Positions 1-64,000 of a DNA stretch of 64,000 nt are shown piece by piece. The DNA lies in contig KB904821.1 in the NCBI GenBank assembly GCA_000380225.1, positions 939,252-1,003,251 of the forward strand, written 5' to 3'. The stretch comes from a filamentous cyanobacterium ESFC-1 (GTDB taxonomy: Bacteria; Cyanobacteriota; Cyanobacteriia; Cyanobacteriales; Spirulinaceae). The stretch's first letter is position 1, and the number at the start of each line of letters is the position of its first letter. A program made the position numbers and the translations under genes. The notes under the pieces are model-generated. The model was not told the origin of the DNA and did no database searches. It worked only from the letters and a program-made list of their open reading frames with translations.

Positions 1-89
1 ACAACCAACAACCAACAACCAACAACCAACAACCAACAACCAACAACCAACAACCAACAACCAACAACCAACAACCAACAACCAACAAC
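1..89 (+). repeat. Heptanucleotide array (CAACCAA)n upstream of cobQ
   Basis: About twelve near-perfect copies of the 7-base unit CAACCAA run from the window edge to about 60 bases before cobQ. The top strand of the array has no G or T, so a transcript of it would be unstructured. It is the A/C-rich right arm of the composite intergenic repeat seen elsewhere in the window; any left arm would lie outside it. Confidence 0.9.
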
Positions 90-150
90 AAATCCCCTAT
101 AAAAATGCCACACTTAAAACATCAAACTATTGTGATTCGCACAGTTGTCC

Positions 151-1641
151 ATGAAAGCCATTATGGTAGTGGGAACAACCTCCCATGCAGGTAAATCCTT
201 CATCGCCGCCGCGTTATGCCGCATTTTGTCTCGGCGAGGTTGGCGAGTTACCCCCTTCAAAGGTCAAAACATGGCCCTCAACGCCTATGTAACCTCCACA
301 GGCGGTGAAATTGGCTATGCTCAAGCCGTTCAAGCTTGGGCTGCCCGCGTCAGTCCTTGGGTCGAAATGAACCCGATTCTGCTCAAACCCCAAGGAAACA
401 TGACCTCCCAAGTAATAATTCGCGGCCAAGTCGCCGGAGTTACCACCGCCGCCGAATATTACGAAAAATACTTTGATACCGGTTGGCAAGCAATCCAAGA
501 CTCCTTGCGATCGCTCGCATCAGAATTTGACTTAGCCGTTTGCGAAGGCGCAGGCAGTCCCGCCGAAATCAACCTCAAACATCGGGACCTCACCAATATG
601 CGCGTTGCCAAATACCTCAACGCCCCAACCCTTTTAGTCGTTGACATCGATCGCGGCGGTGCTTTTGCTCATGTCGTGGGAACCCTAGCACTACTCGAAC
701 CCGAAGAACGACAACTAATCAAAGGCATTGTTATCAACAAATTCCGCGGCCAAAAATCTATCCTGCAACCCGGTATTGATTGGCTCGAAGAATACACCGG
801 AATCCCCGTCGTGGGTGTAATTCCTTGGAGTAATACCCTCTTTCCTTCTGAAGACTCCCTCGATCTCTTTGAACGCCGCGCTCACAAACCCCGCCGCGAA
901 CTCACCATTGCCATTATCCGCTTACCCCGCATCGCCAACTTTACCGACTTCGACCCCCTCGAATCCGAACCCACCGTTGAAGTCCGTTACATCAGCCCCG
1001 ACGATGACTTAGGTTATCCCGATGCCGTGATTTTACCTGGCTCCAAAACAACCCTAGCCGATTTGAAAATTCTACAAGACAGTGGCATGGCCAAAGCCAT
1101 CCAAGATTATGCGGTAGCAGGTGGTACAGTGATGGGCATTTGTGGCGGTTTTCAAATGTTAGGGGAATCTATTTCCGACCCCGAAGGGTTAGAAGGAGAA
1201 GTATCCGAACACACCCCAGGTCTCGATTTATTACCCCTGAAAACCGTCATCGCTCGTCACAAAATTTCTCGTCAGCGCCAAGTTATCTCCAACTTTCCCC
1301 AAGGGGGACTTCCCGTGGAAGGTTACGAAATCCACCAAGGGCGATCGATGTTGGTCGAAACCCGTAAAGGTAAACTAAGGGAAGAATACAGCCCGTTATT
1401 TGAAGACCCCAGTTTGGGCATTGTCGATCGCACTCAGTTGACTTGGGGTTGTTATCTTCACGGTTTATTTGATAATGGGGCCTGGCGGCGATCCTGGCTC
1501 AATCACTTGCGTCAGCGTCGCGGCTTGATTTCTTTGCCCACCGGACTCCCGAACTATCGCGAACAACGAGAGATTATCCAAGATGAGTTGGCCAATTTGG
1601 TCGAAGCCCATATCGATCTCAGCCCGGTTTTGCCTAGTTAG
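151..1641 (+). CDS. cobQ: Cobyric acid synthase (glutamine-hydrolysing)
   Basis: The enzyme amidates four carboxyls of adenosylcobyrinic a,c-diamide, with ammonia from glutamine and ATP hydrolysis, late in cobalamin synthesis in the cytoplasm. The N-terminal dethiobiotin-synthetase-like ATPase domain starts with MVVGTTSHAGKS, a P-loop-like segment, followed by KGQNMALNAYVT. The C-terminal half is a class I glutamine amidotransferase with GICGGFQMLG carrying the nucleophile Cys and a late GCYLHGLFDN His motif. The length of about 496 residues is normal for the family. A TTG codon six bases upstream is in frame, but the ATG at 151 fits the family N-terminus. Heptamer arrays flank the gene on both sides. 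A small ferredoxin gene follows in the same direction. Confidence 0.97.
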   Translation: MKAIMVVGTTSHAGKSFIAAALCRILSRRGWRVTPFKGQNMALNAYVTSTGGEIGYAQAVQAWAARVSPWVEMNPILLKPQGNMTSQVIIRGQVAGVTTAAEYYEKYFDTGWQAIQDSLRSLASEFDLAVCEGAGSPAEINLKHRDLTNMRVAKYLNAPTLLVVDIDRGGAFAHVVGTLALLEPEERQLIKGIVINKFRGQKSILQPGIDWLEEYTGIPVVGVIPWSNTLFPSEDSLDLFERRAHKPRRELTIAIIRLPRIANFTDFDPLESEPTVEVRYISPDDDLGYPDAVILPGSKTTLADLKILQDSGMAKAIQDYAVAGGTVMGICGGFQMLGESISDPEGLEGEVSEHTPGLDLLPLKTVIARHKISRQRQVISNFPQGGLPVEGYEIHQGRSMLVETRKGKLREEYSPLFEDPSLGIVDRTQLTWGCYLHGLFDNGAWRRSWLNHLRQRRGLISLPTGLPNYREQREIIQDELANLVEAHIDLSPVLPS

Positions 1642-2006
1642 TCCTTGGTCTTTTGTTCTTTGTCCTTTGTTGTTGGTTGTTGGTTATTGGTTGTTGGTTG
1701 TTGGTTGTTGGTTGTTGGTTATTGGTTGTTGGTTATTTCTGGTGCGCGTTCCCTTGCGCCTTACGGCGGCGCGGGGTCGCACCAGTTATTGGTTATTGGG
1801 CAGGGAAAAGATCGCCCCTACATAACGATTGCCCACTGCCTACAGCAAAGCTGCCCAAGACCCACTGCCCAAAACACTGATTACTGATAACTGATAACTG
1901 ATGACTGAAGAAACCTCCCGACTGCCGATTGCCGATTGCCGATTGCCCCTTAGAGGCTGTTGACTGAAAAAAGCTGCCCCTTAATCGCTGATAACTGATT
2001 ACTGTC
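1642..2006 (-). repeat. Composite intergenic repeat, reverse orientation (copy E1)
   Basis: This gap is built of repeat modules. TTTGTCC-like heptamers occupy 1642-1668 and TTGGTTG/TTGGTTA heptamers 1669-1738. A 43-base imperfect hairpin beginning GGTGCG and ending CGCACC lies at 1741-1783. A core beginning GGGCAGGG and ending CCCCTAC lies at 1798-1821. CCCACTG/CCGATTG units follow, and then TAACTGA units that run up to the ferredoxin start. The module order is the reverse complement of that at 60482-60865, and the 43-base hairpin is identical to that copy except at one base. Confidence 0.85.
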
Positions 2007-2246
2007 ATGACTGTTACTGTCCGTTTTTTGCCCGATGATGTCACGATTACCGCCGAAGCCGGAGAACCGATGTTAGCGGTTGCCCAGCGAGCCGGAATCA
2101 CGATTCCCACAGGTTGCCTCATGGGGTCGTGTCATGCTTGCGAAGTGGAACTTGGGGATGGGACTCCGGTGTGTTCTTGTATTTCTTCGATTCCCCCTAG
2201 CTCCGAAGAAGTAACGATCAATTTATATAGTGACCCTTTGTGGTAA
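2007..2246 (+). CDS. Small 2Fe-2S ferredoxin
   Basis: A 79-residue plant-type ferredoxin-like protein that would carry one 2Fe-2S cluster and act as a cytoplasmic electron carrier. The cluster ligands are visible as Cys-x4-Cys-x2-Cys in GCLMGSCHACE, with a final Cys in TPVCSC. It is shorter than photosynthetic PetF (about 97 residues), so it belongs to the short ferredoxin group. No Shine-Dalgarno sequence is seen: the ATG is preceded directly by TAACTGA-type heptamers. It lies downstream of cobQ in the same direction, with 365 bases of repeats between, so co-transcription is uncertain. The redox partner cannot be inferred. Confidence 0.85.
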   Translation: MTVTVRFLPDDVTITAEAGEPMLAVAQRAGITIPTGCLMGSCHACEVELGDGTPVCSCISSIPPSSEEVTINLYSDPLW

Positions 2247-2796
2247 CTGATTGCTCTAGAGGGGAAACTCGGTTTAAAAACCGTATCATTTTTAACAATT
2301 TGTCTTATTCTGGAGATTGCTCAGAATCTTGGCTCAAGGGCGATCGCGCCGGATTACGATCCGAGTGAGGGCGTTAATCCTGATAATTTCACTTAGACAC
2401 AGACGACGGGAGCGATCGGGCTTCGCCTACCCCTTCGCGATCGCGAGTTTTTATTCCCTCAGTCCTGGGGGGCGGCGCTCCTCTTAGGTGCTCTCGGTGA
2501 AACTTAATTTTACTTTTTGAGGCTGAAACCATAGTATAGTCTAGTGTTGAGCCTTTTTTAGAGTCTGCCATCTAGCAAGAAGTTTCTGACTCACTTTCTG
2601 GGGCAAAATCCCCACTCCCCCCCGACTGCCGAGGAGCCGATTGCCGAGGAGCCCCTTAATCGCTGATCGCTGAAAAAACCGGCCTCTGTTGCCGCGAAAG
2701 GTCATCAAAGCGCCATAATGGTTTTGATTGACTCGGCCTAAACTGCTATGGTTTTATGGCGTGGATTAATCCCGATGTCTAAGAGCCAAATAAGCC
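2247..2796. other. Intergenic region with a hairpin repeat and an inverted repeat
   Basis: No convincing gene is seen in these 550 bases. It holds a dispersed repeat at about 2498-2618 (separate entry), CCGACTGCC/CCGATTGCC units at about 2620-2660, and an inverted repeat GCGCCATAA at 2709-2717 with TTATGGCG at 2755-2762. The inverted repeat lies 35 to 90 bases before the next start codon and could be an operator or a leader hairpin; that is inference. A possible 60-codon frame on the minus strand (2389-2571) overlaps the dispersed repeat and was not accepted. Confidence 0.5.
2498..2618 (+). ncRNA. Dispersed hairpin plus T-run element (copy A), possible small RNA or terminator
   Basis: About 120 bases that match 53365-53489 on the opposite strand. 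Shared blocks include TGAAACTTAATT, GGCTGAAA, TAGTCTAG, AGCCTTTTT and AAGTTTCTGACTC. GGCT at 2521-2524 pairs with AGCC at 2550-2553, directly before six T residues, which is the form of an intrinsic terminator. The inner stem differs from copy B in both arms. Whether it is a small RNA, a terminator or a non-autonomous mobile element is not resolved. Confidence 0.45.
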
Positions 2797-4488
2797 ATGA
2801 CTTCTGATTCTTACAGGGTAAGTGATAGCAACCCAAACGTCACTCAACGTACCATTCGACCCATTGCTGCCGCGACGATTCACGGCCTTACGTTTCATAA
2901 CAATACGTTATATGCCCTCGATACCTTAAATGGTTATTTGCTGGCGGTTAATCCGTTGACGGACGACACCAAAATTGTGAATGCCCACAGTTGGAAAGAT
3001 TTTGTGGGAGCGACGGGATTGGCGATCGCGGATGATACTCTCTGGTTTACCCGCGATGATAGTGTGTTTTTCTGTCCCTTTGATGGCTCGCAACCCCCGA
3101 AACGCTTTGTCAGTTTGGGTTATCCGGCCAATGGGGTCGCAGTGTGGCAATCGACCATTTATGTCACTTGCGAGAAAACAGGCTATGTCTTGATTTTTAG
3201 CCGGGATACAGGCCGCGAAATTACCCGCTTGTATGCCCCCGGCATCGGTTTAGAAAATATTACCGTCCGGGATGAGGAGTTATGGATTTCTGACACCCTC
3301 GAACAAACGGTGTACTGTCTTGACCGCGCTACGGGAGAAGTGACTTTCAAAATTTTAACGCCCTTTGAAGGGCCGACGGGATTAGCGTTTTGGCGCAACA
3401 GCGAAACCCAAGAGGAAACTTTGTATGTTTCCTATACCTACGAAGAACCTTATATTCGCGACAATCCTAACGCCAATCCCAACCACGAATTACAATATCG
3501 CGATCGCACCTTTGTCCATCCCCTCTACTACCGCTACGACCCCGACAAAAAGTATGCCCTGTCTAACGGCTATCTCATCGAGATGTCCTATGTTGAGGAG
3601 CTTTCCCCCCTCGACCCCATCGAATTAACCGATTTAGAATGGCGTATTGCCTTACCTGCCGAAACCGAGCGTCAAAAAGTCTTATCCGTTGAACCTGTCG
3701 GCTTACCCTTCACCGTACAAGAAATTGACGGGGTAAAACTGGCGGTGTTTAAGTTTGATAAACTCACCTCCGACGAGCGTCATATTTTCGGTTGGAAAGC
3801 CCGTCTGCAAGTGTGGGGCATCAAATATCAATTTGACCCCCGCGACGGGGAAGATATGCCGGAATTGCCGTCGGATTTTGGCGATCGCTACCTCGTCGAT
3901 AATGATAACTTAGCGATGGAAACCGAAACCATCCAAAACGCCGCCCAAGAAGCCATCGGCTCTGAAACCAACTTGTTGCGGAAAATGTACAGCATTCGCA
4001 ACTATGTCTACGACCGCCTTTCCTACGGCATCAAACCCCACATCGATCCGCCTGATGTTGCCCTTGCTAGGGGTGTTGGGTCGTGCGGGGAGTATTTAGG
4101 GGTTTTGCTGGCTTTGGCTCGTCTCAACGGCATTGCTTGTCGTACAGTGGGACGTTACAAATGCCCGGCGCACCCCTTTGAACGTCTTATTCCCCTCGAA
4201 CCGGACTTTAATCACGTTTGGATGGAATTTTATCTCCCCGGCTTTGGCTGGCTTCCCATGGAATCGAATCCCGATGATGTCATCGAAGGAGGGCCCTATC
4301 CCACTCGCTTTTTCATGGGCTTGGCTTGGTATCACGCCGAAATGGCCAAAGGCGTTCCGTTTGAGCGACTTTACAGCAAAGGCCAGCAAATTACTAAGCA
4401 GCAAGTTTCCGTCGGAGAATTAGCCCTCAATCATGTTTGTTTTACGATTCTTGATGAGTTGAATCCCAGGAATTTCTCTGATATCTAG
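2797..4488 (+). CDS. Beta-propeller plus transglutaminase-like domain protein
   Basis: A 563-residue two-part protein. Residues 1-210 or so carry repeated strand patterns of the form GLAIADDTLWFTRDD and GVAVWQSTIYVTCEK, which look like an NHL/SMP-30-type propeller. The C-terminal part is a transglutaminase-like (papain-fold) domain. The catalytic Cys is in GVGSCGEYLG, the His in FNHVWMEFYLPGFGW, and an Asp follows in PMESNPDD. Such domains cleave or cross-link peptides, and the substrate is unknown. No signal peptide or membrane segment is seen, so it is probably cytoplasmic. It stands alone in its direction, with repeats upstream and a 430-base gap downstream. Confidence 0.8.
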   Translation: MTSDSYRVSDSNPNVTQRTIRPIAAATIHGLTFHNNTLYALDTLNGYLLAVNPLTDDTKIVNAHSWKDFVGATGLAIADDTLWFTRDDSVFFCPFDGSQPPKRFVSLGYPANGVAVWQSTIYVTCEKTGYVLIFSRDTGREITRLYAPGIGLENITVRDEELWISDTLEQTVYCLDRATGEVTFKILTPFEGPTGLAFWRNSETQEETLYVSYTYEEPYIRDNPNANPNHELQYRDRTFVHPLYYRYDPDKKYALSNGYLIEMSYVEELSPLDPIELTDLEWRIALPAETERQKVLSVEPVGLPFTVQEIDGVKLAVFKFDKLTSDERHIFGWKARLQVWGIKYQFDPRDGEDMPELPSDFGDRYLVDNDNLAMETETIQNAAQEAIGSETNLLRKMYSIRNYVYDRLSYGIKPHIDPPDVALARGVGSCGEYLGVLLALARLNGIACRTVGRYKCPAHPFERLIPLEPDFNHVWMEFYLPGFGWLPMESNPDDVIEGGPYPTRFFMGLAWYHAEMAKGVPFERLYSKGQQITKQQVSVGELALNHVCFTILDELNPRNFSDI

Positions 4489-4917
4489 TTCTTTAAAGTC
4501 CTCGCGATCGCCCATCTCAGCTTATTTCCTCAAATGTTTGAGAACCCCGGTTTCTTACCTGCTTACACAGTCAAGTTAAAATTTCTAGCTAGAAGCCGGG
4601 GTTCTTAATCCCCCCTAATTAAACAAATTTAATATTAACCCTTAAATTAAGACGAAATCCTCTTAATTAAACGACATAAAATACAGTTTTCTTTCCCTAG
4701 ATAGATGTTGCGAAAAAGAGCGCTGGGTAAAAGTAAACCATTGCAACTCAAAGATTATTGATGCTTCTCTATGACGAAGCCCATTAATCTCGCTTGGATA
4801 AAGCGATCGCAAAGGCTTAAACATTAAGCCCTTACGCCCCGTTCTTTGAAGTTCTACCGAAATGATGCCTCATTGTAAAAATGAGCTGATTCGGGATGGG
4901 GCAAACCTTGTTTTTAA
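4489..4917. other. Intergenic region with AACCCCGG inverted repeat
   Basis: No gene is seen. GAACCCCGG near 4541 and CCGGGGTTC near 4596 form an inverted repeat with a loop of about 45 bases, the same motif that borders the Uma2 genes further on. A short hairpin, CTCAT with ATGAG, lies at about 4868-4885. The remainder is AT-rich and probably carries the promoter of the DUF305 gene. Confidence 0.5.
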
Positions 4918-5520
4918 ATGGTAGCGAACATGAATACATCAGAAAATATAACCCAAACCCATTCAGATACTCAGGAACATCATGGAATGCAGGGTAGCTA
5001 TGTTAGATTCTTCGCAATGATTGGAACCTCAATCGTTGTGATGTTTTTCCTAATGTACCTCCATTCCTATCAACTGATCGATCATGCTTTATTTAGCGAA
5101 ACGCGAGTATTTATGGCATTGATCATGGGTGCGGCGATGATGGTCATTATGCTGTCGTATATGCTGCACATGTATAAAAGCAAAAAGGTTAATATTGCCA
5201 TTTATGCTGCTGCTTTGGTGCTGTTTGGTTTAGCACTTTGGTTAGTGCGCTCCCAGGTAACAGTCAGCGACGTAGACTATATGGAAGGCATGGTTCCCCA
5301 CCATTCCATCGCCATTTTGACCAGCGAACGCGCTCAAATCGAGGATATTCGCGTCCGGGAATTGGCAGATGCAATCATCGCGACGCAGCGCCAAGAAATC
5401 AAAGAAATGAAGTGGCTTATCGAGGATATTCACGAAAACGGATTAGTCACCACACAAGCCGAGTTAGAAGCAAGACCCCTACCAGAATTTGAAGGTAGCG
5501 CTGAACAACCTATAGAGTAA
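4918..5520 (+). CDS. Membrane protein with C-terminal DUF305 domain
   Basis: A 200-residue protein with three predicted membrane helices: about residues 28-50 (FFAMIGTSIVVMFFLMYLHS), 57-82 and 90-108. They are followed by a DUF305-type helical domain with MEGMVPHHSIAIL and a long helix rich in Glu, Arg and Gln ending near KEMKWLIEDI. DUF305 domains are ferritin-like, and some bind copper in the periplasm (the CopM group). The His-His-Ser-Ile element and nearby Met residues fit metal contact here, but that is inference. Met-5 at 4930 is an alternative start; neither start has a clear ribosome site. Confidence 0.75.
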   Translation: MVANMNTSENITQTHSDTQEHHGMQGSYVRFFAMIGTSIVVMFFLMYLHSYQLIDHALFSETRVFMALIMGAAMMVIMLSYMLHMYKSKKVNIAIYAAALVLFGLALWLVRSQVTVSDVDYMEGMVPHHSIAILTSERAQIEDIRVRELADAIIATQRQEIKEMKWLIEDIHENGLVTTQAELEARPLPEFEGSAEQPIE

Positions 5521-5524
5521 AAAG

Positions 5525-6436
5525 CTAGGGAGTTTTGGCAGAAACGCAAACAACCCGAAAACCATCGTAGCCATATCTCGTCCAAGACAGGCCATGGTCT
5601 CGGTCTCCACTGCGGCAGTATTCAGCATTGAACATCCAAGACCCCCCGCGAAACACAGAAGTGGACTTTCGACTCAAAAGATTAGCAAGATATTCTGCAT
5701 AGTTTTGATAACGGTTGTCATGGCCATCATCCCAAACCCTACCATCAGTGGGCGCTTGTTCGTAATCGCCATGCCAGGAATCGGCGCACCACTCAAAAAC
5801 ATTGCCGTGCATATCGTATAAACCAAAGTGATTGGGCGGAAAACTGCCCACAATCGTTGTTTCACCGCGATATATTTCTCCGGGCTTCCTGTCGTCGAAA
5901 TATTCGCCGTCATAGTTGGCTAAATCGGTGGTAATGGTTTCGCCAAAATGAAACGGTGTGGTTGTTCGGGCGCGACAAGCATATTCCCATTGGGCTTCAC
6001 TGGGTAAGCAATACTGTCTGCCTGTGGCTACAGACAATCGAGCGCAAAATTCGACTGCATCGTACCAATTTACGCATTCTACTGGTCGCTCATCCCCTGT
6101 GAATTGTGACGGATTCGGGTCTAAATCTCGTTGCAGTTGCGGTAAGTTAGCCACTGCTCGCCATTGTGCCTGAGTGACGGCATATTTGCCCATAGAGAAG
6201 GGTTGCAGGGTGACTTGGTGTTGTGGGCGTTCGTTGTCATAACTGCCATCTTCGCAGTCTGGTACGCCCATCACGAAACTTCCTCCGGGTACATACACCA
6301 TATCCAAGCTGACTCCATTGCCTAAGTCTTCCCGGAAGTACGACGCTTCACCAGGGCGTTTTTCAATAATTTCGCCTTGGAAGTTCACCGTGACGGTTTC
6401 AAAGGTGAACGTTAGTAATTCGGGTTCTGTTGTCAT
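5525..6436 (-). CDS. Formylglycine-generating-enzyme (SUMF1/EgtB-fold) domain protein
   Basis: A 303-residue protein whose residues from about 45 to the end form an FGE-sulfatase/C-type-lectin-like domain. Visible family marks are VPGGSFVMGVPDCED, PQHQVTLQPFSMGKYAVTQAQW, ECVNWYDAVEFCARLS, CLPSEAQWEYACRA, LYDMHGNVFEWCADSW, FRGGSWMFNAEYCRSG and GFRVVCV. True FGE oxidises a sulfatase Cys, but most cyanobacterial members lack a known substrate and many are binding proteins. No sulfatase gene is in the window. The gene converges with the DUF305 gene, with only four bases between the stop codons. The role is unassigned. Confidence 0.88.
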   Translation of the reverse strand: MTTEPELLTFTFETVTVNFQGEIIEKRPGEASYFREDLGNGVSLDMVYVPGGSFVMGVPDCEDGSYDNERPQHQVTLQPFSMGKYAVTQAQWRAVANLPQLQRDLDPNPSQFTGDERPVECVNWYDAVEFCARLSVATGRQYCLPSEAQWEYACRARTTTPFHFGETITTDLANYDGEYFDDRKPGEIYRGETTIVGSFPPNHFGLYDMHGNVFEWCADSWHGDYEQAPTDGRVWDDGHDNRYQNYAEYLANLLSRKSTSVFRGGSWMFNAEYCRSGDRDHGLSWTRYGYDGFRVVCVSAKTP

Positions 6437-6516
6437 TTTTAGAGTGATTTTAAGTCAAAACCGCGATTCCCGCCTATTTTAAAATCCGGCGTTAGTATAA
6501 CAAAGTCCGCGCTCTT

Positions 6517-6550
6517 AGAACCCCGGTAACTTAGGCGAAACCGGGGTTCT
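6517..6550. repeat. AACCCCGG inverted repeat
   Basis: AGAACCCCGG and CCGGGGTTCT form a hairpin with a loop of about 14 bases just after the Uma2 stop. Closely related versions lie at 7224-7254 and 8674-8706. These mark the borders of the duplicated unit, so the palindrome may have seeded the duplication. Confidence 0.7.
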
Positions 6551-6572
6551 GGGAAAAGCCGGGTTTTTGAAT

Positions 6573-7184
6573 TTAACTTACATCCCAGACAACGCTCAAA
6601 TCCAGCACAAAACCGGGTAAAACGGCTTCTCCTGACAAGGAATCGGGATTATCTAAAACTATAACCTCTGTTTCCGGTTGATAAACACTAACTTGTCGAG
6701 ATTGCGGGTCAATCAGCCACCCCAATCTCGCGCCATTGTCTCGATACTCCAGCATTTTGTCTTGTAACGGCGATAAATTATCGGAAGGAGAGCGCAACTC
6801 GACGACGAAATCCGGGCAGATTTGGGGAAAGGTGCTTTTCTGCTGCGGGGTGAGTTGCGACCAACGCTGTAAACTAATCCAAGAGGCATCGGGAGAACGA
6901 ATTGCGCCATTAGGGAGAGTAAAACCTGTGGAGGAGTCGAAGGTTTTACCTGTGCGGTTGCGATCGCTCCAGTTGGCAAGTTGTTGGATAATTTTACTAT
7001 TACGCTCTCCGGTTTCCCAACTGGTGGGGGGATTCACGATAAGTTCTCCTTGGTGATTTCGTTCTAAACTTAATTCTCGATTCGCGATCGCGAGCATCTC
7101 AAACTGTGCCACACTGATCTGTAGTCTCAGTGTTTTCGGCAAGTGCAGGAGATAGGTTTCTGTGGGATGAGGAGCAATAATCAT
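6573..7184 (-). CDS. Uma2 family (DUF820) putative endonuclease, intact copy
   Basis: A 203-residue protein of the Uma2 family, which has a PD-(D/E)xK nuclease-like fold and is greatly expanded in cyanobacteria. Visible marks are the N-terminal leader ending YLLHLPKTLRLQ, GELIVNPPTSWETGERN, SPDASWISLQRWSQL, CPDFVVELRSPSDNLSPLQDKMLEYRDNG and LGWLIDP. The D...E-x-R elements in PDFVVELRS are the predicted metal site. The biological role of this family is not settled, though links with mobile DNA have been suggested. A second, broken copy lies directly upstream, so this is one half of a tandem duplication. Confidence 0.9.
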   Translation of the reverse strand: MIIAPHPTETYLLHLPKTLRLQISVAQFEMLAIANRELSLERNHQGELIVNPPTSWETGERNSKIIQQLANWSDRNRTGKTFDSSTGFTLPNGAIRSPDASWISLQRWSQLTPQQKSTFPQICPDFVVELRSPSDNLSPLQDKMLEYRDNGARLGWLIDPQSRQVSVYQPETEVIVLDNPDSLSGEAVLPGFVLDLSVVWDVS

Positions 7185-7321
7185 ACAGCCAAAAGTGGGG
7201 CAATATATCTACTAGCTTAGATTAGAACCCCGGTTTTTTGAAAAAACCGGGGTTTTGAATTTAACTTACATCCCACACAACGCCCAAATCCAGTATAAAA
7301 CCCGGTAAAACGGCTTTTCCC

Positions 7322-7423
7322 GATCAGAAAAAAGAAGCGGGTCAAGTTTTATTAGAAGATAAAATCCTAAGATTACTAACTTTTGATGTTACTAAAGAAG
7401 AAGTTATAAGATGGATAACTTAA
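7322..7423 (+). pseudogene. 3' remnant of xisH
   Basis: Thirty-three codons ending TKEEVIRWIT and a stop resemble the C-terminus of XisH proteins (Leu-rich strand, then acidic, then x-W-I at the end). The stop codon lies inside the first codons of xisI (13 bases of overlap), which is the usual arrangement of xisH and xisI. The rest of xisH is missing: the open frame begins exactly at the junction with the Uma2 remnant. It is very short, so the identification rests mainly on position and the end motif. Confidence 0.65.
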
Positions 7424-7752
7424 ATAAAATAAATCTGGAAACAGCTATCGTTAAAGTATTACAAGATTACCAAGACTTTATTGGCAATGACCCCGATAGC
7501 AATATTCAACTCATCATTGACCAAAACAAAACCCATTATTTATTAATTGAAACAGGCTGGCAAAACAACCGTAGAATTTACGGTAATTTGATCCACATTG
7601 ATATCATTGGTAATAAGATTTGGATACAACAAGATGGTACAGAAGCAGGAATCGCCAACGAACTCGTCCAACAGGGAATCCCACCTCAGCAAATCGTCCT
7701 TGCCTTCAAAACTCCAGAACGCCGTGAACTTACCGACTTCGCCGTTTCTTAA
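7411..7752 (+). CDS. xisI: XisI family protein (fdxN-element excision controlling factor)
   Basis: A 113-residue protein with the XisI pattern: an N-terminal helix ending VLQDYQDF, then LIIDQNKTHYLLIETGWQNNRRIYGNLIHIDI, GNKIWIQQDGTE and the C-terminal IANELVQQGIPPQQIVLAFKTPERR. XisH and XisI were described in Nostoc/Anabaena as factors controlling excision of the fdxN element, but most copies in other cyanobacteria lie far from such elements and their role is unknown. It appears intact, whereas its partner xisH is reduced to a tail. The ankyrin gene starts one base after its stop, so the two are probably translated together. Confidence 0.9.
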   Translation: MDNLNKINLETAIVKVLQDYQDFIGNDPDSNIQLIIDQNKTHYLLIETGWQNNRRIYGNLIHIDIIGNKIWIQQDGTEAGIANELVQQGIPPQQIVLAFKTPERRELTDFAVS

Positions 7753-7753
7753 A

Positions 7754-8506
7754 ATGACAGATGTAGACAAATCTTTTCAAAATCAAACTTGGTTGAAGTT
7801 ATCTCAAGCAATTAAAAACTATGATATAGAACAAGTCAATTTTCTACTTGCAACGGAATGTATAGAGGATAAATTTATCAATCTTGCTTTGTTTAATGCT
7901 GTTCGTTACAGTTATGTAGAAATAGTGCAATTATTGATTAATTCTGGCGCAAATATCAATCATATATTTGGTTTAGGTACAGCATTAACTGAAGCAATAG
8001 ATGGAGAACATATTGAAATTATTGACATTTTGCTAGATAAGGGGGCAGATTGTAATATACCTTATCACGGCGAGGTTTATCCTCCCTTATTTGTAGCTAT
8101 AGACCAAGGAAATCTTGAAATTGTTAAGAAGTTAATCAAAGCAGGAGCAAATGTTAATGCTAAAGATGAGGAAGGTTATACTCCTCTAATGTTGGCCGTA
8201 CAAACTCCAGCACTAGAGGATAAATTATCGGAAGGAGAACGCAACTCAACGACAAAATCCGGGCAGATTTGGGGAAAAGTGCTTTTCTGCTGTGGGGTGA
8301 GTTGCGACCAACGCTGTAAACTAATCCAAGAGGCATCGGGAGAGCGAATTGCGCCCCCTGGAAGGGTAAAACCTGTGGAGGAGTCGAAGGTTTTGCCGGG
8401 TTTGCCCGCATTGACATTCCAGATATACAATTCACCGAAGATATTACCGTTGCGCTCTCCGGTTTCCCAACTGGTGGGGGGATTCACGATTAGTTCTCCG
8501 TGGTGA
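7754..8506 (+). CDS. Ankyrin-repeat protein, truncated and reading into antisense Uma2 sequence
   Basis: The ATG lies one base after the xisI stop. Residues 1-155 form about four ankyrin repeats, for example VEIVQLLINSGANINH, IEIIDILLDKGADCN and LEIVKKLIKAGANVNAKDEEGYTPLMLA. Ankyrin repeats are protein-binding modules. After about base 8218 the homology to ankyrin stops, and the frame runs about 96 codons through the antisense strand of the broken Uma2 copy to a stop at 8506. The true C-terminus has therefore been lost and replaced. The base composition is more AT-rich than the neighbours, which fits recent import. Whether the chimera is made is unknown. Confidence 0.7.
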   Translation: MTDVDKSFQNQTWLKLSQAIKNYDIEQVNFLLATECIEDKFINLALFNAVRYSYVEIVQLLINSGANINHIFGLGTALTEAIDGEHIEIIDILLDKGADCNIPYHGEVYPPLFVAIDQGNLEIVKKLIKAGANVNAKDEEGYTPLMLAVQTPALEDKLSEGERNSTTKSGQIWGKVLFCCGVSCDQRCKLIQEASGERIAPPGRVKPVEESKVLPGLPALTFQIYNSPKILPLRSPVSQLVGGFTISSPW

Positions 8507-8634
8507 TTTCGTTCTAAACTTAATTCCCGATTCGCGATCGCGAGCATCTCAAACTGTGCCACACTTACCTGTAGTCTCAGAGTTTTCGGCAAGTGCAGGA
8601 GATAGGTTTCTGTGGGATGAGGAGCAGTAATCAT

Positions 8635-8926
8635 ACAGCCAGAAGTAAGGCAAATATCTACGCTTGTTAGATTAGAACCCCGGTTTTTTGAAAAAACTGG
8701 GGTTCTGAATGCTCGCTGTCTAAAAGAGTTTTATATCTTTTGTAGGGGCGAGGTTTCCTCGTCCAATCTCTCCCTTGGGTCATCAAACTTTGATGCAATT
8801 ATAGAACAAAAATCGACAAGATACTAAGGCCAAATTGGGCAGGGAAACCCAGCCCCTACGGTTATTATGGATGGTTCCTACACACTTAATTTGACCCCAC
8901 TGTGGAAAAACCGGGGTTCCAAAACC
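8635..8926. repeat. AACCCCGG hairpin and two GGGGCGGGG-type palindromes
   Basis: The 8674-8706 hairpin (AGAACCCCGG with CTGGGGTTCT) repeats the one at 7224-7254. Two degenerate copies of the window-wide palindrome follow, one starting GTAGGGGCGAGG at 8742-8764 and one ending CCCCTAC at 8837-8859. They face each other, so the 118-base stretch between their outer ends is itself an inverted repeat. A further CCGGGGTT lies at about 8910. Confidence 0.7.
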
Positions 8927-9856
8927 TCACCGACGCGCAACCCAATTTTCCGCTTCTTGTAGGGCATATTGCCACATCGCATAACCTTGAGCATTGAGGT
9001 GAATACCATCGGTGGTTAACTCTTGATGTAACTTGCCCTCGTAGTCCACAAAAAAGGCGTGGAGATTAAGATAACTTGCCCCCTCTTGTTGTGCGATGAG
9101 GACAATTTGGCGATTGAGACGGCGAATCCGGGCATTAGAAATACTTGGTAAGCGAGTCGGTAAAATCGACTGAACCACAATTTCAGCATTGGGATGTTGC
9201 GATCGCAACTGCCGCATCATTCCCCGCATATTATGAAGGATAGTTGCATCGCTGGCTCCTTGTTTGAGGTCATTAATCCCTGCCATTAAATAAACCGTAT
9301 CGGGGCGCGTATTTTGGAAAGCTTGAAGCCGTTGGCGAATTTGGGTCGAATTTTCGCCGGAAATGCCTTGATTGAGCCAAAACTTATCAACGGTTAACAA
9401 CTTACTGGGAAACCATTGACTGAGAGAATCCCCCACCAAAATACTAAGACGATTTTGGCCTTGGCCTTTCGCGATCGCCCTCGCTTCGGCAGCCAATAAC
9501 TCTTGCCATTGTTGATGCGTCGGCTGTTGTGTCGCTTTCCCCCACTTCCCTTGAAAACTGTCCGGCGACAAACGAGTATAAAGCTGACCCGCCTGTAAAG
9601 CCGCCTGTCGCTGGGCAAACAACTGGGCCCCCGAAATCGGGGTTGGTATTGCTTTCGAGGCTGTAGGGGCGCTGCTAAACTCCAATCGAGGGGTTTCTGA
9701 GGTAGGCTTTGCTTGGGCTACAGTCGCCGCTTGAGCTTCATCCTGCTCAAACCAAGCTTGAAACTGCTCTAACCAATCCGGGGGAAGGGGTGGTGGTGGT
9801 GCAGAAATGGGCCCGGCGGCTATAAAGCCTGTGGCTAGGAATAAAGCTTGGCTCAT
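8927..9856 (-). CDS. SGNH/GDSL hydrolase, probably exported
   Basis: About 309 residues. The N-terminus is hydrophobic (MSQALFLATGFIAAGP) and then Pro-rich, consistent with export. The SGNH hydrolase domain fills the C-terminal two thirds: block I LVGDSLSQW with the Ser nucleophile, block III GINDLKQG, and block V DGIHLNAQG with Asp and His. Such enzymes hydrolyse esters of lipids or polysaccharides; the substrate is unknown. The frame stays open for 67 more codons upstream through tandem repeats. The start at 9856 is chosen because AAGGAG lies nine bases before it and the upstream part only translates the repeat. Confidence 0.85.
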   Translation of the reverse strand: MSQALFLATGFIAAGPISAPPPPLPPDWLEQFQAWFEQDEAQAATVAQAKPTSETPRLEFSSAPTASKAIPTPISGAQLFAQRQAALQAGQLYTRLSPDSFQGKWGKATQQPTHQQWQELLAAEARAIAKGQGQNRLSILVGDSLSQWFPSKLLTVDKFWLNQGISGENSTQIRQRLQAFQNTRPDTVYLMAGINDLKQGASDATILHNMRGMMRQLRSQHPNAEIVVQSILPTRLPSISNARIRRLNRQIVLIAQQEGASYLNLHAFFVDYEGKLHQELTTDGIHLNAQGYAMWQYALQEAENWVARR

Positions 9857-9865
9857 GGGAATTCT

Positions 9866-10430
9866 CCTTGTTGTTGGTTGTTGGTCATTTGTCCTTCGTC
9901 CTTTGTTGTTTTTTCTGATTCTCCAGTACAACTTTGTTTGTCCTTGGTCATTTGTCCTTCGTCCTTTGTTGTTTTTTCTGATTCTCCAGTACAACTTTGT
10001 TTGTCCTTGGTCATTTGTCCTTCGTCCTTTGTTGTTTTTTCTGATTCTCCAGTACAACTTTGTTTGTCCTTGGTCATTTGTCCTTCGTCCTTTGTTGTTT
10101 TTTTCTGATTCTCCAGTACAAACCCAAGAATGCTACACCGGATGCTAATGACCAATGACCAATGACTTTGGTTTGTCCTTGGTCATTTGTCCTTCGTCCT
10201 TTGTTGTTTTTTTCTGATTCTCCAGTACAAACCCAAGAATGCTACACCGGATGCTAATGACCAATGACCAATGACTAATGACTTTGGTTTGTCCTTGGTC
10301 ATTTGTCCTTCGTCCTTTGTTATTTTTTTCTGATTCTCCAGTACAAACCCAAGAATGCTACACCGGATGCTAATGACCAATGACCAATGACCAATGACCA
10401 ATGACTAATGACTAATGACAATCTCTGACC
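9866..10430. repeat. Tandem repeats of 63, 109 and 116 bases built from TTTGTCC/TTGGTCA heptamers
   Basis: The block containing TTTGTCCTTCGTCCTTTG, followed by CTGATTCTCCAGTACAA, begins near 9886 and recurs at spacings of 63, 63, 63, 109 and 116 bases. The longer units add CCCAAGAATGCTACACCGG and runs of AATGACC. The gap lies between divergent genes (SGNH hydrolase and antiporter). The end near 10430 has A/C-rich AATGACC runs, while the left side reads TTTGTCC, in line with the arm rule seen elsewhere. The remaining 10431-10577 holds no evident gene and presumably the antiporter promoter. Confidence 0.9.
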
Positions 10431-10577
10431 CCAACCGTCAGGAAAATCCCAAAACGTCACCAGAATCCGTTGCAAGAAAGGCAGCAGGAGTGAGAACGTT
10501 TATGTAAATTATTGAAAGGTTAAAAAGGTTCACGCTCGCCGACGAGCCAATGGCAAGATTAGGAGATTGTAAAACGC

Positions 10578-12002
10578 ATGATATTTGTTCAAACGATAAT
10601 CGATTTCACGGCAACTCAGGGGTTATCCGGGCCTTCTTTGTGGCTGGCGACAACCCCCGAAACCGTGGATGTCGATCGCGGCGCGCTGGTGATTGCTGGC
10701 GTATTGTTAAGCCTAATTACGATCTTTATTGCGAGTAAAGTCGGGGGTGAAGTTTGCTCTCGGATCAACTTACCCCCAGTGCTGGGTGAATTGGTAGGCG
10801 GCGTACTTATCGGGATTTCTGCCTTATCGATTTTGGTATTTCCCGAAAGTGGCGCACAAGCGAGTGATTCTTTGATTTTCAAGCTCATGGAACTCGGTAC
10901 GCCCCTGCCGCCTGAAATCGCCGAATCGATTTTTGAGTCCCAAAGCGAAGTGATCGATGTGCTGTCGGAGTTGGGAGTTATTATCCTGCTGTTTGAAATT
11001 GGGCTAGAGTCCGACCTCAAAGAACTCATTGATGCCGGAGTGCAAGCCACAATTGTAGCGGTAGTGGGGGTAGTAGCTCCTTTTGCTTTGGGAACGATTG
11101 GGTTAATTTACCTATTTAGCATTCCCACTATTCCGGCAGTGTTCGCGGGGGCAGCTTTAACCGCCACCAGTATCGGTATTACGGCGAAGGTGTTGGCGGA
11201 ATTGGGTCAACTCAGCAGCAAGGAAGGTCAAATTATTATCGGGGCTGCGGTGATTGATGATGTCTTGGGCATTATCGTCTTGGCGGTGGTTTCGAGTTTG
11301 GCGAAAACCGGGGAAGTCCAGATTGTCAATATTGCTTATCTGATTATCAGTGCGGCAGTGTTTTTAGTGGGGGCGATTTTATTGGGTCGCTTTCTCAAGG
11401 ATTATTATGTGGGCTTGGTCAACAACATGAAGACGCGGGGCGAATTGCTGCTCACGGCTTTGGTGTTTTGCTTTGCTTTAGCCTACATTGCCAATGCGAT
11501 TCAACTTGAAGGGATTTTAGGGGCGTTTGCGGCGGGTTTGGTGTTGGCAGAAACGGAAAAACGCCCGGACTTAGAAAAGCAAATTGTCCCGGTGTCGGAT
11601 GTTTTGGTTCCCGTGTTTTTTGTCTGTGTGGGGGCGCAAACGAATCTCAATGTCTTGAATCCGGCGGTTCCGAGCAATCGTGAAGGGTTGATTGTGGCAA
11701 TCTTCCTGATTGTTGTGGCGATTATCGGTAAGGTAGTCACAGGTTTTACGGTGTTCGGACAACCGGGCATTAACCGCTTGGCGATTGGGGTGGGGATGAT
11801 TCCTCGCGGTGAAGTGGGTTTGGTTTTTGCCGGGGTGGGTTCTGCTAGTGGCGCACTCTCGGCTTCAACCGAAGCGGCAATTATTATGATGGTGATTTCC
11901 ACAACATTTCTGGCCCCGCCTTTGTTACGGGTTGTCTTTCAAACCCCCGAACCCAAATCCGAGGCGGTTTCATCAAATTCTGTGAACTCGGAACCCAAGT
12001 AG
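10578..12002 (+). CDS. Na+/H+ antiporter of the NapA/KefB (CPA2) type, NhaS3-like
   Basis: A 474-residue integral membrane protein with about twelve helices that would exchange Na+ or K+ for H+. Family marks: GGEVCSRINLPPVLGELVGGVLIG near residue 60, ILLFEIGLESDLKEL, the unwound-helix segment AALTATSIGITAKVLAELG, the ion-site region AVIDDVLGIIVLAVVSSLAK with the Asp-Asp pair, and MIPRGEVGLVFAGVG near residue 410. The length and N-terminus resemble cyanobacterial NhaS3, a thylakoid antiporter; that orthology is inferred. No TrkA/RCK domain is attached. The amidase gene follows after 68 bases on the same strand. Confidence 0.9.
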   Translation: MIFVQTIIDFTATQGLSGPSLWLATTPETVDVDRGALVIAGVLLSLITIFIASKVGGEVCSRINLPPVLGELVGGVLIGISALSILVFPESGAQASDSLIFKLMELGTPLPPEIAESIFESQSEVIDVLSELGVIILLFEIGLESDLKELIDAGVQATIVAVVGVVAPFALGTIGLIYLFSIPTIPAVFAGAALTATSIGITAKVLAELGQLSSKEGQIIIGAAVIDDVLGIIVLAVVSSLAKTGEVQIVNIAYLIISAAVFLVGAILLGRFLKDYYVGLVNNMKTRGELLLTALVFCFALAYIANAIQLEGILGAFAAGLVLAETEKRPDLEKQIVPVSDVLVPVFFVCVGAQTNLNVLNPAVPSNREGLIVAIFLIVVAIIGKVVTGFTVFGQPGINRLAIGVGMIPRGEVGLVFAGVGSASGALSASTEAAIIMMVISTTFLAPPLLRVVFQTPEPKSEAVSSNSVNSEPK

Positions 12003-12070
12003 GGGGTACAGTATCTTTGTGAATTACAAGGACACCTATACCGAGTAATAACCTCTCGAGGAGTAAGATT

Positions 12071-13816
12071 TTGAAACATTACCAACGATACGGACTACTC
12101 CTAAGTCTATTGAGCGTGTTGTGTTTTGCCGCGCCGAGTTGGGCCGATCGCATTACGTTTTGGCGCTTTGACCGCAATGAGAATCAGTTGGTGTTTACCA
12201 CGGATTCGGATGTACAGCCGACGGCGCAGTTGATTTCTAATCCGACTCGTTTAGTCATTGACCTACCGGGGATTCGCTTGGGTCAACCCACGGTGAATCA
12301 ATCGGTGGGCGGTTTGATTCGCTCGTTGCGGGTGGGTCAGTTTGACACTCGCACGACGCGCATTGTGATTGAGGTGGCTCCGGGCTATACCCTAGACCCG
12401 GAAAAGATTCGCTTTCGGGGAGCAACGCCGACTCAGTGGTCGGTACAGTTACCCGAACCGGAACGGATTTCGTCGTCGGTTTCCGAACCGCCGACGGTAA
12501 CGAGTTCGGCTGAGTCGGAGCGGCCCTTTCGAGTAACGAGTAACGGTTTTTTTTTAAGTCTGAACGGCTCTCCCGCTAGAGTTGATGTCAATCGCGATCG
12601 CGATCGGGTCAATATTGACCTCGAAGGGGTAGTTTTATCAACAGATTTACTCACCAACGCGATCGCGCTCAACCAATTCGGAGTCCGCTCGGCTCGTTTT
12701 ACCCAAGTCAATGCCAATCCGCCGATCGCTCGCATCACCCTCGATACGAGCGATCGCGCTCAACGTTGGCAAGCAAGTTCTGATAACCGGGGTGGGGTAA
12801 ATATTGTTCCTGTGGGCAATACCACCCCGATTGCGGCTCGTTCTCGGTTAGCGACGATTGAATCGATTGATTTCAGTCGCGATACTTTATTTATTAATGC
12901 CAATAATGACATTACCGGGTCGAGTCGGTGGAATGCTCAAGCCCAACTGTATGAAATTACCATTCCGAATGCTCAACTGGCAGACCGCTTGCAAGGGCCG
13001 CAAATCGGACGCAATAGCCCCATTGCTGAGTTACGAGTGCGTCAACAAGACGATCGCACCACGATTTTATTACTCAAACCGAGATCGGGTTACCGTTTAG
13101 GGCAAGTGCCTAGGGGTCGCAGTCGCCGTTTAAGCCTGCCCCTGGAGCAACAAGGCTCTCGTGTCAGTCCCCCTACTGAAGAACGCCAGCGCATTGCTGT
13201 ACCGCCTCCTAGTCGTCGCTCTAGCCCTTCTCAAGCCGCCCCCACTCCTGCCCCGACGGGGAATTTACCGAGGGTTCGCAATTCGCGGGTGTTGGTGACA
13301 GTAGACCCTGGTCACGGCGGCAAAGACCCAGGGGCGATCGGGATTGGGGGGTTGCAAGAAAAGGATGTGGTACTTGATATTAGCTTGCAGGTGGCGCGGT
13401 TGCTCGAACAACAAGGGGTGCAGGTGTTGTTGACGCGAGGGGATGACCGTTTTATTAGTTTAAATGGCCGCACGGCCATGGCGAATCGGGCCCGAGCCGA
13501 TCTTTTTGTGAGTATTCACGCTAATGCGATTAGTATGAGTCGCCCGGATGTGAATGGTTTTGAGATTTATTATTATTCGAGTGGATTACGGTTGGCTCAG
13601 ACGATTCATCGCAGTGTGATGCAGAGTATTAATATTCGCGATCGCGGGGTACGCCAAGCCAGATTTTATGTTTTACGCAACTCGGCGATGCCTGCGGTAT
13701 TAGTGGAAACGGGCTTTTTGACGGGGCGCGAAGATGCGGCGAATCTGCGTCAAGCGAGTCATCGTCGGCAAATGGCAGAGGCGATCGCGCGGGGAATTTT
13801 ACTTTATCTTCAATGA
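12071..13816 (+). CDS. amiC: N-acetylmuramoyl-L-alanine amidase with AMIN domain
   Basis: A 581-residue exported amidase that cleaves the peptide stem from muramic acid; in filamentous cyanobacteria such enzymes drill septal nanopores. A signal peptide ends about PSWA (residues 22-25). An AMIN domain follows (residues 26-130, peptidoglycan binding), then a second AMIN-like region, a Pro/Ser-rich linker and the Amidase_3 domain from about residue 410. Zinc ligands are visible in DPGHGGKDPG, LQEKDVVLD, SIHANA and VETGFLT. The start is TTG, supported by GAGGAG seven bases upstream. murI follows about 113 bases downstream, so a cell-wall cluster is likely. Confidence 0.93.
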   Translation: MKHYQRYGLLLSLLSVLCFAAPSWADRITFWRFDRNENQLVFTTDSDVQPTAQLISNPTRLVIDLPGIRLGQPTVNQSVGGLIRSLRVGQFDTRTTRIVIEVAPGYTLDPEKIRFRGATPTQWSVQLPEPERISSSVSEPPTVTSSAESERPFRVTSNGFFLSLNGSPARVDVNRDRDRVNIDLEGVVLSTDLLTNAIALNQFGVRSARFTQVNANPPIARITLDTSDRAQRWQASSDNRGGVNIVPVGNTTPIAARSRLATIESIDFSRDTLFINANNDITGSSRWNAQAQLYEITIPNAQLADRLQGPQIGRNSPIAELRVRQQDDRTTILLLKPRSGYRLGQVPRGRSRRLSLPLEQQGSRVSPPTEERQRIAVPPPSRRSSPSQAAPTPAPTGNLPRVRNSRVLVTVDPGHGGKDPGAIGIGGLQEKDVVLDISLQVARLLEQQGVQVLLTRGDDRFISLNGRTAMANRARADLFVSIHANAISMSRPDVNGFEIYYYSSGLRLAQTIHRSVMQSINIRDRGVRQARFYVLRNSAMPAVLVETGFLTGREDAANLRQASHRRQMAEAIARGILLYLQ

Positions 13817-13929
13817 AAATTATCACCGTTTCAGGCAAATTCAAACTTTAGAAAGTCCGACAAAAGCGCGACACTCGGCTACACTGAGGTCTAATTCTCG
13901 ATCTATTGCGTCAATTATTTAGGAAACTA

Positions 13930-14745
13930 ATGCAGCGAATTGGCATTTTTGATAGTGGTGTGGGGGGATTAACGGTTCTGCGCGAACTCGATCGCCAGCT
14001 TCCCCAGGAGTCTATTCTTTATTTTGCAGATACGGATCGTCTACCCTACGGGACGCGATCGCCCCAAGAAATTTTACAGTTTGTGCGAGAAATTATCCCT
14101 TGGATGCTTTCTCAACAAGTCAAAATGATTTTGATGGCTTGTAATACGAGTTCGGCGTTGGCGTTAGAAACGGTGCGTCAAGAGTTTGATGTCCCGATTT
14201 TAGGTTTGATTTTACCGGGGGCGGCGGCGGCGGTTCACAAAGGGCAACGCATTGGCGTAATTGCCACCCCAGCAACCGCAGCAAGTCACGCTTACCGAGA
14301 TGCCATTTTAGAAATTGATACCACCGTACAGGTTTGGGAAGTGGGGTGTCCTGAGTTTGTGCCGTTGATCGAACAAAATCGCCTTCACGATGCCTATACT
14401 TATGAGGTTGCTCGCCGTTATCTCCAACCTCTGCTCGATCGCGACATCGATACGTTGATTTATGGCTGTACCCATTACCCCCACCTCGAACCGGTGTTGC
14501 GGGCGATTCTACCGCCGGGTGTGCGCTTGATCGATCCGGCGCGATCGCTGGTGCAAGCCACCCAACAAGAGTTAACTTTACTCAATCTCCAAAACCGGGG
14601 CGATCGCGTCCCTACTCAATTTCGCGTCAGTGGTTCGCCCCAGCAGTTTGCCCGGTTGTCTCAGCAATGGTTGGGAGATTTTCCCCACGTCGAAAAAGTC
14701 TACCTCTCAACGACATTAGAATTGCCAATCGAGTCGATAGACTGA
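13930..14745 (+). CDS. murI: Glutamate racemase
   Basis: This enzyme makes D-glutamate for peptidoglycan in the cytoplasm. The two catalytic Cys residues are in MACNTSSALAL and YGCTHYPHL. The N-terminus is the family form RIGIFDSGVGGLTVLREL, followed by YFADTDRLPYG. At 271 residues it is of normal length. An upstream in-frame TTG at 13906 exists, but the ATG at 13930, with AGGA before it, matches the family start. It lies downstream of the amidase gene on the same strand. Confidence 0.96.
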   Translation: MQRIGIFDSGVGGLTVLRELDRQLPQESILYFADTDRLPYGTRSPQEILQFVREIIPWMLSQQVKMILMACNTSSALALETVRQEFDVPILGLILPGAAAAVHKGQRIGVIATPATAASHAYRDAILEIDTTVQVWEVGCPEFVPLIEQNRLHDAYTYEVARRYLQPLLDRDIDTLIYGCTHYPHLEPVLRAILPPGVRLIDPARSLVQATQQELTLLNLQNRGDRVPTQFRVSGSPQQFARLSQQWLGDFPHVEKVYLSTTLELPIESID

Positions 14746-14751
14746 TATAAT
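14722..14751 (+). promoter_or_regulatory. Possible sigma-70 promoter at the end of murI
   Basis: TTGCCA and TATAAT are separated by 18 bases inside and just beyond the murI 3' end, pointing right. No plus-strand gene begins until 15607. If active, it would drive an RNA antisense to the small minus-strand frame or a leader of more than 800 bases for the solanesyl diphosphate synthase. A hairpin TAGGCT with AGCCTA lies just beyond (about 14752-14778). Confidence 0.3.
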
Positions 14752-14775
14752 ATTAGGCTACAGTGCTTAAACAGC

Positions 14776-14892
14776 CTAGTGGATATGTCGCGTGGGCGTG
14801 ACGGTTACCTTGCCAGTACGTCGCGCCAACGCTAACAACAAATAAACGGACAGTAAGTAAGTCGCGGCAATCAGTAAGATCATAGTGGGCAT
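14776..14892 (-). CDS. Candidate 38-residue single-pass membrane protein
   Basis: The frame encodes MPTMILLIAATYLLSVYLLL followed by ALARRTGKVTVTPTRHIH: one strong hydrophobic helix and then a basic tail. This is the usual shape of the small subunits of photosynthetic and respiratory complexes, but it does not match the Psb, Pet, Psa or Ndh small subunits as remembered. Met-4 is an alternative start with GAAG nine bases upstream; Met-1 has only a weak ribosome site. It converges with murI, 30 bases from its stop. It could be chance. Confidence 0.4.
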   Translation of the reverse strand: MPTMILLIAATYLLSVYLLLALARRTGKVTVTPTRHIH

Positions 14893-15606
14893 CTTCAGGA
14901 GTCACTCATGGGCTAAAGGACAAGTAAAAAGAATAGCGGTAGGTATTGAGTTTTGTGAATCGCTTGCAAAACCAGGAAACCCCAGTTTCTTGTGCAGCTT
15001 GCGAATCGTGGTGTTAATTCGCTGAAGCTACGATCAACAGTCCCGTCAGCTTAGTAACAAGTTCCTAGGCTGACGTAAATAACGAAAACAAGAAGTCAAT
15101 CCATATCGTAAACCAGCAGACTGTTTTCCCATCACGCCGCCGCTTTCTGACTCTTAAAAGCTACAGACTGGGCGGGTGACTCGCACTACTCCAGAAGACT
15201 TTTGTAGACTGATTCTAACTCTTGCTACAAACCGAGCCAATCAAACGACTCTAAGCCCTTTATTGGGGTGATTCGGTGTCTTTGGGAGTGCTTTTCGTGC
15301 GGAAAGACGATCTGCTATTCGGGATTTATAATTTCGTAACAAAACTTCATTAAAAACGAGTTTTGCAAATGCTTAAAACCCCTACTACTAAAATAACACA
15401 ACATCCCCGGGTCTTAAAGGGGGAGTGTAAAAAAAATCTGAAGAAAGGCCAGTTTCAGTCTCAAGATAGATGGAGAAAAAAAGGCGATCGCCAAAAATTA
15501 ACGGCAATTTCTCTAAAATCGACACCCCCTGTTTGGAAAGCTTGTCTTAAAATAAATTAAAAGATATGTAAACTTTCGTAACCATACAGCCAAACCGGGC
15601 GAACTC
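14893..15606. other. Long gap before the solanesyl diphosphate synthase gene, possibly with a structured RNA
   Basis: No convincing protein gene is seen; a 65-codon plus-strand frame at 15363-15560 has a Lys-rich random-looking product. The stretch 15044-15076 forms an 11-base-pair hairpin, CGTCAGCTTAG with CTAGGCTGACG, around a 10-base loop. The base composition of 14960-15340 is more mixed than the AT-rich end next to the gene. A non-coding RNA gene is possible, but no known RNA family was recognised (tmRNA, RNase P RNA and SRP RNA motifs are absent). Confidence 0.35.
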
Positions 15607-16578
15607 ATGACCTCAGTAAAATCGCTTTTTGCTCCCGTTGAGACCGATCTGAGGCTCTTAGCGGAAAACCTCCAAAACCTCGTTAGCGCACAACATCCCA
15701 TCCTTAGTGCTGCCGCCGAACACCTGTTTGGTGCGGGAGGAAAGCGACTCAGGCCGGCCATTGTTCTGTTGGTAGCCCGTGGCACGATGTTAGACAAAGA
15801 CATTACACCGCGCCACCGTCGCTTGGCCGAAATCACCGAAATGATCCACACCGCCAGCTTAGTCCACGACGACGTAGTGGATGAATCAGAAGTGCGGCGC
15901 AACGTCTCCACGGTTAACAGCTTATTTGGCAACCGTATTGCGGTTTTAGCCGGAGACTTTCTCTTTGCTCAAGCCTCTTGGTATCTAGCCAACCTCGACC
16001 AACTCGAAGTGGTCAAACTGCTTTCGGAGGTGATTCGCGACTTTGCCGAAGGGGAAATTCGCCAAGGCCTCAATCGCTTTGAAACCAATTTGTCTTTAGA
16101 AGCTTACATCGAAAAAAGCTACTACAAAACCGCCTCCTTGATGGCCAACAGTGCCAAAGCCGCAGGCGTATTAAGCGAAGCCGATGCTGAAGTTAATCAA
16201 GCTTTATACGATTACGGTCGTCACTTTGGCTTGGCGTTTCAGATTGTGGATGATATTTTAGACTTCACCGCTTCGACGGAGGTTTTAGGCAAACCTGCCG
16301 GGTCAGATTTAGCCAGTGGTAACCTGACGGCCCCGGTTTTGTATGCCATGGAAGAACATCCCTTTCTCGCCGTTTTGATTGAGCGAGAGTTTAGCCAAGA
16401 CGGAGATTTAGAGCAAGCGTTGAGCTTGGTCGAAAAAAGCCAAGGCATTGCGAAATCGCGGGATTTAGCCGCCTACCACTCAAAGCAAGCCGTCGAAAGC
16501 CTCAAGTTGCTCAAACCCTCAGCATCGAGTCAAGCGCTGTTAGATTTAACTGAATATGTGTTGAGTCGGATGTATTAA
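15607..16578 (+). CDS. sds: Solanesyl diphosphate synthase (trans-prenyltransferase)
   Basis: A 323-residue all-trans polyprenyl diphosphate synthase that would build the C45 side chain of plastoquinone. The two Asp-rich motifs are visible as VHDDVVDESE (near residue 83, first Asp-rich motif in the DDxxD position) and FQIVDDILDF (near residue 217). FGAGGKRLRP near residue 42 binds isopentenyl diphosphate. Length and motifs match cyanobacterial Sds; chain length cannot be read with certainty from the sequence. TTTGTCC-type heptamers follow at 16583-16615. Confidence 0.93.
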   Translation: MTSVKSLFAPVETDLRLLAENLQNLVSAQHPILSAAAEHLFGAGGKRLRPAIVLLVARGTMLDKDITPRHRRLAEITEMIHTASLVHDDVVDESEVRRNVSTVNSLFGNRIAVLAGDFLFAQASWYLANLDQLEVVKLLSEVIRDFAEGEIRQGLNRFETNLSLEAYIEKSYYKTASLMANSAKAAGVLSEADAEVNQALYDYGRHFGLAFQIVDDILDFTASTEVLGKPAGSDLASGNLTAPVLYAMEEHPFLAVLIEREFSQDGDLEQALSLVEKSQGIAKSRDLAAYHSKQAVESLKLLKPSASSQALLDLTEYVLSRMY

Positions 16579-16582
16579 AGCT

Positions 16583-16615
16583 TTGTCCTTGGTCATTCGT
16601 CCTTGGTCTTTTGTT
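16583..16615 (+). repeat. TTTGTCC/TTGGTCA heptamers downstream of sds
   Basis: A short run of TTGTCCTTGGTCATTCGTCC-type units starts five bases after the sds stop. It has the same orientation relative to the gene (T/G-rich on the sense strand in the 3' flank) as at cobQ, brkB-like, glmM and histidine kinase genes. Confidence 0.75.
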
Positions 16616-16729
16616 TTTCGGAGTTGTGATTTGAGATTGTTGAAATCTGGCTTTTGCCCTCATCGCAAACCCCTCTCCCATATAGGGTGAGGGGCGATCG
16701 CGTGGATTTTATTTGTGATGATTCTCTGG

Positions 16730-17008
16730 TTAGACAGGAGCTAATTGTTGCACTTTATTTTCGAGAGACTGCATCAACGACTCGTAAGGCTTGATAAACT
16801 TATCAATGCCTTCATTCAGCAACTCTGCCATAATGTCATCGAGATTGATATGCACATCTGGGTCGTTTAACGTCTCGATTAGTTGTTGAGCTTCTTCGAC
16901 ATTGCTTTCAATGCGATTGGCTTGGATATCGCAATGATCTGCACCAGCCTCAATCGTACCCGGAGGAAGGGTGTTAACCGTATCTTGACCGATTAACTCG
17001 TTGACGAA
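16730..17008 (-). pseudogene. C-terminal fragment of transaldolase
   Basis: Ninety-two codons with no start codon read FVNELIGQDTVNTLPPGTIE, then NRIESNVEEAQQLI, DEGIDKFIKPY-like GIDKFIKPYESLM, and end QQLAPV and a stop. This is the C-terminus of cyanobacterial transaldolase (pentose phosphate pathway), roughly the last quarter of the protein. The 5' part is absent: the fragment begins directly after the stop codon of the gene at 17009-17524 and in the same frame. It therefore looks like the remains of a deletion or recombination event. A full transaldolase is not seen in this window. Confidence 0.85.
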
Positions 17009-17524
17009 TTAAGCTTCAGTTGGGGCGGTGTAGCCTTGGATGTTTTCGGGGTCAAACTGACGTAAAATGCGCGTTGCTTGCTCGACCATTTTTTCTGTAC
17101 CTTGAGCAACAATCAGATATTTACCAGCGTTGAGGCGGTTGCGATAGGCCAGCGCATCACCACTGCCAATTGTCCAACCGACTGCACCACCGACGAGTAA
17201 CGCCCCTAACGCCCCGGCGACAGCCCCAAAGACACCACCGAGAATATGATTGAAAATGGGGTTAGTCCCGGCGATAATTTGAATCTGGGTGAGGACGTTG
17301 AAAAAATAGCCTGCGGCGAAACCAAAGGGAATTAACCAATAGGATAAACGGCGCGATCGCGTTTCGGCGGCTTCATTGGGTTGAATTAAACCAAAGTCAT
17401 CGGCACTTTGATAACCTTCTCCGAGGATGGATAATTCTTTGATGGGTATGTTGTTGTTAGCTAGAGAAGAATAGGCTTCTTCTGCTTTGAGGCGATCGCT
17501 TATTACTGCAATAAGATAATTCAT
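17009..17524 (-). CDS. Conserved membrane protein with glycine-rich helices
   Basis: A 171-residue protein, not assigned to a named gene. The N-terminal 55 residues (NYLIAVISDRLKAEEAYSSL, then IPIKELSILGEGYQ) resemble the small alpha/beta domain found in general-stress-protein-17M-like proteins. Two hydrophobic segments follow, about residues 64-84 and 94-122, the second Gly/Ala-rich (GGVFGAVAGALGALLVGGAVGW). The C-terminus (KYLIVAQGTEKMVEQATRIL) again looks like a small alpha/beta unit. A role in stress at a membrane is plausible but unproven. The start is followed upstream by an ACTGATTACTGA-type repeat tract. Confidence 0.75.
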   Translation of the reverse strand: MNYLIAVISDRLKAEEAYSSLANNNIPIKELSILGEGYQSADDFGLIQPNEAAETRSRRLSYWLIPFGFAAGYFFNVLTQIQIIAGTNPIFNHILGGVFGAVAGALGALLVGGAVGWTIGSGDALAYRNRLNAGKYLIVAQGTEKMVEQATRILRQFDPENIQGYTAPTEA

Positions 17525-17610
17525 AAATTTAGTTTGATTCGTAAAGTTTTCTATACTTCCACTTTATCGAATCAATCCAGGTTTTACCTCTATCCTGCGT
17601 GGGACAAGGG

Positions 17611-17818
17611 TTTTATCAGTTTTCAGTTATCAGTAATCAGTCATCAGTTTTTTGGGCAGCTTTTTTCAGTCATCGCCTCATCAGTAATCAGTAATCAGTT
17701 TTTTGGGTATTCGGCTTGTAGGGGCGGGGAAACCCCGCCCAACAACCAATCACCAACAACCAACAACCAACAACCAATAACCAACAACCAATAACAAACA
17801 ACCAACAACCAATCACCC
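17611..17818 (+). repeat. Composite intergenic repeat, forward orientation (copy E2)
   Basis: Left arm: ATCAGT-type units at 17611-17707 with GGGCAG pieces. Core: a palindrome beginning GTAGGGGCGGGG at 17718-17740. Right arm: CCAACAA/CCAATAA heptamers at 17741-17812, which run right up to and into the CHAT gene stop codon at 17813-17815. The module order matches 60482-60865 without the GGTGCG hairpin. Confidence 0.85.
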
Positions 17819-19186
17819 AGGACTGCCAATCAACGAAAAACCTGCCCAATAAAACGGATGAGCTAAATTTTCTCTGGCCGCTTGAGCCGCTAAATCTTCA
17901 GGAAGGGGTAAACCGCCGCGAGAGTTTCGCAGTTCATTGGCTTCGATGTAAACTTGTTGGTTGAGCATGGCGATTTGGGCTTGTCGTAGAGCCGCCGCTA
18001 CTGTCGGAGCCGTTTTGAGTTGTTGGTAAAACTCGCTCATCAAGGCCATAGTTCCCGCATCGCTGACCCGCCACAGACTGGCAAGAGCAGACTTGACTCC
18101 GGCTTGAATGGCGAGTCCAGCAAAGCCTAATTCTGCCTCGCGATCGCCAATGGCAGTTTCACAAGCACTTAATACCAACAAGTCTACCGGAGGACGGTCT
18201 AAGCCCAAATCGGGGAGGAGATCGAAGCTTAAACGTTCGTTATGAAACTGAATATAAGAGTTCTGGGGTGTACCGGGATTAAATGCCGCATGAGTCGCTA
18301 AGTGAACAATCTCGAAGGAGTGTTTTTGGCGTTGTAGTACCAGATTTTCCAAGGTGAAGTCTTGATTGAGTAGTGTTTCTCCGGGCCACAAACGGGGCGT
18401 AATGGCGGCTAACTCGACTTCGACGGCTGGCAAATTATCCAATTCTTCAAACTCCGATGCACCCATCGCTAAGATGCTGGCTTGATTTAAAGAAGTGTCT
18501 TCAAAAGCGGTAAGATTAAACGCGGGAATCCGAGAAATACTGTATTTTTCGATTAAAAATTGTTCGCCATCATGCAATGCGGCAAAGGGAAGCGATCGCA
18601 ACCCCGGCCCAGTACATAATATTAAACTATCAATATTTTCGGATTTTAAAACTGATTCGATCGGTTGAATAATCCAAGTATAAAGCTGTTGTGACGGACG
18701 CAAATAAGAGTTTGTAATTCGTCGCACAGGTAGAATTAAGCGGTTGCGAAAATCATTTAATGTGCGAGTTAATTCGGCTTGAGAAACTTCTTTATTAAAC
18801 CAATTACGAGGGGCTTGTCCCGGCGTAATCAACATAATGCACAACTGATCTTCTAGGGGAACAAGCCACACCGCCGCCGCTTTTTCTTGGGTTTGTTGAT
18901 AGCGAGTTTCGAGGAGTTGGGCAATTTCTGAGGCTTGACGCTGATAGTTGGGAAAGTCTGTTTCAAAATAGTTTTCAAATAAAGTCTCCCAATCTCCTTC
19001 TACTTCTGCGATCGCGCCGCCAATGTTCCCCGCTTCGAGCATCTGATTGAGTTCGTCATTGGCCGTCTGCGATTTTGCCGGGGTTGGAGAAAGCGCGATC
19101 GCTCCCAATACCAAACAAAACAAGATTGCGAGATAACCCCATCGCTGCCGTTTTTGACACACCCCAGTTCTGTTCAGTCTTTTCAT
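17813..19186 (-). CDS. CHAT domain (caspase-like) protein, exported
   Basis: A 457-residue protein with a signal peptide (hydrophobic GYLAILFCLVLGAIAL, then about AKSQTA) and a C-terminal CHAT domain of the clan CD cysteine peptidase fold. The dyad is visible as His in VHLATHAAFN and Cys in VLSACETAIGD. Other CHAT marks are LGFAGLAIQAGVKSALASLW and the final GFSLIGSPG. Most cyanobacterial CHAT proteins have TPR repeats in front; here there is only a helical region of about 100 residues. The target is unknown. Heptamer tracts flank both ends, CCAATAA-type before the start and GGTTGTTGG-type after the stop on the coding strand. Confidence 0.88.
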   Translation of the reverse strand: MKRLNRTGVCQKRQRWGYLAILFCLVLGAIALSPTPAKSQTANDELNQMLEAGNIGGAIAEVEGDWETLFENYFETDFPNYQRQASEIAQLLETRYQQTQEKAAAVWLVPLEDQLCIMLITPGQAPRNWFNKEVSQAELTRTLNDFRNRLILPVRRITNSYLRPSQQLYTWIIQPIESVLKSENIDSLILCTGPGLRSLPFAALHDGEQFLIEKYSISRIPAFNLTAFEDTSLNQASILAMGASEFEELDNLPAVEVELAAITPRLWPGETLLNQDFTLENLVLQRQKHSFEIVHLATHAAFNPGTPQNSYIQFHNERLSFDLLPDLGLDRPPVDLLVLSACETAIGDREAELGFAGLAIQAGVKSALASLWRVSDAGTMALMSEFYQQLKTAPTVAAALRQAQIAMLNQQVYIEANELRNSRGGLPLPEDLAAQAARENLAHPFYWAGFSLIGSPG

Positions 19187-19195
19187 GGGTTTTTA

Positions 19196-19304
19196 GTTAT
19201 TGGTTATTGGTAATTAATTATTGGTTATTAATCCTTAATTAATTAATCTTAATTATAATTCATTGTAAATTGTAAATTGTAAATTATACATTGTAAATTC
19301 TAAA
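19196..19304. repeat. TTGGTTA heptamers and TTGTAAA heptamers between CHAT gene and glk
   Basis: TTATTGGTTATTGG-type units lie at 19196-19229, nine bases upstream of the CHAT start. AT-rich TTGTAAA units lie at 19262-19300, ending at the glk stop. Both have a 7-base period. This is a reduced version of the two-armed arrangement seen in the composite repeats. Confidence 0.75.
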
Positions 19305-20333
19305 TTATCTTGCTGCACAAATCGCCGCCCCAATTAAACCCACTTGAGAATTTAAAATAATCCGAATTGGAATTTGTTTTAGCACTCCACTCAAGCGTCC
19401 TTTATCGAGAAACGCATTGATAAAGCGGTCGGTTTTAAGTAGAGGTAAAATTTTAGGGGCAATGCCACCTGCAACATATAAACCGCCATAGGGAAGCAAT
19501 TTCAGCGCGAGATTGCCTGCTTCTGACCCATAAGCATCAACAAATAAATCTAGGGTTTCACAACTGAGGCGATCGCGCTTTTCTAACGCCGCTTGTGCAA
19601 TAATCGCCGCCGGGTCAATCTCTGGGTCTTTTCCTTGTTCCCAAGCCCAGACTTTCTCGCTGATTGGGGTTGTTTCGGGGGGAAATTCCTCGTCTCGTAA
19701 AAATTGATAAATGGCAGCAATGCCTTGACCAGAAACCACGCGCTCAACGGAAACGTTGTGAGTCTCATATTTGCGTCGAATGTATTGCAGCAAACGAAAC
19801 TCGCGATCGCTCCGGGGGGAAAAACTGGCGTGACCTCCTTCTGAGGGGAAAACGCGATAACTCTCGCCTTCTGGAGCCAGGAAGCCTTGGCCAAGTCCGG
19901 TTCCGGCTCCGATGACGGCAATGGGCGATCGCGCCTGTGCGGGGACATCTTGGCGGATATAGACATCTTGAGCGTTTAGCCCTAGCACTCCATAACCCAC
20001 AGCGACAAAATCGTTAATTAAGCGCACAGAAGTTAGATTTAATTCTGTTTCCAAGCGACGGGCATCTAATACCCAGTTAAGATTGGTCAAAATGCAAGTA
20101 TCTTTGACCACGGGGCCCGCGATCGCGAAACAAGCTTTTTGAGGAATGAAGCTTTCCCCGGAACTTTTTTCCGCCATTGTCAGAAATTTCTGCACAATCG
20201 GCACTAAGTCGGGAAAATGGGCGCTGATATAGCGTTCTTCGGCAATAACCTCACCAAGCTTGCCATTGCTTTCTTTGACTAAGCGCAAGATGGTTTTAGT
20301 GCCGCCGATGTCTCCCACCAAGAGTAATGTCAT
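19305..20333 (-). CDS. glk: Glucokinase (ROK-independent, GlcK/Glk family)
   Basis: Phosphorylates glucose to glucose 6-phosphate with ATP in the cytoplasm. Family marks in the 342 residues are LVGDIGGTKTILRLV (phosphate loop) at the start, CFAIAGPVV, LTNLNWVLD, INDFVAVGYG and VIGAGTGLGQGFL, with GGIAPKIL near the C-terminus. The length is normal. It stands 59 bases downstream of a phosphoribosyltransferase gene on the same strand, so a two-gene operon is possible. Confidence 0.94.
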   Translation of the reverse strand: MTLLLVGDIGGTKTILRLVKESNGKLGEVIAEERYISAHFPDLVPIVQKFLTMAEKSSGESFIPQKACFAIAGPVVKDTCILTNLNWVLDARRLETELNLTSVRLINDFVAVGYGVLGLNAQDVYIRQDVPAQARSPIAVIGAGTGLGQGFLAPEGESYRVFPSEGGHASFSPRSDREFRLLQYIRRKYETHNVSVERVVSGQGIAAIYQFLRDEEFPPETTPISEKVWAWEQGKDPEIDPAAIIAQAALEKRDRLSCETLDLFVDAYGSEAGNLALKLLPYGGLYVAGGIAPKILPLLKTDRFINAFLDKGRLSGVLKQIPIRIILNSQVGLIGAAICAAR

Positions 20334-20392
20334 TGTTGTTTTGCCTTGTGAATCCTACAATTTTTGAGAGCGTTTGGGCAATCAAAGCCGAG

Positions 20393-21049
20393 TTAACCTG
20401 TGGTTGTGGGTTGGCGATCGCGAGCTGATTGTAGCGTTTGTTGTACTTGTGCGTCGTTGACTTGGGTGAAATTTTCATACCAAAACCCTACCGCATAAAA
20501 ATCTTCGGGGGTTTGCAAGCACACGGTTTCATCTACAGCTAGGGCTGCGCGATCGCATACAGGGGGTGCAGCCACAGGAACCGCCGCGACAATACGTTTA
20601 GGCTGGTGGCGACGGACGCTCAAAGCCGCGACGCGCAGAGTAGCCCCAGTCGCTAAACCATCGTCTACGAGAATGATAATGCGATCGCGTAAATCGAGGG
20701 GCGGCCAATTTTGACGATATAGCTTTTCTCGTCTTTCTAATTCTTGTTGTTCTTTTTGACGAACTTGCTCAATTTCGGCTTCGCTGATGTGGTGGGACTT
20801 GACAATTTCTTGATTAAGCCAGCAAGCATCCTGGGCGATTGCCCCCATCGCCAACTCCTTATGCTTCGGTACGCCGAGTTTTCGCACCACCAACAAATCC
20901 AGAGGTGCATCAATCCCGCTTGCGACTTCACAGGCTACCGGAACCCCCCCACGGGCTAAACCCAACACTCTCACATTGTCCTGATTGTTATAAGTAGACA
21001 GGGCTTGAGCGAGGTGCTGACCTGCATCGGTGCGGTCTTGATAAATCAT
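20393..21049 (-). CDS. Phosphoribosyltransferase family protein
   Basis: A 218-residue type I phosphoribosyltransferase fold protein. The PRPP-binding motif is IILVDDGLATGATLRVAAL, with the hood region LARGGVPVACEVA and VVRKLGVPKHKELAMGAIA. It resembles the stand-alone phosphoribosyltransferases often annotated as hypothetical. The base substrate cannot be read from the sequence. The reading frame overlaps no neighbour, and a 14-copy TTGGTTA array lies about 120 bases upstream of its start. Confidence 0.88.
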   Translation of the reverse strand: MIYQDRTDAGQHLAQALSTYNNQDNVRVLGLARGGVPVACEVASGIDAPLDLLVVRKLGVPKHKELAMGAIAQDACWLNQEIVKSHHISEAEIEQVRQKEQQELERREKLYRQNWPPLDLRDRIIILVDDGLATGATLRVAALSVRRHQPKRIVAAVPVAAPPVCDRAALAVDETVCLQTPEDFYAVGFWYENFTQVNDAQVQQTLQSARDRQPTTTG

Positions 21050-21153
21050 TACGTCTTACCTAAAAATTATTGCAGCCGAAGGATTTTTCCTCCCCGCTTT
21101 AATTTATGGCGAATCCCCGGCGCGATCGCCTCACTAAGAAGGCAGATTTTTTA

Positions 21154-21404
21154 TCATTGGTTGTTTGTTGTTGGTTATTGGTTATTGGTTATTGGTTATT
21201 GGTTATTGGTTATTGGTTATTGGTTATTGGTTATTGGTTATTGGTTATTGGTTATTGGTTATTGGTTATTGGGCGGGGAAAAGATCGCCCCTACAAGCCT
21301 ACTGCCGATTGCCGATTGCCCAAAATCTTCCCCCTCTCCCCACTGCCCAAGACCTACTGCCCACTGCCCACTGCCTCAACAACTGATGACTGATAACTGA
21401 AAAG
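21154..21404 (-). repeat. Composite intergenic repeat, reverse orientation, with a perfect 7-base array (copy E3)
   Basis: Fourteen uninterrupted, identical copies of TTGGTTA occupy 21171-21268. The core beginning GGGCGGGG and ending CCCCTAC lies at 21271-21294. CCGATTGCC and CCCACTGCC units run from about 21300 to 21375, and ACTGATGACTGATAACTGA lies near 21381-21399. The order is the same as in E1 and E4. The gap lies between divergent genes (21049 minus, 21491 plus). Confidence 0.92.
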
Positions 21405-21490
21405 CCCAGTGGCAAAAATTTTAGATTTTGTTTAGATTTGTGTTTAGATTTATTAACGAAGACTATTTTTTAGAAATATCTAGATAACCT

Positions 21491-21709
21491 ATGCACCACT
21501 ATCAACACTGCTACGTCGCTGTCGGGGATACCTATCCCGTCGAAGTCTTTTTGAGCAAGAGTGCAGCAATGGCGTTTGTTGAAGACTGGAACAGTCGCAA
21601 CCCCAATCGACCGATTCGTTGTTATCGCTGTCCTTTGAACAAACATTTGAACAAACAAACGATCGACAGCGAAAAGCCTGAAACTAGCAATACTCTGGTT
21701 TATTCCTAA
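21491..21709 (+). CDS. Small hypothetical protein, 72 residues
   Basis: Not recognised. The N-terminal 50 residues have regular codon use and read HHYQHCYVAVGDTYPVEVFL and AAMAFVEDWNSRN, with a Cys-Tyr-Arg-Cys pair (RCYRCPLNKH) near residue 46 and a polar tail. No signal peptide or membrane segment is seen. The composition and the isolated position between a repeat block and a plus-strand gene make it a plausible small gene, perhaps a metal-binding or regulatory protein, but the function is open. Confidence 0.55.
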   Translation: MHHYQHCYVAVGDTYPVEVFLSKSAAMAFVEDWNSRNPNRPIRCYRCPLNKHLNKQTIDSEKPETSNTLVYS

Positions 21710-21846
21710 GCTCACTCTCAGAGCGGTCAACGAAGGACGGTAAACCCAACCTCAAGTCTTTTTTGATCGTCCCGGTGTTGTGCCATCATAAAAAAGTTAA
21801 GCGACCTAAAATAGATGGCATTCGCTCACAACCCATCGAAGCTAGA

Positions 21847-22176
21847 ATGAATAGTAATAATAACGATTGGATTCAACAGCTATTAGTGGTTGGCATTGGT
21901 ACAACCTCTTTAGTTGCTGAAAAAATAAGAGAAGCCAGCGATCGCCTGGTGCGAGAAGGTAAAATTGAACCCGACCAAGCCCGTATGATGGTAGATGATC
22001 TAATGGCGCGGCTGAAGTCCGAACAAGGCAACTTTGAAGAAAATATGGAACGCCAGATGCGTAATATTTTGGGCGACTTAGGCGTTCCCCGTCAATCAGA
22101 AATGGACGAGTTGCGCGGACGGATAGACCGCTTAGAACGCCAAGTGCGGGATTTAGAAAATAAACTCTGGCGTTAA
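21847..22176 (+). CDS. Phasin/PhaF-like coiled-coil protein
   Basis: A 109-residue helical protein resembling the phasin-like family associated with polyhydroxyalkanoate granules, though many cyanobacterial members have no proven role. The segment WIQQLLVVGIGTTSLVAEKI is followed by KIEPDQARMMVDDLMARLKSEQG and a C-terminal coiled coil with LRGRIDRLERQVRDLENKLW. The start at 21847 is preferred to an upstream TTG because the preceding codons look non-coding. FKBP follows after 30 bases on the same strand. Confidence 0.75.
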   Translation: MNSNNNDWIQQLLVVGIGTTSLVAEKIREASDRLVREGKIEPDQARMMVDDLMARLKSEQGNFEENMERQMRNILGDLGVPRQSEMDELRGRIDRLERQVRDLENKLWR

Positions 22177-22206
22177 CTCAAGCAGCCAGTTAAGAGGGAT
22201 TTATTG

Positions 22207-22755
22207 ATGCGAGAAATTTTTATTAGTTTTGGTGTTGTTGCTGTTTGTGGTTTGATTTTAGTGGTGGGTTTGTTGTTTGGGACGGGTCGCCAAAGTAATG
22301 AGGCGATCGCGGCTAACCCCACTCAGCCCCAAACGACACAATCACCGAAACTCGGTCAACCCCAAGCGACAATGCAAGTCGCAAGTGCTAACTCAACAGA
22401 AAATAATATGGAAGATGTCGTAACCACAGACTCAGGGCTGCAATACGTTGATATCGTCGAAGGAAGCGGTGCCACCCCGAACAAAGGGGATACCGTTGTC
22501 GTGCATTATACGGGTACGCTCGAAAATGGGAATAAGTTTGATAGTTCTCGCGATCGCGGCCAGCCTTTTTCCTTTAAAGTGGGAGTCGGTCAAGTGATCA
22601 AAGGCTGGGATGAAGGAGTCGGATCGATGAAAGTTGGCGGTCGTCGCAAACTGATTGTCCCCTCCGATCTCGGTTATGGTGCGAGGGGTGCAGGTGGTGT
22701 CATTCCCCCCAATGCGACTTTAATTTTTGATGTGGAATTGCTACGAATTGCTTAA
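22207..22755 (+). CDS. FKBP-type peptidyl-prolyl cis-trans isomerase, membrane-anchored
   Basis: A 182-residue protein with a single N-terminal hydrophobic helix ([20 protein letters not shown]) that serves as an anchor or signal, a Gln/Thr/Pro-rich linker, and an FKBP domain from about residue 76. Domain marks are [39 protein letters not shown] and [14 protein letters not shown]. It would catalyse prolyl isomerisation outside the cytoplasmic membrane or in the thylakoid lumen. An ATG at 22207 is preferred to the TTG at 22204; GAGGGA lies upstream. Confidence 0.92.
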
Positions 22756-23057
22756 ATTGAGGCAGTAGAATGATTCGTAGATTTTAACGAATTGGGGGGA
22801 CTAGCCCCCCATAACTTTGCAGACAGACAAGCTAATTTCAAACCACAGACCCTCTTTTCTTAACCCGAACTAAGGTTAACGTCAGCTCATCCCCATCTAT
22901 TTAGGGATGGGAATGGAAGGGTCTTTTGTCATTCGTGCTTACTAATCACAAAGGACTAATGACTAACGACTAATGACAAAGCGACGGGCAACTTGGCCTC
23001 CCAACCCTTCAATGAGTAAGCAACCAGTCGCTTTCGGTGAAGCCGAGATTTTGAGTA
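22756..23057. other. Gap between FKBP and dnaB with hairpins and heptamers
   Basis: The palindrome TGGGGGGACTAGCCCCCCA at 22793-22811 is a strong hairpin without a T-run. CCCATCTATTTAGGGATGGG near 22890-22910 is a second. At about 22920-22980 a GTCTTTTGTCATTCG tract faces a CAAAGGACTAATGAC tract. The two genes converge here, so the hairpins may serve as terminators for one or both. Confidence 0.55.
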
Positions 23058-24386
23058 TTAATAATCGTGTTGTCGCACCATATTTCTAAACTTGGTAAAT
23101 TCGGGTTTAAAGTTAAGCTTGACAATGCCAGTCGGGCCGTTGCGGTGTTTGGTAATAATCACCTCAGCCACATCGCGATCGGGGGAATCCGGGTTGTAGT
23201 AAGCATCCCGATACAGCATGATAATTAAATCCGCATCCTGCTCAATAGATCCGCTTTCTCTCAAATCTGACATCATGGGGCGCTTGTTGTTGCGGGCTTC
23301 TACGCCGCGACTGAGTTGAGATAGGGCGATCACGGGGGCGTTAATTTCTCGGGCCATCCCTTTGAGCGATCGCGTAATTTTAGCCAACTCCTGCACCCGA
23401 TTATCGCCGCCCCCTTCCATTAATTGCAGATAATCGAGCAAGACCAAGCCCAAACGCCCCCCTTGCTCGGCTTGTAGTCGTCGCACGTGCGATCGCATCT
23501 GCATAACCGTCAAAGTAGAACTATCATCGATAAAAATGGGCAACTCCGAAAGCGTCCCCATGGCAATACTAAGCGGTTCTAAGTCATTTTGCGCCAATTT
23601 CCCCGATCGCAAGCGATTACTGTCTATTTCGGCTTCGCTGGCGAGTAATCGCTGGGCTAACTGCTCTTTTGACATTTCTAAACTAAAAATCGCCACCGGG
23701 AGGTCGTGAATCCGGGCAATATTTAGGGCAATTCCCAAACCCAACGCTGTTTTCCCCATCGATGGACGACCCGCCAAAATCACCAAATCCGAGCGTTGAA
23801 AGCCACTGGTCATAGCATCAAGGTCATAAAAATCGCAATTCAACCCTGGTAAAACCGCGTTTTGCTGCAAGTTATCGATTTCTTCAAATGTTTGTACCAA
23901 GGTTTCTGATATGGGGATTAAACCTTCTTGGGGGCGTTTTTGCGTCAAACTAAAGACTTTTTGTTCGGCTTTGTCGAGTACCATTTCTAATTCCGTGGCG
24001 GTATCGAAGCCCAAATCGACGATATCATGTCCGGCGGCGATCAGTTGACGGCGCATATATTTGTCCATCACCAACGCCGCGTAACGGTCGATATTGACGG
24101 CGGTAACGGTGCGGTCGATCAGTTGCGCGAGTTTGCTGGTTCCCCCAACTTTATCCAGGCGATCGCGATCGGACAGCCAACTGGTGACGGTCATTAAATC
24201 CGTGGGTTTGCCGTGACGGTGCAAATCCAACGCTGCCTCGAAGATTTCGTGATGATCCTTGAGATAAAACGCCTCTGGGGTCAAGATATCTGCCACCCGA
24301 CCCATTGCTTCGGGATCGAGTAAAATTCCTCCCAAAATCGATTCTTCGGCTTCTACATTTTGTGGCGGTAGGGCGCGATCGTTCAT
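23058..24386 (-). CDS. dnaB: Replicative DNA helicase DnaB
   Basis: The hexameric 5'-3' helicase of the replication fork; 442 residues, normal length, no intein. The N-terminal primase-interaction domain begins LPPQNVEAEESILGGILLD. The RecA-like domain has Walker A GRPSMGKTALGLGIA and LGLVLLDYLQLMEGG as Walker B, with SLEMSKEQLAQRLLASE and KGMAREINAPVIALSQLSRGVE. No ribosome site is visible: a CCAACAA heptamer tract ends five bases before the ATG. rplI lies upstream on the same strand, a synteny common in bacteria. Confidence 0.97.
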   Translation of the reverse strand: MNDRALPPQNVEAEESILGGILLDPEAMGRVADILTPEAFYLKDHHEIFEAALDLHRHGKPTDLMTVTSWLSDRDRLDKVGGTSKLAQLIDRTVTAVNIDRYAALVMDKYMRRQLIAAGHDIVDLGFDTATELEMVLDKAEQKVFSLTQKRPQEGLIPISETLVQTFEEIDNLQQNAVLPGLNCDFYDLDAMTSGFQRSDLVILAGRPSMGKTALGLGIALNIARIHDLPVAIFSLEMSKEQLAQRLLASEAEIDSNRLRSGKLAQNDLEPLSIAMGTLSELPIFIDDSSTLTVMQMRSHVRRLQAEQGGRLGLVLLDYLQLMEGGGDNRVQELAKITRSLKGMAREINAPVIALSQLSRGVEARNNKRPMMSDLRESGSIEQDADLIIMLYRDAYYNPDSPDRDVAEVIITKHRNGPTGIVKLNFKPEFTKFRNMVRQHDY

Positions 24387-24390
24387 TATT

Positions 24391-24541
24391 TTGGTTGTTG
24401 GTTGTTGGTTGTTGGTTGTTGGTGTTCGCTCTTATTCCCTCAATTGGGCGGGGAAACCCCGCCCCTACACCCCCACTGCCCACTGCCGATTGCCGATTGC
24501 CCCTTAGAAGCTGATAACTGATTACTGATAACTGACCACTG
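24391..24541 (-). repeat. Composite intergenic repeat, reverse orientation (copy E4)
   Basis: TTGGTTG heptamers at 24391-24423, a core beginning GGGCGGGG at 24446-24468, then CCCACTGCC/CCGATTGCC units at 24473-24502 and ACTGATAACTGATTACTGA at about 24510-24535. The order is the same as E1 and E3. It fills the whole space between dnaB and rplI. Confidence 0.9.
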
Positions 24542-24543
24542 AA

Positions 24544-25017
24544 TTAAACCGCTTCGCCTTTAGCCGGGGCGACTTCAAACTCAATCTCGGCGGTAACTTC
24601 CGGGTGCAGTTTGATTTCGGCTTTGTACATCCCCAAAGTGCTGATATCGGGGACAGTAATGCCGCGACGGTCTACTTCTTGTCCGGCTTGCTCTTGGATG
24701 ACTTCGGCCACATCTTGGGCGGTAACACTACCGAAGATGGCGTTATTTTCACCCACGGTTTTGCGAATAATCAAGCGGCCTACGGTAGCGAGGGCGACTT
24801 TCTTGGCTTCGGCTTGTTGTTTGATTTCGAGCAGTTTTTGACGCTCTTGTTCCCGGCGCATTTCCACTTGTTTGATAATGCCGGGAGTGGCGTTGACGGC
24901 TAATCCTTGGGGGACGAGGTAGTTGCGAGCGTAACCGGGGGCTACATCGACGAGATCGCCAGAGCGACCGAGTTTACTGACATCTTTATTTAATACGACT
25001 TGTACGCGATTCGCCAT
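24544..25017 (-). CDS. rplI: 50S ribosomal protein L9
   Basis: A 157-residue ribosomal protein; it binds 23S rRNA by its N-terminal domain and bridges by a long helix to the C-terminal domain. Marks: [21 protein letters not shown], the signature [13 protein letters not shown], the linker helix with [16 protein letters not shown], and [14 protein letters not shown]. The length is typical for cyanobacteria. It has its own translation start and lies upstream of dnaB, separated by a repeat block. Confidence 0.96.
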
Positions 25018-25150
25018 TTTGGTTGAGTTAATTTATGTGCAAAACATTTTATTTTAAAATGTTGTGGGGCGGTGGGTCAAGGTTTCCCGGTTCAATCTAA
25101 TTTTGAGCTTGGGCGTGAAAGTTCGTTTTTTGTTGAGACTCCGGGTTAGG

Positions 25151-25738
25151 CTACTGATTTTGAGAGGTTGGTGATTGTGTGAGTTGCCAGGCGATCGCGT
25201 TGAGGACGAGTTTGCCGTTTCCGGTGCAGCTTTCTTGATATTCTTCTTGGGTGGCGATCGCGAATCCTAAGCGTTCAATGGTTTTGCCGTACTTTTTTTC
25301 TCTCGCGAGGTCTTTTTCTTCGGGGGTTAAGGGGCGAGTGCGATCGAGAACTGCCTCGATAATTGGGGTGTAAGGGGCAGTTTCTTCGGCGGCTTCTTGG
25401 ACTTCAATTTGTAGTTTTGTGAGTTCGATAATTTCCCGCGCTCCTTGCACAACAGGTAATAAACTAGAGTCTTGGTTTAAGTCTTCTGGAGCCTGTAATT
25501 GCGGACTACTGGGGGGAACAAAAAAGATATGATCGAGCGCAATGCCATCGGGAAATTTCTCGGCTGCAATTTCGCCATTTTCCCACATATCATTAATCTG
25601 TTCTAAGGCTTTTTGACGGTTTTTCGGGGTGTCTCCGCCACGACCTTCCACTTCTAGCAAAATTCCTTCTTGAGCCGCCACAGGTTTAGACAGATCGCTG
25701 ACCGCAATAAAGTGAGTAACAGCCTTAGATTTAGCCAT
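25151..25738 (-). CDS. Conserved hypothetical protein, about 195 residues
   Basis: Not recognised. The frame is well formed with GGAG ten bases before the ATG chosen at 25738. The sequence begins AKSKAVTHFIAVSDLSKPVA, and carries an acidic middle (KFPDGIALDHIFFVPPSSP) and a helical C-terminus (LGFAIATQEEYQESCTGNGK). It has no membrane segment, signal peptide or clear catalytic motif. It is probably a cytoplasmic conserved protein; no neighbouring gene suggests a function. Confidence 0.55.
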   Translation of the reverse strand: MAKSKAVTHFIAVSDLSKPVAAQEGILLEVEGRGGDTPKNRQKALEQINDMWENGEIAAEKFPDGIALDHIFFVPPSSPQLQAPEDLNQDSSLLPVVQGAREIIELTKLQIEVQEAAEETAPYTPIIEAVLDRTRPLTPEEKDLAREKKYGKTIERLGFAIATQEEYQESCTGNGKLVLNAIAWQLTQSPTSQNQ

Positions 25739-25984
25739 GTTCAAAAAGCTCCATTTTGGGGTAAAAAGAAAGTAAAATTAATTGGTTTAAAACACTGTTT
25801 TTTTTAGTTTTGAAATTAACAGTATTTTTGGGAAAAACCTACAATCTCAATCATAATTGTAACGCAAATAAAACACTTATAAAATAATCTAAATAATAAT
25901 ATAAGATATTATTTTTGGATTTAAAATTTTCAATTTTGAGACAAAATAAGCTAATTTTTAGATAGCGTGTGCTAAGGTTAGTTT

Positions 25985-28900
25985 TTGATGTCTAATTCTG
26001 GGCCGGTAGGCAAGTTTTGGAGAAGCCCCAAAGAACAGGATTTGTTAGGGATCGACAGAATTTTCCAAGAACTCAGCAGTGTTGTGTGGTCGATTGATCC
26101 TCGTACACAACAACTGTTGTATGTGAACGAAGCGGCGATCGCGTTATACGAGCGATCGCCCGATGAATTTGAGGCGAATCCTGGGCTGTGGCGAGACGCG
26201 ATCGCCCCAGAAGATCGCCCCCGCGTTCAACAAGCCTTAGAGAATATCGAGTCTTTAGGGACTGTAACCTTAGAATACGTCATTTTCTGCCCTCAACAAA
26301 AAACGAAGCGAGTTTCTCATCGATTTTGGGCAGTAAGAAACGAAGATGGTCAAATTCAGCGAATTGAAGGCATTATTGAGGTAATTCAGCAGACCTATCG
26401 CCAACTCGAAACCCTTGCGGACAATCTACCCGGAGTCATCTACCAATACGTTACCTACCCGGATGGCAGCAACCAGTTTACCTATGTCAGTCCGGCGAGT
26501 CAGTATGTCCTGGAACTCAGCCCCGAACAAATGTGCCAAGATAGTTCCTTGGTTTGGGCGCAAGTTCATCCAGAAGACGTAGAAAGCTTCCAAAAATCGG
26601 TGATCGCTTCAGCCGAAAATTTCAACCGTTGGCAGCATCAATGGCGCATTATTACCCCTTCAGGTCGCCTGAAATGGATGTCGGGGGTGTCTCAACCCGA
26701 ACAAGGTTCCCAAGGGGAAATTATCTGGGACGGGGTAATGTTTGACATTAGCGATCGCATTGTCGCCAAAGCCGCTTTACAAGACAGCGAAACCCGCTAT
26801 CAATCCCTGATTGATGCCATGTCCGAAGGCATTGCCTTACTAACGCCAGACGGTATTTTACAAGCCTGTAACCCCAGTGCAGAAAGAATGCTGGGCATTG
26901 GCAATAGTCTTCAAGGCAGTTCGGCATTTAGCGAACAATGGCGCGTGGTTGACGAAAGGGGAGTCAACATTGACCCCGGAAACTATCCCATTGTCAAAGC
27001 TTTATACACCGGACGACCCGGTGAAAAAGTCATGGGGGTGTATAAACCCAATGGCGATGTAACTTGGTTGTCGGTGAATGCTCAACCGATGTTTCGGCCA
27101 GGTCAAGATCGACCCTATGCCGCGATCGCGTCTTTTACCGATATTACCGAACGCAAACAAGCCGAACACATCCTGCGCGATCGCGAAGCATTTTTACGCA
27201 GTATTTATGACGGCATCGATCAACTCATTTTTGTCATTGATGTAACGCCAGATGGGGATTTTCAGTTTGCTGGGTGCAATCCCACCGCCGAAGCCATTTT
27301 TAATTTTCGCTCCCAAGATATTGTCGGCAAAACCCCTGAAAGGCTCTTAGGAGAGGGGGAACAAGCGGCTTTGATTCGCCAACATTATCAAAGCTGTTAC
27401 GACTGCGGCCAATCGATTAGTTATGAAGAATTTTTCGCCAATTTAACGCCGAGTCGTTGGTTTTTGACGACCCTTAACCCCCTACGGGATAAATCAAATC
27501 GGATTTACCGTTTAATCGGCACAGCCACGGATATTAGCGAACTCAAACAAGCCGAACACAACCTCAGCCAGCGAGAACAGTATCTTTCGGCGTTGGTGCG
27601 AGTGCAGCGTTATTTGCTGACCCTTGAAGGAAATCGCTGTCAGTATGACGAGATTTTGGCATATTTAGGGCAAGCCAGTCGGGCCAGTCGCGTGTATGTG
27701 TTTGAAAATTATACCGAGGGCGATCGCGTTTTGTGTCAGCAAAAAGCCGAGTGGTGCGCCCCTGAGATTACCCCCGAAATCGAGAATTCTGACCTACAAC
27801 ATCTTGATTTGAGGGCGGTTTTTCCGGTTTGGGCTGACACACTAGCCGCAGGAGAAGTGGTGGCTACCTTGGCTCAAGATGTACCTTCCCCACTGCGAGA
27901 ACAACTCGAACACCAAGAGGTTAAAGCTATTTTATTATTACCGATTCGCGTTAATGATGTGTGGTTTGGCTTTATCGGGTTTGATAACTGTGTCGAAGCC
28001 CGCTTATGGGAAACCCTAGAGGTGAATTTACTACGGGCTGCGGCAGACGCGATCGCCCTCTGGCAAGAAAGCGCGATCGCAGAAACCGCGCTTAGGGCTT
28101 CAACTGACCAAATACAACGCCAAGCCCAACGAGAAGCCCTCCTCAACCGTTTGGCCAGTCAAATTCGCAACTCCCTCGACCTCGATACCATTCTCGAAAC
28201 GGCGGTGCGAGAAATTCAGTCTTTATTGAAACTCGATCGTGCTAGTTTTAGCTGGTATCGGCCTGACCTCGATCCCCCTTGTTGGGATGTGGTCAAACAA
28301 GTCAACGCCCACGGTTTACCCAGAACCATTGGACGTTATACCACCAGCGTCATCGAATCGGTAACGGATAAAGCCTTGCAAGGCGTTGGTCAAAGGATTG
28401 ATAATCTCGATCAGTACGAAGATTCTGCCCTCAAAGCCTTGCTACAACGCTTGGGTTATACTTCTTTTCTTGCCATTCCCATTCATACCCAATCGGGGCG
28501 TATTGGCTTGTTTAGTGTTGGTCATTGTAGCGGTTTGCGACCGTGGCAAGATAGCGAAGTCGAACTCCTCGAAGCCGTGGTCAGTCAACTCGCGATCGCC
28601 ATCGACCAAGCCCAACTTTACGCCCAAACCCAAACTAAAACTCAGGAACTTGAAGGCGCATTGCGAGAACTTCGCCGTACCCAAAGCCAACTGATCCAAA
28701 CTGAAAAGATGTCTTCCCTTGGTTTAATGGTGGCAGGAGTGGCTCATGAAATCAACAACCCCGTTAACTTTATTTATGGCAATCTCAGTCATGTTCGCAG
28801 TTACTGCGAGGATTTATTGGGTCTGATTGAGCTTTACGGCCAAACCATCGATCCCAAACCCGTAGAAATTGCGGCAGAAATCGAAAATATTGACTTGGTG

Positions 28901-29494
28901 TTTTTACAGGAAGATTTACCGAAAATTCTCCACTCGATGCAAGTTGGGGCTGAACGCATTAGCGCCATTGTCAAGTCTTTGCGAACCTTCTCCCGGTTGG
29001 ATGAAGCGGATAAAAAAGCGGTTGATTTTCACGAAAACATCGATAGTGCTTTGATGATTTTGCAAAATCGCCTCAAAGCCAAGCCAAATCGCGCCGCAAT
29101 TAATTTAATTAAGCATTACGGCGATTTGCCTAAAGTCGAATGTTATCCGGGTCAACTGAATCAGGTGTTTATTAACTTGATGTCTAATGCGGTTGATGCT
29201 TTAGAAGATAAGTGTCAGCAGCAACCGGATTTTCAGCCTCATCTCAAAATTAGTACGGCTTTGAAGGGTCGCGATCGCGTCATCATTAGTATTGCTGATA
29301 ACGGTATTGGCATTCCTGCCGATAAGCTTTCGCGCATTTTCGACCCCTTTTACACCACAAAACCCATTGGCCGCGGGACGGGCTTGGGTTTGTCGATTAG
29401 TTATCAAATTGTGGTCGAGCGTCACGAAGGCGATTTACACGCGGTTTCCCAGGTAGGGGAGGGGACAAAGTTTGTGATTGAGATTCCTTGTTAA
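25985..29494 (+). CDS. Multi-PAS/GAF hybrid sensor histidine kinase
   Basis: A 1169-residue cytoplasmic sensor kinase with no membrane helix. In order: four PAS-like domains (about residues 20-125, 135-265, 270-395, 400-525), two GAF domains (about 540-690 and 715-880), a coiled coil, HisKA with the phospho-acceptor His-921 in MVAGVAHEINNPVNFIYGNL, and HATPase_c with NQVFINLMSNAVDAL, DNGIGIPADKLSRIFDPFYTT and GTGLGLS. The PAS and GAF units would sense light, redox state or a small ligand. The GAF Cys needed for a bilin was not looked for residue by residue. No response regulator gene is adjacent, so it is an orphan kinase. Confidence 0.92.
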   Translation: MMSNSGPVGKFWRSPKEQDLLGIDRIFQELSSVVWSIDPRTQQLLYVNEAAIALYERSPDEFEANPGLWRDAIAPEDRPRVQQALENIESLGTVTLEYVIFCPQQKTKRVSHRFWAVRNEDGQIQRIEGIIEVIQQTYRQLETLADNLPGVIYQYVTYPDGSNQFTYVSPASQYVLELSPEQMCQDSSLVWAQVHPEDVESFQKSVIASAENFNRWQHQWRIITPSGRLKWMSGVSQPEQGSQGEIIWDGVMFDISDRIVAKAALQDSETRYQSLIDAMSEGIALLTPDGILQACNPSAERMLGIGNSLQGSSAFSEQWRVVDERGVNIDPGNYPIVKALYTGRPGEKVMGVYKPNGDVTWLSVNAQPMFRPGQDRPYAAIASFTDITERKQAEHILRDREAFLRSIYDGIDQLIFVIDVTPDGDFQFAGCNPTAEAIFNFRSQDIVGKTPERLLGEGEQAALIRQHYQSCYDCGQSISYEEFFANLTPSRWFLTTLNPLRDKSNRIYRLIGTATDISELKQAEHNLSQREQYLSALVRVQRYLLTLEGNRCQYDEILAYLGQASRASRVYVFENYTEGDRVLCQQKAEWCAPEITPEIENSDLQHLDLRAVFPVWADTLAAGEVVATLAQDVPSPLREQLEHQEVKAILLLPIRVNDVWFGFIGFDNCVEARLWETLEVNLLRAAADAIALWQESAIAETALRASTDQIQRQAQREALLNRLASQIRNSLDLDTILETAVREIQSLLKLDRASFSWYRPDLDPPCWDVVKQVNAHGLPRTIGRYTTSVIESVTDKALQGVGQRIDNLDQYEDSALKALLQRLGYTSFLAIPIHTQSGRIGLFSVGHCSGLRPWQDSEVELLEAVVSQLAIAIDQAQLYAQTQTKTQELEGALRELRRTQSQLIQTEKMSSLGLMVAGVAHEINNPVNFIYGNLSHVRSYCEDLLGLIELYGQTIDPKPVEIAAEIENIDLVFLQEDLPKILHSMQVGAERISAIVKSLRTFSRLDEADKKAVDFHENIDSALMILQNRLKAKPNRAAINLIKHYGDLPKVECYPGQLNQVFINLMSNAVDALEDKCQQQPDFQPHLKISTALKGRDRVIISIADNGIGIPADKLSRIFDPFYTTKPIGRGTGLGLSISYQIVVERHEGDLHAVSQVGEGTKFVIEIPC

Positions 29495-29496
29495 TT

Positions 29497-29595
29497 TGTC
29501 ATTAGTCGTTTGTCCTTTGTCCTTTGTCGTTTGTTCTTAGGGAAGTTGAGGACGAGGAAACCTCGCCCCTACAGTCATTCAAAATTGGTCATTGG
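29497..29595. repeat. TTTGTCC heptamers and core palindrome between kinase and mraY
   Basis: TTTGTCC-type units at 29497-29535 follow the kinase stop. A core beginning GGACGAGG and ending CCCCTAC lies at 29550-29572. TTGGTCATTGG units at about 29586 onwards run into the mraY stop. The right arm here is G/T-rich, which is the one clear exception to the arm rule. Confidence 0.75.
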
Positions 29596-30705
29596 TCATT
29601 GGTAACTGGTCATTAGTAAAGCCAGTAACGCCAAACCGAGGGCGATCGCGTAAAATGCGCCGATAATTTGGGTTTCAGACCAACCGCTTAACTCAATATG
29701 GTGATGAATCGGAGCCATTTTGAGCAGGCGTTTCCCTTTGCCGTCTGGGCCTTTGGTGGCTTTGTAGTAACTGACTTGAGCAATCACAGACAGAGATTCA
29801 ATAAAGAAAATGCCACTAACGAGGAATAACGCCCACATATTTTGACTGAGAATGCCCACGGCGGCTAATGCACCCCCTAATGCCAGAGAACCTGTATCCC
29901 CCATAAAGACTTTAGCGGGGTTGCGGTTGTGTAGCACAAAGCCTAAGCATCCTCCCGACAAACAAGCACAAAATACGGTTAATTCTGGGTAATTGGGGGC
30001 GATCGCGGCTCCTAATCCCAGCAGGGCGATCGCGCAAGTTCCCCCAGCTAACCCATCTACGCCGTCGGTAATGTTCGTGGAGTTACTCTCAGCTACCAAG
30101 ACAAATCCCGCCAGCAGCCAGAAAACCAGTCCCAAAGGCACGAAAACCCCACCGGGTAGCCCCACTGTCGTAATGCTGGTTGGTTGCGTCCAGAATGCCC
30201 ATATACAGAAAGCACTGCCCCCCAAAATTTGTAGAATTAGCTTCATGCGGGGGGAAATGCCTTTGTTGGATTTGCGGCGTAATACCTGCCAATCGTCAAA
30301 CCAACCAATGGCAAAATAAGCCAAAGTCAAAGCCGAAGCTGCAATCACTTGGCTGTTCCAGTGAGACCAAATCGCAGCGATGAAAACCGCAATGGGAATG
30401 AAGAAAACACCGCCCATTGTGGGGGTTCCAGCTTTTTTCAGATGGGTTTGCGGCCCGTCTTCTTGGATAATCTGCCCGGTTTTCAGTTTTTGCAAGAGGG
30501 GAACCACAACGAAACCCAGTCCCCCACAGGCGATCGCGCTAATGACCAACGGTAGGGTCATAATACTATCTGACCCGGTAAGCCGTTGGCTAAAACTTTC
30601 AAAGATAATGGCAAATGCGCCCAGACTCAGGGTTAGAAAGATTAATAAATTTGTACCTGTCCAGAGCGTAATTGCGGGTTTTTGCGATTGTTGAACGTCT
30701 ACCAC
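29596..30705 (-). CDS. mraY: Phospho-N-acetylmuramoyl-pentapeptide-transferase
   Basis: An integral membrane enzyme of about ten helices that makes lipid I from UDP-MurNAc-pentapeptide and undecaprenyl phosphate. In 369 residues the marks are LKKAGTPTMGG, the catalytic region FAIGWFDDW, NSTNITDGVDGLAGGT, NPAKVFMGDTGSLALGGAL and a final IHHHIELSGWSETQI. The last codons (MTSYQ) are made of the ACCAGTTACCAATGACC repeat tract, so the repeat has replaced the natural C-terminus. It is not in an mur cluster here. Confidence 0.96.
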   Translation of the reverse strand: MVDVQQSQKPAITLWTGTNLLIFLTLSLGAFAIIFESFSQRLTGSDSIMTLPLVISAIACGGLGFVVVPLLQKLKTGQIIQEDGPQTHLKKAGTPTMGGVFFIPIAVFIAAIWSHWNSQVIAASALTLAYFAIGWFDDWQVLRRKSNKGISPRMKLILQILGGSAFCIWAFWTQPTSITTVGLPGGVFVPLGLVFWLLAGFVLVAESNSTNITDGVDGLAGGTCAIALLGLGAAIAPNYPELTVFCACLSGGCLGFVLHNRNPAKVFMGDTGSLALGGALAAVGILSQNMWALFLVSGIFFIESLSVIAQVSYYKATKGPDGKGKRLLKMAPIHHHIELSGWSETQIIGAFYAIALGLALLALLMTSYQ

Positions 30706-30752
30706 TCACTCACACCTCAATTTTTGATTGAAGAAATTAACGCAGTCGCAAC

Positions 30753-31034
30753 TTACTCAAAGTCGTCGCTGTCGTCTTCGTCCTGATCCTCTTTTTCCTC
30801 TTCGATTAAACCGGAGAGTTCTTCTTCTTCTTCGATTAAACGCTCGTCTTCGGTTTTTTCACGGGGAGACAAGCGGTTATTGGACGATAGCCATTTGAGT
30901 AGAGATTCACCGCGTTTGAGGGGAATCACACTCGCAGGTTCATAACGAGCTTCTTGGGACAAAGCGCGATTTTCAAAAATCACTTCGTCACCAATTGTAA
31001 TTTCTTGGGGTAATTCAGACTTTTCGGATGCCAT
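30753..31034 (-). CDS. DUF3134 family protein
   Basis: A 93-residue cyanobacterial protein. The family-like segment is ARYEPASVIPLKRGESLLKWL near residues 30-50, followed by a long acidic tail (EEEEELSGLIEEEKEDQDED). It is soluble and has no known function. The acidic tail is longer and more extreme than is usual in small proteins. It lies 48 bases upstream of mraY on the same strand, so they may be co-transcribed. Confidence 0.75.
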   Translation of the reverse strand: MASEKSELPQEITIGDEVIFENRALSQEARYEPASVIPLKRGESLLKWLSSNNRLSPREKTEDERLIEEEEELSGLIEEEKEDQDEDDSDDFE

Positions 31035-31208
31035 TGGCGGTTCTGTTGACTTTAAAATGATTGAGTAATGACATTTTTGAGTTTACCCTTAATCTTTGCG
31101 ATTCGTTCACTCAGAATTGACGCTCCCCAGGGTAAAGTTAGGTTTTGCTGGAAAAATGGGGTTCAATTTAAGTAGGGAACGAAGGGCTAATATTTGGGGC
31201 AGTGACGT

Positions 31209-31796
31209 ATGAATGATAAAAACGAATTGTTAAGCGCGATCGCGGGGAAAAACCGAGGTTTACTGGTTAATGAAATTGATAAAGTGGCAATTCTGGCCGC
31301 GATCGCCAATCTCGAAGACCACAATCCTAATCCCAATCCCCTCGAACAAGCCGATTTACTTCAGGGGAATTGGCGGTTACTTTATACCACCAGTCGGGAG
31401 TTACTGGGGCTAAATCGCTTTCCTTTGTTGCAGTTGGGGCAGATTTATCAATATTTACAGCCCGCCGCCGCCAAAGTGTACAATATTGCCGAAATTGTCG
31501 GGATTCCCGGCTTAGAAGGCTTAGTGAGTGTAGCGGCTCGCTTGGAAATGGTGTCTCAAAAGCGCGTGAATGTAAAGTTTGAGCGCTCGATTGTAACGCT
31601 TCAGCGCTTTGCGGGCTACAAATCCGCAACCGAAATGGTCAAACAAATTGAGTCGGGCAAAAAGTTTTTCCCCCTTGATTTTGGCATCGAAGGGCGCGAT
31701 CGCCAGGGCTGGCTAGAGATTACCTATCTCGATGAGGATTTACGCATCAATCGCGGTAACGAAGGGAGTGTCTTTGTTTTGGCGAAAGTGGCTTAG
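31209..31796 (+). CDS. PAP/fibrillin (plastoglobulin-like) protein
   Basis: A 195-residue lipocalin-like protein of the plastid-lipid-associated family, which binds lipids at thylakoids and plastoglobules. Family marks: an N-terminal helix LLSAIAGKNRGLLVNEIDK, LLQGNWRLLYTTSRELLGL, the strand VYNIAEIVGIPGLEGLVSVAARLE and the C-terminal LEITYLDEDLRINRGNEGSVFVLAK. No signal peptide is seen. It is the only plus-strand gene between mraY and the PRC-barrel gene and is followed by tandem repeats. Confidence 0.88.
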   Translation: MNDKNELLSAIAGKNRGLLVNEIDKVAILAAIANLEDHNPNPNPLEQADLLQGNWRLLYTTSRELLGLNRFPLLQLGQIYQYLQPAAAKVYNIAEIVGIPGLEGLVSVAARLEMVSQKRVNVKFERSIVTLQRFAGYKSATEMVKQIESGKKFFPLDFGIEGRDRQGWLEITYLDEDLRINRGNEGSVFVLAKVA

Positions 31797-31831
31797 AGAG
31801 GTATTGGGCAGTGGGCAATGGGCAGTAGGTG

Positions 31832-32134
31832 TAGTAGGTGTAGGGTGGGCATTGCCCACCAGTCCTAGGTTTAAGCCTTTACCTTATGCCTTGAAACCCA
31901 AACATTTAGAGACTAGGGCTGTATTAATTAACTCAATCTATTGCTGTGACACACTTTAAATGGTGGGTTACGGCGGATAGCTAGTAGGTGTAGGGTGGGC
32001 ATCGCCCACCAGTCCTAGGTTTAAGCCTTTACCTTATGCCTTGAAACAAAAACATTTAAAGACTAGGGCTGTATTAATTAACTCAATCTATTGCTGTGAC
32101 ACACTTTAAATGGTGGGTTACGGCGGATAGCTAG
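31832..32134 (+). repeat. Two tandem 150-base repeats
   Basis: Two nearly identical 150-base units start at 31832 and 31982, both beginning TAGTAGGTGTAGGGTGGGC and including the palindrome GGGTGGGCATTGCCCACC, TTAAGCCTTTACCTTATGCC and a TATTGCTGTGACACACTTTAAATG stretch. They differ at only a few bases. No open frame is conserved in them. A recent duplication or slippage at the palindrome would explain them. Confidence 0.9.
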
Positions 32135-32175
32135 ATTGCAGTTATAGTGTGAGTTTTAGCCACCTAACCCACCCT

Positions 32176-32455
32176 ACTGGCTCGACACAGCTTAATTTGT
32201 GCGATAGTCACCATCGTTAAAATGCTTGTATTTCGGTGCGTTACGCTACGCTAACGACACCCTACCTATAGCCTCATTTTAGCTGTGTCGCGGCACTACA
32301 ATAAAGCACATTTTTAGCTGTGTCACGACACTACAATATGCAAGATTGGGGATGGTGGGCATTGCCCACCCTACACCTGAATTAACGATTGGGATTGGAC
32401 GGGGAAACCCCTTCCCTACACACCGATTGCCGACTGCCTACTACCGACTGCCCAT
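32176..32455. repeat. Dispersed repeat with inverted ends and palindromes
   Basis: CTGGCTCGACACAGCTTAA and a GTGCGTTACGCTACG stretch match 38695-38765. CGACACAGCT at 32183-32192 and its inverse AGCTGTGTCG at 32281-32290 bracket about 100 bases, with a second AGCTGTGTCA at 32315. The palindrome GGTGGGCATTGCCCACC recurs at 32354. A core-like repeat at 32397-32419 is followed by CCGATTGCCGACTGCC units up to the PRC-barrel gene. The bracketed part looks like a non-autonomous element (MITE-like). Confidence 0.6.
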
Positions 32456-33420
32456 TAATACCCATCTTCGTATTCCGGGGCTTTAGTTTTCTCCGGGAAG
32501 TTGACGCGGGGGGGATTGTAAGGTTCGGGTTTTACATCGTCATCCCAGACATCCGGTTGGGGGTCTTCGTAGCGATCGCGATACCCTGGAGGTTCGGGTT
32601 CAACATAGGCGCTTTGCTCGTAGCGGGGGGGTTCGGGTTCGCTCCAGTTGTCTTCTTCGTATTCTTCCGGTTCGTATTCTCGGTAGCGCACTCGTTCGGC
32701 TTCGCGACGGGGAAGGGGGACGGGTTCGGCTTCTTCCCATTCGTCTTCATCCCACACGGGAGGACGGCTTTCGGCTTGACGAGGAGGGGGGTTGACGGGG
32801 ATTCCGGTGGGGAGTTGGTTCTCAGGAGGGGCAGCGCTAGGATAGCCGTAGAGTTCGTCTTCTTCTCGTTCCCACAAGGGACGACCAATGCCGAGGCGTT
32901 CGAGAATACCGACGGTGATTTGGGTAATTCTTTCTTCGCAACCTTCAAAAACGATAATGCGGTTGGGGCCGCTGCTGACGATTTCTTCGACCCGCAGTTC
33001 GTAGGTGCTAATGGCTTGGTCGGGGATTTGGGGTAGACCCAGAGAAGCGATAATGAGTGAAGAAACGTGACCGTCTTCGAGGTTAAATTGGAAGTCTCTG
33101 ACTTTTCCTAGGAGTTCCCCAGTTTCGGTAATCACTTCGCAACCGATCAGTTTGCTATAGGCTTCAACTTCAACATCTTCAATGACATCTTCATCGGGAA
33201 CGAGGATGACATCACCGGTTTTTTCGACGCTGCTGAGGTACATATATTTGGGCATTCCCGCGACGGAGATTAAGTTGTCTCGCAGACCGAAAGCGACGAC
33301 TTCTCGTCGGTCAATGTCTACAAGAACTTCCTTGACAACTCCCAGTTGGCGGGCGCTGTTGTTGGTGATAACTTTGGTATTAATAAATTCAGAGCGAAGA
33401 CGAATAGTATCAGTGGTCAT
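32455..33420 (-). CDS. PRC-barrel domain protein with acidic Pro/Arg/Tyr-rich tail
   Basis: A 321-residue protein with two PRC-barrel modules at about residues 1-85 and 85-175 (RLRSEFINTKVITNNSARQLG and VIEDVEVEAYSKLIGCEVI). PRC-barrels are small beta domains found in photosystem H-subunits, RimM and other RNA- or protein-binding proteins. The C-terminal 120 residues are low-complexity, rich in Glu, Pro, Arg and Tyr (WDEDEWEEAEPVP, then SEPEPPRYEQSAYVEP), probably disordered. The start at 33420 is preferred (AGGACA precedes it). SMC lies upstream on the same strand with a gap of about 115 bases. Confidence 0.85.
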   Translation of the reverse strand: MTTDTIRLRSEFINTKVITNNSARQLGVVKEVLVDIDRREVVAFGLRDNLISVAGMPKYMYLSSVEKTGDVILVPDEDVIEDVEVEAYSKLIGCEVITETGELLGKVRDFQFNLEDGHVSSLIIASLGLPQIPDQAISTYELRVEEIVSSGPNRIIVFEGCEERITQITVGILERLGIGRPLWEREEDELYGYPSAAPPENQLPTGIPVNPPPRQAESRPPVWDEDEWEEAEPVPLPRREAERVRYREYEPEEYEEDNWSEPEPPRYEQSAYVEPEPPGYRDRYEDPQPDVWDDDVKPEPYNPPRVNFPEKTKAPEYEDGY

Positions 33421-33534
33421 TGTGTCCTGTTGATTGGAGCTTTTCCCAAGGTCGTTTACATTCGGCAAGAGTTAGCGATAAGAAGCCGCGATCGCGCTAA
33501 CTTTTCCTTAATTTACCGATAATACCCCAAAGAT

Positions 33535-36500
33535 TTAAAGTTTAATGCCTAAAACTTGCGTATGTGCGCCCCTCGCTTGAGTTACACCAATTGTTCTTTC
33601 GGCGGATTCAATCATGGGACGGCGCAAACTTACCACAATGAATTGGGCGTGTTGGGCTTGTCTTTCAATCATTTTAGCTAATCGCTCGACATTTGCCCCG
33701 TCAAGGAACATATCTACCTCGTCAAAGGCGTAGAAGGGAGAGGGACGGTAGCGCTGGAGGGCGAAAATAAAGCTGAGAGCAGTCAGAGATTTTTCTCCCC
33801 CAGACATGGAACTCAGGCGCTGTACGGGTTTGCCTTTGGGATGCGCGATTAGGTTGAGGCCGCCAGCAAAAGGGTTTTCGGGGTCGTCGAGGTCGAGGTA
33901 GCCATCTCCTTCGGAAAGGGTGGCAAAGATATTTTGAAAGTTCTCGTTAACGGCATCAAAAGCCTCTTTAAAGGCACGATAGCGCAGGCTGGTGAAGTTT
34001 TCAATACGCAGCAGGAGTTCGGTGCGTTCTGCGGTGAGGGTTTGGAGTTTATCGGTCAGTTCTTGGAGGCGGGCTTGGGTTTGTTCGTATTCTTCTAGGG
34101 CGAGCATATTGACGGGTTCGAGAGCTTGTAGGCGTTTTTGAAGTTTTTGGATGGATTTTTGCAGGTTTTCGAGTTGTTCGCCGTAGTTTTGGAAGGTTAC
34201 GGCCTCGGTATTTTCGTCATCGGGGTTGACAAGTTCTGGGATTTGTGGTATTTGGTCGGGCAGTTCGTTTTCTTGATTTTGCAGTTGGTTTTGTAGCTCT
34301 AGGAGTTGGGTTTGACGTTCTTGTTGGGTTTCTCTCAGTTTTTGCAGTTGCCAATTTTGATTTTGTTGGCTGTTTTTGAGGGTTTCGAGGGATTTTTCGG
34401 CTTTGTCGCGTTTTTGTTTGGTTTCACCCAGACGAGCGACAAGTTGCTCTAAAATGATTTCGGTTTCTTTGATTTTAGTTTCGATTTCTGTCAGTTCTTG
34501 CGCGAGATTATTTTGCTGCGCGGTAATCTCGGTTTCGGTTTGTCGATATTCGGCTTGTATTTCTTGAGATTCTGCGATTTTTTCTTGTAAACGGGTAATT
34601 TGGCTGTTGAGGTCTTGCAGTTGGGCTTCTGCTTGACGTAATTCGCGATCGCGTTTTTGTTGATCGTTTTCTTGTTGTTTGATTTGTTGTTGAATCTGCT
34701 GCCATTCGCTATGAGTTTGGGAGGCTTCGAGGGCTGCGAGTTGATTTTGCAGGGTTTGGAGTTGGCTTTCTTGGTTTGGGATGGTTTGAGACAGAGTTTC
34801 TAAGCGTTGCTGAAGATTACTATGATTTTCGCGGTCTTGCGCGAGTTGCTGTTCGAGTTGCTGTTGTTGTTGTCGCAGTCGTTCGATATCTTTGAGGAGT
34901 TGTTGCGATCGCAAGCTACTTTCTTGTTCTTGGGAACGCAATTGAGTTAAGTTATGACTAATTTTCTGAATATCAACGGTTTTCTCGCTGATATTATATT
35001 CGCAGCGCTCTAAAATTAGCTCTATCTCGTCTAAACGCTGTCTGAGTTCTTTTATTTCTTGAGATTCCCCCGGACTAACTGTACCGAAATGCAGAGTTGA
35101 ACGGGAAGACTGGCTACCCCCCGTCATTGCTCCGCTACTTTCGAGCAATTCCCCCTGCAAGGTGACAATACGAGTTTTGCCCAGATGTGCGCGGGCTAAT
35201 TCTAAGTTCTCAAAAACGACGGTATTGCCAAAAACATAAGCAAAAATTGTTTTATATTTCTGTTCGCAGGCTACCAGATTAAATGCCGTGTCGATAAAGC
35301 CCCTCGCATAAGCTAACGTCGCTTTTGTATCGGGAAAACGCGATCGCATTTTGTTGAGAGGCAAAAAAGTTGCTCGTCCTCCCCGCTTTTGTTTGAGCAG
35401 TTCAATTGCGGCTGCGGCTACCACATCATCTTCAACCACAAGCTGCGCTAAACGGCTACCTGCGGCGGTTTCCAGGGCTAGTTGATAGCGGGGTTCAACT
35501 TGCCCCAGTTGTGCCACTAAGCCGCAAACTCCGGGTAAATCGGCTTGCAGGACGATTTTGGTGGCAAAAGTGCCTTGGGCTTCTTGTTGGGCTTCGGAGG
35601 TGGCTTCGAGCTTGTCGAGTTGCCGTTGTTTGTCTCTTTGCTCCCGTTGCAAGCGGTTGGCGGTTTCTTGTTCGAGCGATCGCTCTTGTTCGAGGAGAGA
35701 GAGTTGCTGTGCGAGTTGCTGTATCTGGGTTTGCGCGGTTTGGGGTTCGAGTTCGGTTCGGGTTTTTTCGGCTTCGTGAAGTTCTGTTACAGCCTCTTGC
35801 AGTTGCGTCTGATTATTTTGTATTTTTTTGAGTAATTGATCATTACGCTCGGCTAACTGTGCCTGTTCGGTGCGCTGCGGATTCAGGCTTTGCTGTAAAG
35901 CGTTGATTTGACGGGTTAAAGCGGTTTGTTCGCTCACCCAAGCTTCGGAGGCTGAGGCGATTTCGGTGGCGCGATCGCGAGTTTGTGCGAGGATTTGTTG
36001 TGCGCGATCGCGTTCGGTTTTGAAATTAACCAGAGTTTCCCTTTCGAGGACGGTTTTGGCTTGGTTGAGTTGGGTAAGTTGCTGACCGTATTCTAAAGCC
36101 GCTTGGACGCTGCGATCGCGCTTTTCTTGAGCCGTTTTAAATTGTCGGGCTAGTTCCTCTTGCCGTTGTTGAATTTGCGATCGCTTTAACTTTTGGGCTG
36201 CCAGTTGCGAGGAAGCCGAAAGCTGCTCATCTTCTCCTAATGCCTTAACTTCGCGGTTGAGTTGGTCTAGTTCTGCGCTTTGAGTCTGAATTTGCGTTTT
36301 TAAGCCTTCTAGCTGCTGCTGAAGCTTAATTTCTTCCTGTTCTCCAGTTTGAATTTGCCGACTAAGTTGTTCGACTTGCTGCTGTAAAGAACGCCAAATT
36401 AAAACAACTTCCCACTGTTGCTTTTCTTGGATTTGTTCGCGAATTTTACGATATTTCTCCGCTTTGATGCGGTCTGCGGCTAATTGTTCAGCGCGATCGC

Positions 36501-37143
36501 GCCATTCTTGTTCGATAATGTGATAGCGTTCTTCTCGTTCCTGTACTTCGTCTAAAGTTTTACGAACTCGCTCAATTTTGCGGTCAAACTCAGCAACTCC
36601 GGCCAATTCGTCGATAATCTCCCGCCGTTCGCGAGCATTCATCGTAATAATCCGGGTTACATCCCCTTGCAGTACCACATTGTAACCCTCTGGATAAATC
36701 CGCAAACGCCGCAACTGTTCGTGTAAATCCGTTGCAGTACAGACTTCCCCATTCATGTAGTAGGTAGACGAATAACTCCCTCCCTTCGTCACCCGCAAAC
36801 GTCGCGTTACCGTCCATTCATCGGCTTGAATCAACGCATCAAATTCCCCCTCCACCAACTCTCTTTCATCCGTCCAGTCGGTCAAATCAAACGTGACGCT
36901 GACACTCACCTCCGAGGTACTGCGGTGACTCACCTGCTTGTGATTGACTAAATCGGGGAGTCTTTCAGCCCGCATTCCCTTAGAACTAGCCAACCCCAAC
37001 GCAAACAGCAACGCATCCAAGATATTCGACTTTCCCGACCCATTCGGCCCGGAAATCACCGTAAAACCATTTAACAACGGTACGGCTGTCGTACCGCCAA
37101 AAGATTTGAAATGAGACAATTCAACGCACTTAATATGAACCAT
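33535..37143 (-). CDS. smc: Chromosome segregation SMC ATPase
   Basis: A 1202-residue SMC protein that condenses and segregates the chromosome with ScpA/ScpB. The N-terminal ATPase half begins HIKCVELSHFKSFGG and holds Walker A SGPNGSGKSNILDALLFALGL. Two long coiled coils follow, separated by a hinge near residues 520-640 (the segment around GVCGLVAQLGQVEPRYQLAL and FGNTVVFEN). The C-terminal signature LSSMSGGEKSLTALSFIFALQ and Walker B PFYAFDEVDMFLD complete the head. The length is normal. The coiled-coil coding region produces several long open frames on the opposite strand that are shadows. Confidence 0.97.
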   Translation of the reverse strand: MVHIKCVELSHFKSFGGTTAVPLLNGFTVISGPNGSGKSNILDALLFALGLASSKGMRAERLPDLVNHKQVSHRSTSEVSVSVTFDLTDWTDERELVEGEFDALIQADEWTVTRRLRVTKGGSYSSTYYMNGEVCTATDLHEQLRRLRIYPEGYNVVLQGDVTRIITMNARERREIIDELAGVAEFDRKIERVRKTLDEVQEREERYHIIEQEWRDRAEQLAADRIKAEKYRKIREQIQEKQQWEVVLIWRSLQQQVEQLSRQIQTGEQEEIKLQQQLEGLKTQIQTQSAELDQLNREVKALGEDEQLSASSQLAAQKLKRSQIQQRQEELARQFKTAQEKRDRSVQAALEYGQQLTQLNQAKTVLERETLVNFKTERDRAQQILAQTRDRATEIASASEAWVSEQTALTRQINALQQSLNPQRTEQAQLAERNDQLLKKIQNNQTQLQEAVTELHEAEKTRTELEPQTAQTQIQQLAQQLSLLEQERSLEQETANRLQREQRDKQRQLDKLEATSEAQQEAQGTFATKIVLQADLPGVCGLVAQLGQVEPRYQLALETAAGSRLAQLVVEDDVVAAAAIELLKQKRGGRATFLPLNKMRSRFPDTKATLAYARGFIDTAFNLVACEQKYKTIFAYVFGNTVVFENLELARAHLGKTRIVTLQGELLESSGAMTGGSQSSRSTLHFGTVSPGESQEIKELRQRLDEIELILERCEYNISEKTVDIQKISHNLTQLRSQEQESSLRSQQLLKDIERLRQQQQQLEQQLAQDRENHSNLQQRLETLSQTIPNQESQLQTLQNQLAALEASQTHSEWQQIQQQIKQQENDQQKRDRELRQAEAQLQDLNSQITRLQEKIAESQEIQAEYRQTETEITAQQNNLAQELTEIETKIKETEIILEQLVARLGETKQKRDKAEKSLETLKNSQQNQNWQLQKLRETQQERQTQLLELQNQLQNQENELPDQIPQIPELVNPDDENTEAVTFQNYGEQLENLQKSIQKLQKRLQALEPVNMLALEEYEQTQARLQELTDKLQTLTAERTELLLRIENFTSLRYRAFKEAFDAVNENFQNIFATLSEGDGYLDLDDPENPFAGGLNLIAHPKGKPVQRLSSMSGGEKSLTALSFIFALQRYRPSPFYAFDEVDMFLDGANVERLAKMIERQAQHAQFIVVSLRRPMIESAERTIGVTQARGAHTQVLGIKL

Positions 37144-37690
37144 AGGCGTTGCTGTAGGTCATAAGTTAATACGGGTGTATCCAATGAGTTTAGCGTAGTG
37201 AGAGGGATTTGCTGTCGCGTTTGGCGATTAATCCTGGTTGGGGACGAGGTGAAGTAACCCACTCAATCTTCTGTGCATCATCCCAACATCCCACAAGTTT
37301 TAATATTGTGCCATTCACCGCACTCACCGCAATTCGCTGATATCTTCACATCGAAATAGAATCTTTCGTCCCTCAATCTCTCTGAGGATTTATTCGTTAA
37401 TAGACTTTTACCTTCAATCGAGAATCAGCTTAACAAAATACCCCCTAACAACAAAATCCAGCCTTATTTCTGCCATTCTTTGCCAATTATCAAAAAATTT
37501 ACAACCGGGGAAATTCAGACTGCATCATCATTCCCTCGGTTTTCTCTACCTAAAGGCATAGACCCGAATAATTCCCCTAGTAGATGTGTGGCGCGATCGC
37601 GCTGTCTTATGATGAGATAGCAAGCAGAAATGAATATTTGGTTGAATCTCAATCCTAAACTGCCCAAAACTATAAATAGAGGTTAATTAT
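37144..37690. other. Gap upstream of the DUF2267 gene
   Basis: About 550 bases between divergent genes (SMC, minus; DUF2267 protein, plus). Nothing recognisable as a gene or known RNA is seen. The right half is AT-rich. AGAGG lies about seven bases before the start codon at 37691. Confidence 0.5.
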
Positions 37691-38545
37691 ATGCCAATTT
37701 CTTTAAGAGAAGACGTATCCTATATTATTCTGAAAAAAATCAAAGAAACCGGTGGAGACGGAAAACACCCCGTAGACTTTCAATCTACCGATTTCACCGG
37801 AAGACAACTCACTGTTTCTGACTTTCTCGGCCACCTCGATTACCTTAATCAAAAAAAATATATCAACGCCGATTTTAGCGGTAATGCCTACGCGAATCAG
37901 GACGATGTTCCCGACGCGGTAAACTTTGAAGCCGTGGATTTGCGCGTTGCCAATACCCTCGGTGCAGATGATGGCCCTTTACCCCATTTAGTTCGTTTTA
38001 AGCGGGCTGAGTTAACCGAAAAGGGTGAAAAAATGCTGGCTAAAATGAACGAAACTCCCCCTAAAGCACTTGATAAAGGCCCTGTAATGCCCATCGCAAC
38101 TAAAGATATGCCCTTCCTCGAAAAAGTAATGCTTAAAGGCGAACTCGAAGACATTTTCGACGCTCGCGATTTGACGATTATTGTGTATCGCACCATGCGG
38201 GATGTGATGACCACAGAAACCTCTGACCGGGTTGCAAAAGACCTCGGCACAGAAGACCCCTTACCCACCAAAGATAAGAGTTTTCAGGACAGTTTAGGCG
38301 AGTTATGGAAAGATGATAATCCCATTGTTTCTTGGCTCAGTCGTATTCGTCAACCTTTAGAAATTAAAGATGATACCTTCATTTTTCGCATCGAACAAGA
38401 AGGTGGATTACCCAAAGGAACCAATGGCGAAAAAGCCCTAAAAGCTATCTTTTCTGCCACGAAAGAAGAACTCCCTGACGAGCGTATTCAAGAGGTTTCT
38501 CAGTACCTTCCGGGTAAAGTCAAGCAACTTTGGGAAGCGGCTTAA
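37691..38545 (+). CDS. Conserved protein with C-terminal DUF2267 domain
   Basis: A 284-residue soluble protein. The N-terminal 120 residues (PISLREDVSYIILKKIKETG, FTGRQLTVSDFLGHLDYLN) are a winged-helix-like segment of unknown function. The C-terminal half carries a DUF2267-type helical repeat (DARDLTIIVYRTMRDVMTTE and IFSATKEELPDERIQEVSQYL, ending LPGKVKQLWEAA). DUF2267 proteins are stress-linked in some bacteria but unassigned. AGAGGT precedes the start. It stands alone, with no operon partner. Confidence 0.72.
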   Translation: MPISLREDVSYIILKKIKETGGDGKHPVDFQSTDFTGRQLTVSDFLGHLDYLNQKKYINADFSGNAYANQDDVPDAVNFEAVDLRVANTLGADDGPLPHLVRFKRAELTEKGEKMLAKMNETPPKALDKGPVMPIATKDMPFLEKVMLKGELEDIFDARDLTIIVYRTMRDVMTTETSDRVAKDLGTEDPLPTKDKSFQDSLGELWKDDNPIVSWLSRIRQPLEIKDDTFIFRIEQEGGLPKGTNGEKALKAIFSATKEELPDERIQEVSQYLPGKVKQLWEAA

Positions 38546-38958
38546 GTTGGGGTTTTAAAACTTACAAAAACCTAAAATATAGGGTGGGTAATGCCCACCT
38601 TTTTTAATGATATAATTAACGGATTAAAAGTAATATCAATCCATTTAATTGACTGCATTATCAAGACGGTGCGTTACACTTCGTTAACGCACTACTGGCT
38701 CGACACAGCTTAAGTTGTGCGATAGCCAAAACCTAAAATGCCGACATTTCGGTGCGTTACGCTTCGCTGCATTATCAAGACGGTGCGTTACACTTCGTTA
38801 ACGCACCCTACTGCTTGTTCTTCACGAGCAAACCCATATCCTTGTAAAAACATATATAAATTACTTAAGGAAGGGGAACCCAAATAAAGCCCCGGTTTTT
38901 GATAAATTTTGATTAACAATGTATAAAAGTTGGACATATTACTGATATTAATATGACT
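38546..38958. repeat. Dispersed repeats between the DUF2267 and coiled-coil genes
   Basis: A GGGTGGGTAATGCCCACC palindrome lies at 38582-38600. A GTGCGTTACACTTCGTTAACG unit occurs at about 38671 and about 38781. A stretch starting CTGGCTCGACACAGCTTAA near 38695 matches 32176 and following. No gene is seen. The two genes are convergent here. Confidence 0.65.
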
Positions 38959-39414
38959 CTAAGAAGATTGTTGCGATCGCATACTCATCACTTGTTCAAC
39001 GGCATCTCCCACCGCAGCCGTGAGGTTATCGCGGGTGCGAGTATGATTTTCTTGTTCTTCTTTTAAAGCCGCTTGAGCGCGATCGCGTTCCTGCATGACT
39101 TCCAATAACTTACGCTTTAACTGAGCCGAGGTTTTGATCCCCGTTAACTCTTGTTCGAGGGCGGCAGTAGGGGTGCGATCCAGGCGAGTTTGGGCGCGAG
39201 CCTTAGTTTTTAAATGATGTAACTCTGCTTGCAATTCAGCGATGTTTTCCTGAGATAAACGAGCTTCAATGCGGCGTTGCTTCGCTTCCGTCGAATATAG
39301 TTCGCGCCAATGGTTAGCACTTTGATAAGCTAAATCTAGTTCGCTGCGACACTGAGCCAATTCTTGTTTCAAAGCCCGAATTTCAGCTAACCACTGTATA
39401 ACATCTTCACTCAT
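38959..39414 (-). CDS. Coiled-coil hypothetical protein
   Basis: A 151-residue, almost entirely helical protein with heptads of Leu, Ala, Glu and Arg (ALKQELAQCRSELDLAY, AELQAELHHLKTKARAQTRL, KRKLLEVMQERDRAQAALKE). No membrane segment or enzymatic motif. It resembles conserved cyanobacterial coiled-coil proteins of unknown role. It diverges from the BrkB-like gene, and the space of about 125 bases between them would hold both promoters. Confidence 0.7.
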   Translation of the reverse strand: MSEDVIQWLAEIRALKQELAQCRSELDLAYQSANHWRELYSTEAKQRRIEARLSQENIAELQAELHHLKTKARAQTRLDRTPTAALEQELTGIKTSAQLKRKLLEVMQERDRAQAALKEEQENHTRTRDNLTAAVGDAVEQVMSMRSQQSS

Positions 39415-39539
39415 AATTAATTTTCCCCTCGATCTAAAATAACCCCATCTTAATCAGTTTGCCCGTCTTCCCCCTGAAACCTCAACCCCAAAAGTCAAAA
39501 TTGGGAAAGGGGCGCGATCGCGATAACGTGAAGAAAAGA

Positions 39540-40598
39540 ATGCCTCGATGCTCTGGTATGCGACTTCCTCGTTTTTTCCGCTTTTTTTACTATCTTAATT
39601 GGTACACTCTCAAGCAAACCGTTCGTTACGCCATGCAAAGCCGCTTATCGGGTTTGTCGGCAGAAATGGCGTATAACTCCATGCTGGCTTTATTTCCGGC
39701 GATTTTAGCCTTAGTCACAGCGATGAGTTTGTTTGAAGATACCATCGCCGCTTGGTTGTATCGTTTTATCGGTTTATTTAAGGAAGTCGAAGGGGAGTCC
39801 CTCCAAACCAGTTTACGCAATATTGCCATTCAACTCCGCATTATCGCCCCGGATATGGCTTGGCAACTCCTCACCAACTTTGTCACCCAAATTGCCCAAG
39901 TCAAAAATCGCGGCTTGTTTTCCGTGAGCTTTTTTGCGGCCATTTGGATTTCCTCAGCAGCAGTCGGGGCTGCGATGAATGCCCTCGATCAAATCGATCG
40001 CGTCCCGAAGCGGTTTCGCCGTCCTTTTTGGAAAGCTAAAATCATTTCAATTTTACTGACCTTGGGTAGTATTGTCCTACTCGCGATCGCGTCCTTTTTG
40101 ATTCTCATCGGCGATCTTTTAGTGAAATTCTCTGTCGATGTTATTATCAGACTCCCCAACTTAGTCGAAAACTTCCCAGGAGTTCAGCCATTACCCGTCA
40201 ATGAAGCGGAAAATTGGGCAAATAACGCTGCTTATCTCCTCGATTTGTGGCAATTGTTAAGTTGGCCTGTGACTTTATGTATTGTCATTATTGCCTTTGC
40301 CTTTATTTATCGCTACGGGCCGAGTCGTTGGGATGCCGGGACTCCCATTTTACCCGGTGCGACCCTAGCTGCCTTGTCTTGGGCAGGGATTTCGAGCTTA
40401 TTTCGCATTTATGTGGCGAATTTCGGGCAATACAACAAAGTGTATGGCGCAGTCGGGGCTGTGATTGTTTTAATGTTGTGGTTATATTTGAGTTCTCTGG
40501 TGATGTTACTGGGCGCACAACTCAACGCCATTGTGGGTCAAACCATGCGAAAAAGTCAGAAAAACAAAGCAATTGTGAATGATCAAATTAGTCATTAG
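39540..40598 (+). CDS. YihY/BrkB family membrane protein
   Basis: About 353 residues with six predicted membrane helices. Family marks: LSGLSAEMAYNSMLALFPAILALVTAMSLF at the first helix, ISSAAVGAAMNALDQIDRVPKRFRRPFWKA, LTLGSIVLLAIASFLILIG, and the C-terminal FGQYNKVYGAVGAVIVLMLWLYLSSLVMLLGAQLNAI. These proteins were once called ribonuclease BN, wrongly; their true function is unclear (possibly transport). The start is uncertain: the frame is open from a TTG at 39459, but Met at 39540 suits the family better. Confidence 0.85.
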   Translation: MPRCSGMRLPRFFRFFYYLNWYTLKQTVRYAMQSRLSGLSAEMAYNSMLALFPAILALVTAMSLFEDTIAAWLYRFIGLFKEVEGESLQTSLRNIAIQLRIIAPDMAWQLLTNFVTQIAQVKNRGLFSVSFFAAIWISSAAVGAAMNALDQIDRVPKRFRRPFWKAKIISILLTLGSIVLLAIASFLILIGDLLVKFSVDVIIRLPNLVENFPGVQPLPVNEAENWANNAAYLLDLWQLLSWPVTLCIVIIAFAFIYRYGPSRWDAGTPILPGATLAALSWAGISSLFRIYVANFGQYNKVYGAVGAVIVLMLWLYLSSLVMLLGAQLNAIVGQTMRKSQKNKAIVNDQISH

Positions 40599-40683
40599 TC
40601 ATTGGTCATTTGTCCTTTGTCATTTGTCATTTGTCCTTAGTTCAAATAGCCACCAACAACCAACAACCAACAACCAACAACAA
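40595..40683 (+). repeat. TTTGTCC tract followed by CCAACAA tract
   Basis: The stop region of the BrkB-like gene is followed by GTCATT/TTTGTCC units (40595-40640), then CCAACAACCAACAACC units (40652-40683) leading to the pyrF-pyrE start at 40726. This is the two-armed arrangement without the central palindrome. Confidence 0.85.
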
Positions 40684-40725
40684 AAAACCAGTATCTTAAG
40701 GAAAAAACATTCCCCTTGGATACTT

Positions 40726-42162
40726 ATGAGTAAATTTGCCAAATTCAACGGCGCGATCGCGCAAAATCAAAGCATACTGGTAGTGGGACTCGACCCCAAT
40801 CCCGAAATGATGCCAGATATTTACAAGAATCCCGATAATCTGGAAAATTTAACCGCCTGGTTATTTGATATCATCGAGCAAACCCGCGATCGCGTTTGTG
40901 CCTACAAACCCACCCTCGGTTTTTATCAAGCATTGGGGGCAGAAGGTATCACTCTCCTCGAAAAAGTCATCGCTGGGATTCCCGACGATCTTCCCATCAT
41001 CCTTGATGCCAAACACAGCGACCTCAACACCAGCAGCGCGATCGCCAAAATTGCCTTTGAAGTCTGGAAAGTAGACGCAATCACCCTCAATCCCTACGCC
41101 GGACAAGATTTAGTCGCCCCCTTTCTCGTCAGTCCCGACAGCGCCGTATTTGTCGGCTGTTGTACCTCCAATCCTGCCGCCGTCAACCTCCAAGCCGTTA
41201 CCGTCGGTAAGCGTCCTTACTACAGCCACCTCGTCCAAGAAGTGCAAACCTGGGGAACCCCCGAACAAGTCTTTCTCGAAGTCGGCACCACCCAACCCGA
41301 AGTTTTGCAAAACATCCGTTCAATCGCCCCAGAACGCTTGATTCTCGCCCGGAGTATCTGGACAGAAGACCTCGACCTCCAAGCCCTGTTACAAGCCGGA
41401 TTAGATGCCTCTGGGCAAGGATTACTCCTACCCGTTCCCCAAGATATCTTTAGTCAACCCAATCCCGGAGACGCGATCGCGCAACTCAACGAGGCGATCG
41501 CCAACTTCCAGTACCAAACCCCCCAAAGTGACTCCACTTGCGACGTTTGGATTCCCAATGTCTGCCTACTGAGTGACCATCCCCACCAAGACCTGATTCT
41601 GCAACTGTATGACATGGGCTGTATTCTTTTTGGGGAATACGTCCAAGCCTCCGGTGCCACCTTTTCGTATTACATCGACCTCCGCAAAATCATCTCCAAG
41701 CCCCAAGTCTTTCACCAAGTCCTCAACGCCTACGAAGACATCCTCAAAACCCTCTCCTTCGACCGCATTGCAGGCATTCCCTACGGTTCCCTCCCCACCG
41801 CCACCGGCTTATCTTTGCGCCTCCATCAGCCCATGATTTTTCCTCGCAAAGAAGTCAAAGCCCACGGCACCAGACGCTTGATTGAAGGTACATTTCACGA
41901 AGGGGAAAAAGTCGTGGTGGTAGACGATATTCTGATTACAGGTAACAGCGTCATGGAAGGGGCAGCCAAGTTACAATCTTGTGGCTTGGTCATCGAAGAC
42001 ATTGTGGTATTCCTCGACCACGAAGGCGGGGTAAAGCAACGGTTACGAGAAAAGGGTTATCAAGCCCATTCTGTGTTGGCCATTTCTGAAATAACCCAAA
42101 CCCTCTACGAAGCCGGACGCATTACCCCAGAACAGTATCAACTGTTAACTCAGGAAACTTGA
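40726..42162 (+). CDS. pyrFE: Bifunctional orotidine 5'-phosphate decarboxylase / orotate phosphoribosyltransferase
   Basis: A 478-residue fusion catalysing the last two steps of UMP synthesis. The N-terminal half is OMP decarboxylase of the group 2 type (LVVGLDPNPEMM; the catalytic LDAKHSDLNT with Asp-Lys-His-Ser-Asp; GQGLLLPVPQD). The C-terminal half is orotate phosphoribosyltransferase, with the PRPP motif VVVVDDILITGNSVMEGA. The order of the halves (F then E) differs from eukaryotic UMP synthase. Such fusions are known in cyanobacteria. The frame is open for 49 codons upstream through repeats; the ATG at 40726 begins the family N-terminus SKFAKFNGAIAQNQ. Confidence 0.93.
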   Translation: MSKFAKFNGAIAQNQSILVVGLDPNPEMMPDIYKNPDNLENLTAWLFDIIEQTRDRVCAYKPTLGFYQALGAEGITLLEKVIAGIPDDLPIILDAKHSDLNTSSAIAKIAFEVWKVDAITLNPYAGQDLVAPFLVSPDSAVFVGCCTSNPAAVNLQAVTVGKRPYYSHLVQEVQTWGTPEQVFLEVGTTQPEVLQNIRSIAPERLILARSIWTEDLDLQALLQAGLDASGQGLLLPVPQDIFSQPNPGDAIAQLNEAIANFQYQTPQSDSTCDVWIPNVCLLSDHPHQDLILQLYDMGCILFGEYVQASGATFSYYIDLRKIISKPQVFHQVLNAYEDILKTLSFDRIAGIPYGSLPTATGLSLRLHQPMIFPRKEVKAHGTRRLIEGTFHEGEKVVVVDDILITGNSVMEGAAKLQSCGLVIEDIVVFLDHEGGVKQRLREKGYQAHSVLAISEITQTLYEAGRITPEQYQLLTQET

Positions 42163-42188
42163 CATCCTCACCCCGCGATCGCAGCAGT

Positions 42189-43634
42189 TTAAGCCAAAAT
42201 ACAGCCTTGACGCGGTGGCAAACTCAAATATAACTGCATTGCTTCCCATCTCACGGTTGCATCTCCATACAACACCTGACTGGGTTGAGTTTTCAACACG
42301 GCCGGATCGAGCTTGATTGCCGCCGTTGCTTTTTCAGTTCCGGCATTAATCGCCACAATCAGGGCTGTTTCCCCCAAAATCCGGGCAAACACATAAACCA
42401 TGCCCTGCATTCCCAAGATTTTGTACTCTCCCGTCCGCAAAGCCGGATATTGATGGCGCAGGGCAATCAACTTTTTATGGTAATCTAAAACCTCTAAATT
42501 CCATTCCTTCTCAAAGGGAAAGCCGCGACGGGAATCCGGGTCTATGCGACCGGGTAAACCCACTTCATCCCCATAATAAATGCTTGGTGCGCCGGGAAAG
42601 GTCATTAACAATAGGGTGGCTAACTCAACCGTAGCGCGATCGCCATCTGCAATCGACAGCAAGCGGGCTGTATCGTGACTGTCGAGTAAATTAAGCTGGG
42701 TCAGTTGAATTTCCCAAGGATACATTTCGAGCAAGGATTCAATTTTCTGGGCGTATCCCTGGGCATCTAACGCCGGATAGGGATAATAATCATGGCCTTC
42801 GACTAAATCCATCACCACGCGATCGCCCGCCGTAAACGCAATGGTCGGGGCAGTAAACAAATAATTCATTACCCCATCAAACTGCTTACCATCCAACCAC
42901 GGACGCGAATCCCGCCATACTTCTCCCACAATATAAGCCTCTGGGTTAATCGCCTTGACGCGATCGCGAAACTCCTCCCAAAAACCTGGGACTTCCACCT
43001 CAAACGGCACATCCAACCGCCAGCCATCAATTCCCAAATTCAACCAATACTCCCCAATCTTCATAATATACTCGCGCACTTGGGGATTTTCGTGGTTAAA
43101 TTCCGGTAGAGCGCGATTTTCATCCCAACCCACATAATTTGCCGGAAAACTGCCGTTATAAGCCGAAACCGGCCACTTTTCAATTTTGAACCAATCTACC
43201 CAGGGGGAATAGGGGCCATTTTCTAAAATGTCACTAAAAAAGAAAAACCCCCGTCCCGTATGGTTAAAAACCCCATCCAAAACCACCTTAATATCCCGGC
43301 GATGGGCTTCTTCCAGTAAAACCATAAAAGCCTCATTTCCCCCCAAAATTGGGTCAATCTGATAATAATCGTGGGTGTGGTAGCGGTGATTACTAGCCGA
43401 TTGAAAAATGGGTGTAAAATAAATGGCATTAACACCCAAATCTTGCAAATAATCCAGTTTTTCGGCAACTCCCCATAAATTGCCCCCTTTATACCCCTGC
43501 AACGTCGGCGGATCGCTCCAAGCTTCCAAAGGAATCGTATAAGGAAGCCTCTGTTGTGTCCCTTGGGCAAAGCGGTCTGGAAAAATTTGGTAAAAGATCG
43601 CGTTTTTGACCCAATCCGGAGTTTGAATAGCCAT
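42189..43634 (-). CDS. Glycoside hydrolase family 13 enzyme (alpha-amylase/cyclomaltodextrinase-like)
   Basis: A 481-residue cytoplasmic enzyme that would hydrolyse alpha-1,4-glucans or short maltodextrins. The four GH13 regions are visible: DGVFNHTG, GWRLDVPFE with nucleophile Asp-208, VGEVWRDS with acid/base Glu-238, and DSHDTARL with Asp-321. The N-terminus lacks the extra domain of neopullulanases. The C-terminal beta domain ends RQGCILA. No signal peptide. It converges with pyrFE and lies downstream of tkt on the same strand, separated by a repeat block. Confidence 0.88.
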   Translation of the reverse strand: MAIQTPDWVKNAIFYQIFPDRFAQGTQQRLPYTIPLEAWSDPPTLQGYKGGNLWGVAEKLDYLQDLGVNAIYFTPIFQSASNHRYHTHDYYQIDPILGGNEAFMVLLEEAHRRDIKVVLDGVFNHTGRGFFFFSDILENGPYSPWVDWFKIEKWPVSAYNGSFPANYVGWDENRALPEFNHENPQVREYIMKIGEYWLNLGIDGWRLDVPFEVEVPGFWEEFRDRVKAINPEAYIVGEVWRDSRPWLDGKQFDGVMNYLFTAPTIAFTAGDRVVMDLVEGHDYYPYPALDAQGYAQKIESLLEMYPWEIQLTQLNLLDSHDTARLLSIADGDRATVELATLLLMTFPGAPSIYYGDEVGLPGRIDPDSRRGFPFEKEWNLEVLDYHKKLIALRHQYPALRTGEYKILGMQGMVYVFARILGETALIVAINAGTEKATAAIKLDPAVLKTQPSQVLYGDATVRWEAMQLYLSLPPRQGCILA

Positions 43635-43669
43635 AATAATTTCTTTAGCTCCACAATCAGGGTATCAAG

Positions 43670-43790
43670 CATTGTGGTTATTGGTCATTGGTCATTCGTC
43701 CTTTGTCATTCGTGACAAGTTAAACCCAAATTTGGGATGTCAAGAGAACAGAAAGCCCCTGTAGGGGTGAGGCAACCTCTCCCAATCTCA
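43670..43790. repeat. TTGGTCA/TTTGTCC tract and core palindrome between GH13 gene and tkt
   Basis: TTATTGGTCATTGGTCATTCG and TCCTTTGTC units at 43678-43712 precede GTGACAAGTTAA, which also occurs near 50215. A core beginning GTAGGGGTGAGG lies at 43761-43782. The tract lies in the 5' flank of the GH13 gene, where the sense strand reads A/C-rich. Confidence 0.75.
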
Positions 43791-43823
43791 ACTTATCACT
43801 CATGCTCTCTTGGCATTTAGGCA

Positions 43824-43852
43824 ATAAAAAAAGCGGGCCGTAGCCCGCTTTA
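43824..43852 (-). terminator. Rho-independent terminator of tkt
   Basis: AAAGCGGGC and GCCCGCTTT form a nine-pair stem with a CGTA loop. On the minus strand the stem is followed by a run of seven T residues. It starts 22 bases beyond the transketolase stop and is a textbook intrinsic terminator. Confidence 0.9.
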
Positions 43853-43873
43853 CATCAATCGGAAAAATTGGCA

Positions 43874-45904
43874 TTAACCAATAACTTGCTTGGCTTTAGC
43901 CACGACATTATCCACCGTGAAACCAAACTTCTCTAAAGCCACATCACCAGGGGCAGAAGTCCCAAAGGAATTGATTGAAACCGTATTGTCTTCGCTGCCG
44001 ACATAACGACCCCAACCAAAGCTCACACCCGCTTCAACCGCTAAACGCTTGGCATTCGGCGGCAGAACAGAGTTTTTGTAAGCTTCGTCTTGTTCCTCGA
44101 ACAACTCCCAACTCGGCATCGAAACCACGCGGACTTTCTTGCCTTCAGCTTTGAGTTTTTCGGCGGCTTCTAAGCACAGAGAAACCTCCGAACCCGTCCC
44201 GATGAGTACGAGTTCGAGTTCTTCAGGCGCAAAGCCACAAGCGGCAACATAAGCGCCCTTGGTGGTGTTTTCGATAGAGCTTCCGGCTAAGTTGGGCAGA
44301 CCTTGACGAGACAAAGCCAGTAAAACGGGTTGTGGTTTACCCGTACCAATACCTTTAGAACGCTCGATGGCGACTTTATAAGCCCCAGAGGTTTCGTTAC
44401 CATCTGCCGGACGCATCACAACCAAACCTGGAATCATGCGTAAAGAAGCAATATGTTCTACAGGTTGGTGAGTGGGGCCATCTTCACCGAGAGCGACAGA
44501 ATCGTGAGTCATCACCCAGATGACCCCGGCGTGAGACAAGGCAGACAAGCGAATCGCATTCCGCATATAGTCGGTGAACACCAAGAAGGTCGCACCGTAA
44601 GGAATTAAACCGGGGCTATGGAGGGCAATGCCGTTACAAATTGCGCCCATGCCGTGTTCGCGCACGCCGAAACGCAGGTTTTTGCCTTCGTAGCTGCCTT
44701 TTTGGAAGTCTCCGGCTCCTTTGATTAAGGTTTTGTTGGAGGGGGCCAAATCCGCCGAACCGCCAAAGATTTCCGGTAAGACTTCGGCTAAAGCATTCAG
44801 GGTTGCACCCGATTGGTTGCGGGTGGCATCCTTTTTGCTTTCGGGGGTATAAGTCGGCAGGGCTTTTTCCCAACCGTCGGGAAGCTGACCGCTATTCATG
44901 CGCTCAAACAAAGCCGCGTCTTCGGGATATTTGGTTTTGTATTCAGCAAATTTCTGATTCCACTCGGCTTCGTAGCTTGCGCCCCGTTCGACGGCTTTAC
45001 GGAAGTGAGCGAGGGCATCTTCAGGAACAACGAAGGGGTCATAGTTCCAACCCATGTGTTTGCGGGTGGCATCGACTTCGGATTCTCCTAAAGCTGCCCC
45101 GTGTACGCCGTGGGTGTTGGCTTTGTTGGGAGAGCCATAGCCGATGGTGGTGGTCACTTTGATCAGCGAGGGCTTGTCGGTGACGGTTTTGGCCGTTTCG
45201 ATGGCTTTGTGGATGGCTTCGAGGTCAGTGTTGCCGTTTTCGACAGACTGAACGTGCCAACCATAAGCTTCAAAGCGTTTGCCCACATCTTCGGTAAAGG
45301 CTAGTTCCGTCGAACCATCAATGGAGATGTGGTTGTCATCGTACAAAGCGATTAATTTACCCAAGCCCAAGTGACCGGCGAGGGAACAGGCTTCCCCGGA
45401 GATGCCTTCCATGTTGCAGCCATCGCCGAGAACAACGTAGGTGTAGTGATCGACAATGGTAGAATCGGGCTTGTTGAACATTGCGCCGAGGTGGGCTTCA
45501 GCCATGGCCAGACCTACACCGTTGGCAATGCCTTGTCCGAGAGGCCCGGTGGTGACTTCGATGCCGTCGGTGATAAAGTTTTCTGGGTGACCGGGGGTTT
45601 TAGAATCCCATTGGCGGAATTGTTGGATGTCTTCGATGCTGACGCTATCGTAACCGGTTAGGTGCAGTAGGGCGTATTGCAGCATACAGCCGTGACCTGC
45701 CGAAAGCACGAAGCGATCGCGATTGGGCCATTGAGAATTTTTGGGGTTATGTCGCATAAAGCGATCCCAGAGGACAAAGGCCATTGGGGCTGCACCCATT
45801 GGCAGTCCGGGGTGTCCAGAGTTAGCTTTTTCGACCGCATCAATGGCGAGAAAGCGAATGGAATTGATACAAAGTTCTTCAAGTGATTGTTTAGCAACGA
45901 CCAT
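43874..45904 (-). CDS. tkt: Transketolase
   Basis: A 676-residue enzyme of the Calvin and pentose phosphate cycles, moving two-carbon units with thiamine diphosphate. The N-terminus [31 protein letters not shown] is the family form. The thiamine diphosphate motif is [13 protein letters not shown], and [13 protein letters not shown] carries catalytic residues. The length is normal. The start at 45904 gives the conserved MVVAKQ N-terminus. cp12, a regulator of the same cycle, lies about 1.4 kb away. Confidence 0.97.
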
Positions 45905-46103
45905 ATTTTCTTGTTTTATGGATGTGGAACTACATTAAGGTTGGCGTGTGGGTAGACTACGCCAAGATAGTAAACTTGATGGCTGTCGATGGCCCCAAGG
46001 CACTTTTTATCATCCCATTGTTCGGGATCGATGAGCAAGCTCTACAGACCCTCAGATTTTGATTTTTAGGATCAAGGGTTATATTACACAAGGAAGGGCT
46101 GTT

Positions 46104-46517
46104 ATGACGTTTATTTATCCCTATGTTATTCGTTTAGCCGATACAGATGCGGCAGGGGTGATTTATTTTGCAAAAGCCCTCGAAATTTGCCACGAAGCTT
46201 ATGAGTCTTATTTGGCGAGTTGCGCGATCGCACTCCCCCATTTCGCTCGCTCTCATTCGATAGCCCTTCCCATCGTACACAGTGCGGCGGATTTTTTGCG
46301 GCCTTTGGTGTGGGGCGATCGCGTCTCGGTTCATCTGAGCGCCACTCCCCCCAGAACTCACAGTTTTGAGTTGAATTATACAGTGACCCCTGAAAACCAA
46401 CGAGACGCGATCGCGATTTCTGCTTGCACTCGTCATGTTTGTATCGATCCTCAAACTCGCTCTAAGGTTTTGCTTCCAGATAAGTTGAGGGAGGCGGTTT
46501 TGGGTTTGGGGCAGTAG
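46104..46517 (+). CDS. 1,4-dihydroxy-2-naphthoyl-CoA hydrolase
   Basis: A 137-residue hot-dog-fold thioesterase of phylloquinone synthesis. Marks: TFIYPYVIRLADTDAAGVIYFAKALEICHEAYES, with the catalytic Asp in TDAAGVIYF, and SADFLRPLVWGDRVSVHLS. Orthologues in cyanobacteria release 1,4-dihydroxy-2-naphthoate. The start at 46104 is preferred, with AAGGAAGGG upstream. It is transcribed alone; a repeat block and tRNA-Asn follow. Confidence 0.88.
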   Translation: MTFIYPYVIRLADTDAAGVIYFAKALEICHEAYESYLASCAIALPHFARSHSIALPIVHSAADFLRPLVWGDRVSVHLSATPPRTHSFELNYTVTPENQRDAIAISACTRHVCIDPQTRSKVLLPDKLREAVLGLGQ

Positions 46518-46738
46518 GCGTGTAGGGGCGGGGTTTCCCCGTCCTTTGAGAGAGTGGGGAGGAGGGGGAAGAGGGGGAGGAGGGGGAAGAGGGGGAGGAA
46601 ATTACCAATTACCAATTGAGGGATTCTGCCAATAACCAATAACCAATAACCAATAACCAACAACCAATAACCAACAACCAATAACCAACAACCAATAACC
46701 AACAACCAACAACCAATGACAAAGGACAAAGGACAAAA
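46500..46738 (+). repeat. Composite intergenic repeat, forward orientation (copy E5), with polypurine tract
   Basis: GGGCAGT-like pieces adjoin the thioesterase stop. The core beginning GTAGGGGCGGGG lies at 46522-46543. A 45-base polypurine run of GGGGGA-type units lies at about 46555-46599, followed by ATTACCAATTACCAATTGAG. CCAATAA/CCAACAA heptamers occupy 46629-46715, and GACAAAGGACAAAGGAC the end. The polypurine and ACCAATTACC parts also occur in shorter form at 54215-54260. Confidence 0.88.
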
Positions 46739-46819
46739 TTTTTTTAAAAAAGGGCTTGCCAAATCCAGATGAGTGTGACTATAATAAAAAACTGTTGTGA
46801 GCGATACAACAAAGAGTAA

Positions 46820-46891
46820 TCCTCAGTAGCTCAGTGGTAGAGCGGTCGGCTGTTAACCGATTGGTCGCAAGTTCGAATCTTGCCTGGGGAG
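46820..46891 (+). tRNA. tRNA-Asn (anticodon GTT)
   Basis: A 72-base cloverleaf: acceptor TCCTCAG with CTGGGGA (one G-T pair), D arm AGCTCAGTGGTAGAGC, anticodon loop with CTGTTAACC giving GTT, and T arm with GTTCGAATC. No CCA is encoded. The terminator hairpin follows 8 bases after the discriminator base. Confidence 0.97.
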
Positions 46892-46898
46892 TCCAAAA

Positions 46899-46940
46899 AA
46901 CTGCGTTTCTGGCATACCAGGAGCGCAGTTCTTGCTTTTT
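46899..46940 (+). terminator. Terminator after tRNA-Asn
   Basis: AACTGCG (46899-46905) pairs with CGCAGTT (46924-46930), with an inner CTGG/CCAG stem, followed by CTTGCTTTTT. Position and form suit the end of the tRNA transcript. Confidence 0.75.
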
Positions 46941-47276
46941 GTCAAGATGAAACCACAAATTTCTGTCCTGGGTGAGAGACAGCCAAGCGATCGCGATCGC
47001 CAAGTCTTAAAAAAAATCGAATTTTCAGGAACTCCGATAGAGGCAATTAGTCCAAAAATACGCTTGAATAGCAAGGATAGTGCGAGTTCGTTTCTAGGGT
47101 TGAGTCAATTTCGGGTCAATTCTTTCGGTGTTAGAGTGGGAAGACGAACTCAATCTCAACTCAAAATCCAGACTGTTATCAATTTCACTAGCCAGTAAAC
47201 TAGGGCTTGATACACTAAAAAACAGTCGAAACGAACTAAATTTCGTTTTTGAAGTCATTTAAGGAGAAAAGCCATT
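46941..47276. other. Gap upstream of cp12
   Basis: No gene is accepted. An 88-codon plus-strand frame (46932-47198) begins inside the terminator and shows no conserved feature. AAGGAG lies 11 bases before the cp12 ATG. The AT-rich stretch at about 47200-47260 is the likely promoter. Confidence 0.5.
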
Positions 47277-47501
47277 ATGAGTAATATCGACGAACAAATC
47301 GAACAAGAGCGTAAAAACGCTAGAACCGTTTGCAGCACCGAAGGAGGAGAGTCTGGCGACTGTGCCGCCGCTTGGGATGCAGTCGAAGAATTACAAGCCG
47401 AAGCATCTCACCAACGCCAAACCAAACCCAAGAAAACCTCCCTCGAACAGTACTGTGACGATAATCCTGACGCAGTAGAATGTCGAGTTTATGACGAGTA
47501 G
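47277..47501 (+). CDS. cp12: CP12, regulator of the Calvin cycle
   Basis: A 74-residue intrinsically disordered protein that ties phosphoribulokinase and glyceraldehyde-3-phosphate dehydrogenase into an inactive complex in the dark under thioredoxin control. The N-terminal Cys pair lies in RTVCSTEGGESGDCAAAWD, with AWDAVEELQAE as the core motif. The C-terminal Cys pair lies in YCDDNPDAVECRVYDE. All four Cys residues for both disulfides are present. AAGGAG precedes the start. A strong hairpin follows the gene. Confidence 0.96.
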   Translation: MSNIDEQIEQERKNARTVCSTEGGESGDCAAAWDAVEELQAEASHQRQTKPKKTSLEQYCDDNPDAVECRVYDE

Positions 47502-47541
47502 GGCGATCGAGCGCTCATCTTGTTAGCTCGAAAATAAACTC

Positions 47542-47583
47542 AAAGCAGATAGGATCGTCTCGATAGAGACTTCTATCTGCTTT
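47542..47583 (+). terminator. Nested hairpin after cp12
   Basis: AAAGCAGATAG pairs with CTATCTGCTTT (11 base pairs). Inside it GTCTC pairs with GAGAC around a GATA loop. The T-run is short on both strands, so it may act as a bidirectional terminator or RNA stabiliser. Confidence 0.7.
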
Positions 47584-47662
47584 GTCGCGATCGCCCTTTT
47601 TTGGGACAATCAGCAGTGATATCACCACTTTTCTTTCTCAGACCCTATTAAAAAAACAAGCA

Positions 47663-48259
47663 ATGCAAGACGATCTTTGGTATAGACCCTTGGTTTGGAT
47701 GGATTACAAAATCGCGGTTTTGTTTGCCATCCTCGCGCCTTTGGTGTTATTGGTATGGGCATTGATCAAACGCTCTGAAGCGATTACCCGGTTACTCATT
47801 ATCTATTGGCGGGTCGCCAGCTTATTAATGATTGCGTTATATTTACTCATTCCCGCTTGGCGCATTGGCTTTGTGGCCAGTTTTTGCGGTCGTATTTTGA
47901 TTCCGCTTTCGTTGTGGTTTTGGGTCGATCTCAACGAAGAAATCGACGATCGCCCCCCAGATTTATTAAAACTACTGCTCACCGCTTGGCGTTGGGCGAT
48001 GACGGTGTATTGTGGGATTGGCGCGATCGCGACCCTACCCTTTCTTTCCTGCGCCTTTAATCCCAACGTCATCGAAACCCCTGCTTGTCGCGTATGGCTC
48101 GAAGCCCCTTGGCTGTACAAAGCCTTGCTCCACAATGAGGCCAGTCCCGGCGTAGTGGGCTTTTTCGGCGCGGTGGGCTTGTGTTTATATATTGTCTATT
48201 TCGCTTATTTCATTCTGATTCGCTTGGGCAGACAAGGCCGCTCGGCTTTAGAACAATGA
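47663..48259 (+). CDS. DUF3177 family membrane protein
   Basis: A 198-residue cyanobacterial membrane protein with about five hydrophobic helices. Marks: LWYRPLVWMDYKIAVLFAILAP at the start, then WRVASLLMIALYLLIPAWRIGF and the C-terminal GFFGAVGLCLYIVYFAYFIL. The function is unknown. Met at 47663 is preferred to an upstream start that would give a non-conserved extension and overlap the cp12 hairpin. Its stop overlaps the next start by an ATGA. Confidence 0.8.
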   Translation: MQDDLWYRPLVWMDYKIAVLFAILAPLVLLVWALIKRSEAITRLLIIYWRVASLLMIALYLLIPAWRIGFVASFCGRILIPLSLWFWVDLNEEIDDRPPDLLKLLLTAWRWAMTVYCGIGAIATLPFLSCAFNPNVIETPACRVWLEAPWLYKALLHNEASPGVVGFFGAVGLCLYIVYFAYFILIRLGRQGRSALEQ

Positions 48260-48570
48260 AAATGACTTTGGCACAACGACTCGAACAATACACCCTCAAA
48301 AACCCCCAAGAGGTCTTAATTGTCCAGATCGCCCTCGACGACACCGAAGACCAAATTATGATTTTTAAGGGCTTTTCTAGCTCTTTAATGCGTCCTACTG
48401 CCTTCGATCCCGATGTTCCCGTCCTCGCTCAGGATGCCCAAATTCTCAGCATCGATCGCGTTGTCAGTCCTTACCTTCCCGACGATCCTCAGTACATTGC
48501 TCAAGGGCTAACCCTCACCGACATGGAAAATCTGTTGCACGAAGCAGGAATTTCTGAAGAAGTATCTTGA
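48256..48570 (+). CDS. Conserved small protein coupled to the DUF3177 gene
   Basis: A 104-residue soluble acidic protein. The sequence reads TLAQRLEQYTLKNPQEVLIVQI, then IMIFKGFSSSLMRPTAFDPD and ends with YIAQGLTLTDMENLLHEAG. No catalytic motif is known. It starts inside the stop of the DUF3177 gene (ATGA overlap), so translation is coupled and the two proteins probably act together. The family function is not known to me. Confidence 0.75.
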   Translation: MKMTLAQRLEQYTLKNPQEVLIVQIALDDTEDQIMIFKGFSSSLMRPTAFDPDVPVLAQDAQILSIDRVVSPYLPDDPQYIAQGLTLTDMENLLHEAGISEEVS

Positions 48571-48701
48571 TCTTCTAGAAACCTTTGTGTATATAGAGTG
48601 AAACTACTGGTGAGAGTAATCCCTTCAGGAAACTAGCAATTTTGCCCCCTGAAAATGGTATCCTCTCACTGTGTGGATTGTGTGTGTGAGGAACTACTGT
48701 T

Positions 48702-50165
48702 ATGGTGACATCGAATATTCGACCGCAGCTCAACGGCAGAGTCGAAGCAGCTTCGGCTTTGAAAATTTCGCCGTCTTTTCCCAGTTTTGGCTCTCTGGCT
48801 CTCCCGAAATCCCCTTTATTTGGCACCGATGGCATTCGGGGTAAAGCCGGAGACTTGCTCACCGCCCCCCTAGCGCTACAGGTGGGTTTTTGGGCGGCTC
48901 AGGTATTACAACAAGCTGCCGGACGCAAAGGGGCAATTATTATTGGCCAAGACTCCCGCAACTCCAGCGATATGTTATCCACCGCGATCGCGGCAGGGTT
49001 GACTTCAGCCGGGTTAGAAGTCTGGAATTTGGGCTTGTGTCCGACTCCTTGCGTATCTTACTTGACCAACGCCACCGATGCCATTGGTGGGGTCATGATC
49101 TCCGCCAGTCACAATCCCCCAGAAGATAACGGTATTAAATTTTTTAGCGAAAACGGTACAAAGTTAAAATCCCCTGAGACCCAACAAATCGAAGCGGGCT
49201 TGCGGGGTCAGCCCACCCTGACTCAAGTTACAGAAGGTTGGGGTCATCATTATCAACGGCCCACTCTAACCCAAGAATATACCAATGCTTTACTGCGATC
49301 GCTCCCTGGCGATTTAGACCTCAGCGGCCAGCGCGTGGTTTTAGATTTAGCGTGGGGGGCGGCCACCCAACTCGCACCTTTAGCATTTGCGGCATTAGGG
49401 GCAGAAGTGATTTGTCTGCACGACCAAGCCAATGGCGATCGCATTAATGTGAATTGTGGTTCGACCCATCTGGCTTCCCTCAAAGCCGCAATTCGCGAGC
49501 ATAATGCCGATTTGGGCTTTGCTTTTGACGGCGATGCCGATCGCGTAATGGCAGTAGATGCCCAAGGTCGTACCATTGACGGGGACTATATTCTGTATTT
49601 CTGGGGTAAAACCCTGCAAGCGCAAGAAAAACTGCCCCAAGACTTGATTGTGGCAACGGTTATGGCGAATTTGGGCTTTGAGCGAGCTTGGCAAAGCTTA
49701 GGCGGTCAATTCTGCCGGACAAAAGTCGGCGATCAATACGTCCAAGCCGAAATGTTCAAAACCGGGGCCATGTTAGGCGGCGAACAATCGGGTCACATTC
49801 TCTGTCACCATCACAGCTTTTCTGGGGATGGTTTACAAACGGCTTTACATCTCACGGCGTTATTACAGCAATCCGGTTCTACCCTAGATGCCATGGTAGA
49901 CGACAGTTTCCACACCTATCCGCAATTGTTACAGAATGTGCGAGTTGAAGACCGCGATCGCCGTTTAAACTGGCAAGAGTACGATCGTTTGCAAAGCGCG
50001 ATCGCCACAGCCGAAACCGCCATGGGAGATACAGGCCGCATTTTAGTCCGGGCTTCGGGGACTGAACCGGTGATTCGGGTGATGGTGGAAGCCGAAAACG
50101 CCGATATCGTCCAATATTGGACGGCTGAAACAGTCAAGGCGGTGCAGCAGTATTCAGGACAATAG
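48702..50165 (+). CDS. glmM: Phosphoglucosamine mutase
   Basis: A 487-residue enzyme that converts glucosamine 6-phosphate to glucosamine 1-phosphate for UDP-GlcNAc. Marks: [11 protein letters not shown] at about residue 45, the catalytic Ser in [15 protein letters not shown], the metal loop [11 protein letters not shown], and [13 protein letters not shown], ending with [15 protein letters not shown]. It has about 40 residues before the usual start, so a later start cannot be excluded. TTTGTCC-type repeats follow. Confidence 0.95.
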
Positions 50166-50590
50166 GAAATATCGAGTTCGTCATTTGTCCTAAATCAATT
50201 GGTCATTGGCCATTTGTGACAAGTTAAGGTTTTGTCTGCATTGTCAAGTTCCTTGTAGGGGCGGGGTTTCCCCGTCCAAGTTCACGTTATCGGATGGGAC
50301 TTCGCCATTAATACTAAATCCGATACGCCACAACCCACCTATTTTCTAGTCTGCGAAGTGTAGACTTTGCCGCGCTGGTTCCCCGGATTGCAATCCGTGG
50401 GCGGGTTAAGGGAATTAGGGTGTATGAAAACCGGATTTGGTATAAAAACCCACAACCCCTCTCCCACGCTTGAGAGGGGTTTGCGGTGAAGGCTAAGGAC
50501 TCATTCAGTATCCCACCCGATCCACAAATAGTTTTAGAGTCGTGTGGCACAATCGATAAAGAAAGAGTCGCCAGGCGTGTGCCGCTCCCT
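50166..50590. repeat. Heptamers, core palindrome and MITE-like element downstream of glmM
   Basis: TCATTTGTCC and TTGGTCATTGGCC units lie at 50177-50220. A core beginning GTAGGGGCGGGG lies at 50255-50277. An element of about 138 bases has inverted ends, TACTAAATCCG near 50312 and CGGATTTGGTATA near 50432. A hairpin of CCCCTCTCC and GAGAGGGG lies at about 50456-50480. No protein gene is seen. Confidence 0.65.
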
Positions 50591-52282
50591 ATGCTAAAGT
50601 TTAAATCTCGGAAAAAGAAAAAAGGTAAACCTCAAACCGACGAACCGGTTCTTAGTAAAAAAGAACTCGCTCAACTCAAACGACAACAAACCGCAGCCCG
50701 CAAAAAGTTACTCAACACGATCGCGATTTGTTTCGGTTGTATCGTCCTGTTAGGCGTTCCCCTATCCTTAGTCCTGGGGGTCAAAATGGGAATGGCGGTG
50801 GCCTTGGGCTTACCCGTCATGTTTTTTAGTTACCAATATCCGCGATTATCCCTGTGGATATTTTTAATTTATATGCCTTTTAGCGGAACCGTAGTGTATT
50901 GGGTGGTAGGCGGAAATGCTATTTTCCAACTCGCTAAAGATGCCTTTTATCTACCCGCCGCTTTAGCCCTCGCCGTTGAATGTTACCGCAATAAAAAAAC
51001 TTTCTTCTATCCCAAAGATTTAGCCAGTACCTTGGGGTTATTGCTATTTTGTTCAGTAATGACGTTGATGGTCGTCAACGGTTCAATGCAGTTTTTCTGG
51101 CCAGATTGTAGCCCCAATATCGATCCAGGGATCAGTTGTAAAGAAAAAATCCCTCTTGCCCAAGGAATTTTAGGTTTAAAAGTGCTGCTTGGCTACATTC
51201 CCTTAATGTTTTGTGCTTATATTCTGATTGATACTAAAAAGAAACTGCTGTGGCTCACCCGTACTCACGTTACCCTTGCCATTGTTTGCTGCGTGCTTAA
51301 TATTGCACAATATCAAATGTTGCGATCGGGCATTTGTGCTGGAACTGAAGCTTTAGGAGTGACTGGGGATGATTTATTTAAAGCCAGCTTAGACGCAAAA
51401 TGTTTAGTCGGAGGGGCGCTGACTTATACGCCTTCTCAAAACCAAATTCGCCTCCCCGGAACCTTTGTTTCCCCTTGGCATTGGGCGTGGTTTCTCAACT
51501 CTAATAGCGCCTTGACCTTTGCCACAGCATTTAGCGACCCTTCATTATTGTGGCGGATAGCCGGAATGGTGGGAATGGGGGTGGTATTTATTAGTTCGGT
51601 GATTTCCGGACAGCGAATTGCGACCCTTTTAGTACCGACGATTATCGTTTTATTGTTGATTTTAACGGGACAAGTGGCAAATTTGAAGCGTTTTATCCCG
51701 ATCGCGCTGGCCTTATCCCTATTATTGACTGTTGCCGCCGCCAGCAATCCTGAAGTTATCCAAGAACGGATAGATAGTACCATAGAACGGGTTGCCCATG
51801 CCCCACCGCACAAGTTTATTCAAGAGCAGTTTGAATGGTCAATAAGCGAGCAACGGGGCTTTTTAGGAAGGGGTTTGGGAACCGGAACCAACTCAACGCG
51901 GGTTTTGGGTAAAACGGCACTGATCGAAACTTATCACCCGAAGTTGCTTTATGAAATGGGTTGGCCGGGTTTGATGGCCTTTGTCATTTTCACCAGTCAT
52001 ATTGCTTACCTCAGCTTTCGCCATTACCGCCAAGTTAAAGATAAAAATTTGCGAAGTTTTGGCTCTAGTTTTTGGGTTTTCGTCTTCATTATCAGCTTTT
52101 TTCCTTATTGGTATCCCCTCGATACCGATCCGGTGTGCGTTTACTATTGGTTTTTTACCGGGGTGATTTTCCGTTTACCCGAAATTGATAAAGAGGAACA
52201 GAAAAAGCTCAAAGCCGCGAAAGAAAATGAAGTCCAACTTCCCCCCAAACGTAAATCCAAAATTAAACGGCGAGTCGCTTAA
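50591..52282 (+). CDS. O-antigen ligase-like polysaccharide membrane protein, HpsL-like
   Basis: A 563-residue protein with a Lys-rich cytoplasmic start (MLKFKSRKKKKGKPQ) and about ten membrane helices, including a large periplasmic loop. The region LPGTFVSPWHWAWFLNSN and the C-terminal RGFLGRGLGTGTNSTRVLGK, YHPKLLYEMGWPG belong to the Wzy/WaaL ligase superfamily. The Lys-rich head and length resemble HpsL of hormogonium polysaccharide clusters; this is a tentative match. A glycosyltransferase follows 18 bases later, so the two form an operon. The in-frame extension upstream to 50486 is not favoured. Confidence 0.78.
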   Translation: MLKFKSRKKKKGKPQTDEPVLSKKELAQLKRQQTAARKKLLNTIAICFGCIVLLGVPLSLVLGVKMGMAVALGLPVMFFSYQYPRLSLWIFLIYMPFSGTVVYWVVGGNAIFQLAKDAFYLPAALALAVECYRNKKTFFYPKDLASTLGLLLFCSVMTLMVVNGSMQFFWPDCSPNIDPGISCKEKIPLAQGILGLKVLLGYIPLMFCAYILIDTKKKLLWLTRTHVTLAIVCCVLNIAQYQMLRSGICAGTEALGVTGDDLFKASLDAKCLVGGALTYTPSQNQIRLPGTFVSPWHWAWFLNSNSALTFATAFSDPSLLWRIAGMVGMGVVFISSVISGQRIATLLVPTIIVLLLILTGQVANLKRFIPIALALSLLLTVAAASNPEVIQERIDSTIERVAHAPPHKFIQEQFEWSISEQRGFLGRGLGTGTNSTRVLGKTALIETYHPKLLYEMGWPGLMAFVIFTSHIAYLSFRHYRQVKDKNLRSFGSSFWVFVFIISFFPYWYPLDTDPVCVYYWFFTGVIFRLPEIDKEEQKKLKAAKENEVQLPPKRKSKIKRRVA

Positions 52283-52300
52283 GCGAAGGAGCAAGACATT

Positions 52301-53350
52301 TTGAATTGGCCATCGATTTCCGTTATTATCCCTACCTATGGGCGAGAAGAGATTCTCTGCGATACGATCGCGGACGCATTGCAGCAAGACTACCCGGATT
52401 TTGAGGTGTTGGTGGTGGATCAAACCCCCGAACACGAACCCAAAACTACAGAATATTTAGCCAAACAAGCGGATTTAGGCAAAATTCAATGGTTTCGCCT
52501 GGATTGGGCCAGTTTGCCGGGAGCGAGAAATTATGCGGTGCGGCGATCGCGTGGTGATATCTTACTATTCATCGATGATGATGTCCGCATCCCCGCAGGC
52601 TATCTGTACGCTCACGCTCGCAATTATGAACGAGAAGAAGTGGGAATCGTTGCCGGACGGGTGTTTGACCGCATGAAGATGGCCGACGCACAAAAGGGCT
52701 ATCCCCAGTTGCCCGATCTCATGCAAAGCAACAAAGCCGCCGGACAGCCTTATGAAATTGAGGAACTCCCCCCCCAAGCCATGGACCCCGGTATTGCTTG
52801 GTATTACATCGATTTAGTCCATACAGTAAAGCCCCAACAAGTGATTTCGGCCCGAGGCTGTAATATGTCGTTTCGTCGCGAGATATTTTTTAAACATAAT
52901 TTATGGTTTGACGAGCGTTTCCGGGGGAGTGCGGTGCGCGAGGAGTCCGATTTTTGTTTGCGATCGCGCTCCACTGGCTACATGATATGGTACGACCCCG
53001 AAGCCCATCTGGTGCATTTAGGGGAAATGACGGGAGGTTGTCACGATATTGCCACGCGATCGCTGCGATACCAAATGACTTTTTATCACAATCACTTTTT
53101 GATGGCGATGAAAAACTTAACCGGGGGTCAGCAATGGCGCTTATTTGCTCGGTTATTTGATTGTCACGTTTTAGGCAATCCCCCTTGCTATAAAAGCGGC
53201 TCTCCCTTCAAAATCTTCATCCGAGGGGTTTTCTATAGTCTCGGCTTTTTAAACGCCCTTGGTACGCGATTTAAGGGGCTTTGGGATGATGGTCAGGTGT
53301 ACACGCGGGGGGATGGCAGTTATCAGTCATCAGCTTCTAAGGGGCAGTAG
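52301..53350 (+). CDS. Family 2 glycosyltransferase, HpsN-like
   Basis: A 349-residue GT-A fold glycosyltransferase. Marks: ISVIIPTYGREEILCDTI (nucleotide binding), VLVVDQTPEHEP, GARNYAVRRSRGDILLFIDDDV with the DxD-like Asp residues, and FRREIFFKHNLWFDERFRGSAVREESDF for the acceptor side. It probably adds a sugar to a surface polysaccharide with the ligase gene just upstream. The start is TTG with AAGGAG about ten bases upstream. The last dozen codons are made of the AGTTATCAGTCATCAG repeat, so its C-terminus was replaced by repeat DNA. Confidence 0.83.
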   Translation: MNWPSISVIIPTYGREEILCDTIADALQQDYPDFEVLVVDQTPEHEPKTTEYLAKQADLGKIQWFRLDWASLPGARNYAVRRSRGDILLFIDDDVRIPAGYLYAHARNYEREEVGIVAGRVFDRMKMADAQKGYPQLPDLMQSNKAAGQPYEIEELPPQAMDPGIAWYYIDLVHTVKPQQVISARGCNMSFRREIFFKHNLWFDERFRGSAVREESDFCLRSRSTGYMIWYDPEAHLVHLGEMTGGCHDIATRSLRYQMTFYHNHFLMAMKNLTGGQQWRLFARLFDCHVLGNPPCYKSGSPFKIFIRGVFYSLGFLNALGTRFKGLWDDGQVYTRGDGSYQSSASKGQ

Positions 53351-53364
53351 GCAGCTTTGCTGTA

Positions 53365-53489
53365 GGGGGAGTTGAATTCTACCCCAGAAAGGGAGTCAGA
53401 AACTTTGGTTTTTAGGGGTTAGTTTTAAAAAGGCTACAAGCTAGACTAGATAAGCTTTTCAGCCCAAAAAAGTACAATTAAGTTTCAAA
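53365..53489 (-). ncRNA. Dispersed hairpin plus T-run element (copy B)
   Basis: The reverse complement of this stretch aligns to 2498-2618 with most blocks conserved. The outer stem is GGCT with AGCC followed by five T residues, as in copy A. The inner stem here is AAGCT with AGCTT, where copy A has AAC with GTT. Both arms changed together, which suggests selection on the hairpin. Confidence 0.45.
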
Positions 53490-53564
53490 GAGAGTTATCA
53501 GTCATCAGTTATCAAATGAAGATGAATCTCAAATAACAAATGACGAAGGACAAAAGACCAAGAA

Positions 53565-54125
53565 CTAACCCTCACGATAGGTCGTATAGCCCCAATAATC
53601 GAAATCGGGCGATCGCGGGCCGGTCCAGCCTAACTTAATCAATTCTTTGGCAATTAAGCCATTAATCGCGCCGTGAGCGACTAAAACAACCGGGCTATCG
53701 GTGTGCGATCGCGCAATCAAACGTTTTGCGGCTTCGTGAGCGCGAGCTTTGGCTTGCTTGAGGGATTCACAATTGATGGCCATTCCCGCCGACCACAAAA
53801 TCCGCGACACTAACGCCCACTGAAACGCCGATAAACGTAGGCGTAGCGGCATTGTCATCCAAGAATCGGTTTCGCGGAAAATCGGGTCAATTTCGGGCTG
53901 TACATTGGGGTCGAGAATTTGAGCTGAATCAATGGCACGATGGCGATCGCTCGTCAACACCACCGCCGCTTCTCGCACCTTGACTTTAGCCGCTTCAGAG
54001 GGAAAGGAAGTATTCACAATTCTTGACGCTTCATAACGCTCCATAAATTCTCGGAAATCGCGCCCCGCAACGCGCTCATCTAGGGCAACATTAGGCTGGC
54101 CGTGGCGGATTAGGGTAATGGTCAT
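53565..54125 (-). CDS. Histidine phosphatase superfamily protein
   Basis: A 186-residue protein of the phosphoglycerate-mutase/acid-phosphatase fold. The catalytic RHG is in TLIRHGQPNVAL near residue 8; a second His lies in VVLVAHGAINGLIAK. TSDRHRAIDSAQIL is the usual second-Arg segment. It may dephosphorylate a small metabolite or protein; the substrate is not evident. It is at the 3' side of repeats on both ends. Confidence 0.8.
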   Translation of the reverse strand: MTITLIRHGQPNVALDERVAGRDFREFMERYEASRIVNTSFPSEAAKVKVREAAVVLTSDRHRAIDSAQILDPNVQPEIDPIFRETDSWMTMPLRLRLSAFQWALVSRILWSAGMAINCESLKQAKARAHEAAKRLIARSHTDSPVVLVAHGAINGLIAKELIKLGWTGPRSPDFDYWGYTTYREG

Positions 54126-54133
54126 GGTTCAAT

Positions 54134-54328
54134 TAGGCAGTGGGCAAGTGGGCAGTAGGTCTTAGGCAGTAGGTCTTGGGCAGTGGGCGTGTAGGGGCGG
54201 GGTTTCCCCGCCCAGATGGGGAGGAGTGGGAGGAAATTAACAACTACCAATTACCAATTGAGAGAGAAAACATCTGTTCTCTACCAATAACCAAGGACAA
54301 ATGACCAATAACAAAGGACAAAAGACTA
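54134..54328 (+). repeat. Composite intergenic repeat, forward orientation (copy E6)
   Basis: GGGCAGT/GGTCTT units at 54134-54188, the core beginning GTAGGGGCGGGG at 54191-54213, a GGGGAGGAGTGGGAGG segment with ACTACCAATTACCAATTGAG, then CCAATAACC and GGACAAATGACC units up to the DnaJ-type gene stop. It lies between two minus-strand genes. Confidence 0.85.
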
Positions 54329-55285
54329 AGTAGCACTCTTGCTGCCATCGGGTAGAGTGACATTTTTCATAATGGTTCCGGTCATTTTGACAAACCATTT
54401 ATTTCCCGACCCCATTTTGGCCCCGGTTAAATCTGCGCCGGTTAAATCTGCGCCGCTTAAATCTGCGCCGATCAGGTTGGCTTCTTGGAGATTGGCGTTT
54501 CTGAGGTTGGCTTCGAGTAAATTAGCCCGGAATAGCTTGGCTTTATATAAATTTGCGCCTTCTAGGTTGATTTGGTGGAGAAAACCGTCGCTCAAATCTG
54601 TATGACTGAGATTGGCGTTGCTGAGATTGCGTCCCGATAAATCCTTTTCTTTCAAATCCATGCCGCTTAAGTCCGACCCGCTTAAATCGGGTTGTGAGGG
54701 GCGACTGGGGCGGCGAGAAGGGGGGCGATAGCTATAGCTAGAGTGAGACGAGGAATAAGACGATTGGGAGTTTCGAGATTGGGAATAGGACGAGTCGTTG
54801 TATGGGTTGCTACTGGGTTCAGAACGAGGGCGTTGGTAATAATAAGACGAATAGCGCGATCGCTCTTTGGGCGGTTGATAAGATGATGATTGTTGCGATC
54901 GCCCATCTCGGCTTTGTTGGCCATAGCCATTGGTTTGATTATCCGATCGCGGCGGTTGTCGTTCCTGTCGATAATAGCCATAAGGCGGACGACGATAGCG
55001 ATCGCGCCCTCGGTCAGCACTTGCTGATGTATTGGTGCGCGTCGAAGTAGACGAAGAAGACGACGAAGGCGATCGCGTTGAAGGCGAAACTTCGCGCAAC
55101 TTATCCCTGGCTTCGTTAATGGCTTTGATTTTGTCGTGGGCTTTTTGCTGCAAGCGCTCATTATCTTGGGGAAGGCGATCGGGATGCCAAACGAGAACCA
55201 AATCCTTATAGGCTTGGTTAATTTCATCCAAAGATGAACCGGGTTCTATTCCCAATACTCGATAATACTTGGTCAAATCTTCCAT
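54326..55285 (-). CDS. J-domain protein with C-terminal pentapeptide repeats
   Basis: A 319-residue protein. Residues 1-66 are a DnaJ domain (YYRVLGIEPGSSLDEINQAYKDL with VWHPDRLP carrying the HPD motif), so it can stimulate an Hsp70. A low-complexity Ser/Arg/Tyr/Gln-rich linker (about residues 68-200) follows. The rest is a pentapeptide-repeat helix with A(D/N)LXX units such as ANLSH, TDLSD and ADLTG. The fusion of J-domain and pentapeptide repeats is known in cyanobacteria; the client is unknown. Confidence 0.88.
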   Translation of the reverse strand: MEDLTKYYRVLGIEPGSSLDEINQAYKDLVLVWHPDRLPQDNERLQQKAHDKIKAINEARDKLREVSPSTRSPSSSSSSTSTRTNTSASADRGRDRYRRPPYGYYRQERQPPRSDNQTNGYGQQSRDGRSQQSSSYQPPKERSRYSSYYYQRPRSEPSSNPYNDSSYSQSRNSQSSYSSSHSSYSYRPPSRRPSRPSQPDLSGSDLSGMDLKEKDLSGRNLSNANLSHTDLSDGFLHQINLEGANLYKAKLFRANLLEANLRNANLQEANLIGADLSGADLTGADLTGAKMGSGNKWFVKMTGTIMKNVTLPDGSKSAT

Positions 55286-55503
55286 GGACAGACCGCCTTC
55301 GGTGCTTACTCTTGTCGTTCATTGTGTCACAAGATTCTTTTTCATTCTCAGATCGACCCGCGATCGCGAGACATCTTTGTCATTAAATTTTGTAAATTTA
55401 ATTTTCATTCTGGGTCATCAGTCATGCAAACCGAGAATACAGAACGAAGGAATAATGACCAATAATTGTTACAATACAGAACGTTTCTCTAGGCTTCAAC
55501 ACA

Positions 55504-56598
55504 ATGGGCAGCACAATCGGCAATCTATTCAAAATCAGCACCTTTGGAGAATCCCACGGCGGCGCAGTCGGGGTCATTATCGATGGCTGTCCTCCCCAAC
55601 TCGAAATCTCTGAAGCCGAGATTCAGTTTGAACTCGATCGCCGTCGTCCCGGTCAAAGCAAAATCACCACTCCGCGACGAGAAACCGATACTTGTGAAAT
55701 CCTCTCCGGGGTCTTTGAAGGCAAAACCCTCGGCACATCCCTGGCCATCGTCGTCCGCAACAAAGACGCACGACCGCAAGATTACAGCGAAATGGCGGTC
55801 AAATACCGTCCTTCCCATGCCGATGCCACTTATGATGCCAAATATGGCATTCGCAACTGGCAAGGGGGTGGTCGGGCTTCAGCCAGAGAAACCATTGGCC
55901 GGGTAGCGGCCGGCGCGATCGCCAAAAAAATCCTCCAACAAGTGGCCGGAGTCGAAGTCGTCGGCTACGTCAAACGGATCAAAGAACTTGAAGCCACGGT
56001 TGACCCCCTTACCGTCACCCTCGAAGACGTAGAAAGTAACATCGTGCGCTGTCCCGACGCAGAAGCCGCCGAACGGATGATCGAACTGATCGACCAAATT
56101 CGCCGGGAGAAAAACTCCCTCGGCGGTGTCGTCGAATGCGTCGCCCGTAACGTTCCCAAAGGCTTAGGAGAACCCGTTTTTGACAAACTCGAAGCCGATC
56201 TCGCCAAGGCCGTCATGTCCTTACCCGCCACCAAAGGCTTTGAAATTGGCTCTGGTTTTGCCGGAACCCTGCTCACGGGCAAAGAACATAATGATGAGTT
56301 CTACAGTGATGATAGCGGCAAAATTCGGACAGTCACGAATCGTTCGGGGGGCGTACAAGGGGGAATCAGTAACGGCGAACCCATCATTTTACGCGCCGCT
56401 TTTAAACCCACTGCTACCATAGGACAAGAGCAGCAAACCGTGACTCGTACCGGAGAAGCAACAACCCTCGCTGCGAAGGGAAGACACGATCCTTGCGTTT
56501 TGTCGAGAGCCGTGCCTATGGTAGAAGCAATGGTTGCCATAACATTGTGCGATCATCTCTTACGAAATCAGGGTCAATGTAGTGTTTTGAAGCCTTGA
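55504..56598 (+). CDS. aroC: Chorismate synthase
   Basis: A 364-residue enzyme that makes chorismate from EPSP with reduced FMN, the end of the shikimate pathway. Marks: the N-terminal [20 protein letters not shown], then [32 protein letters not shown] and [21 protein letters not shown]. The length is normal. It starts a run of plus-strand genes; the MBL-fold gene begins 9 bases after its stop. Confidence 0.97.
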
Positions 56599-56607
56599 AA
56601 AGCAAAA

Positions 56608-57489
56608 ATGGAAAATAATCTTGCTCGCGATGAGTTTATTGTGCGGTTTTGGGGAGTTCGTGGTAGCATTCCCACCCCTGGCTCATCAACCATCCGCTAC
56701 GGCGGTAATACATCTTGTGTTGAAATGCACGTCGGCGGCCAGCGTCTCATTTTTGACGGCGGCACGGGTTTACGCCTGTTGGGTAAGTCCCTAAAGCCGC
56801 ATCTTGACACATCCACCCATATCTTTTTCACCCACTATCACTGGGATCATATTCAAGGTGTGCCGTTTTTCTTCCCCGTCTTTGATGAAGACACCCACTT
56901 TACCATTTACGGTCAAGTTCCCAACGAAGGAGAACCGATGTTAATGCGCCAGCACTTTCGTCAGCGCGTGTTACATCTAGATTCACCTGTCCCCGTGGCC
57001 GATATTCAAGCCCAAATTGATTATCACGATTTGGTGTGCGGTGAAATCTTTAAACTCGGAGATATTGCCATCGAAACAGCGCCGTTGAATCATCCGAATG
57101 GGGCGATGGGCTATCGGGTGTCTTGGCAAGGTCATACGGCAGTATATTGTACGGATACCGAGCATTTGCCCGATCGCCTTGATGAAAATGTCCTGCATTT
57201 AGCCCGCGATGCGGATATTTTGATTTACGATGCCATGTACACCGATGAGGAATACCACAATGAAAAATCCCCGAAAGTCGGTTGGGGTCACTCGACTTGG
57301 CAAGAAGGGGTCAAAGTCTCTGAGGCCGCGGGGGTAAAGCAATTAGTTGTCTTTCATCACGAACCCAATCACAGCGACGATTTTCTCGATGAAATGGCCG
57401 TCGAAGTTAGTAATATTCGACCGGGAACTGTGTTGGCCCAAGAAGGCATGATTTTATCTTTGACGAAAACTGCCGTTAAACCCCATTAA
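56608..57489 (+). CDS. Metallo-beta-lactamase fold hydrolase
   Basis: A 293-residue protein of the MBL superfamily. The metal motif is HYHWDHIQGVPFF (about residue 75); further ligands lie in VYCTDTEHLPD and VVFHHEPNHSDD. The N-terminal RFWGVRGSIPTPG is seen in the phosphodiesterase/RNase Z-like branch, often next to GAF or response-regulator partners. The substrate is unknown. It starts nine bases after aroC, so a shared transcript is likely. Confidence 0.85.
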   Translation: MENNLARDEFIVRFWGVRGSIPTPGSSTIRYGGNTSCVEMHVGGQRLIFDGGTGLRLLGKSLKPHLDTSTHIFFTHYHWDHIQGVPFFFPVFDEDTHFTIYGQVPNEGEPMLMRQHFRQRVLHLDSPVPVADIQAQIDYHDLVCGEIFKLGDIAIETAPLNHPNGAMGYRVSWQGHTAVYCTDTEHLPDRLDENVLHLARDADILIYDAMYTDEEYHNEKSPKVGWGHSTWQEGVKVSEAAGVKQLVVFHHEPNHSDDFLDEMAVEVSNIRPGTVLAQEGMILSLTKTAVKPH

Positions 57490-57663
57490 AGGCTAGTTTT
57501 GTCTCTAATCCCCAAGCCCGACTCTAGAGAGTTTGGGTTGTGGTTTGATGCGAAAACAGCCCAGAACTCGGTCTGCGCGATCGCGCCCTGCACCATAAAA
57601 TAAAACGGGAGTTTTCTGATAAAATCTTATAGAAACTTAAAAAAATACTCAAAAAATTTTTAA

Positions 57664-58644
57664 ATGAAATTGTTAGTTGTTGGTGCGACAGGAACGCTTG
57701 GACGACAAATTGCTCGCCGCGCCTTAGAGGAGGACCGCGACGTTCGTTGTTTGGTGCGAAATCCCAGAAAAGCAACATTTCTTAAAGAATGGGGTGCAGA
57801 AATTGTCCAGGGGGATTTGTGCAAACCCGAAACCCTCGGCCCCGCCCTCGAAGGCGTTGATGTGATTATCGACGCAGCCACCACCCGGGCCACCGAATCC
57901 GCTCGTCTGCAACAAGTCGATTGGTACGGCAAAGTCAACCTCATCCAAGCCGCCGAAAAAGCCAACATCCAACGTTTTATATTCTTTTCCATTCTCAATG
58001 CCGAAAACTTCCCCGATGTCCCCTTAATGGACATCAAACACTGCACCGAGAAGTTTCTCACTGAATCCAACCTGAACTATACCATTTTGCGGCCTTGCGG
58101 CTTTATGCAAGGGTTGATTGGGCAATACGCCGTCCCCATTCTCGACAACCAAGCCGTTTGGTTCACCGGAGAAAGCACCCCGATTGCCTACATGGACACC
58201 CTCGACATCGCCAAATTTACCACCCGCGTTTTAGACGTTCAGGATACCGAAAACCGTACCTTTCCCATTGTCGGGACGCGGGCTTGGACTGCCGATGAAG
58301 TGATTAACCTGTGCGAACGTTTATCCAACCGCACCGCCAAAATCTCTCGGATTCCCATTGGCTTTTTACGGGGAGTGCGTCGTATTGTTGGCTTTTTCCA
58401 GTGGGGTTGGAATGTATCCGATCGCCTAGCCTTTACCGAAGTTCTCGCCAGTGGTAAGCCCCTCGATGCGCCGATGGATGAAGTCTACACCGTCCTCGAC
58501 CTCGACCCCAAAGACACCACCACCCTCGAAGCCTATCTGCAAGAATATTTCAGCCGGATTATGAAAAAACTTAAAGAAATCGGCTACGAAAAAGAAAAGA
58601 AAAAGAAAAAGAAGAAAACCCCTTTCAAGTCTTCGGAATCTTAA
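57664..58644 (+). CDS. ycf39: Ycf39, NAD(P)-binding photosystem II assembly factor
   Basis: A 326-residue atypical short-chain dehydrogenase. The nucleotide motif is LLVVGATGTLGRQIARRAL; further family marks are CLVRNPRKATFLKEWGAEIVQGDL and IPIAYMDTLDIAKFTTRVL. In Synechocystis, Ycf39 associates with high-light-inducible proteins and delivers chlorophyll to the early photosystem II reaction centre. The C-terminal tail is unusually rich in Lys (EKEKKKKKKKTPFKSS). It stands alone in the plus-strand run. Confidence 0.93.
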   Translation: MKLLVVGATGTLGRQIARRALEEDRDVRCLVRNPRKATFLKEWGAEIVQGDLCKPETLGPALEGVDVIIDAATTRATESARLQQVDWYGKVNLIQAAEKANIQRFIFFSILNAENFPDVPLMDIKHCTEKFLTESNLNYTILRPCGFMQGLIGQYAVPILDNQAVWFTGESTPIAYMDTLDIAKFTTRVLDVQDTENRTFPIVGTRAWTADEVINLCERLSNRTAKISRIPIGFLRGVRRIVGFFQWGWNVSDRLAFTEVLASGKPLDAPMDEVYTVLDLDPKDTTTLEAYLQEYFSRIMKKLKEIGYEKEKKKKKKKTPFKSSES

Positions 58645-58757
58645 AATACTGCGAGACAGATTCTCAGGCCAGGTTGACTTAATCCTGGCTTTCTTGCACC
58701 TTAAGTTTTAAATCAAACTTTATCCCCCAAATTGTTAGCCCCGTAGGATTAGTAACT

Positions 58758-59675
58758 GTGCCGAAAGTAGGCATCATCTACAACGACATCAAACCCATTG
58801 CTTGCCGCGTTGCCAATGAGTTACAAGCACAATTTAGCCAAAAAGGTTGTGAAGTTCTCATGGCTTCGAGCTTTGGCGGCATTCTTGGCTATTCCAATCC
58901 CGATCGCCCTGTCTGCCATACCCAAATCGAAAACCTGGTTCCCACAGACTTTGACGACAGTATCGACTTTGGCATTGTGCTAGGGGGGGATGGTACGGTG
59001 TTGGCGGGTTTTCGCCAAGTTGCCCCCTGCCGTATTCCCTTACTGGCGGTGAATACCGGTCATCTGGGCTTTCTGACCGAATCCTATGTTAATCAACTGC
59101 CCCAAGCCGTCGAACAACTCCTCGCGGGGGAATATGACATCGAGGAACGCTCTATGCTGACGGTGCGGGTTTTGCGGCAAGATACGCCCATTTGGGAAGC
59201 GCTGTGCCTCAATGAAATGGTGCTGCACCGAGAACCCCTGACCAGTATGTGTCACTTCGAGGTTCAAATCGGCCAACACGCGGCGGTGGATATTGCCGCC
59301 GATGGGGTGATTGTGTCTACCCCAACTGGGTCTACGGCTTATTCCTTGAGTGCGGGGGGGCCGGTGGTGACTCCTGGGGTTCCGGTGTTACAGTTAGTAC
59401 CGATTTGCCCCCATTCCTTGGCTTCGCGGGCTTTGGTCTTTTCTGATGCCGAACCTGTAACGATTTTCCCGGCTACGCCTCATCAAATGGTGTTGGTGGT
59501 GGATGGTAACGGCGGTTGCTATGTGTTACCCGAAGATAATATTCGCGTGGAGCGATCGCACTACACCGCCCAGTTTATCCGCTTGCAGCGACCAGAATTT
59601 TTCCGCATTCTGCGCGAAAAGTTGGGTTGGGGTTTGCCCCACATCGCTAAACCAACCTCGGTGGAACTTCCCTAA
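58758..59675 (+). CDS. nadK: NAD kinase
   Basis: A 305-residue enzyme that phosphorylates NAD to NADP. Marks: [34 protein letters not shown] and [14 protein letters not shown]. The start is GTG at 58758. It may form an operon with the following response regulator gene, 80 bases away. Confidence 0.93.
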
Positions 59676-59755
59676 AGCCGCGATCGTCGTCAATCTTTGT
59701 GTCAATTCCGTCAACTTAAGATACAACAGAATTTGAATCTTTATCAGGCAATATT

Positions 59756-60481
59756 ATGGTGGTTCTTCCGAGTCTGAGCGATCGCAGCTTATGTGTTTTG
59801 CTGGTAGAAACCGATAAAACTTTTAGTGAAAGCGCCAGCATCGATCTCCAAGAAGCAGGCTATGTCCCGGTTGTGGTTTCCGATACTCAAAAAGGATGGC
59901 TTCAACACAATCAACTACAGCCCGCGATGGTAGTTGTCGATCGCAGTCTCACGGGAGAATCGGGTATTGATTTTTGCCGCCAAATTCGCCAATCGGGGAG
60001 TTGTACCCCTGTATTAATGCTGATGGCCACAGACTCAGTAGACGATCGCGTGGTGTGTTTAGAAGCCGGGGCAGATGATTATATTGTGAAGCCCTATCGC
60101 AGCGAAACTTTCCTAGAGTTGGTGCGTCTGTATCTGCAACCTCCCACGACTGCCAGCGAGCAGTTGCGCTTTGGGGATTTGGCGCTAGATTTAGCCACTC
60201 GTCAGGCTTTTCGCCGCGATCCGACTCGTAGCAACGAAACTGCAAGAGCGATTGACTTGACGATGAAGGAATTTGAACTCCTCAAGTATTTGATGATGCA
60301 CCCCCGCGAAGTCCTCACCCGCGAACAAATTTTAGAAAATGTCTGGGGTTACGATTTTATGGGCGAATCGAATGTGATTGAAGTCTATATTCGTTATTTA
60401 CGCCTGAAAATCGAAGATGAAGGGGGCAAACGCCTGATTCAAACGGTGCGCGGTGTGGGTTATGTGTTACGGGAACCGTAG
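59756..60481 (+). CDS. OmpR-family response regulator, NblR-like
   Basis: A 241-residue two-domain regulator. The receiver domain (about residues 10-125) has Asp-62 in MVVVDRSLTGESGID as the predicted phosphorylation site and the Lys in DDYIVKPY. The usual conserved Thr before the ARD-like motif appears to be Met here (VLMLMATDS), and the acidic pair is ETD. A winged-helix DNA-binding domain follows (MKEFELLKYLMMHPREVLTREQIL, ending TVRGVGYVLREP). The degenerate receiver and the position after nadK recall NblR, which controls phycobilisome breakdown; that is tentative. Confidence 0.82.
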   Translation: MVVLPSLSDRSLCVLLVETDKTFSESASIDLQEAGYVPVVVSDTQKGWLQHNQLQPAMVVVDRSLTGESGIDFCRQIRQSGSCTPVLMLMATDSVDDRVVCLEAGADDYIVKPYRSETFLELVRLYLQPPTTASEQLRFGDLALDLATRQAFRRDPTRSNETARAIDLTMKEFELLKYLMMHPREVLTREQILENVWGYDFMGESNVIEVYIRYLRLKIEDEGGKRLIQTVRGVGYVLREP

Positions 60482-60865
60482 TTTCTTCAGTTAACAGTTT
60501 TTTGGGCAGTGGGCAGCTTTTTCAGTAATCAGTCATCAGTAATCGCCTCATCAGTTTTTTGGGCAATCGGCAATCGGCAATCGGTGTGTAGGGGCGGGGT
60601 TTCCCTGCCCAATAACCAACAACTGGTGCGACCCCGCGCCGCCGAAAGGCGCAAGGGAACGCGCACCAGAAATAACCAACAACCAACAACCAATAACCAA
60701 CAACCAATAACCAATAACCAATAACCAACAACCAACAACCAATAACCAACAACCAATAACCAACAACCAACAACCAATAACCAACAACCAATAACCAACA
60801 ACCAATAACCAATAACCAATAACCAATAACCAATAACCAATAACCAATAACCAATAACCAAATTT
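60482..60865 (+). repeat. Composite intergenic repeat, forward orientation, fullest copy (E7)
   Basis: ATCAGT/TCAGTAATCAG units with GGGCAGTGGGC pieces lie at 60483-60560, and GGGCAATCGG units at 60561-60584. The core beginning GTAGGGGCGGGG lies at 60588-60610. The 43-base hairpin beginning GGTGCG lies at 60625-60667. About 27 CCAATAA/CCAACAA heptamers follow (60672-60862), ending three bases before the next start codon. Its reverse-complement order equals 1642-2006. Confidence 0.92.
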
Positions 60866-61405
60866 ATGATCCGCGAAATTAGTTTAATGTTGATCGTCAG
60901 CACAATGGTTTTGGGTTGTTCGACTCCGGCTGTGACCGATTCGCAAGTCCCGGAAAGTGAAATGCAACCCCAGACTTTAGAAGCTCAACTGTCCCAAGAA
61001 CAACCGCAACTTTTACCCGTGAGTGCCACAACAACTTTAGGCGGCGAAACGATTGAATTGGAAGTGACGCAGACTGCTCAACAACAAGCGTTAGGGTTAA
61101 TGTTTCGCGATCGCGACAGCTTACCCGACGATCGCGGAATGCTGTTTTCTTTCGATCCTGCCCGCGAAGTCAATTTTTGGATGTTGAATGTTAAAATCCC
61201 CTTGGACATGATCTTCCTGTATGAGGGGGAAGTGGTTTCGGTATTGACGGAAGTGCCGCCCTGTACCGAAGTGCCATGTCCGACTTATGGCCCGGATGGC
61301 CTTGTCGATCGCGTGATTGAGCTACGAGGAGGACGGGCGCAAGAGTTGGGGATTGCGGTGGGCGATCGCGTGGAAATCAGCTTTTTTGAAGACGTAGAAT
61401 CTTAG
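60866..61405 (+). CDS. DUF192 lipoprotein
   Basis: A 179-residue probable lipoprotein: basic start, hydrophobic stretch and a lipobox ending VLGCS (Cys-18). The DUF192 domain from about residue 55 has the marks VTQTAQQQALGLMFRD, MLFSFDPAREVNFWMLN, IPLDMIFLYEGEVVSVL and VIELRGGRAQELGI. The function of DUF192 proteins is not settled. The ATG follows a long CCAATAA array with only ATTT in between, so no Shine-Dalgarno sequence exists and initiation must use something else. Confidence 0.85.
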   Translation: MIREISLMLIVSTMVLGCSTPAVTDSQVPESEMQPQTLEAQLSQEQPQLLPVSATTTLGGETIELEVTQTAQQQALGLMFRDRDSLPDDRGMLFSFDPAREVNFWMLNVKIPLDMIFLYEGEVVSVLTEVPPCTEVPCPTYGPDGLVDRVIELRGGRAQELGIAVGDRVEISFFEDVES

Positions 61406-62074
61406 TTTCCCACAATCCTTAATTTTTTTGGTGAAAGTTACTCAACTTGACCCAGAAGCGGTAAGATGGGCTTCTTAAAGCAGATGATTGGGGAGGAGAG
61501 AAAATTAGCCTCACAACGAGCCGTCAAATCTGGTTAGTGTTACAATTTGTAAAACTTCTTGCCAATTGAGCGAGATCGTTAATCTTCCGTCGGATAGATT
61601 GTTAAGTTTCTAAACACAAGATACGATAAAGTTCAATCACCGTTAAAATCGGGAGATTTCCTAAGTTTTTTGAATTCAGAAATTTTACTAGGAAGTAGGG
61701 CTAGTCGTTTCGTGTGGTGTGAGTAAAGCGAGATTAACTCCAGCCCGGCAATCACGATTATAAAGTCAACATTGATTGAAAAACTAGGCGTTTAGCCCTT
61801 GTAGAAGACAATTATCTTCTAGGGGTCGATCTGTGGGCGATCGCAGCGACCCTTTAAAAAATGAATGAAGATTGCTATCAACTTTGGCAATTAAAATCTC
61901 AACTTTTTGTGACTTAAAGCACAGGCGAGCGCCCCGATTAATTTAATAATAAGAAATACTTGAAAGTGAAGTCATGCCTTTGTTTTCGAGGTGTTTCTGA
62001 CTGCTTTTTATCGCTTTAGCGATTTTTAATTTACAACTCAAATTCCCATTTAAAAAATTGAGGTCATCTAAAAA
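61406..62074. other. Long gap with hairpins, possible small RNA region
   Basis: No protein gene is seen in 669 bases. GGGTCG (61823-61828) pairs with CGACCC (61847-61852) around a HIP1-containing loop. AGAAGACAATTATCTTCT lies just before it. ATCGCTTTAGCGAT followed by TTTTTAATTT at about 62009-62029 looks like a terminator. The size and structure leave room for one or two small RNA genes or a long leader for the DUF2949 gene; nothing was recognised. A GGAAGTAGG near 61691 does not fit a glnA-type riboswitch. Confidence 0.4.
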
Positions 62075-62275
62075 ATGAAACCCGTTACCTATTCGCGCTT
62101 TATGAGCTTTCTCAAAGAAGAATTAGCGCTTTCCCATGACTCCATTGCCATTGCTCAACGCTATTCCGAGAAAAATCCCGGCCCCTTGCCGATGATTTTG
62201 TGGCAATACGGTTTAGTCACTTTAGACCAACTCGATCGCATCTTTGATTGGCTCGAAAGCGCTCCTTTACACTAA
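62075..62275 (+). CDS. DUF2949 family small protein
   Basis: A 66-residue cyanobacterial protein: YSRFMSFLKEELALSHDSIAIA, then RYSEKNPGPLPMILWQYGLV and TLDQLDRIFDWLES. It has the shape of a small helical domain and no membrane segment. Its function is not known; similar proteins are short and stand alone. The terminator-like hairpin lies about 45 bases upstream. Confidence 0.8.
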   Translation: MKPVTYSRFMSFLKEELALSHDSIAIAQRYSEKNPGPLPMILWQYGLVTLDQLDRIFDWLESAPLH

Positions 62276-62418
62276 AATCATTGAACAGTTAGCTAAAAAC
62301 CCTCATGTCTAAAGAAATCATGCAGGATAATTTTAAGGGCGAGAAAACCTCGCCCAATCTTATTATTACGGGTTAAAATTTCCGGTTTTTCTTCCCCTTC
62401 AAGACCTCAAACTCGGCT

Positions 62419-63360
62419 TCAACTCGTTGGCATCAACTCAGACGTTTGCAACTTTTGAAGATACTGCCGTACCAAAGCAGTCATCACTTCAGGTACTTCC
62501 AGTTGCGGCGTTAAGCCCACATCCTCCAGTTCTCTAAAATATTGAATCGCATCAGGATTCAACGCCGCCAAACGCCGCCCAATTTCAGGCCCCGTAAACT
62601 GGGACTTTTGCCCCCAAATCATCGCGGTAGGAATTGTCAGTTGGGTGACATACAGGGACAAATCAAAACACAAATCCCCCCGCACAAAAGACAACGCACT
62701 ATATTCAGCATTATTTTGTTGAGCCGATTGTAAATAAGCTTGGACAATTTCCGAGTAAACTCGTTGAGGGCGAGCAAACTGGCGATTTTCTAAAAAATTA
62801 CGAATCCCCCCTTCCGTCGCGACACCCGCGCTATAGATAAAGCGGTCTAAAATCGGCGTTGTGACCAACTGAGCAAAAAAGCTGCGACTGTAGTCTTCGC
62901 CAAAATCAGACAATCCTGCCGGAGTGGTGAGAATGAGGCATTTGAATAAATCAGGACGTTCGATAGCCGCCCGAATCACAATAGCCGCCGTCAGAGAAGA
63001 CGCAACAACCGCCGTGGGTTGATCCGCCGTTTGCTCGATAAATTCAATAATGGTTTGGATATAGTCTTGGGGTTTATAGTTGCGTTCGGGATGGTCAGAA
63101 CGTCCCCATCCGATTAAATCCGGGGCAATCACCCGATAGTCGGGAATAAAGGCAGGATAGACTTTTGACCATTCATAAGCCGAAGAACCCCCGCCAAAGC
63201 CGTGTAAAAAAACAAGGCTGGGTCGAGGGTCATTTTCGGTAACTTCGGGCCAAGGGTCTTTTGTGGGCGTGTAGTACACCATCGTTCCGAGGGAAGTCAC
63301 CACGGAATTGCGTTCTATACCTAGGGGTTCGATCATAGCGCTTGGGGTCTCCTGAGTCAT
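62419..63360 (-). CDS. Alpha/beta hydrolase
   Basis: A 313-residue alpha/beta hydrolase. Marks: PRPSLVFLHGFGGGSSAYEW with the oxyanion His-Gly, YRVIAPDLIGWGRSDHP, and the nucleophile elbow in AVVASSLTAAIVIRAA, where the typical Gly-x-Ser-x-Gly is replaced by Ala-Ser-Ser-Leu-Thr. It may therefore be an altered or inactive hydrolase. The substrate is unknown; no signal peptide. Met at 63360 is preferred to a start five codons upstream. Confidence 0.78.
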   Translation of the reverse strand: MTQETPSAMIEPLGIERNSVVTSLGTMVYYTPTKDPWPEVTENDPRPSLVFLHGFGGGSSAYEWSKVYPAFIPDYRVIAPDLIGWGRSDHPERNYKPQDYIQTIIEFIEQTADQPTAVVASSLTAAIVIRAAIERPDLFKCLILTTPAGLSDFGEDYSRSFFAQLVTTPILDRFIYSAGVATEGGIRNFLENRQFARPQRVYSEIVQAYLQSAQQNNAEYSALSFVRGDLCFDLSLYVTQLTIPTAMIWGQKSQFTGPEIGRRLAALNPDAIQYFRELEDVGLTPQLEVPEVMTALVRQYLQKLQTSELMPTS

Positions 63361-63685
63361 TTGGCATACCCTCAAGGTACTACTAAAGTCGGGTGTTGCT
63401 AGTCTAGCTTGGGGCAGATTCTTGAATTAGAAAAATCAGCATTACGAAATATGCTCGGAATTTTACGAAATCATGGTTTGGGAGCGTGAAGGGTCTTATA
63501 TGTTCGCTCTAAAAACTGTCACGTTGGTTTAAGACAGCGATCGCGTCAGCTTTTAATTTGAAATTATAAGAAGAAAAAAGCATGACTCTTGACTTTAAAA
63601 GTTAGTTCTATTGAGCGATGTAAGAGTATAAAATTTCCGTTAAATTTTGAATTATACAGATTAAAAAATCAGAGGGGAGGTTCAG

Positions 63686-64000
63686 ATGTTATCACAAGTT
63701 TTCACTTCATTTTGGGCGAAATTAAATTTAGCAGTCGTCGCGAGTATGGGTGTTGTTGCTACAACTGGAATGCCCGTGACTGCTTCAGAATCTCCCCTCG
63801 CAGATGGGGTTTATCTCTACGGTCAAGCCCCCCAACCGGAAGTTATCGGTAGTGAATATTTAGTGTTTGAAGTGGAAAATGGTGAAGCCCAAGGTGCTAT
63901 TTACTACCCTGCTTCTGAATTTAATTGTTTTACCGCAGATATCAATAATCAGTCCATGAATTTGGCGATTGTTGACCCTTTTGATCGTGCTGTTTATCCT
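63686..64000 (+). CDS. Exported hypothetical protein, partial at the right edge
   Basis: 105 codons are visible; the gene runs off the window. GAGGGGAGG lies just upstream of the ATG. The N-terminal signal peptide is LAVVASMGVVATTGMPVTASES. The start of the mature part is LADGVYLYGQAPQPEVIGSEYLVFEVENG, with ASEFNCFTADINNQSMNLAI later. It resembles small secreted cyanobacterial proteins seen next to extracellular or photosynthetic genes; no domain is assigned. Confidence 0.75.
   Translation, partial: MLSQVFTSFWAKLNLAVVASMGVVATTGMPVTASESPLADGVYLYGQAPQPEVIGSEYLVFEVENGEAQGAIYYPASEFNCFTADINNQSMNLAIVDPFDRAVYP

Follow-up and report, generated by a model that had tools for sequence, protein, structure and literature searches.

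Polar composites of heptanucleotide arrays and palindromes in the intergenic gaps of a filamentous cyanobacterium: probable mosaic islands spread by copying and recombination

Introduction

What fills the gap in front of the DUF192 gene of ESFC-1, and how did it come to be there? The gap is 384 bp long, compared with ~8 bp (G006) to a few tens of bp (G002, G009 and G010; range ~8-40) in same-family genera, in which the upstream response regulator is the same. It is occupied from end to end: a composite of heptanucleotide arrays and palindromes has its first base directly after the stop codon and extends to the start codon. A sequence-only reading of the window, a 64-kb stretch of DNA (C1:939252-1003251), noted that at least seven gaps are built in this way with a fixed order of modules. 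It suggested either a single element that moves or is copied as a unit, or a structure rebuilt by recombination. The host genome comprises 5.63 Mb in three contigs. Host counts come from a contiguous 1.66 Mb of it (C1:1-1663000, 30% of the genome), and genes for context counts were called by a simple longest-ORF rule.

The modules

The modules are coded as follows. A (NATCAGT), B (RGGCAGT), C (CGGCAAT), W (AATTACC), R (CCAAYNA) and K (ACAAAGG) are heptamers. P is a GTAG palindrome, U a purine run (GAGGGGGAGGA), H a 47-nt hairpin and T a MITE-like piece of ~140 bp with the ends CAGAAACTT/AAGTTTCTG, which emerged from the comparison of composites. On direct reading all seven gaps carry the modules originally listed, but not every module in each copy (Table 1), and the three copies described as inverted (1642, 21154 and 24391) are so. 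Some details need amending. The hairpin common to the 1642 and 60482 composites is indeed shared, but it is 47 nt long rather than 43. The modules listed are real, but two that lie between the palindrome and the CCAAYAA array were missed, namely the purine run and the AATTACC heptamers (46500, 54134 and others). Finally, the seven gaps listed are an understatement, as there are further composites at 53322-53554 and 2491-2653. The window also holds a cluster (9871-10404) that departs from the usual arrangement on one strand: its K and R arrays alternate in opposite orientations, with a repeat of ~110 bp.

Table 1. Composites and selected modules in the window (positions are those of the window; module strings in codes defined in the text).
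Feature	Position	Strand	Remarks
Composite A-C-P-R-H-R	60482..60865	+	Spans the whole gap from the response regulator stop codon to the DUF192 gene start
P palindrome, REP type, GTAG-GGGCGGGG-TTT-CCCTGCCC-AA	60588..60612	+	Stem 8, loop 3; fold and genome copies
H, 47-nt hairpin CTGGTGCG...CGCACCAG within CCAAYAA array	60623..60669	+	Fold; 68 core copies in genome
R, CCAATAA/CCAACAA heptamer array	60676..60857	+	Ends nearly at the DUF192 start codon
Composite K-R-H-R-P-A-C-A as read on +	1642..2006	-	Between cbiA-like and ferredoxin-like genes
H copy	1739..1785	-	Reverse complement of 60623-60669
Composite A-P-R	17611..17818	+	
Composite A-B-C-P-R (minus-strand reading)	21154..21404	-	
Composite A-C-B-P-R (minus-strand reading)	24391..24541	-	rplI-dnaB gap
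Composite B-P-U-W-R-K	46500..46738	+	Without ATCAGT array
Composite B-P-U-W-K	54134..54328	+	Few CCAATAA units; without ATCAGT array
Composite A-T-A-K	53322..53554	+	T module at 53365-53502; absent from the earlier list
Composite C-T	2491..2653	-	T module at 2491-2623; absent from the earlier list
Array cluster	9871-10404		Absent from the earlier list

Tandem heptameric repeats (STRR) have long been known in filamentous cyanobacteria, where they have been handled as single families. Modules A, B, C, W, R and K belong with them, all being tandem heptanucleotides in cyanobacterial intergenic DNA. The host sample contains 451 tandem runs with a period of 7, and 7, 26 and 1 with periods of 5, 6 and 8, respectively. 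Known heptamer arrays of this kind include TAACTGA (PMC4679880), which is the reverse complement of a module A unit, as well as GGGGA(C/T)T in Nostoc and GGGAATC in Xanthomonas (PMC4692102). What sets the present case apart from STRR-type systems is that several heptamer families are chained in one order, and that arrays of different sequence converge (see below). One property of R was considered and dropped as evidence. Position 5 of CCAAYNA is T 495 times and C 500 times, with four positions at least 99.4% fixed, and founder units plus multi-unit duplication suffice to produce this.

P has the features of a GTAG-type REP: an unpaired GTAG beside a stem-loop, with an 8-bp stem and a TTT loop that lie within the allowed ranges (stem 5-13, loop 2-20). 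It is also abundant (293 exact cores) and mainly intergenic, as judged on composites rather than on lone P copies. The sequence GTAGGGGCGGGG occurs 293 times genome-wide and 0 times when read backwards. REPs linked to RAYT genes are GTAG-tagged, with GTAG-12, -15 and -16 as cyanobacterial families (PMC3733652). Like P, the GTAG REPs have the tag, an 8-bp stem, a 3-nt loop and hundreds of mostly intergenic copies. Unlike them, P is regularly joined to heptamer arrays, and no RAYT was found flanked by the P family. Elsewhere on the same contig, at C1:702556-703032, six GTAG palindromes form a tandem series whose period is exactly 93 bp.

The exact P core, with its 293 copies in the host, is found only 0-9 times in each of 38 relatives. 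A scan for the P-R junction variant, whose pattern fits only longer-loop variants such as GTAGGGGCGATCTTTTCCCC, picked out 1 of 391 genomes of the order, namely the host, and a scan of viral contigs for the P-R junction found none. As a whole, the composite pattern is real, strong and specific to the lineage.

The core of H is present 68 times in the genome compared with 0 in a reversed control, and as ssDNA the hairpin folds with -14.1 kcal/mol (z -2.5). Within R arrays it has a single orientation and a single heptamer phase; elsewhere it is nested in copies of related hairpins. This is reminiscent of the small dispersed repeats (SDR) of Nostoc, which Elhai and colleagues reportedly described in 2008 as tiny hairpins of 21-27 nt, embedded in tandem heptamers and nested in one another. 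H is likewise embedded in heptamer arrays and self-nested, but at 47 nt it is longer than these. T is present in 44 copies in the 1.66 Mb, with the CAGAAACTT/AAGTTTCTG ends visible in many of them, and is flanked, as a rule, by a C/B array or P to its left and by an A array to its right. The best reading is that the composites are assembled from known kinds of repeat: STRR arrays, a REP, a small hairpin and a MITE-like piece. One further H copy lies in frame within tnpB beside an IS200-type tnpA (C1: ~2522-2524 kb), where it accounts for ~17 extra residues relative to another tnpB copy.

Order and strand

Is the order of modules really fixed? The modules were divided into a left set (ATCAGT, GGGCAGT, CGGCAAT and T) and a right set (AATTACC, CCAAYAA, ACAAAGG and the hairpin). 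The sample contains 159 clusters with at least two module types. Among left-set/right-set pairs within them, 290 have the left module first on one strand, 2 are reversed and 12 are on opposite strands. Counted per cluster, 68 are canonical, 0 reversed and 8 mixed. When modules were shuffled within clusters (2000 trials) the expectation was ~146:146, and the minimum was 94 reversed pairs. The same layout surrounds 137 GTAGGGGCG sites: on a common strand, units of A, B and C come before the site and those of R and K after it. For example, 99 A units fall in the 100 bases preceding these sites and 1 in the 100 bases following them. The transition table is almost triangular; the loops it contains mostly connect left-set modules with one another or R with K. 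The fixed order proposed for the seven gaps is therefore upheld. Every heptamer family is also found alone, which is a point in favour of a chance cluster of unrelated simple repeats, but an order of 290:2 that no shuffle approached refutes that explanation, and chance as the origin of the pattern is excluded. Module content, on the other hand, is highly variable, with 118 distinct cluster strings.

Blocks in otherwise tight gaps

Composites show no preference for a particular gene arrangement. Their gaps are co-directional, convergent and divergent in 59, 23 and 19% of cases, versus 61, 19 and 20% for all gaps, and only 14 of the 159 composites overlap an ORF. Where a composite edge faces a stop codon it lies a median of 22 bp away, and within 10 bp in 54 of 151 cases. 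The sequence-only reading had recommended a comparison of orthologous gaps, and this shows composites present as blocks here and tight gaps in other genera of the family. In addition to the DUF192 gap there is the cbiA-ferredoxin gap, which is 365 bp here versus ~35 bp in another genus of the family (G008). In other words, the composites are block insertions relative to other genera. No target duplications are visible in the compared gaps, the comparison being one between genera.

How the composites relate to each other

One clue to how the blocks arose is that they share sequence. There are 38 exact non-array stretches of 60-173 bp common to composites more than 3 kb apart, and these often take in several modules, as in a 112-bp A-B-P-R stretch at sites near 940.8 and 1317.9 kb. 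The shared stretches terminate inside modules. At least seven composites are mosaics, their left and right parts matching different partners. Another clue lies just upstream of the window, where the 1642 composite recurs in inverted orientation as a 484-bp identical copy; this duplication takes in the final 206 codons of the cbiA-like gene. Shared stretches, mosaics and a duplication that contains part of a gene all argue for copying and recombination and not for a unit that is excised and inserted. Therefore, of the explanations offered at the outset, copying and rebuilding by recombination are supported, whereas a single element moving as a unit is not: module content varies, no constant termini for the whole composite were found when cluster strings and shared stretches were compared, and no target duplication was seen. 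Two loci are worth describing in their own right. C1:938535-939152, just upstream of the window, is a 100% identical, inverted partial copy of the cbiA-like gene (residues 293-498) plus composite, relative to window positions 145-2006, and it looks recent and fold-back-like. At C1:1031212-1032557 there are tandem duplications of an A/C/T block, that is, composites growing by block duplication.

We consider it probable that the composites are polar mosaic repeat islands, similar to BIMEs and spread by collinear copying and recombination, rather than one transposon. Heptanucleotide arrays of the STRR type would invade intergenic gaps, often starting only a few bases from a stop codon, and the G-rich arrays on either side would point towards the middle of the gap. 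Small palindromic elements, namely the GTAG-type REP (P), the SDR-like 47-nt hairpin (H) and the ~140-bp MITE-like T, lie in the arrays with a fixed orientation. New composites would mainly result when one composite serves as the source of a multi-module stretch that is copied to a different gap or array. The route could be gene conversion, template switching or ectopic recombination, and the breakpoints would fall within arrays. Since such copying would be collinear, the copies would keep the order and strand but differ in their ends, unit numbers and module sets.

BIMEs (bacterial interspersed mosaic elements) are intergenic mosaics of REPs and other short motifs in recurrent arrangements. 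The transition table and the order test reveal the same kind of recurrent mosaic of a REP with other conserved motifs. However, the REP is here accompanied by heptanucleotide arrays and a MITE-like piece, in a cyanobacterial host. The alternating REP orientation of BIMEs is also lacking, with 12 opposite-strand versus 270 same-strand pairs involving P. Polar islands in which heptamers are strung together with REPs and hairpins, and which can fill a gap from stop to start, amount to a natural system for intergenic rewriting.

Some points count against collinear copying. Recombination alone does not explain how a first block enters a gap of 8-40 bp, and no recombinase or transposase for P was found. 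The fixed heptamer phase of H in R arrays could also reflect site-specific insertion.

Insertion, transposition or function?

What if insertion itself creates the order? A Y1/RAYT-type enzyme acting on ssDNA in a strand-specific manner might put P, and perhaps H, into arrays one way only. The constant strand and phase of H in R arrays would fit, as would the GTAG tag that P shares with RAYT-linked REPs (PMC3733652). However, the candidates in the genome do not. There are five PF01797 matches and two RAYT-like genes, at C1:1042153 (frameshifted) and C2:65612, and the palindromes flanking both belong to other GTAG families (GTAGGGTG... and GTAGTAAGGGC...). P is therefore without an evident transposase of its own, and its mobilisation by a resident RAYT is rejected. 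Searches of the genome found neither a cognate RAYT flanked by P, a frequent but not obligatory REP trait, nor any other recombinase or transposase for P. Moreover, insertion of this kind leaves the order of the heptamer arrays unexplained, as well as convergence without a palindrome. We regard it as unlikely.

It is also improbable that a resident transposase moves the composite as one non-autonomous transposable unit whose ends are defined. This would account for the blocks facing gaps of ~8-40 bp in relatives, and two composites do start at the same junction, TAG|TTCAGTTATCAG, after different genes. Nevertheless, a defined unit is hard to reconcile with 118 different cluster strings, with shared stretches that stop within modules and with a 484-bp duplication that runs into a gene, and the target duplication that would be its footprint was not seen in the compared gaps.

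Perhaps the composites do something for the cell, as terminators, UTR structures, regulator sites or other functional elements of transcription or RNA. Composite edges lie near stop codons, the 3' end of rplI is a hot spot (see below) and the TAACTGA arrays of Beggiatoaceae have been proposed as translational signals (PMC4679880). Against this, the gene arrangements are at background frequencies and the fold of the composite at 24392-24541 does not surpass those of shuffled sequences (z 0.55). A search of a sample of composite-bearing loci against Rfam likewise produced no credible family. A general giant stem formed by left and right heptamers was entertained and rejected, as the arms are not significantly more complementary than permuted pairs (p 0.10-0.98). 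In this respect the composites differ from the P6b stem of the Nostoc tRNA-Leu intron, whose two arms pair, although it resembles them as a heptamer-built region that has been replaced whole in independent lineages (PMC4476775). A functional element is thus a distinctly doubtful explanation, and on the copying account the composites would have no cellular role.

Convergent arrays and the rplI hot spot

Convergence of the arrays was assessed with heptamer arrays called de novo, of opposite G/C skew and no more than 300 bp apart, a pair being convergent when the G-rich array is on the left and the C-rich one on the right. At a skew threshold of 0.1 the convergent:divergent total is 75:3. It is made up of 27:3 in the host, 26:0 at 80 rplI loci, 17:0 in Sphaerospermopsis kisseleviana NIES-73, 3:0 in Microcoleus vaginatus HSN003 and 2:0 in Calothrix brevissima NIES-22. 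At 0.15 the ratio is 57:0. At the loosest threshold (0.03) the host gives 38:18, because balanced units (TCAGTNA, ACAAAGG) are then scored by one base. Array-free gaps give 14:8, and the difference from 75:3 (Fisher p = 1.8e-4) is indicative only, since loci are related by descent. The converging arms are often unlike in sequence. A polarity centred on genes, with G after the stop and C before the start, is only partial (98:54 among host gaps with one polarity).

There is a precedent in Xanthomonas, where GGGAATC repeats form convergent pairs, and in both Xanthomonas and Nostoc the G-rich repeats have the ORF on their 5' side close by (PMC4692102). The present result goes beyond it, as convergence extends to unlike arrays and to several cyanobacteria. 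It also differs from what was reported for Nostoc, in which inverted pairs were few (PMC4692102).

The second regularity concerns rplI, whose orthologues and flanks were taken from 80 named cyanobacterial records. At 42 of 79 loci the 200 bp following rplI contain a heptamer array, versus 89 of 821 for other gene ends; restricting the count to gaps of 150 bp or more gives 28 of 50 versus 50 of 337. In 36 of the 42 cases the array start falls in the interval from 9 bp before to 13 bp after the stop codon, and many different heptamers are represented. As regularities that are simple and open to test, convergence and the rplI hot spot must both be explained by any account of the 7-nt period or of the origin of the arrays.

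Could repair at broken ends be such an account? Cyanobacteria (and Xanthomonas) might extend 3' ends at intergenic breaks with lineage-specific G-rich heptamers and then join the ends, so that composites would be repair fossils in which REPs and hairpins settled later. If so, 3'-end extension would leave converging G-rich arrays abutting genes, like fused telomeres. It would also explain a 7-nt period with varied sequences, the convergence of unlike arrays, starts at stop codons and hot spots of the rplI type. Despite this reach we hold it to be very improbable.

The hot spot is found across filamentous cyanobacteria, with heptamers that differ by lineage. In about half of the other cyanobacteria the rplI-dnaB gap, which in the window holds the composite at 24391-24541, contains other heptamer arrays. 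The sequence downstream of rplI in one member of the same family (G005) is that of Spirulina subsalsa FACHB-351.
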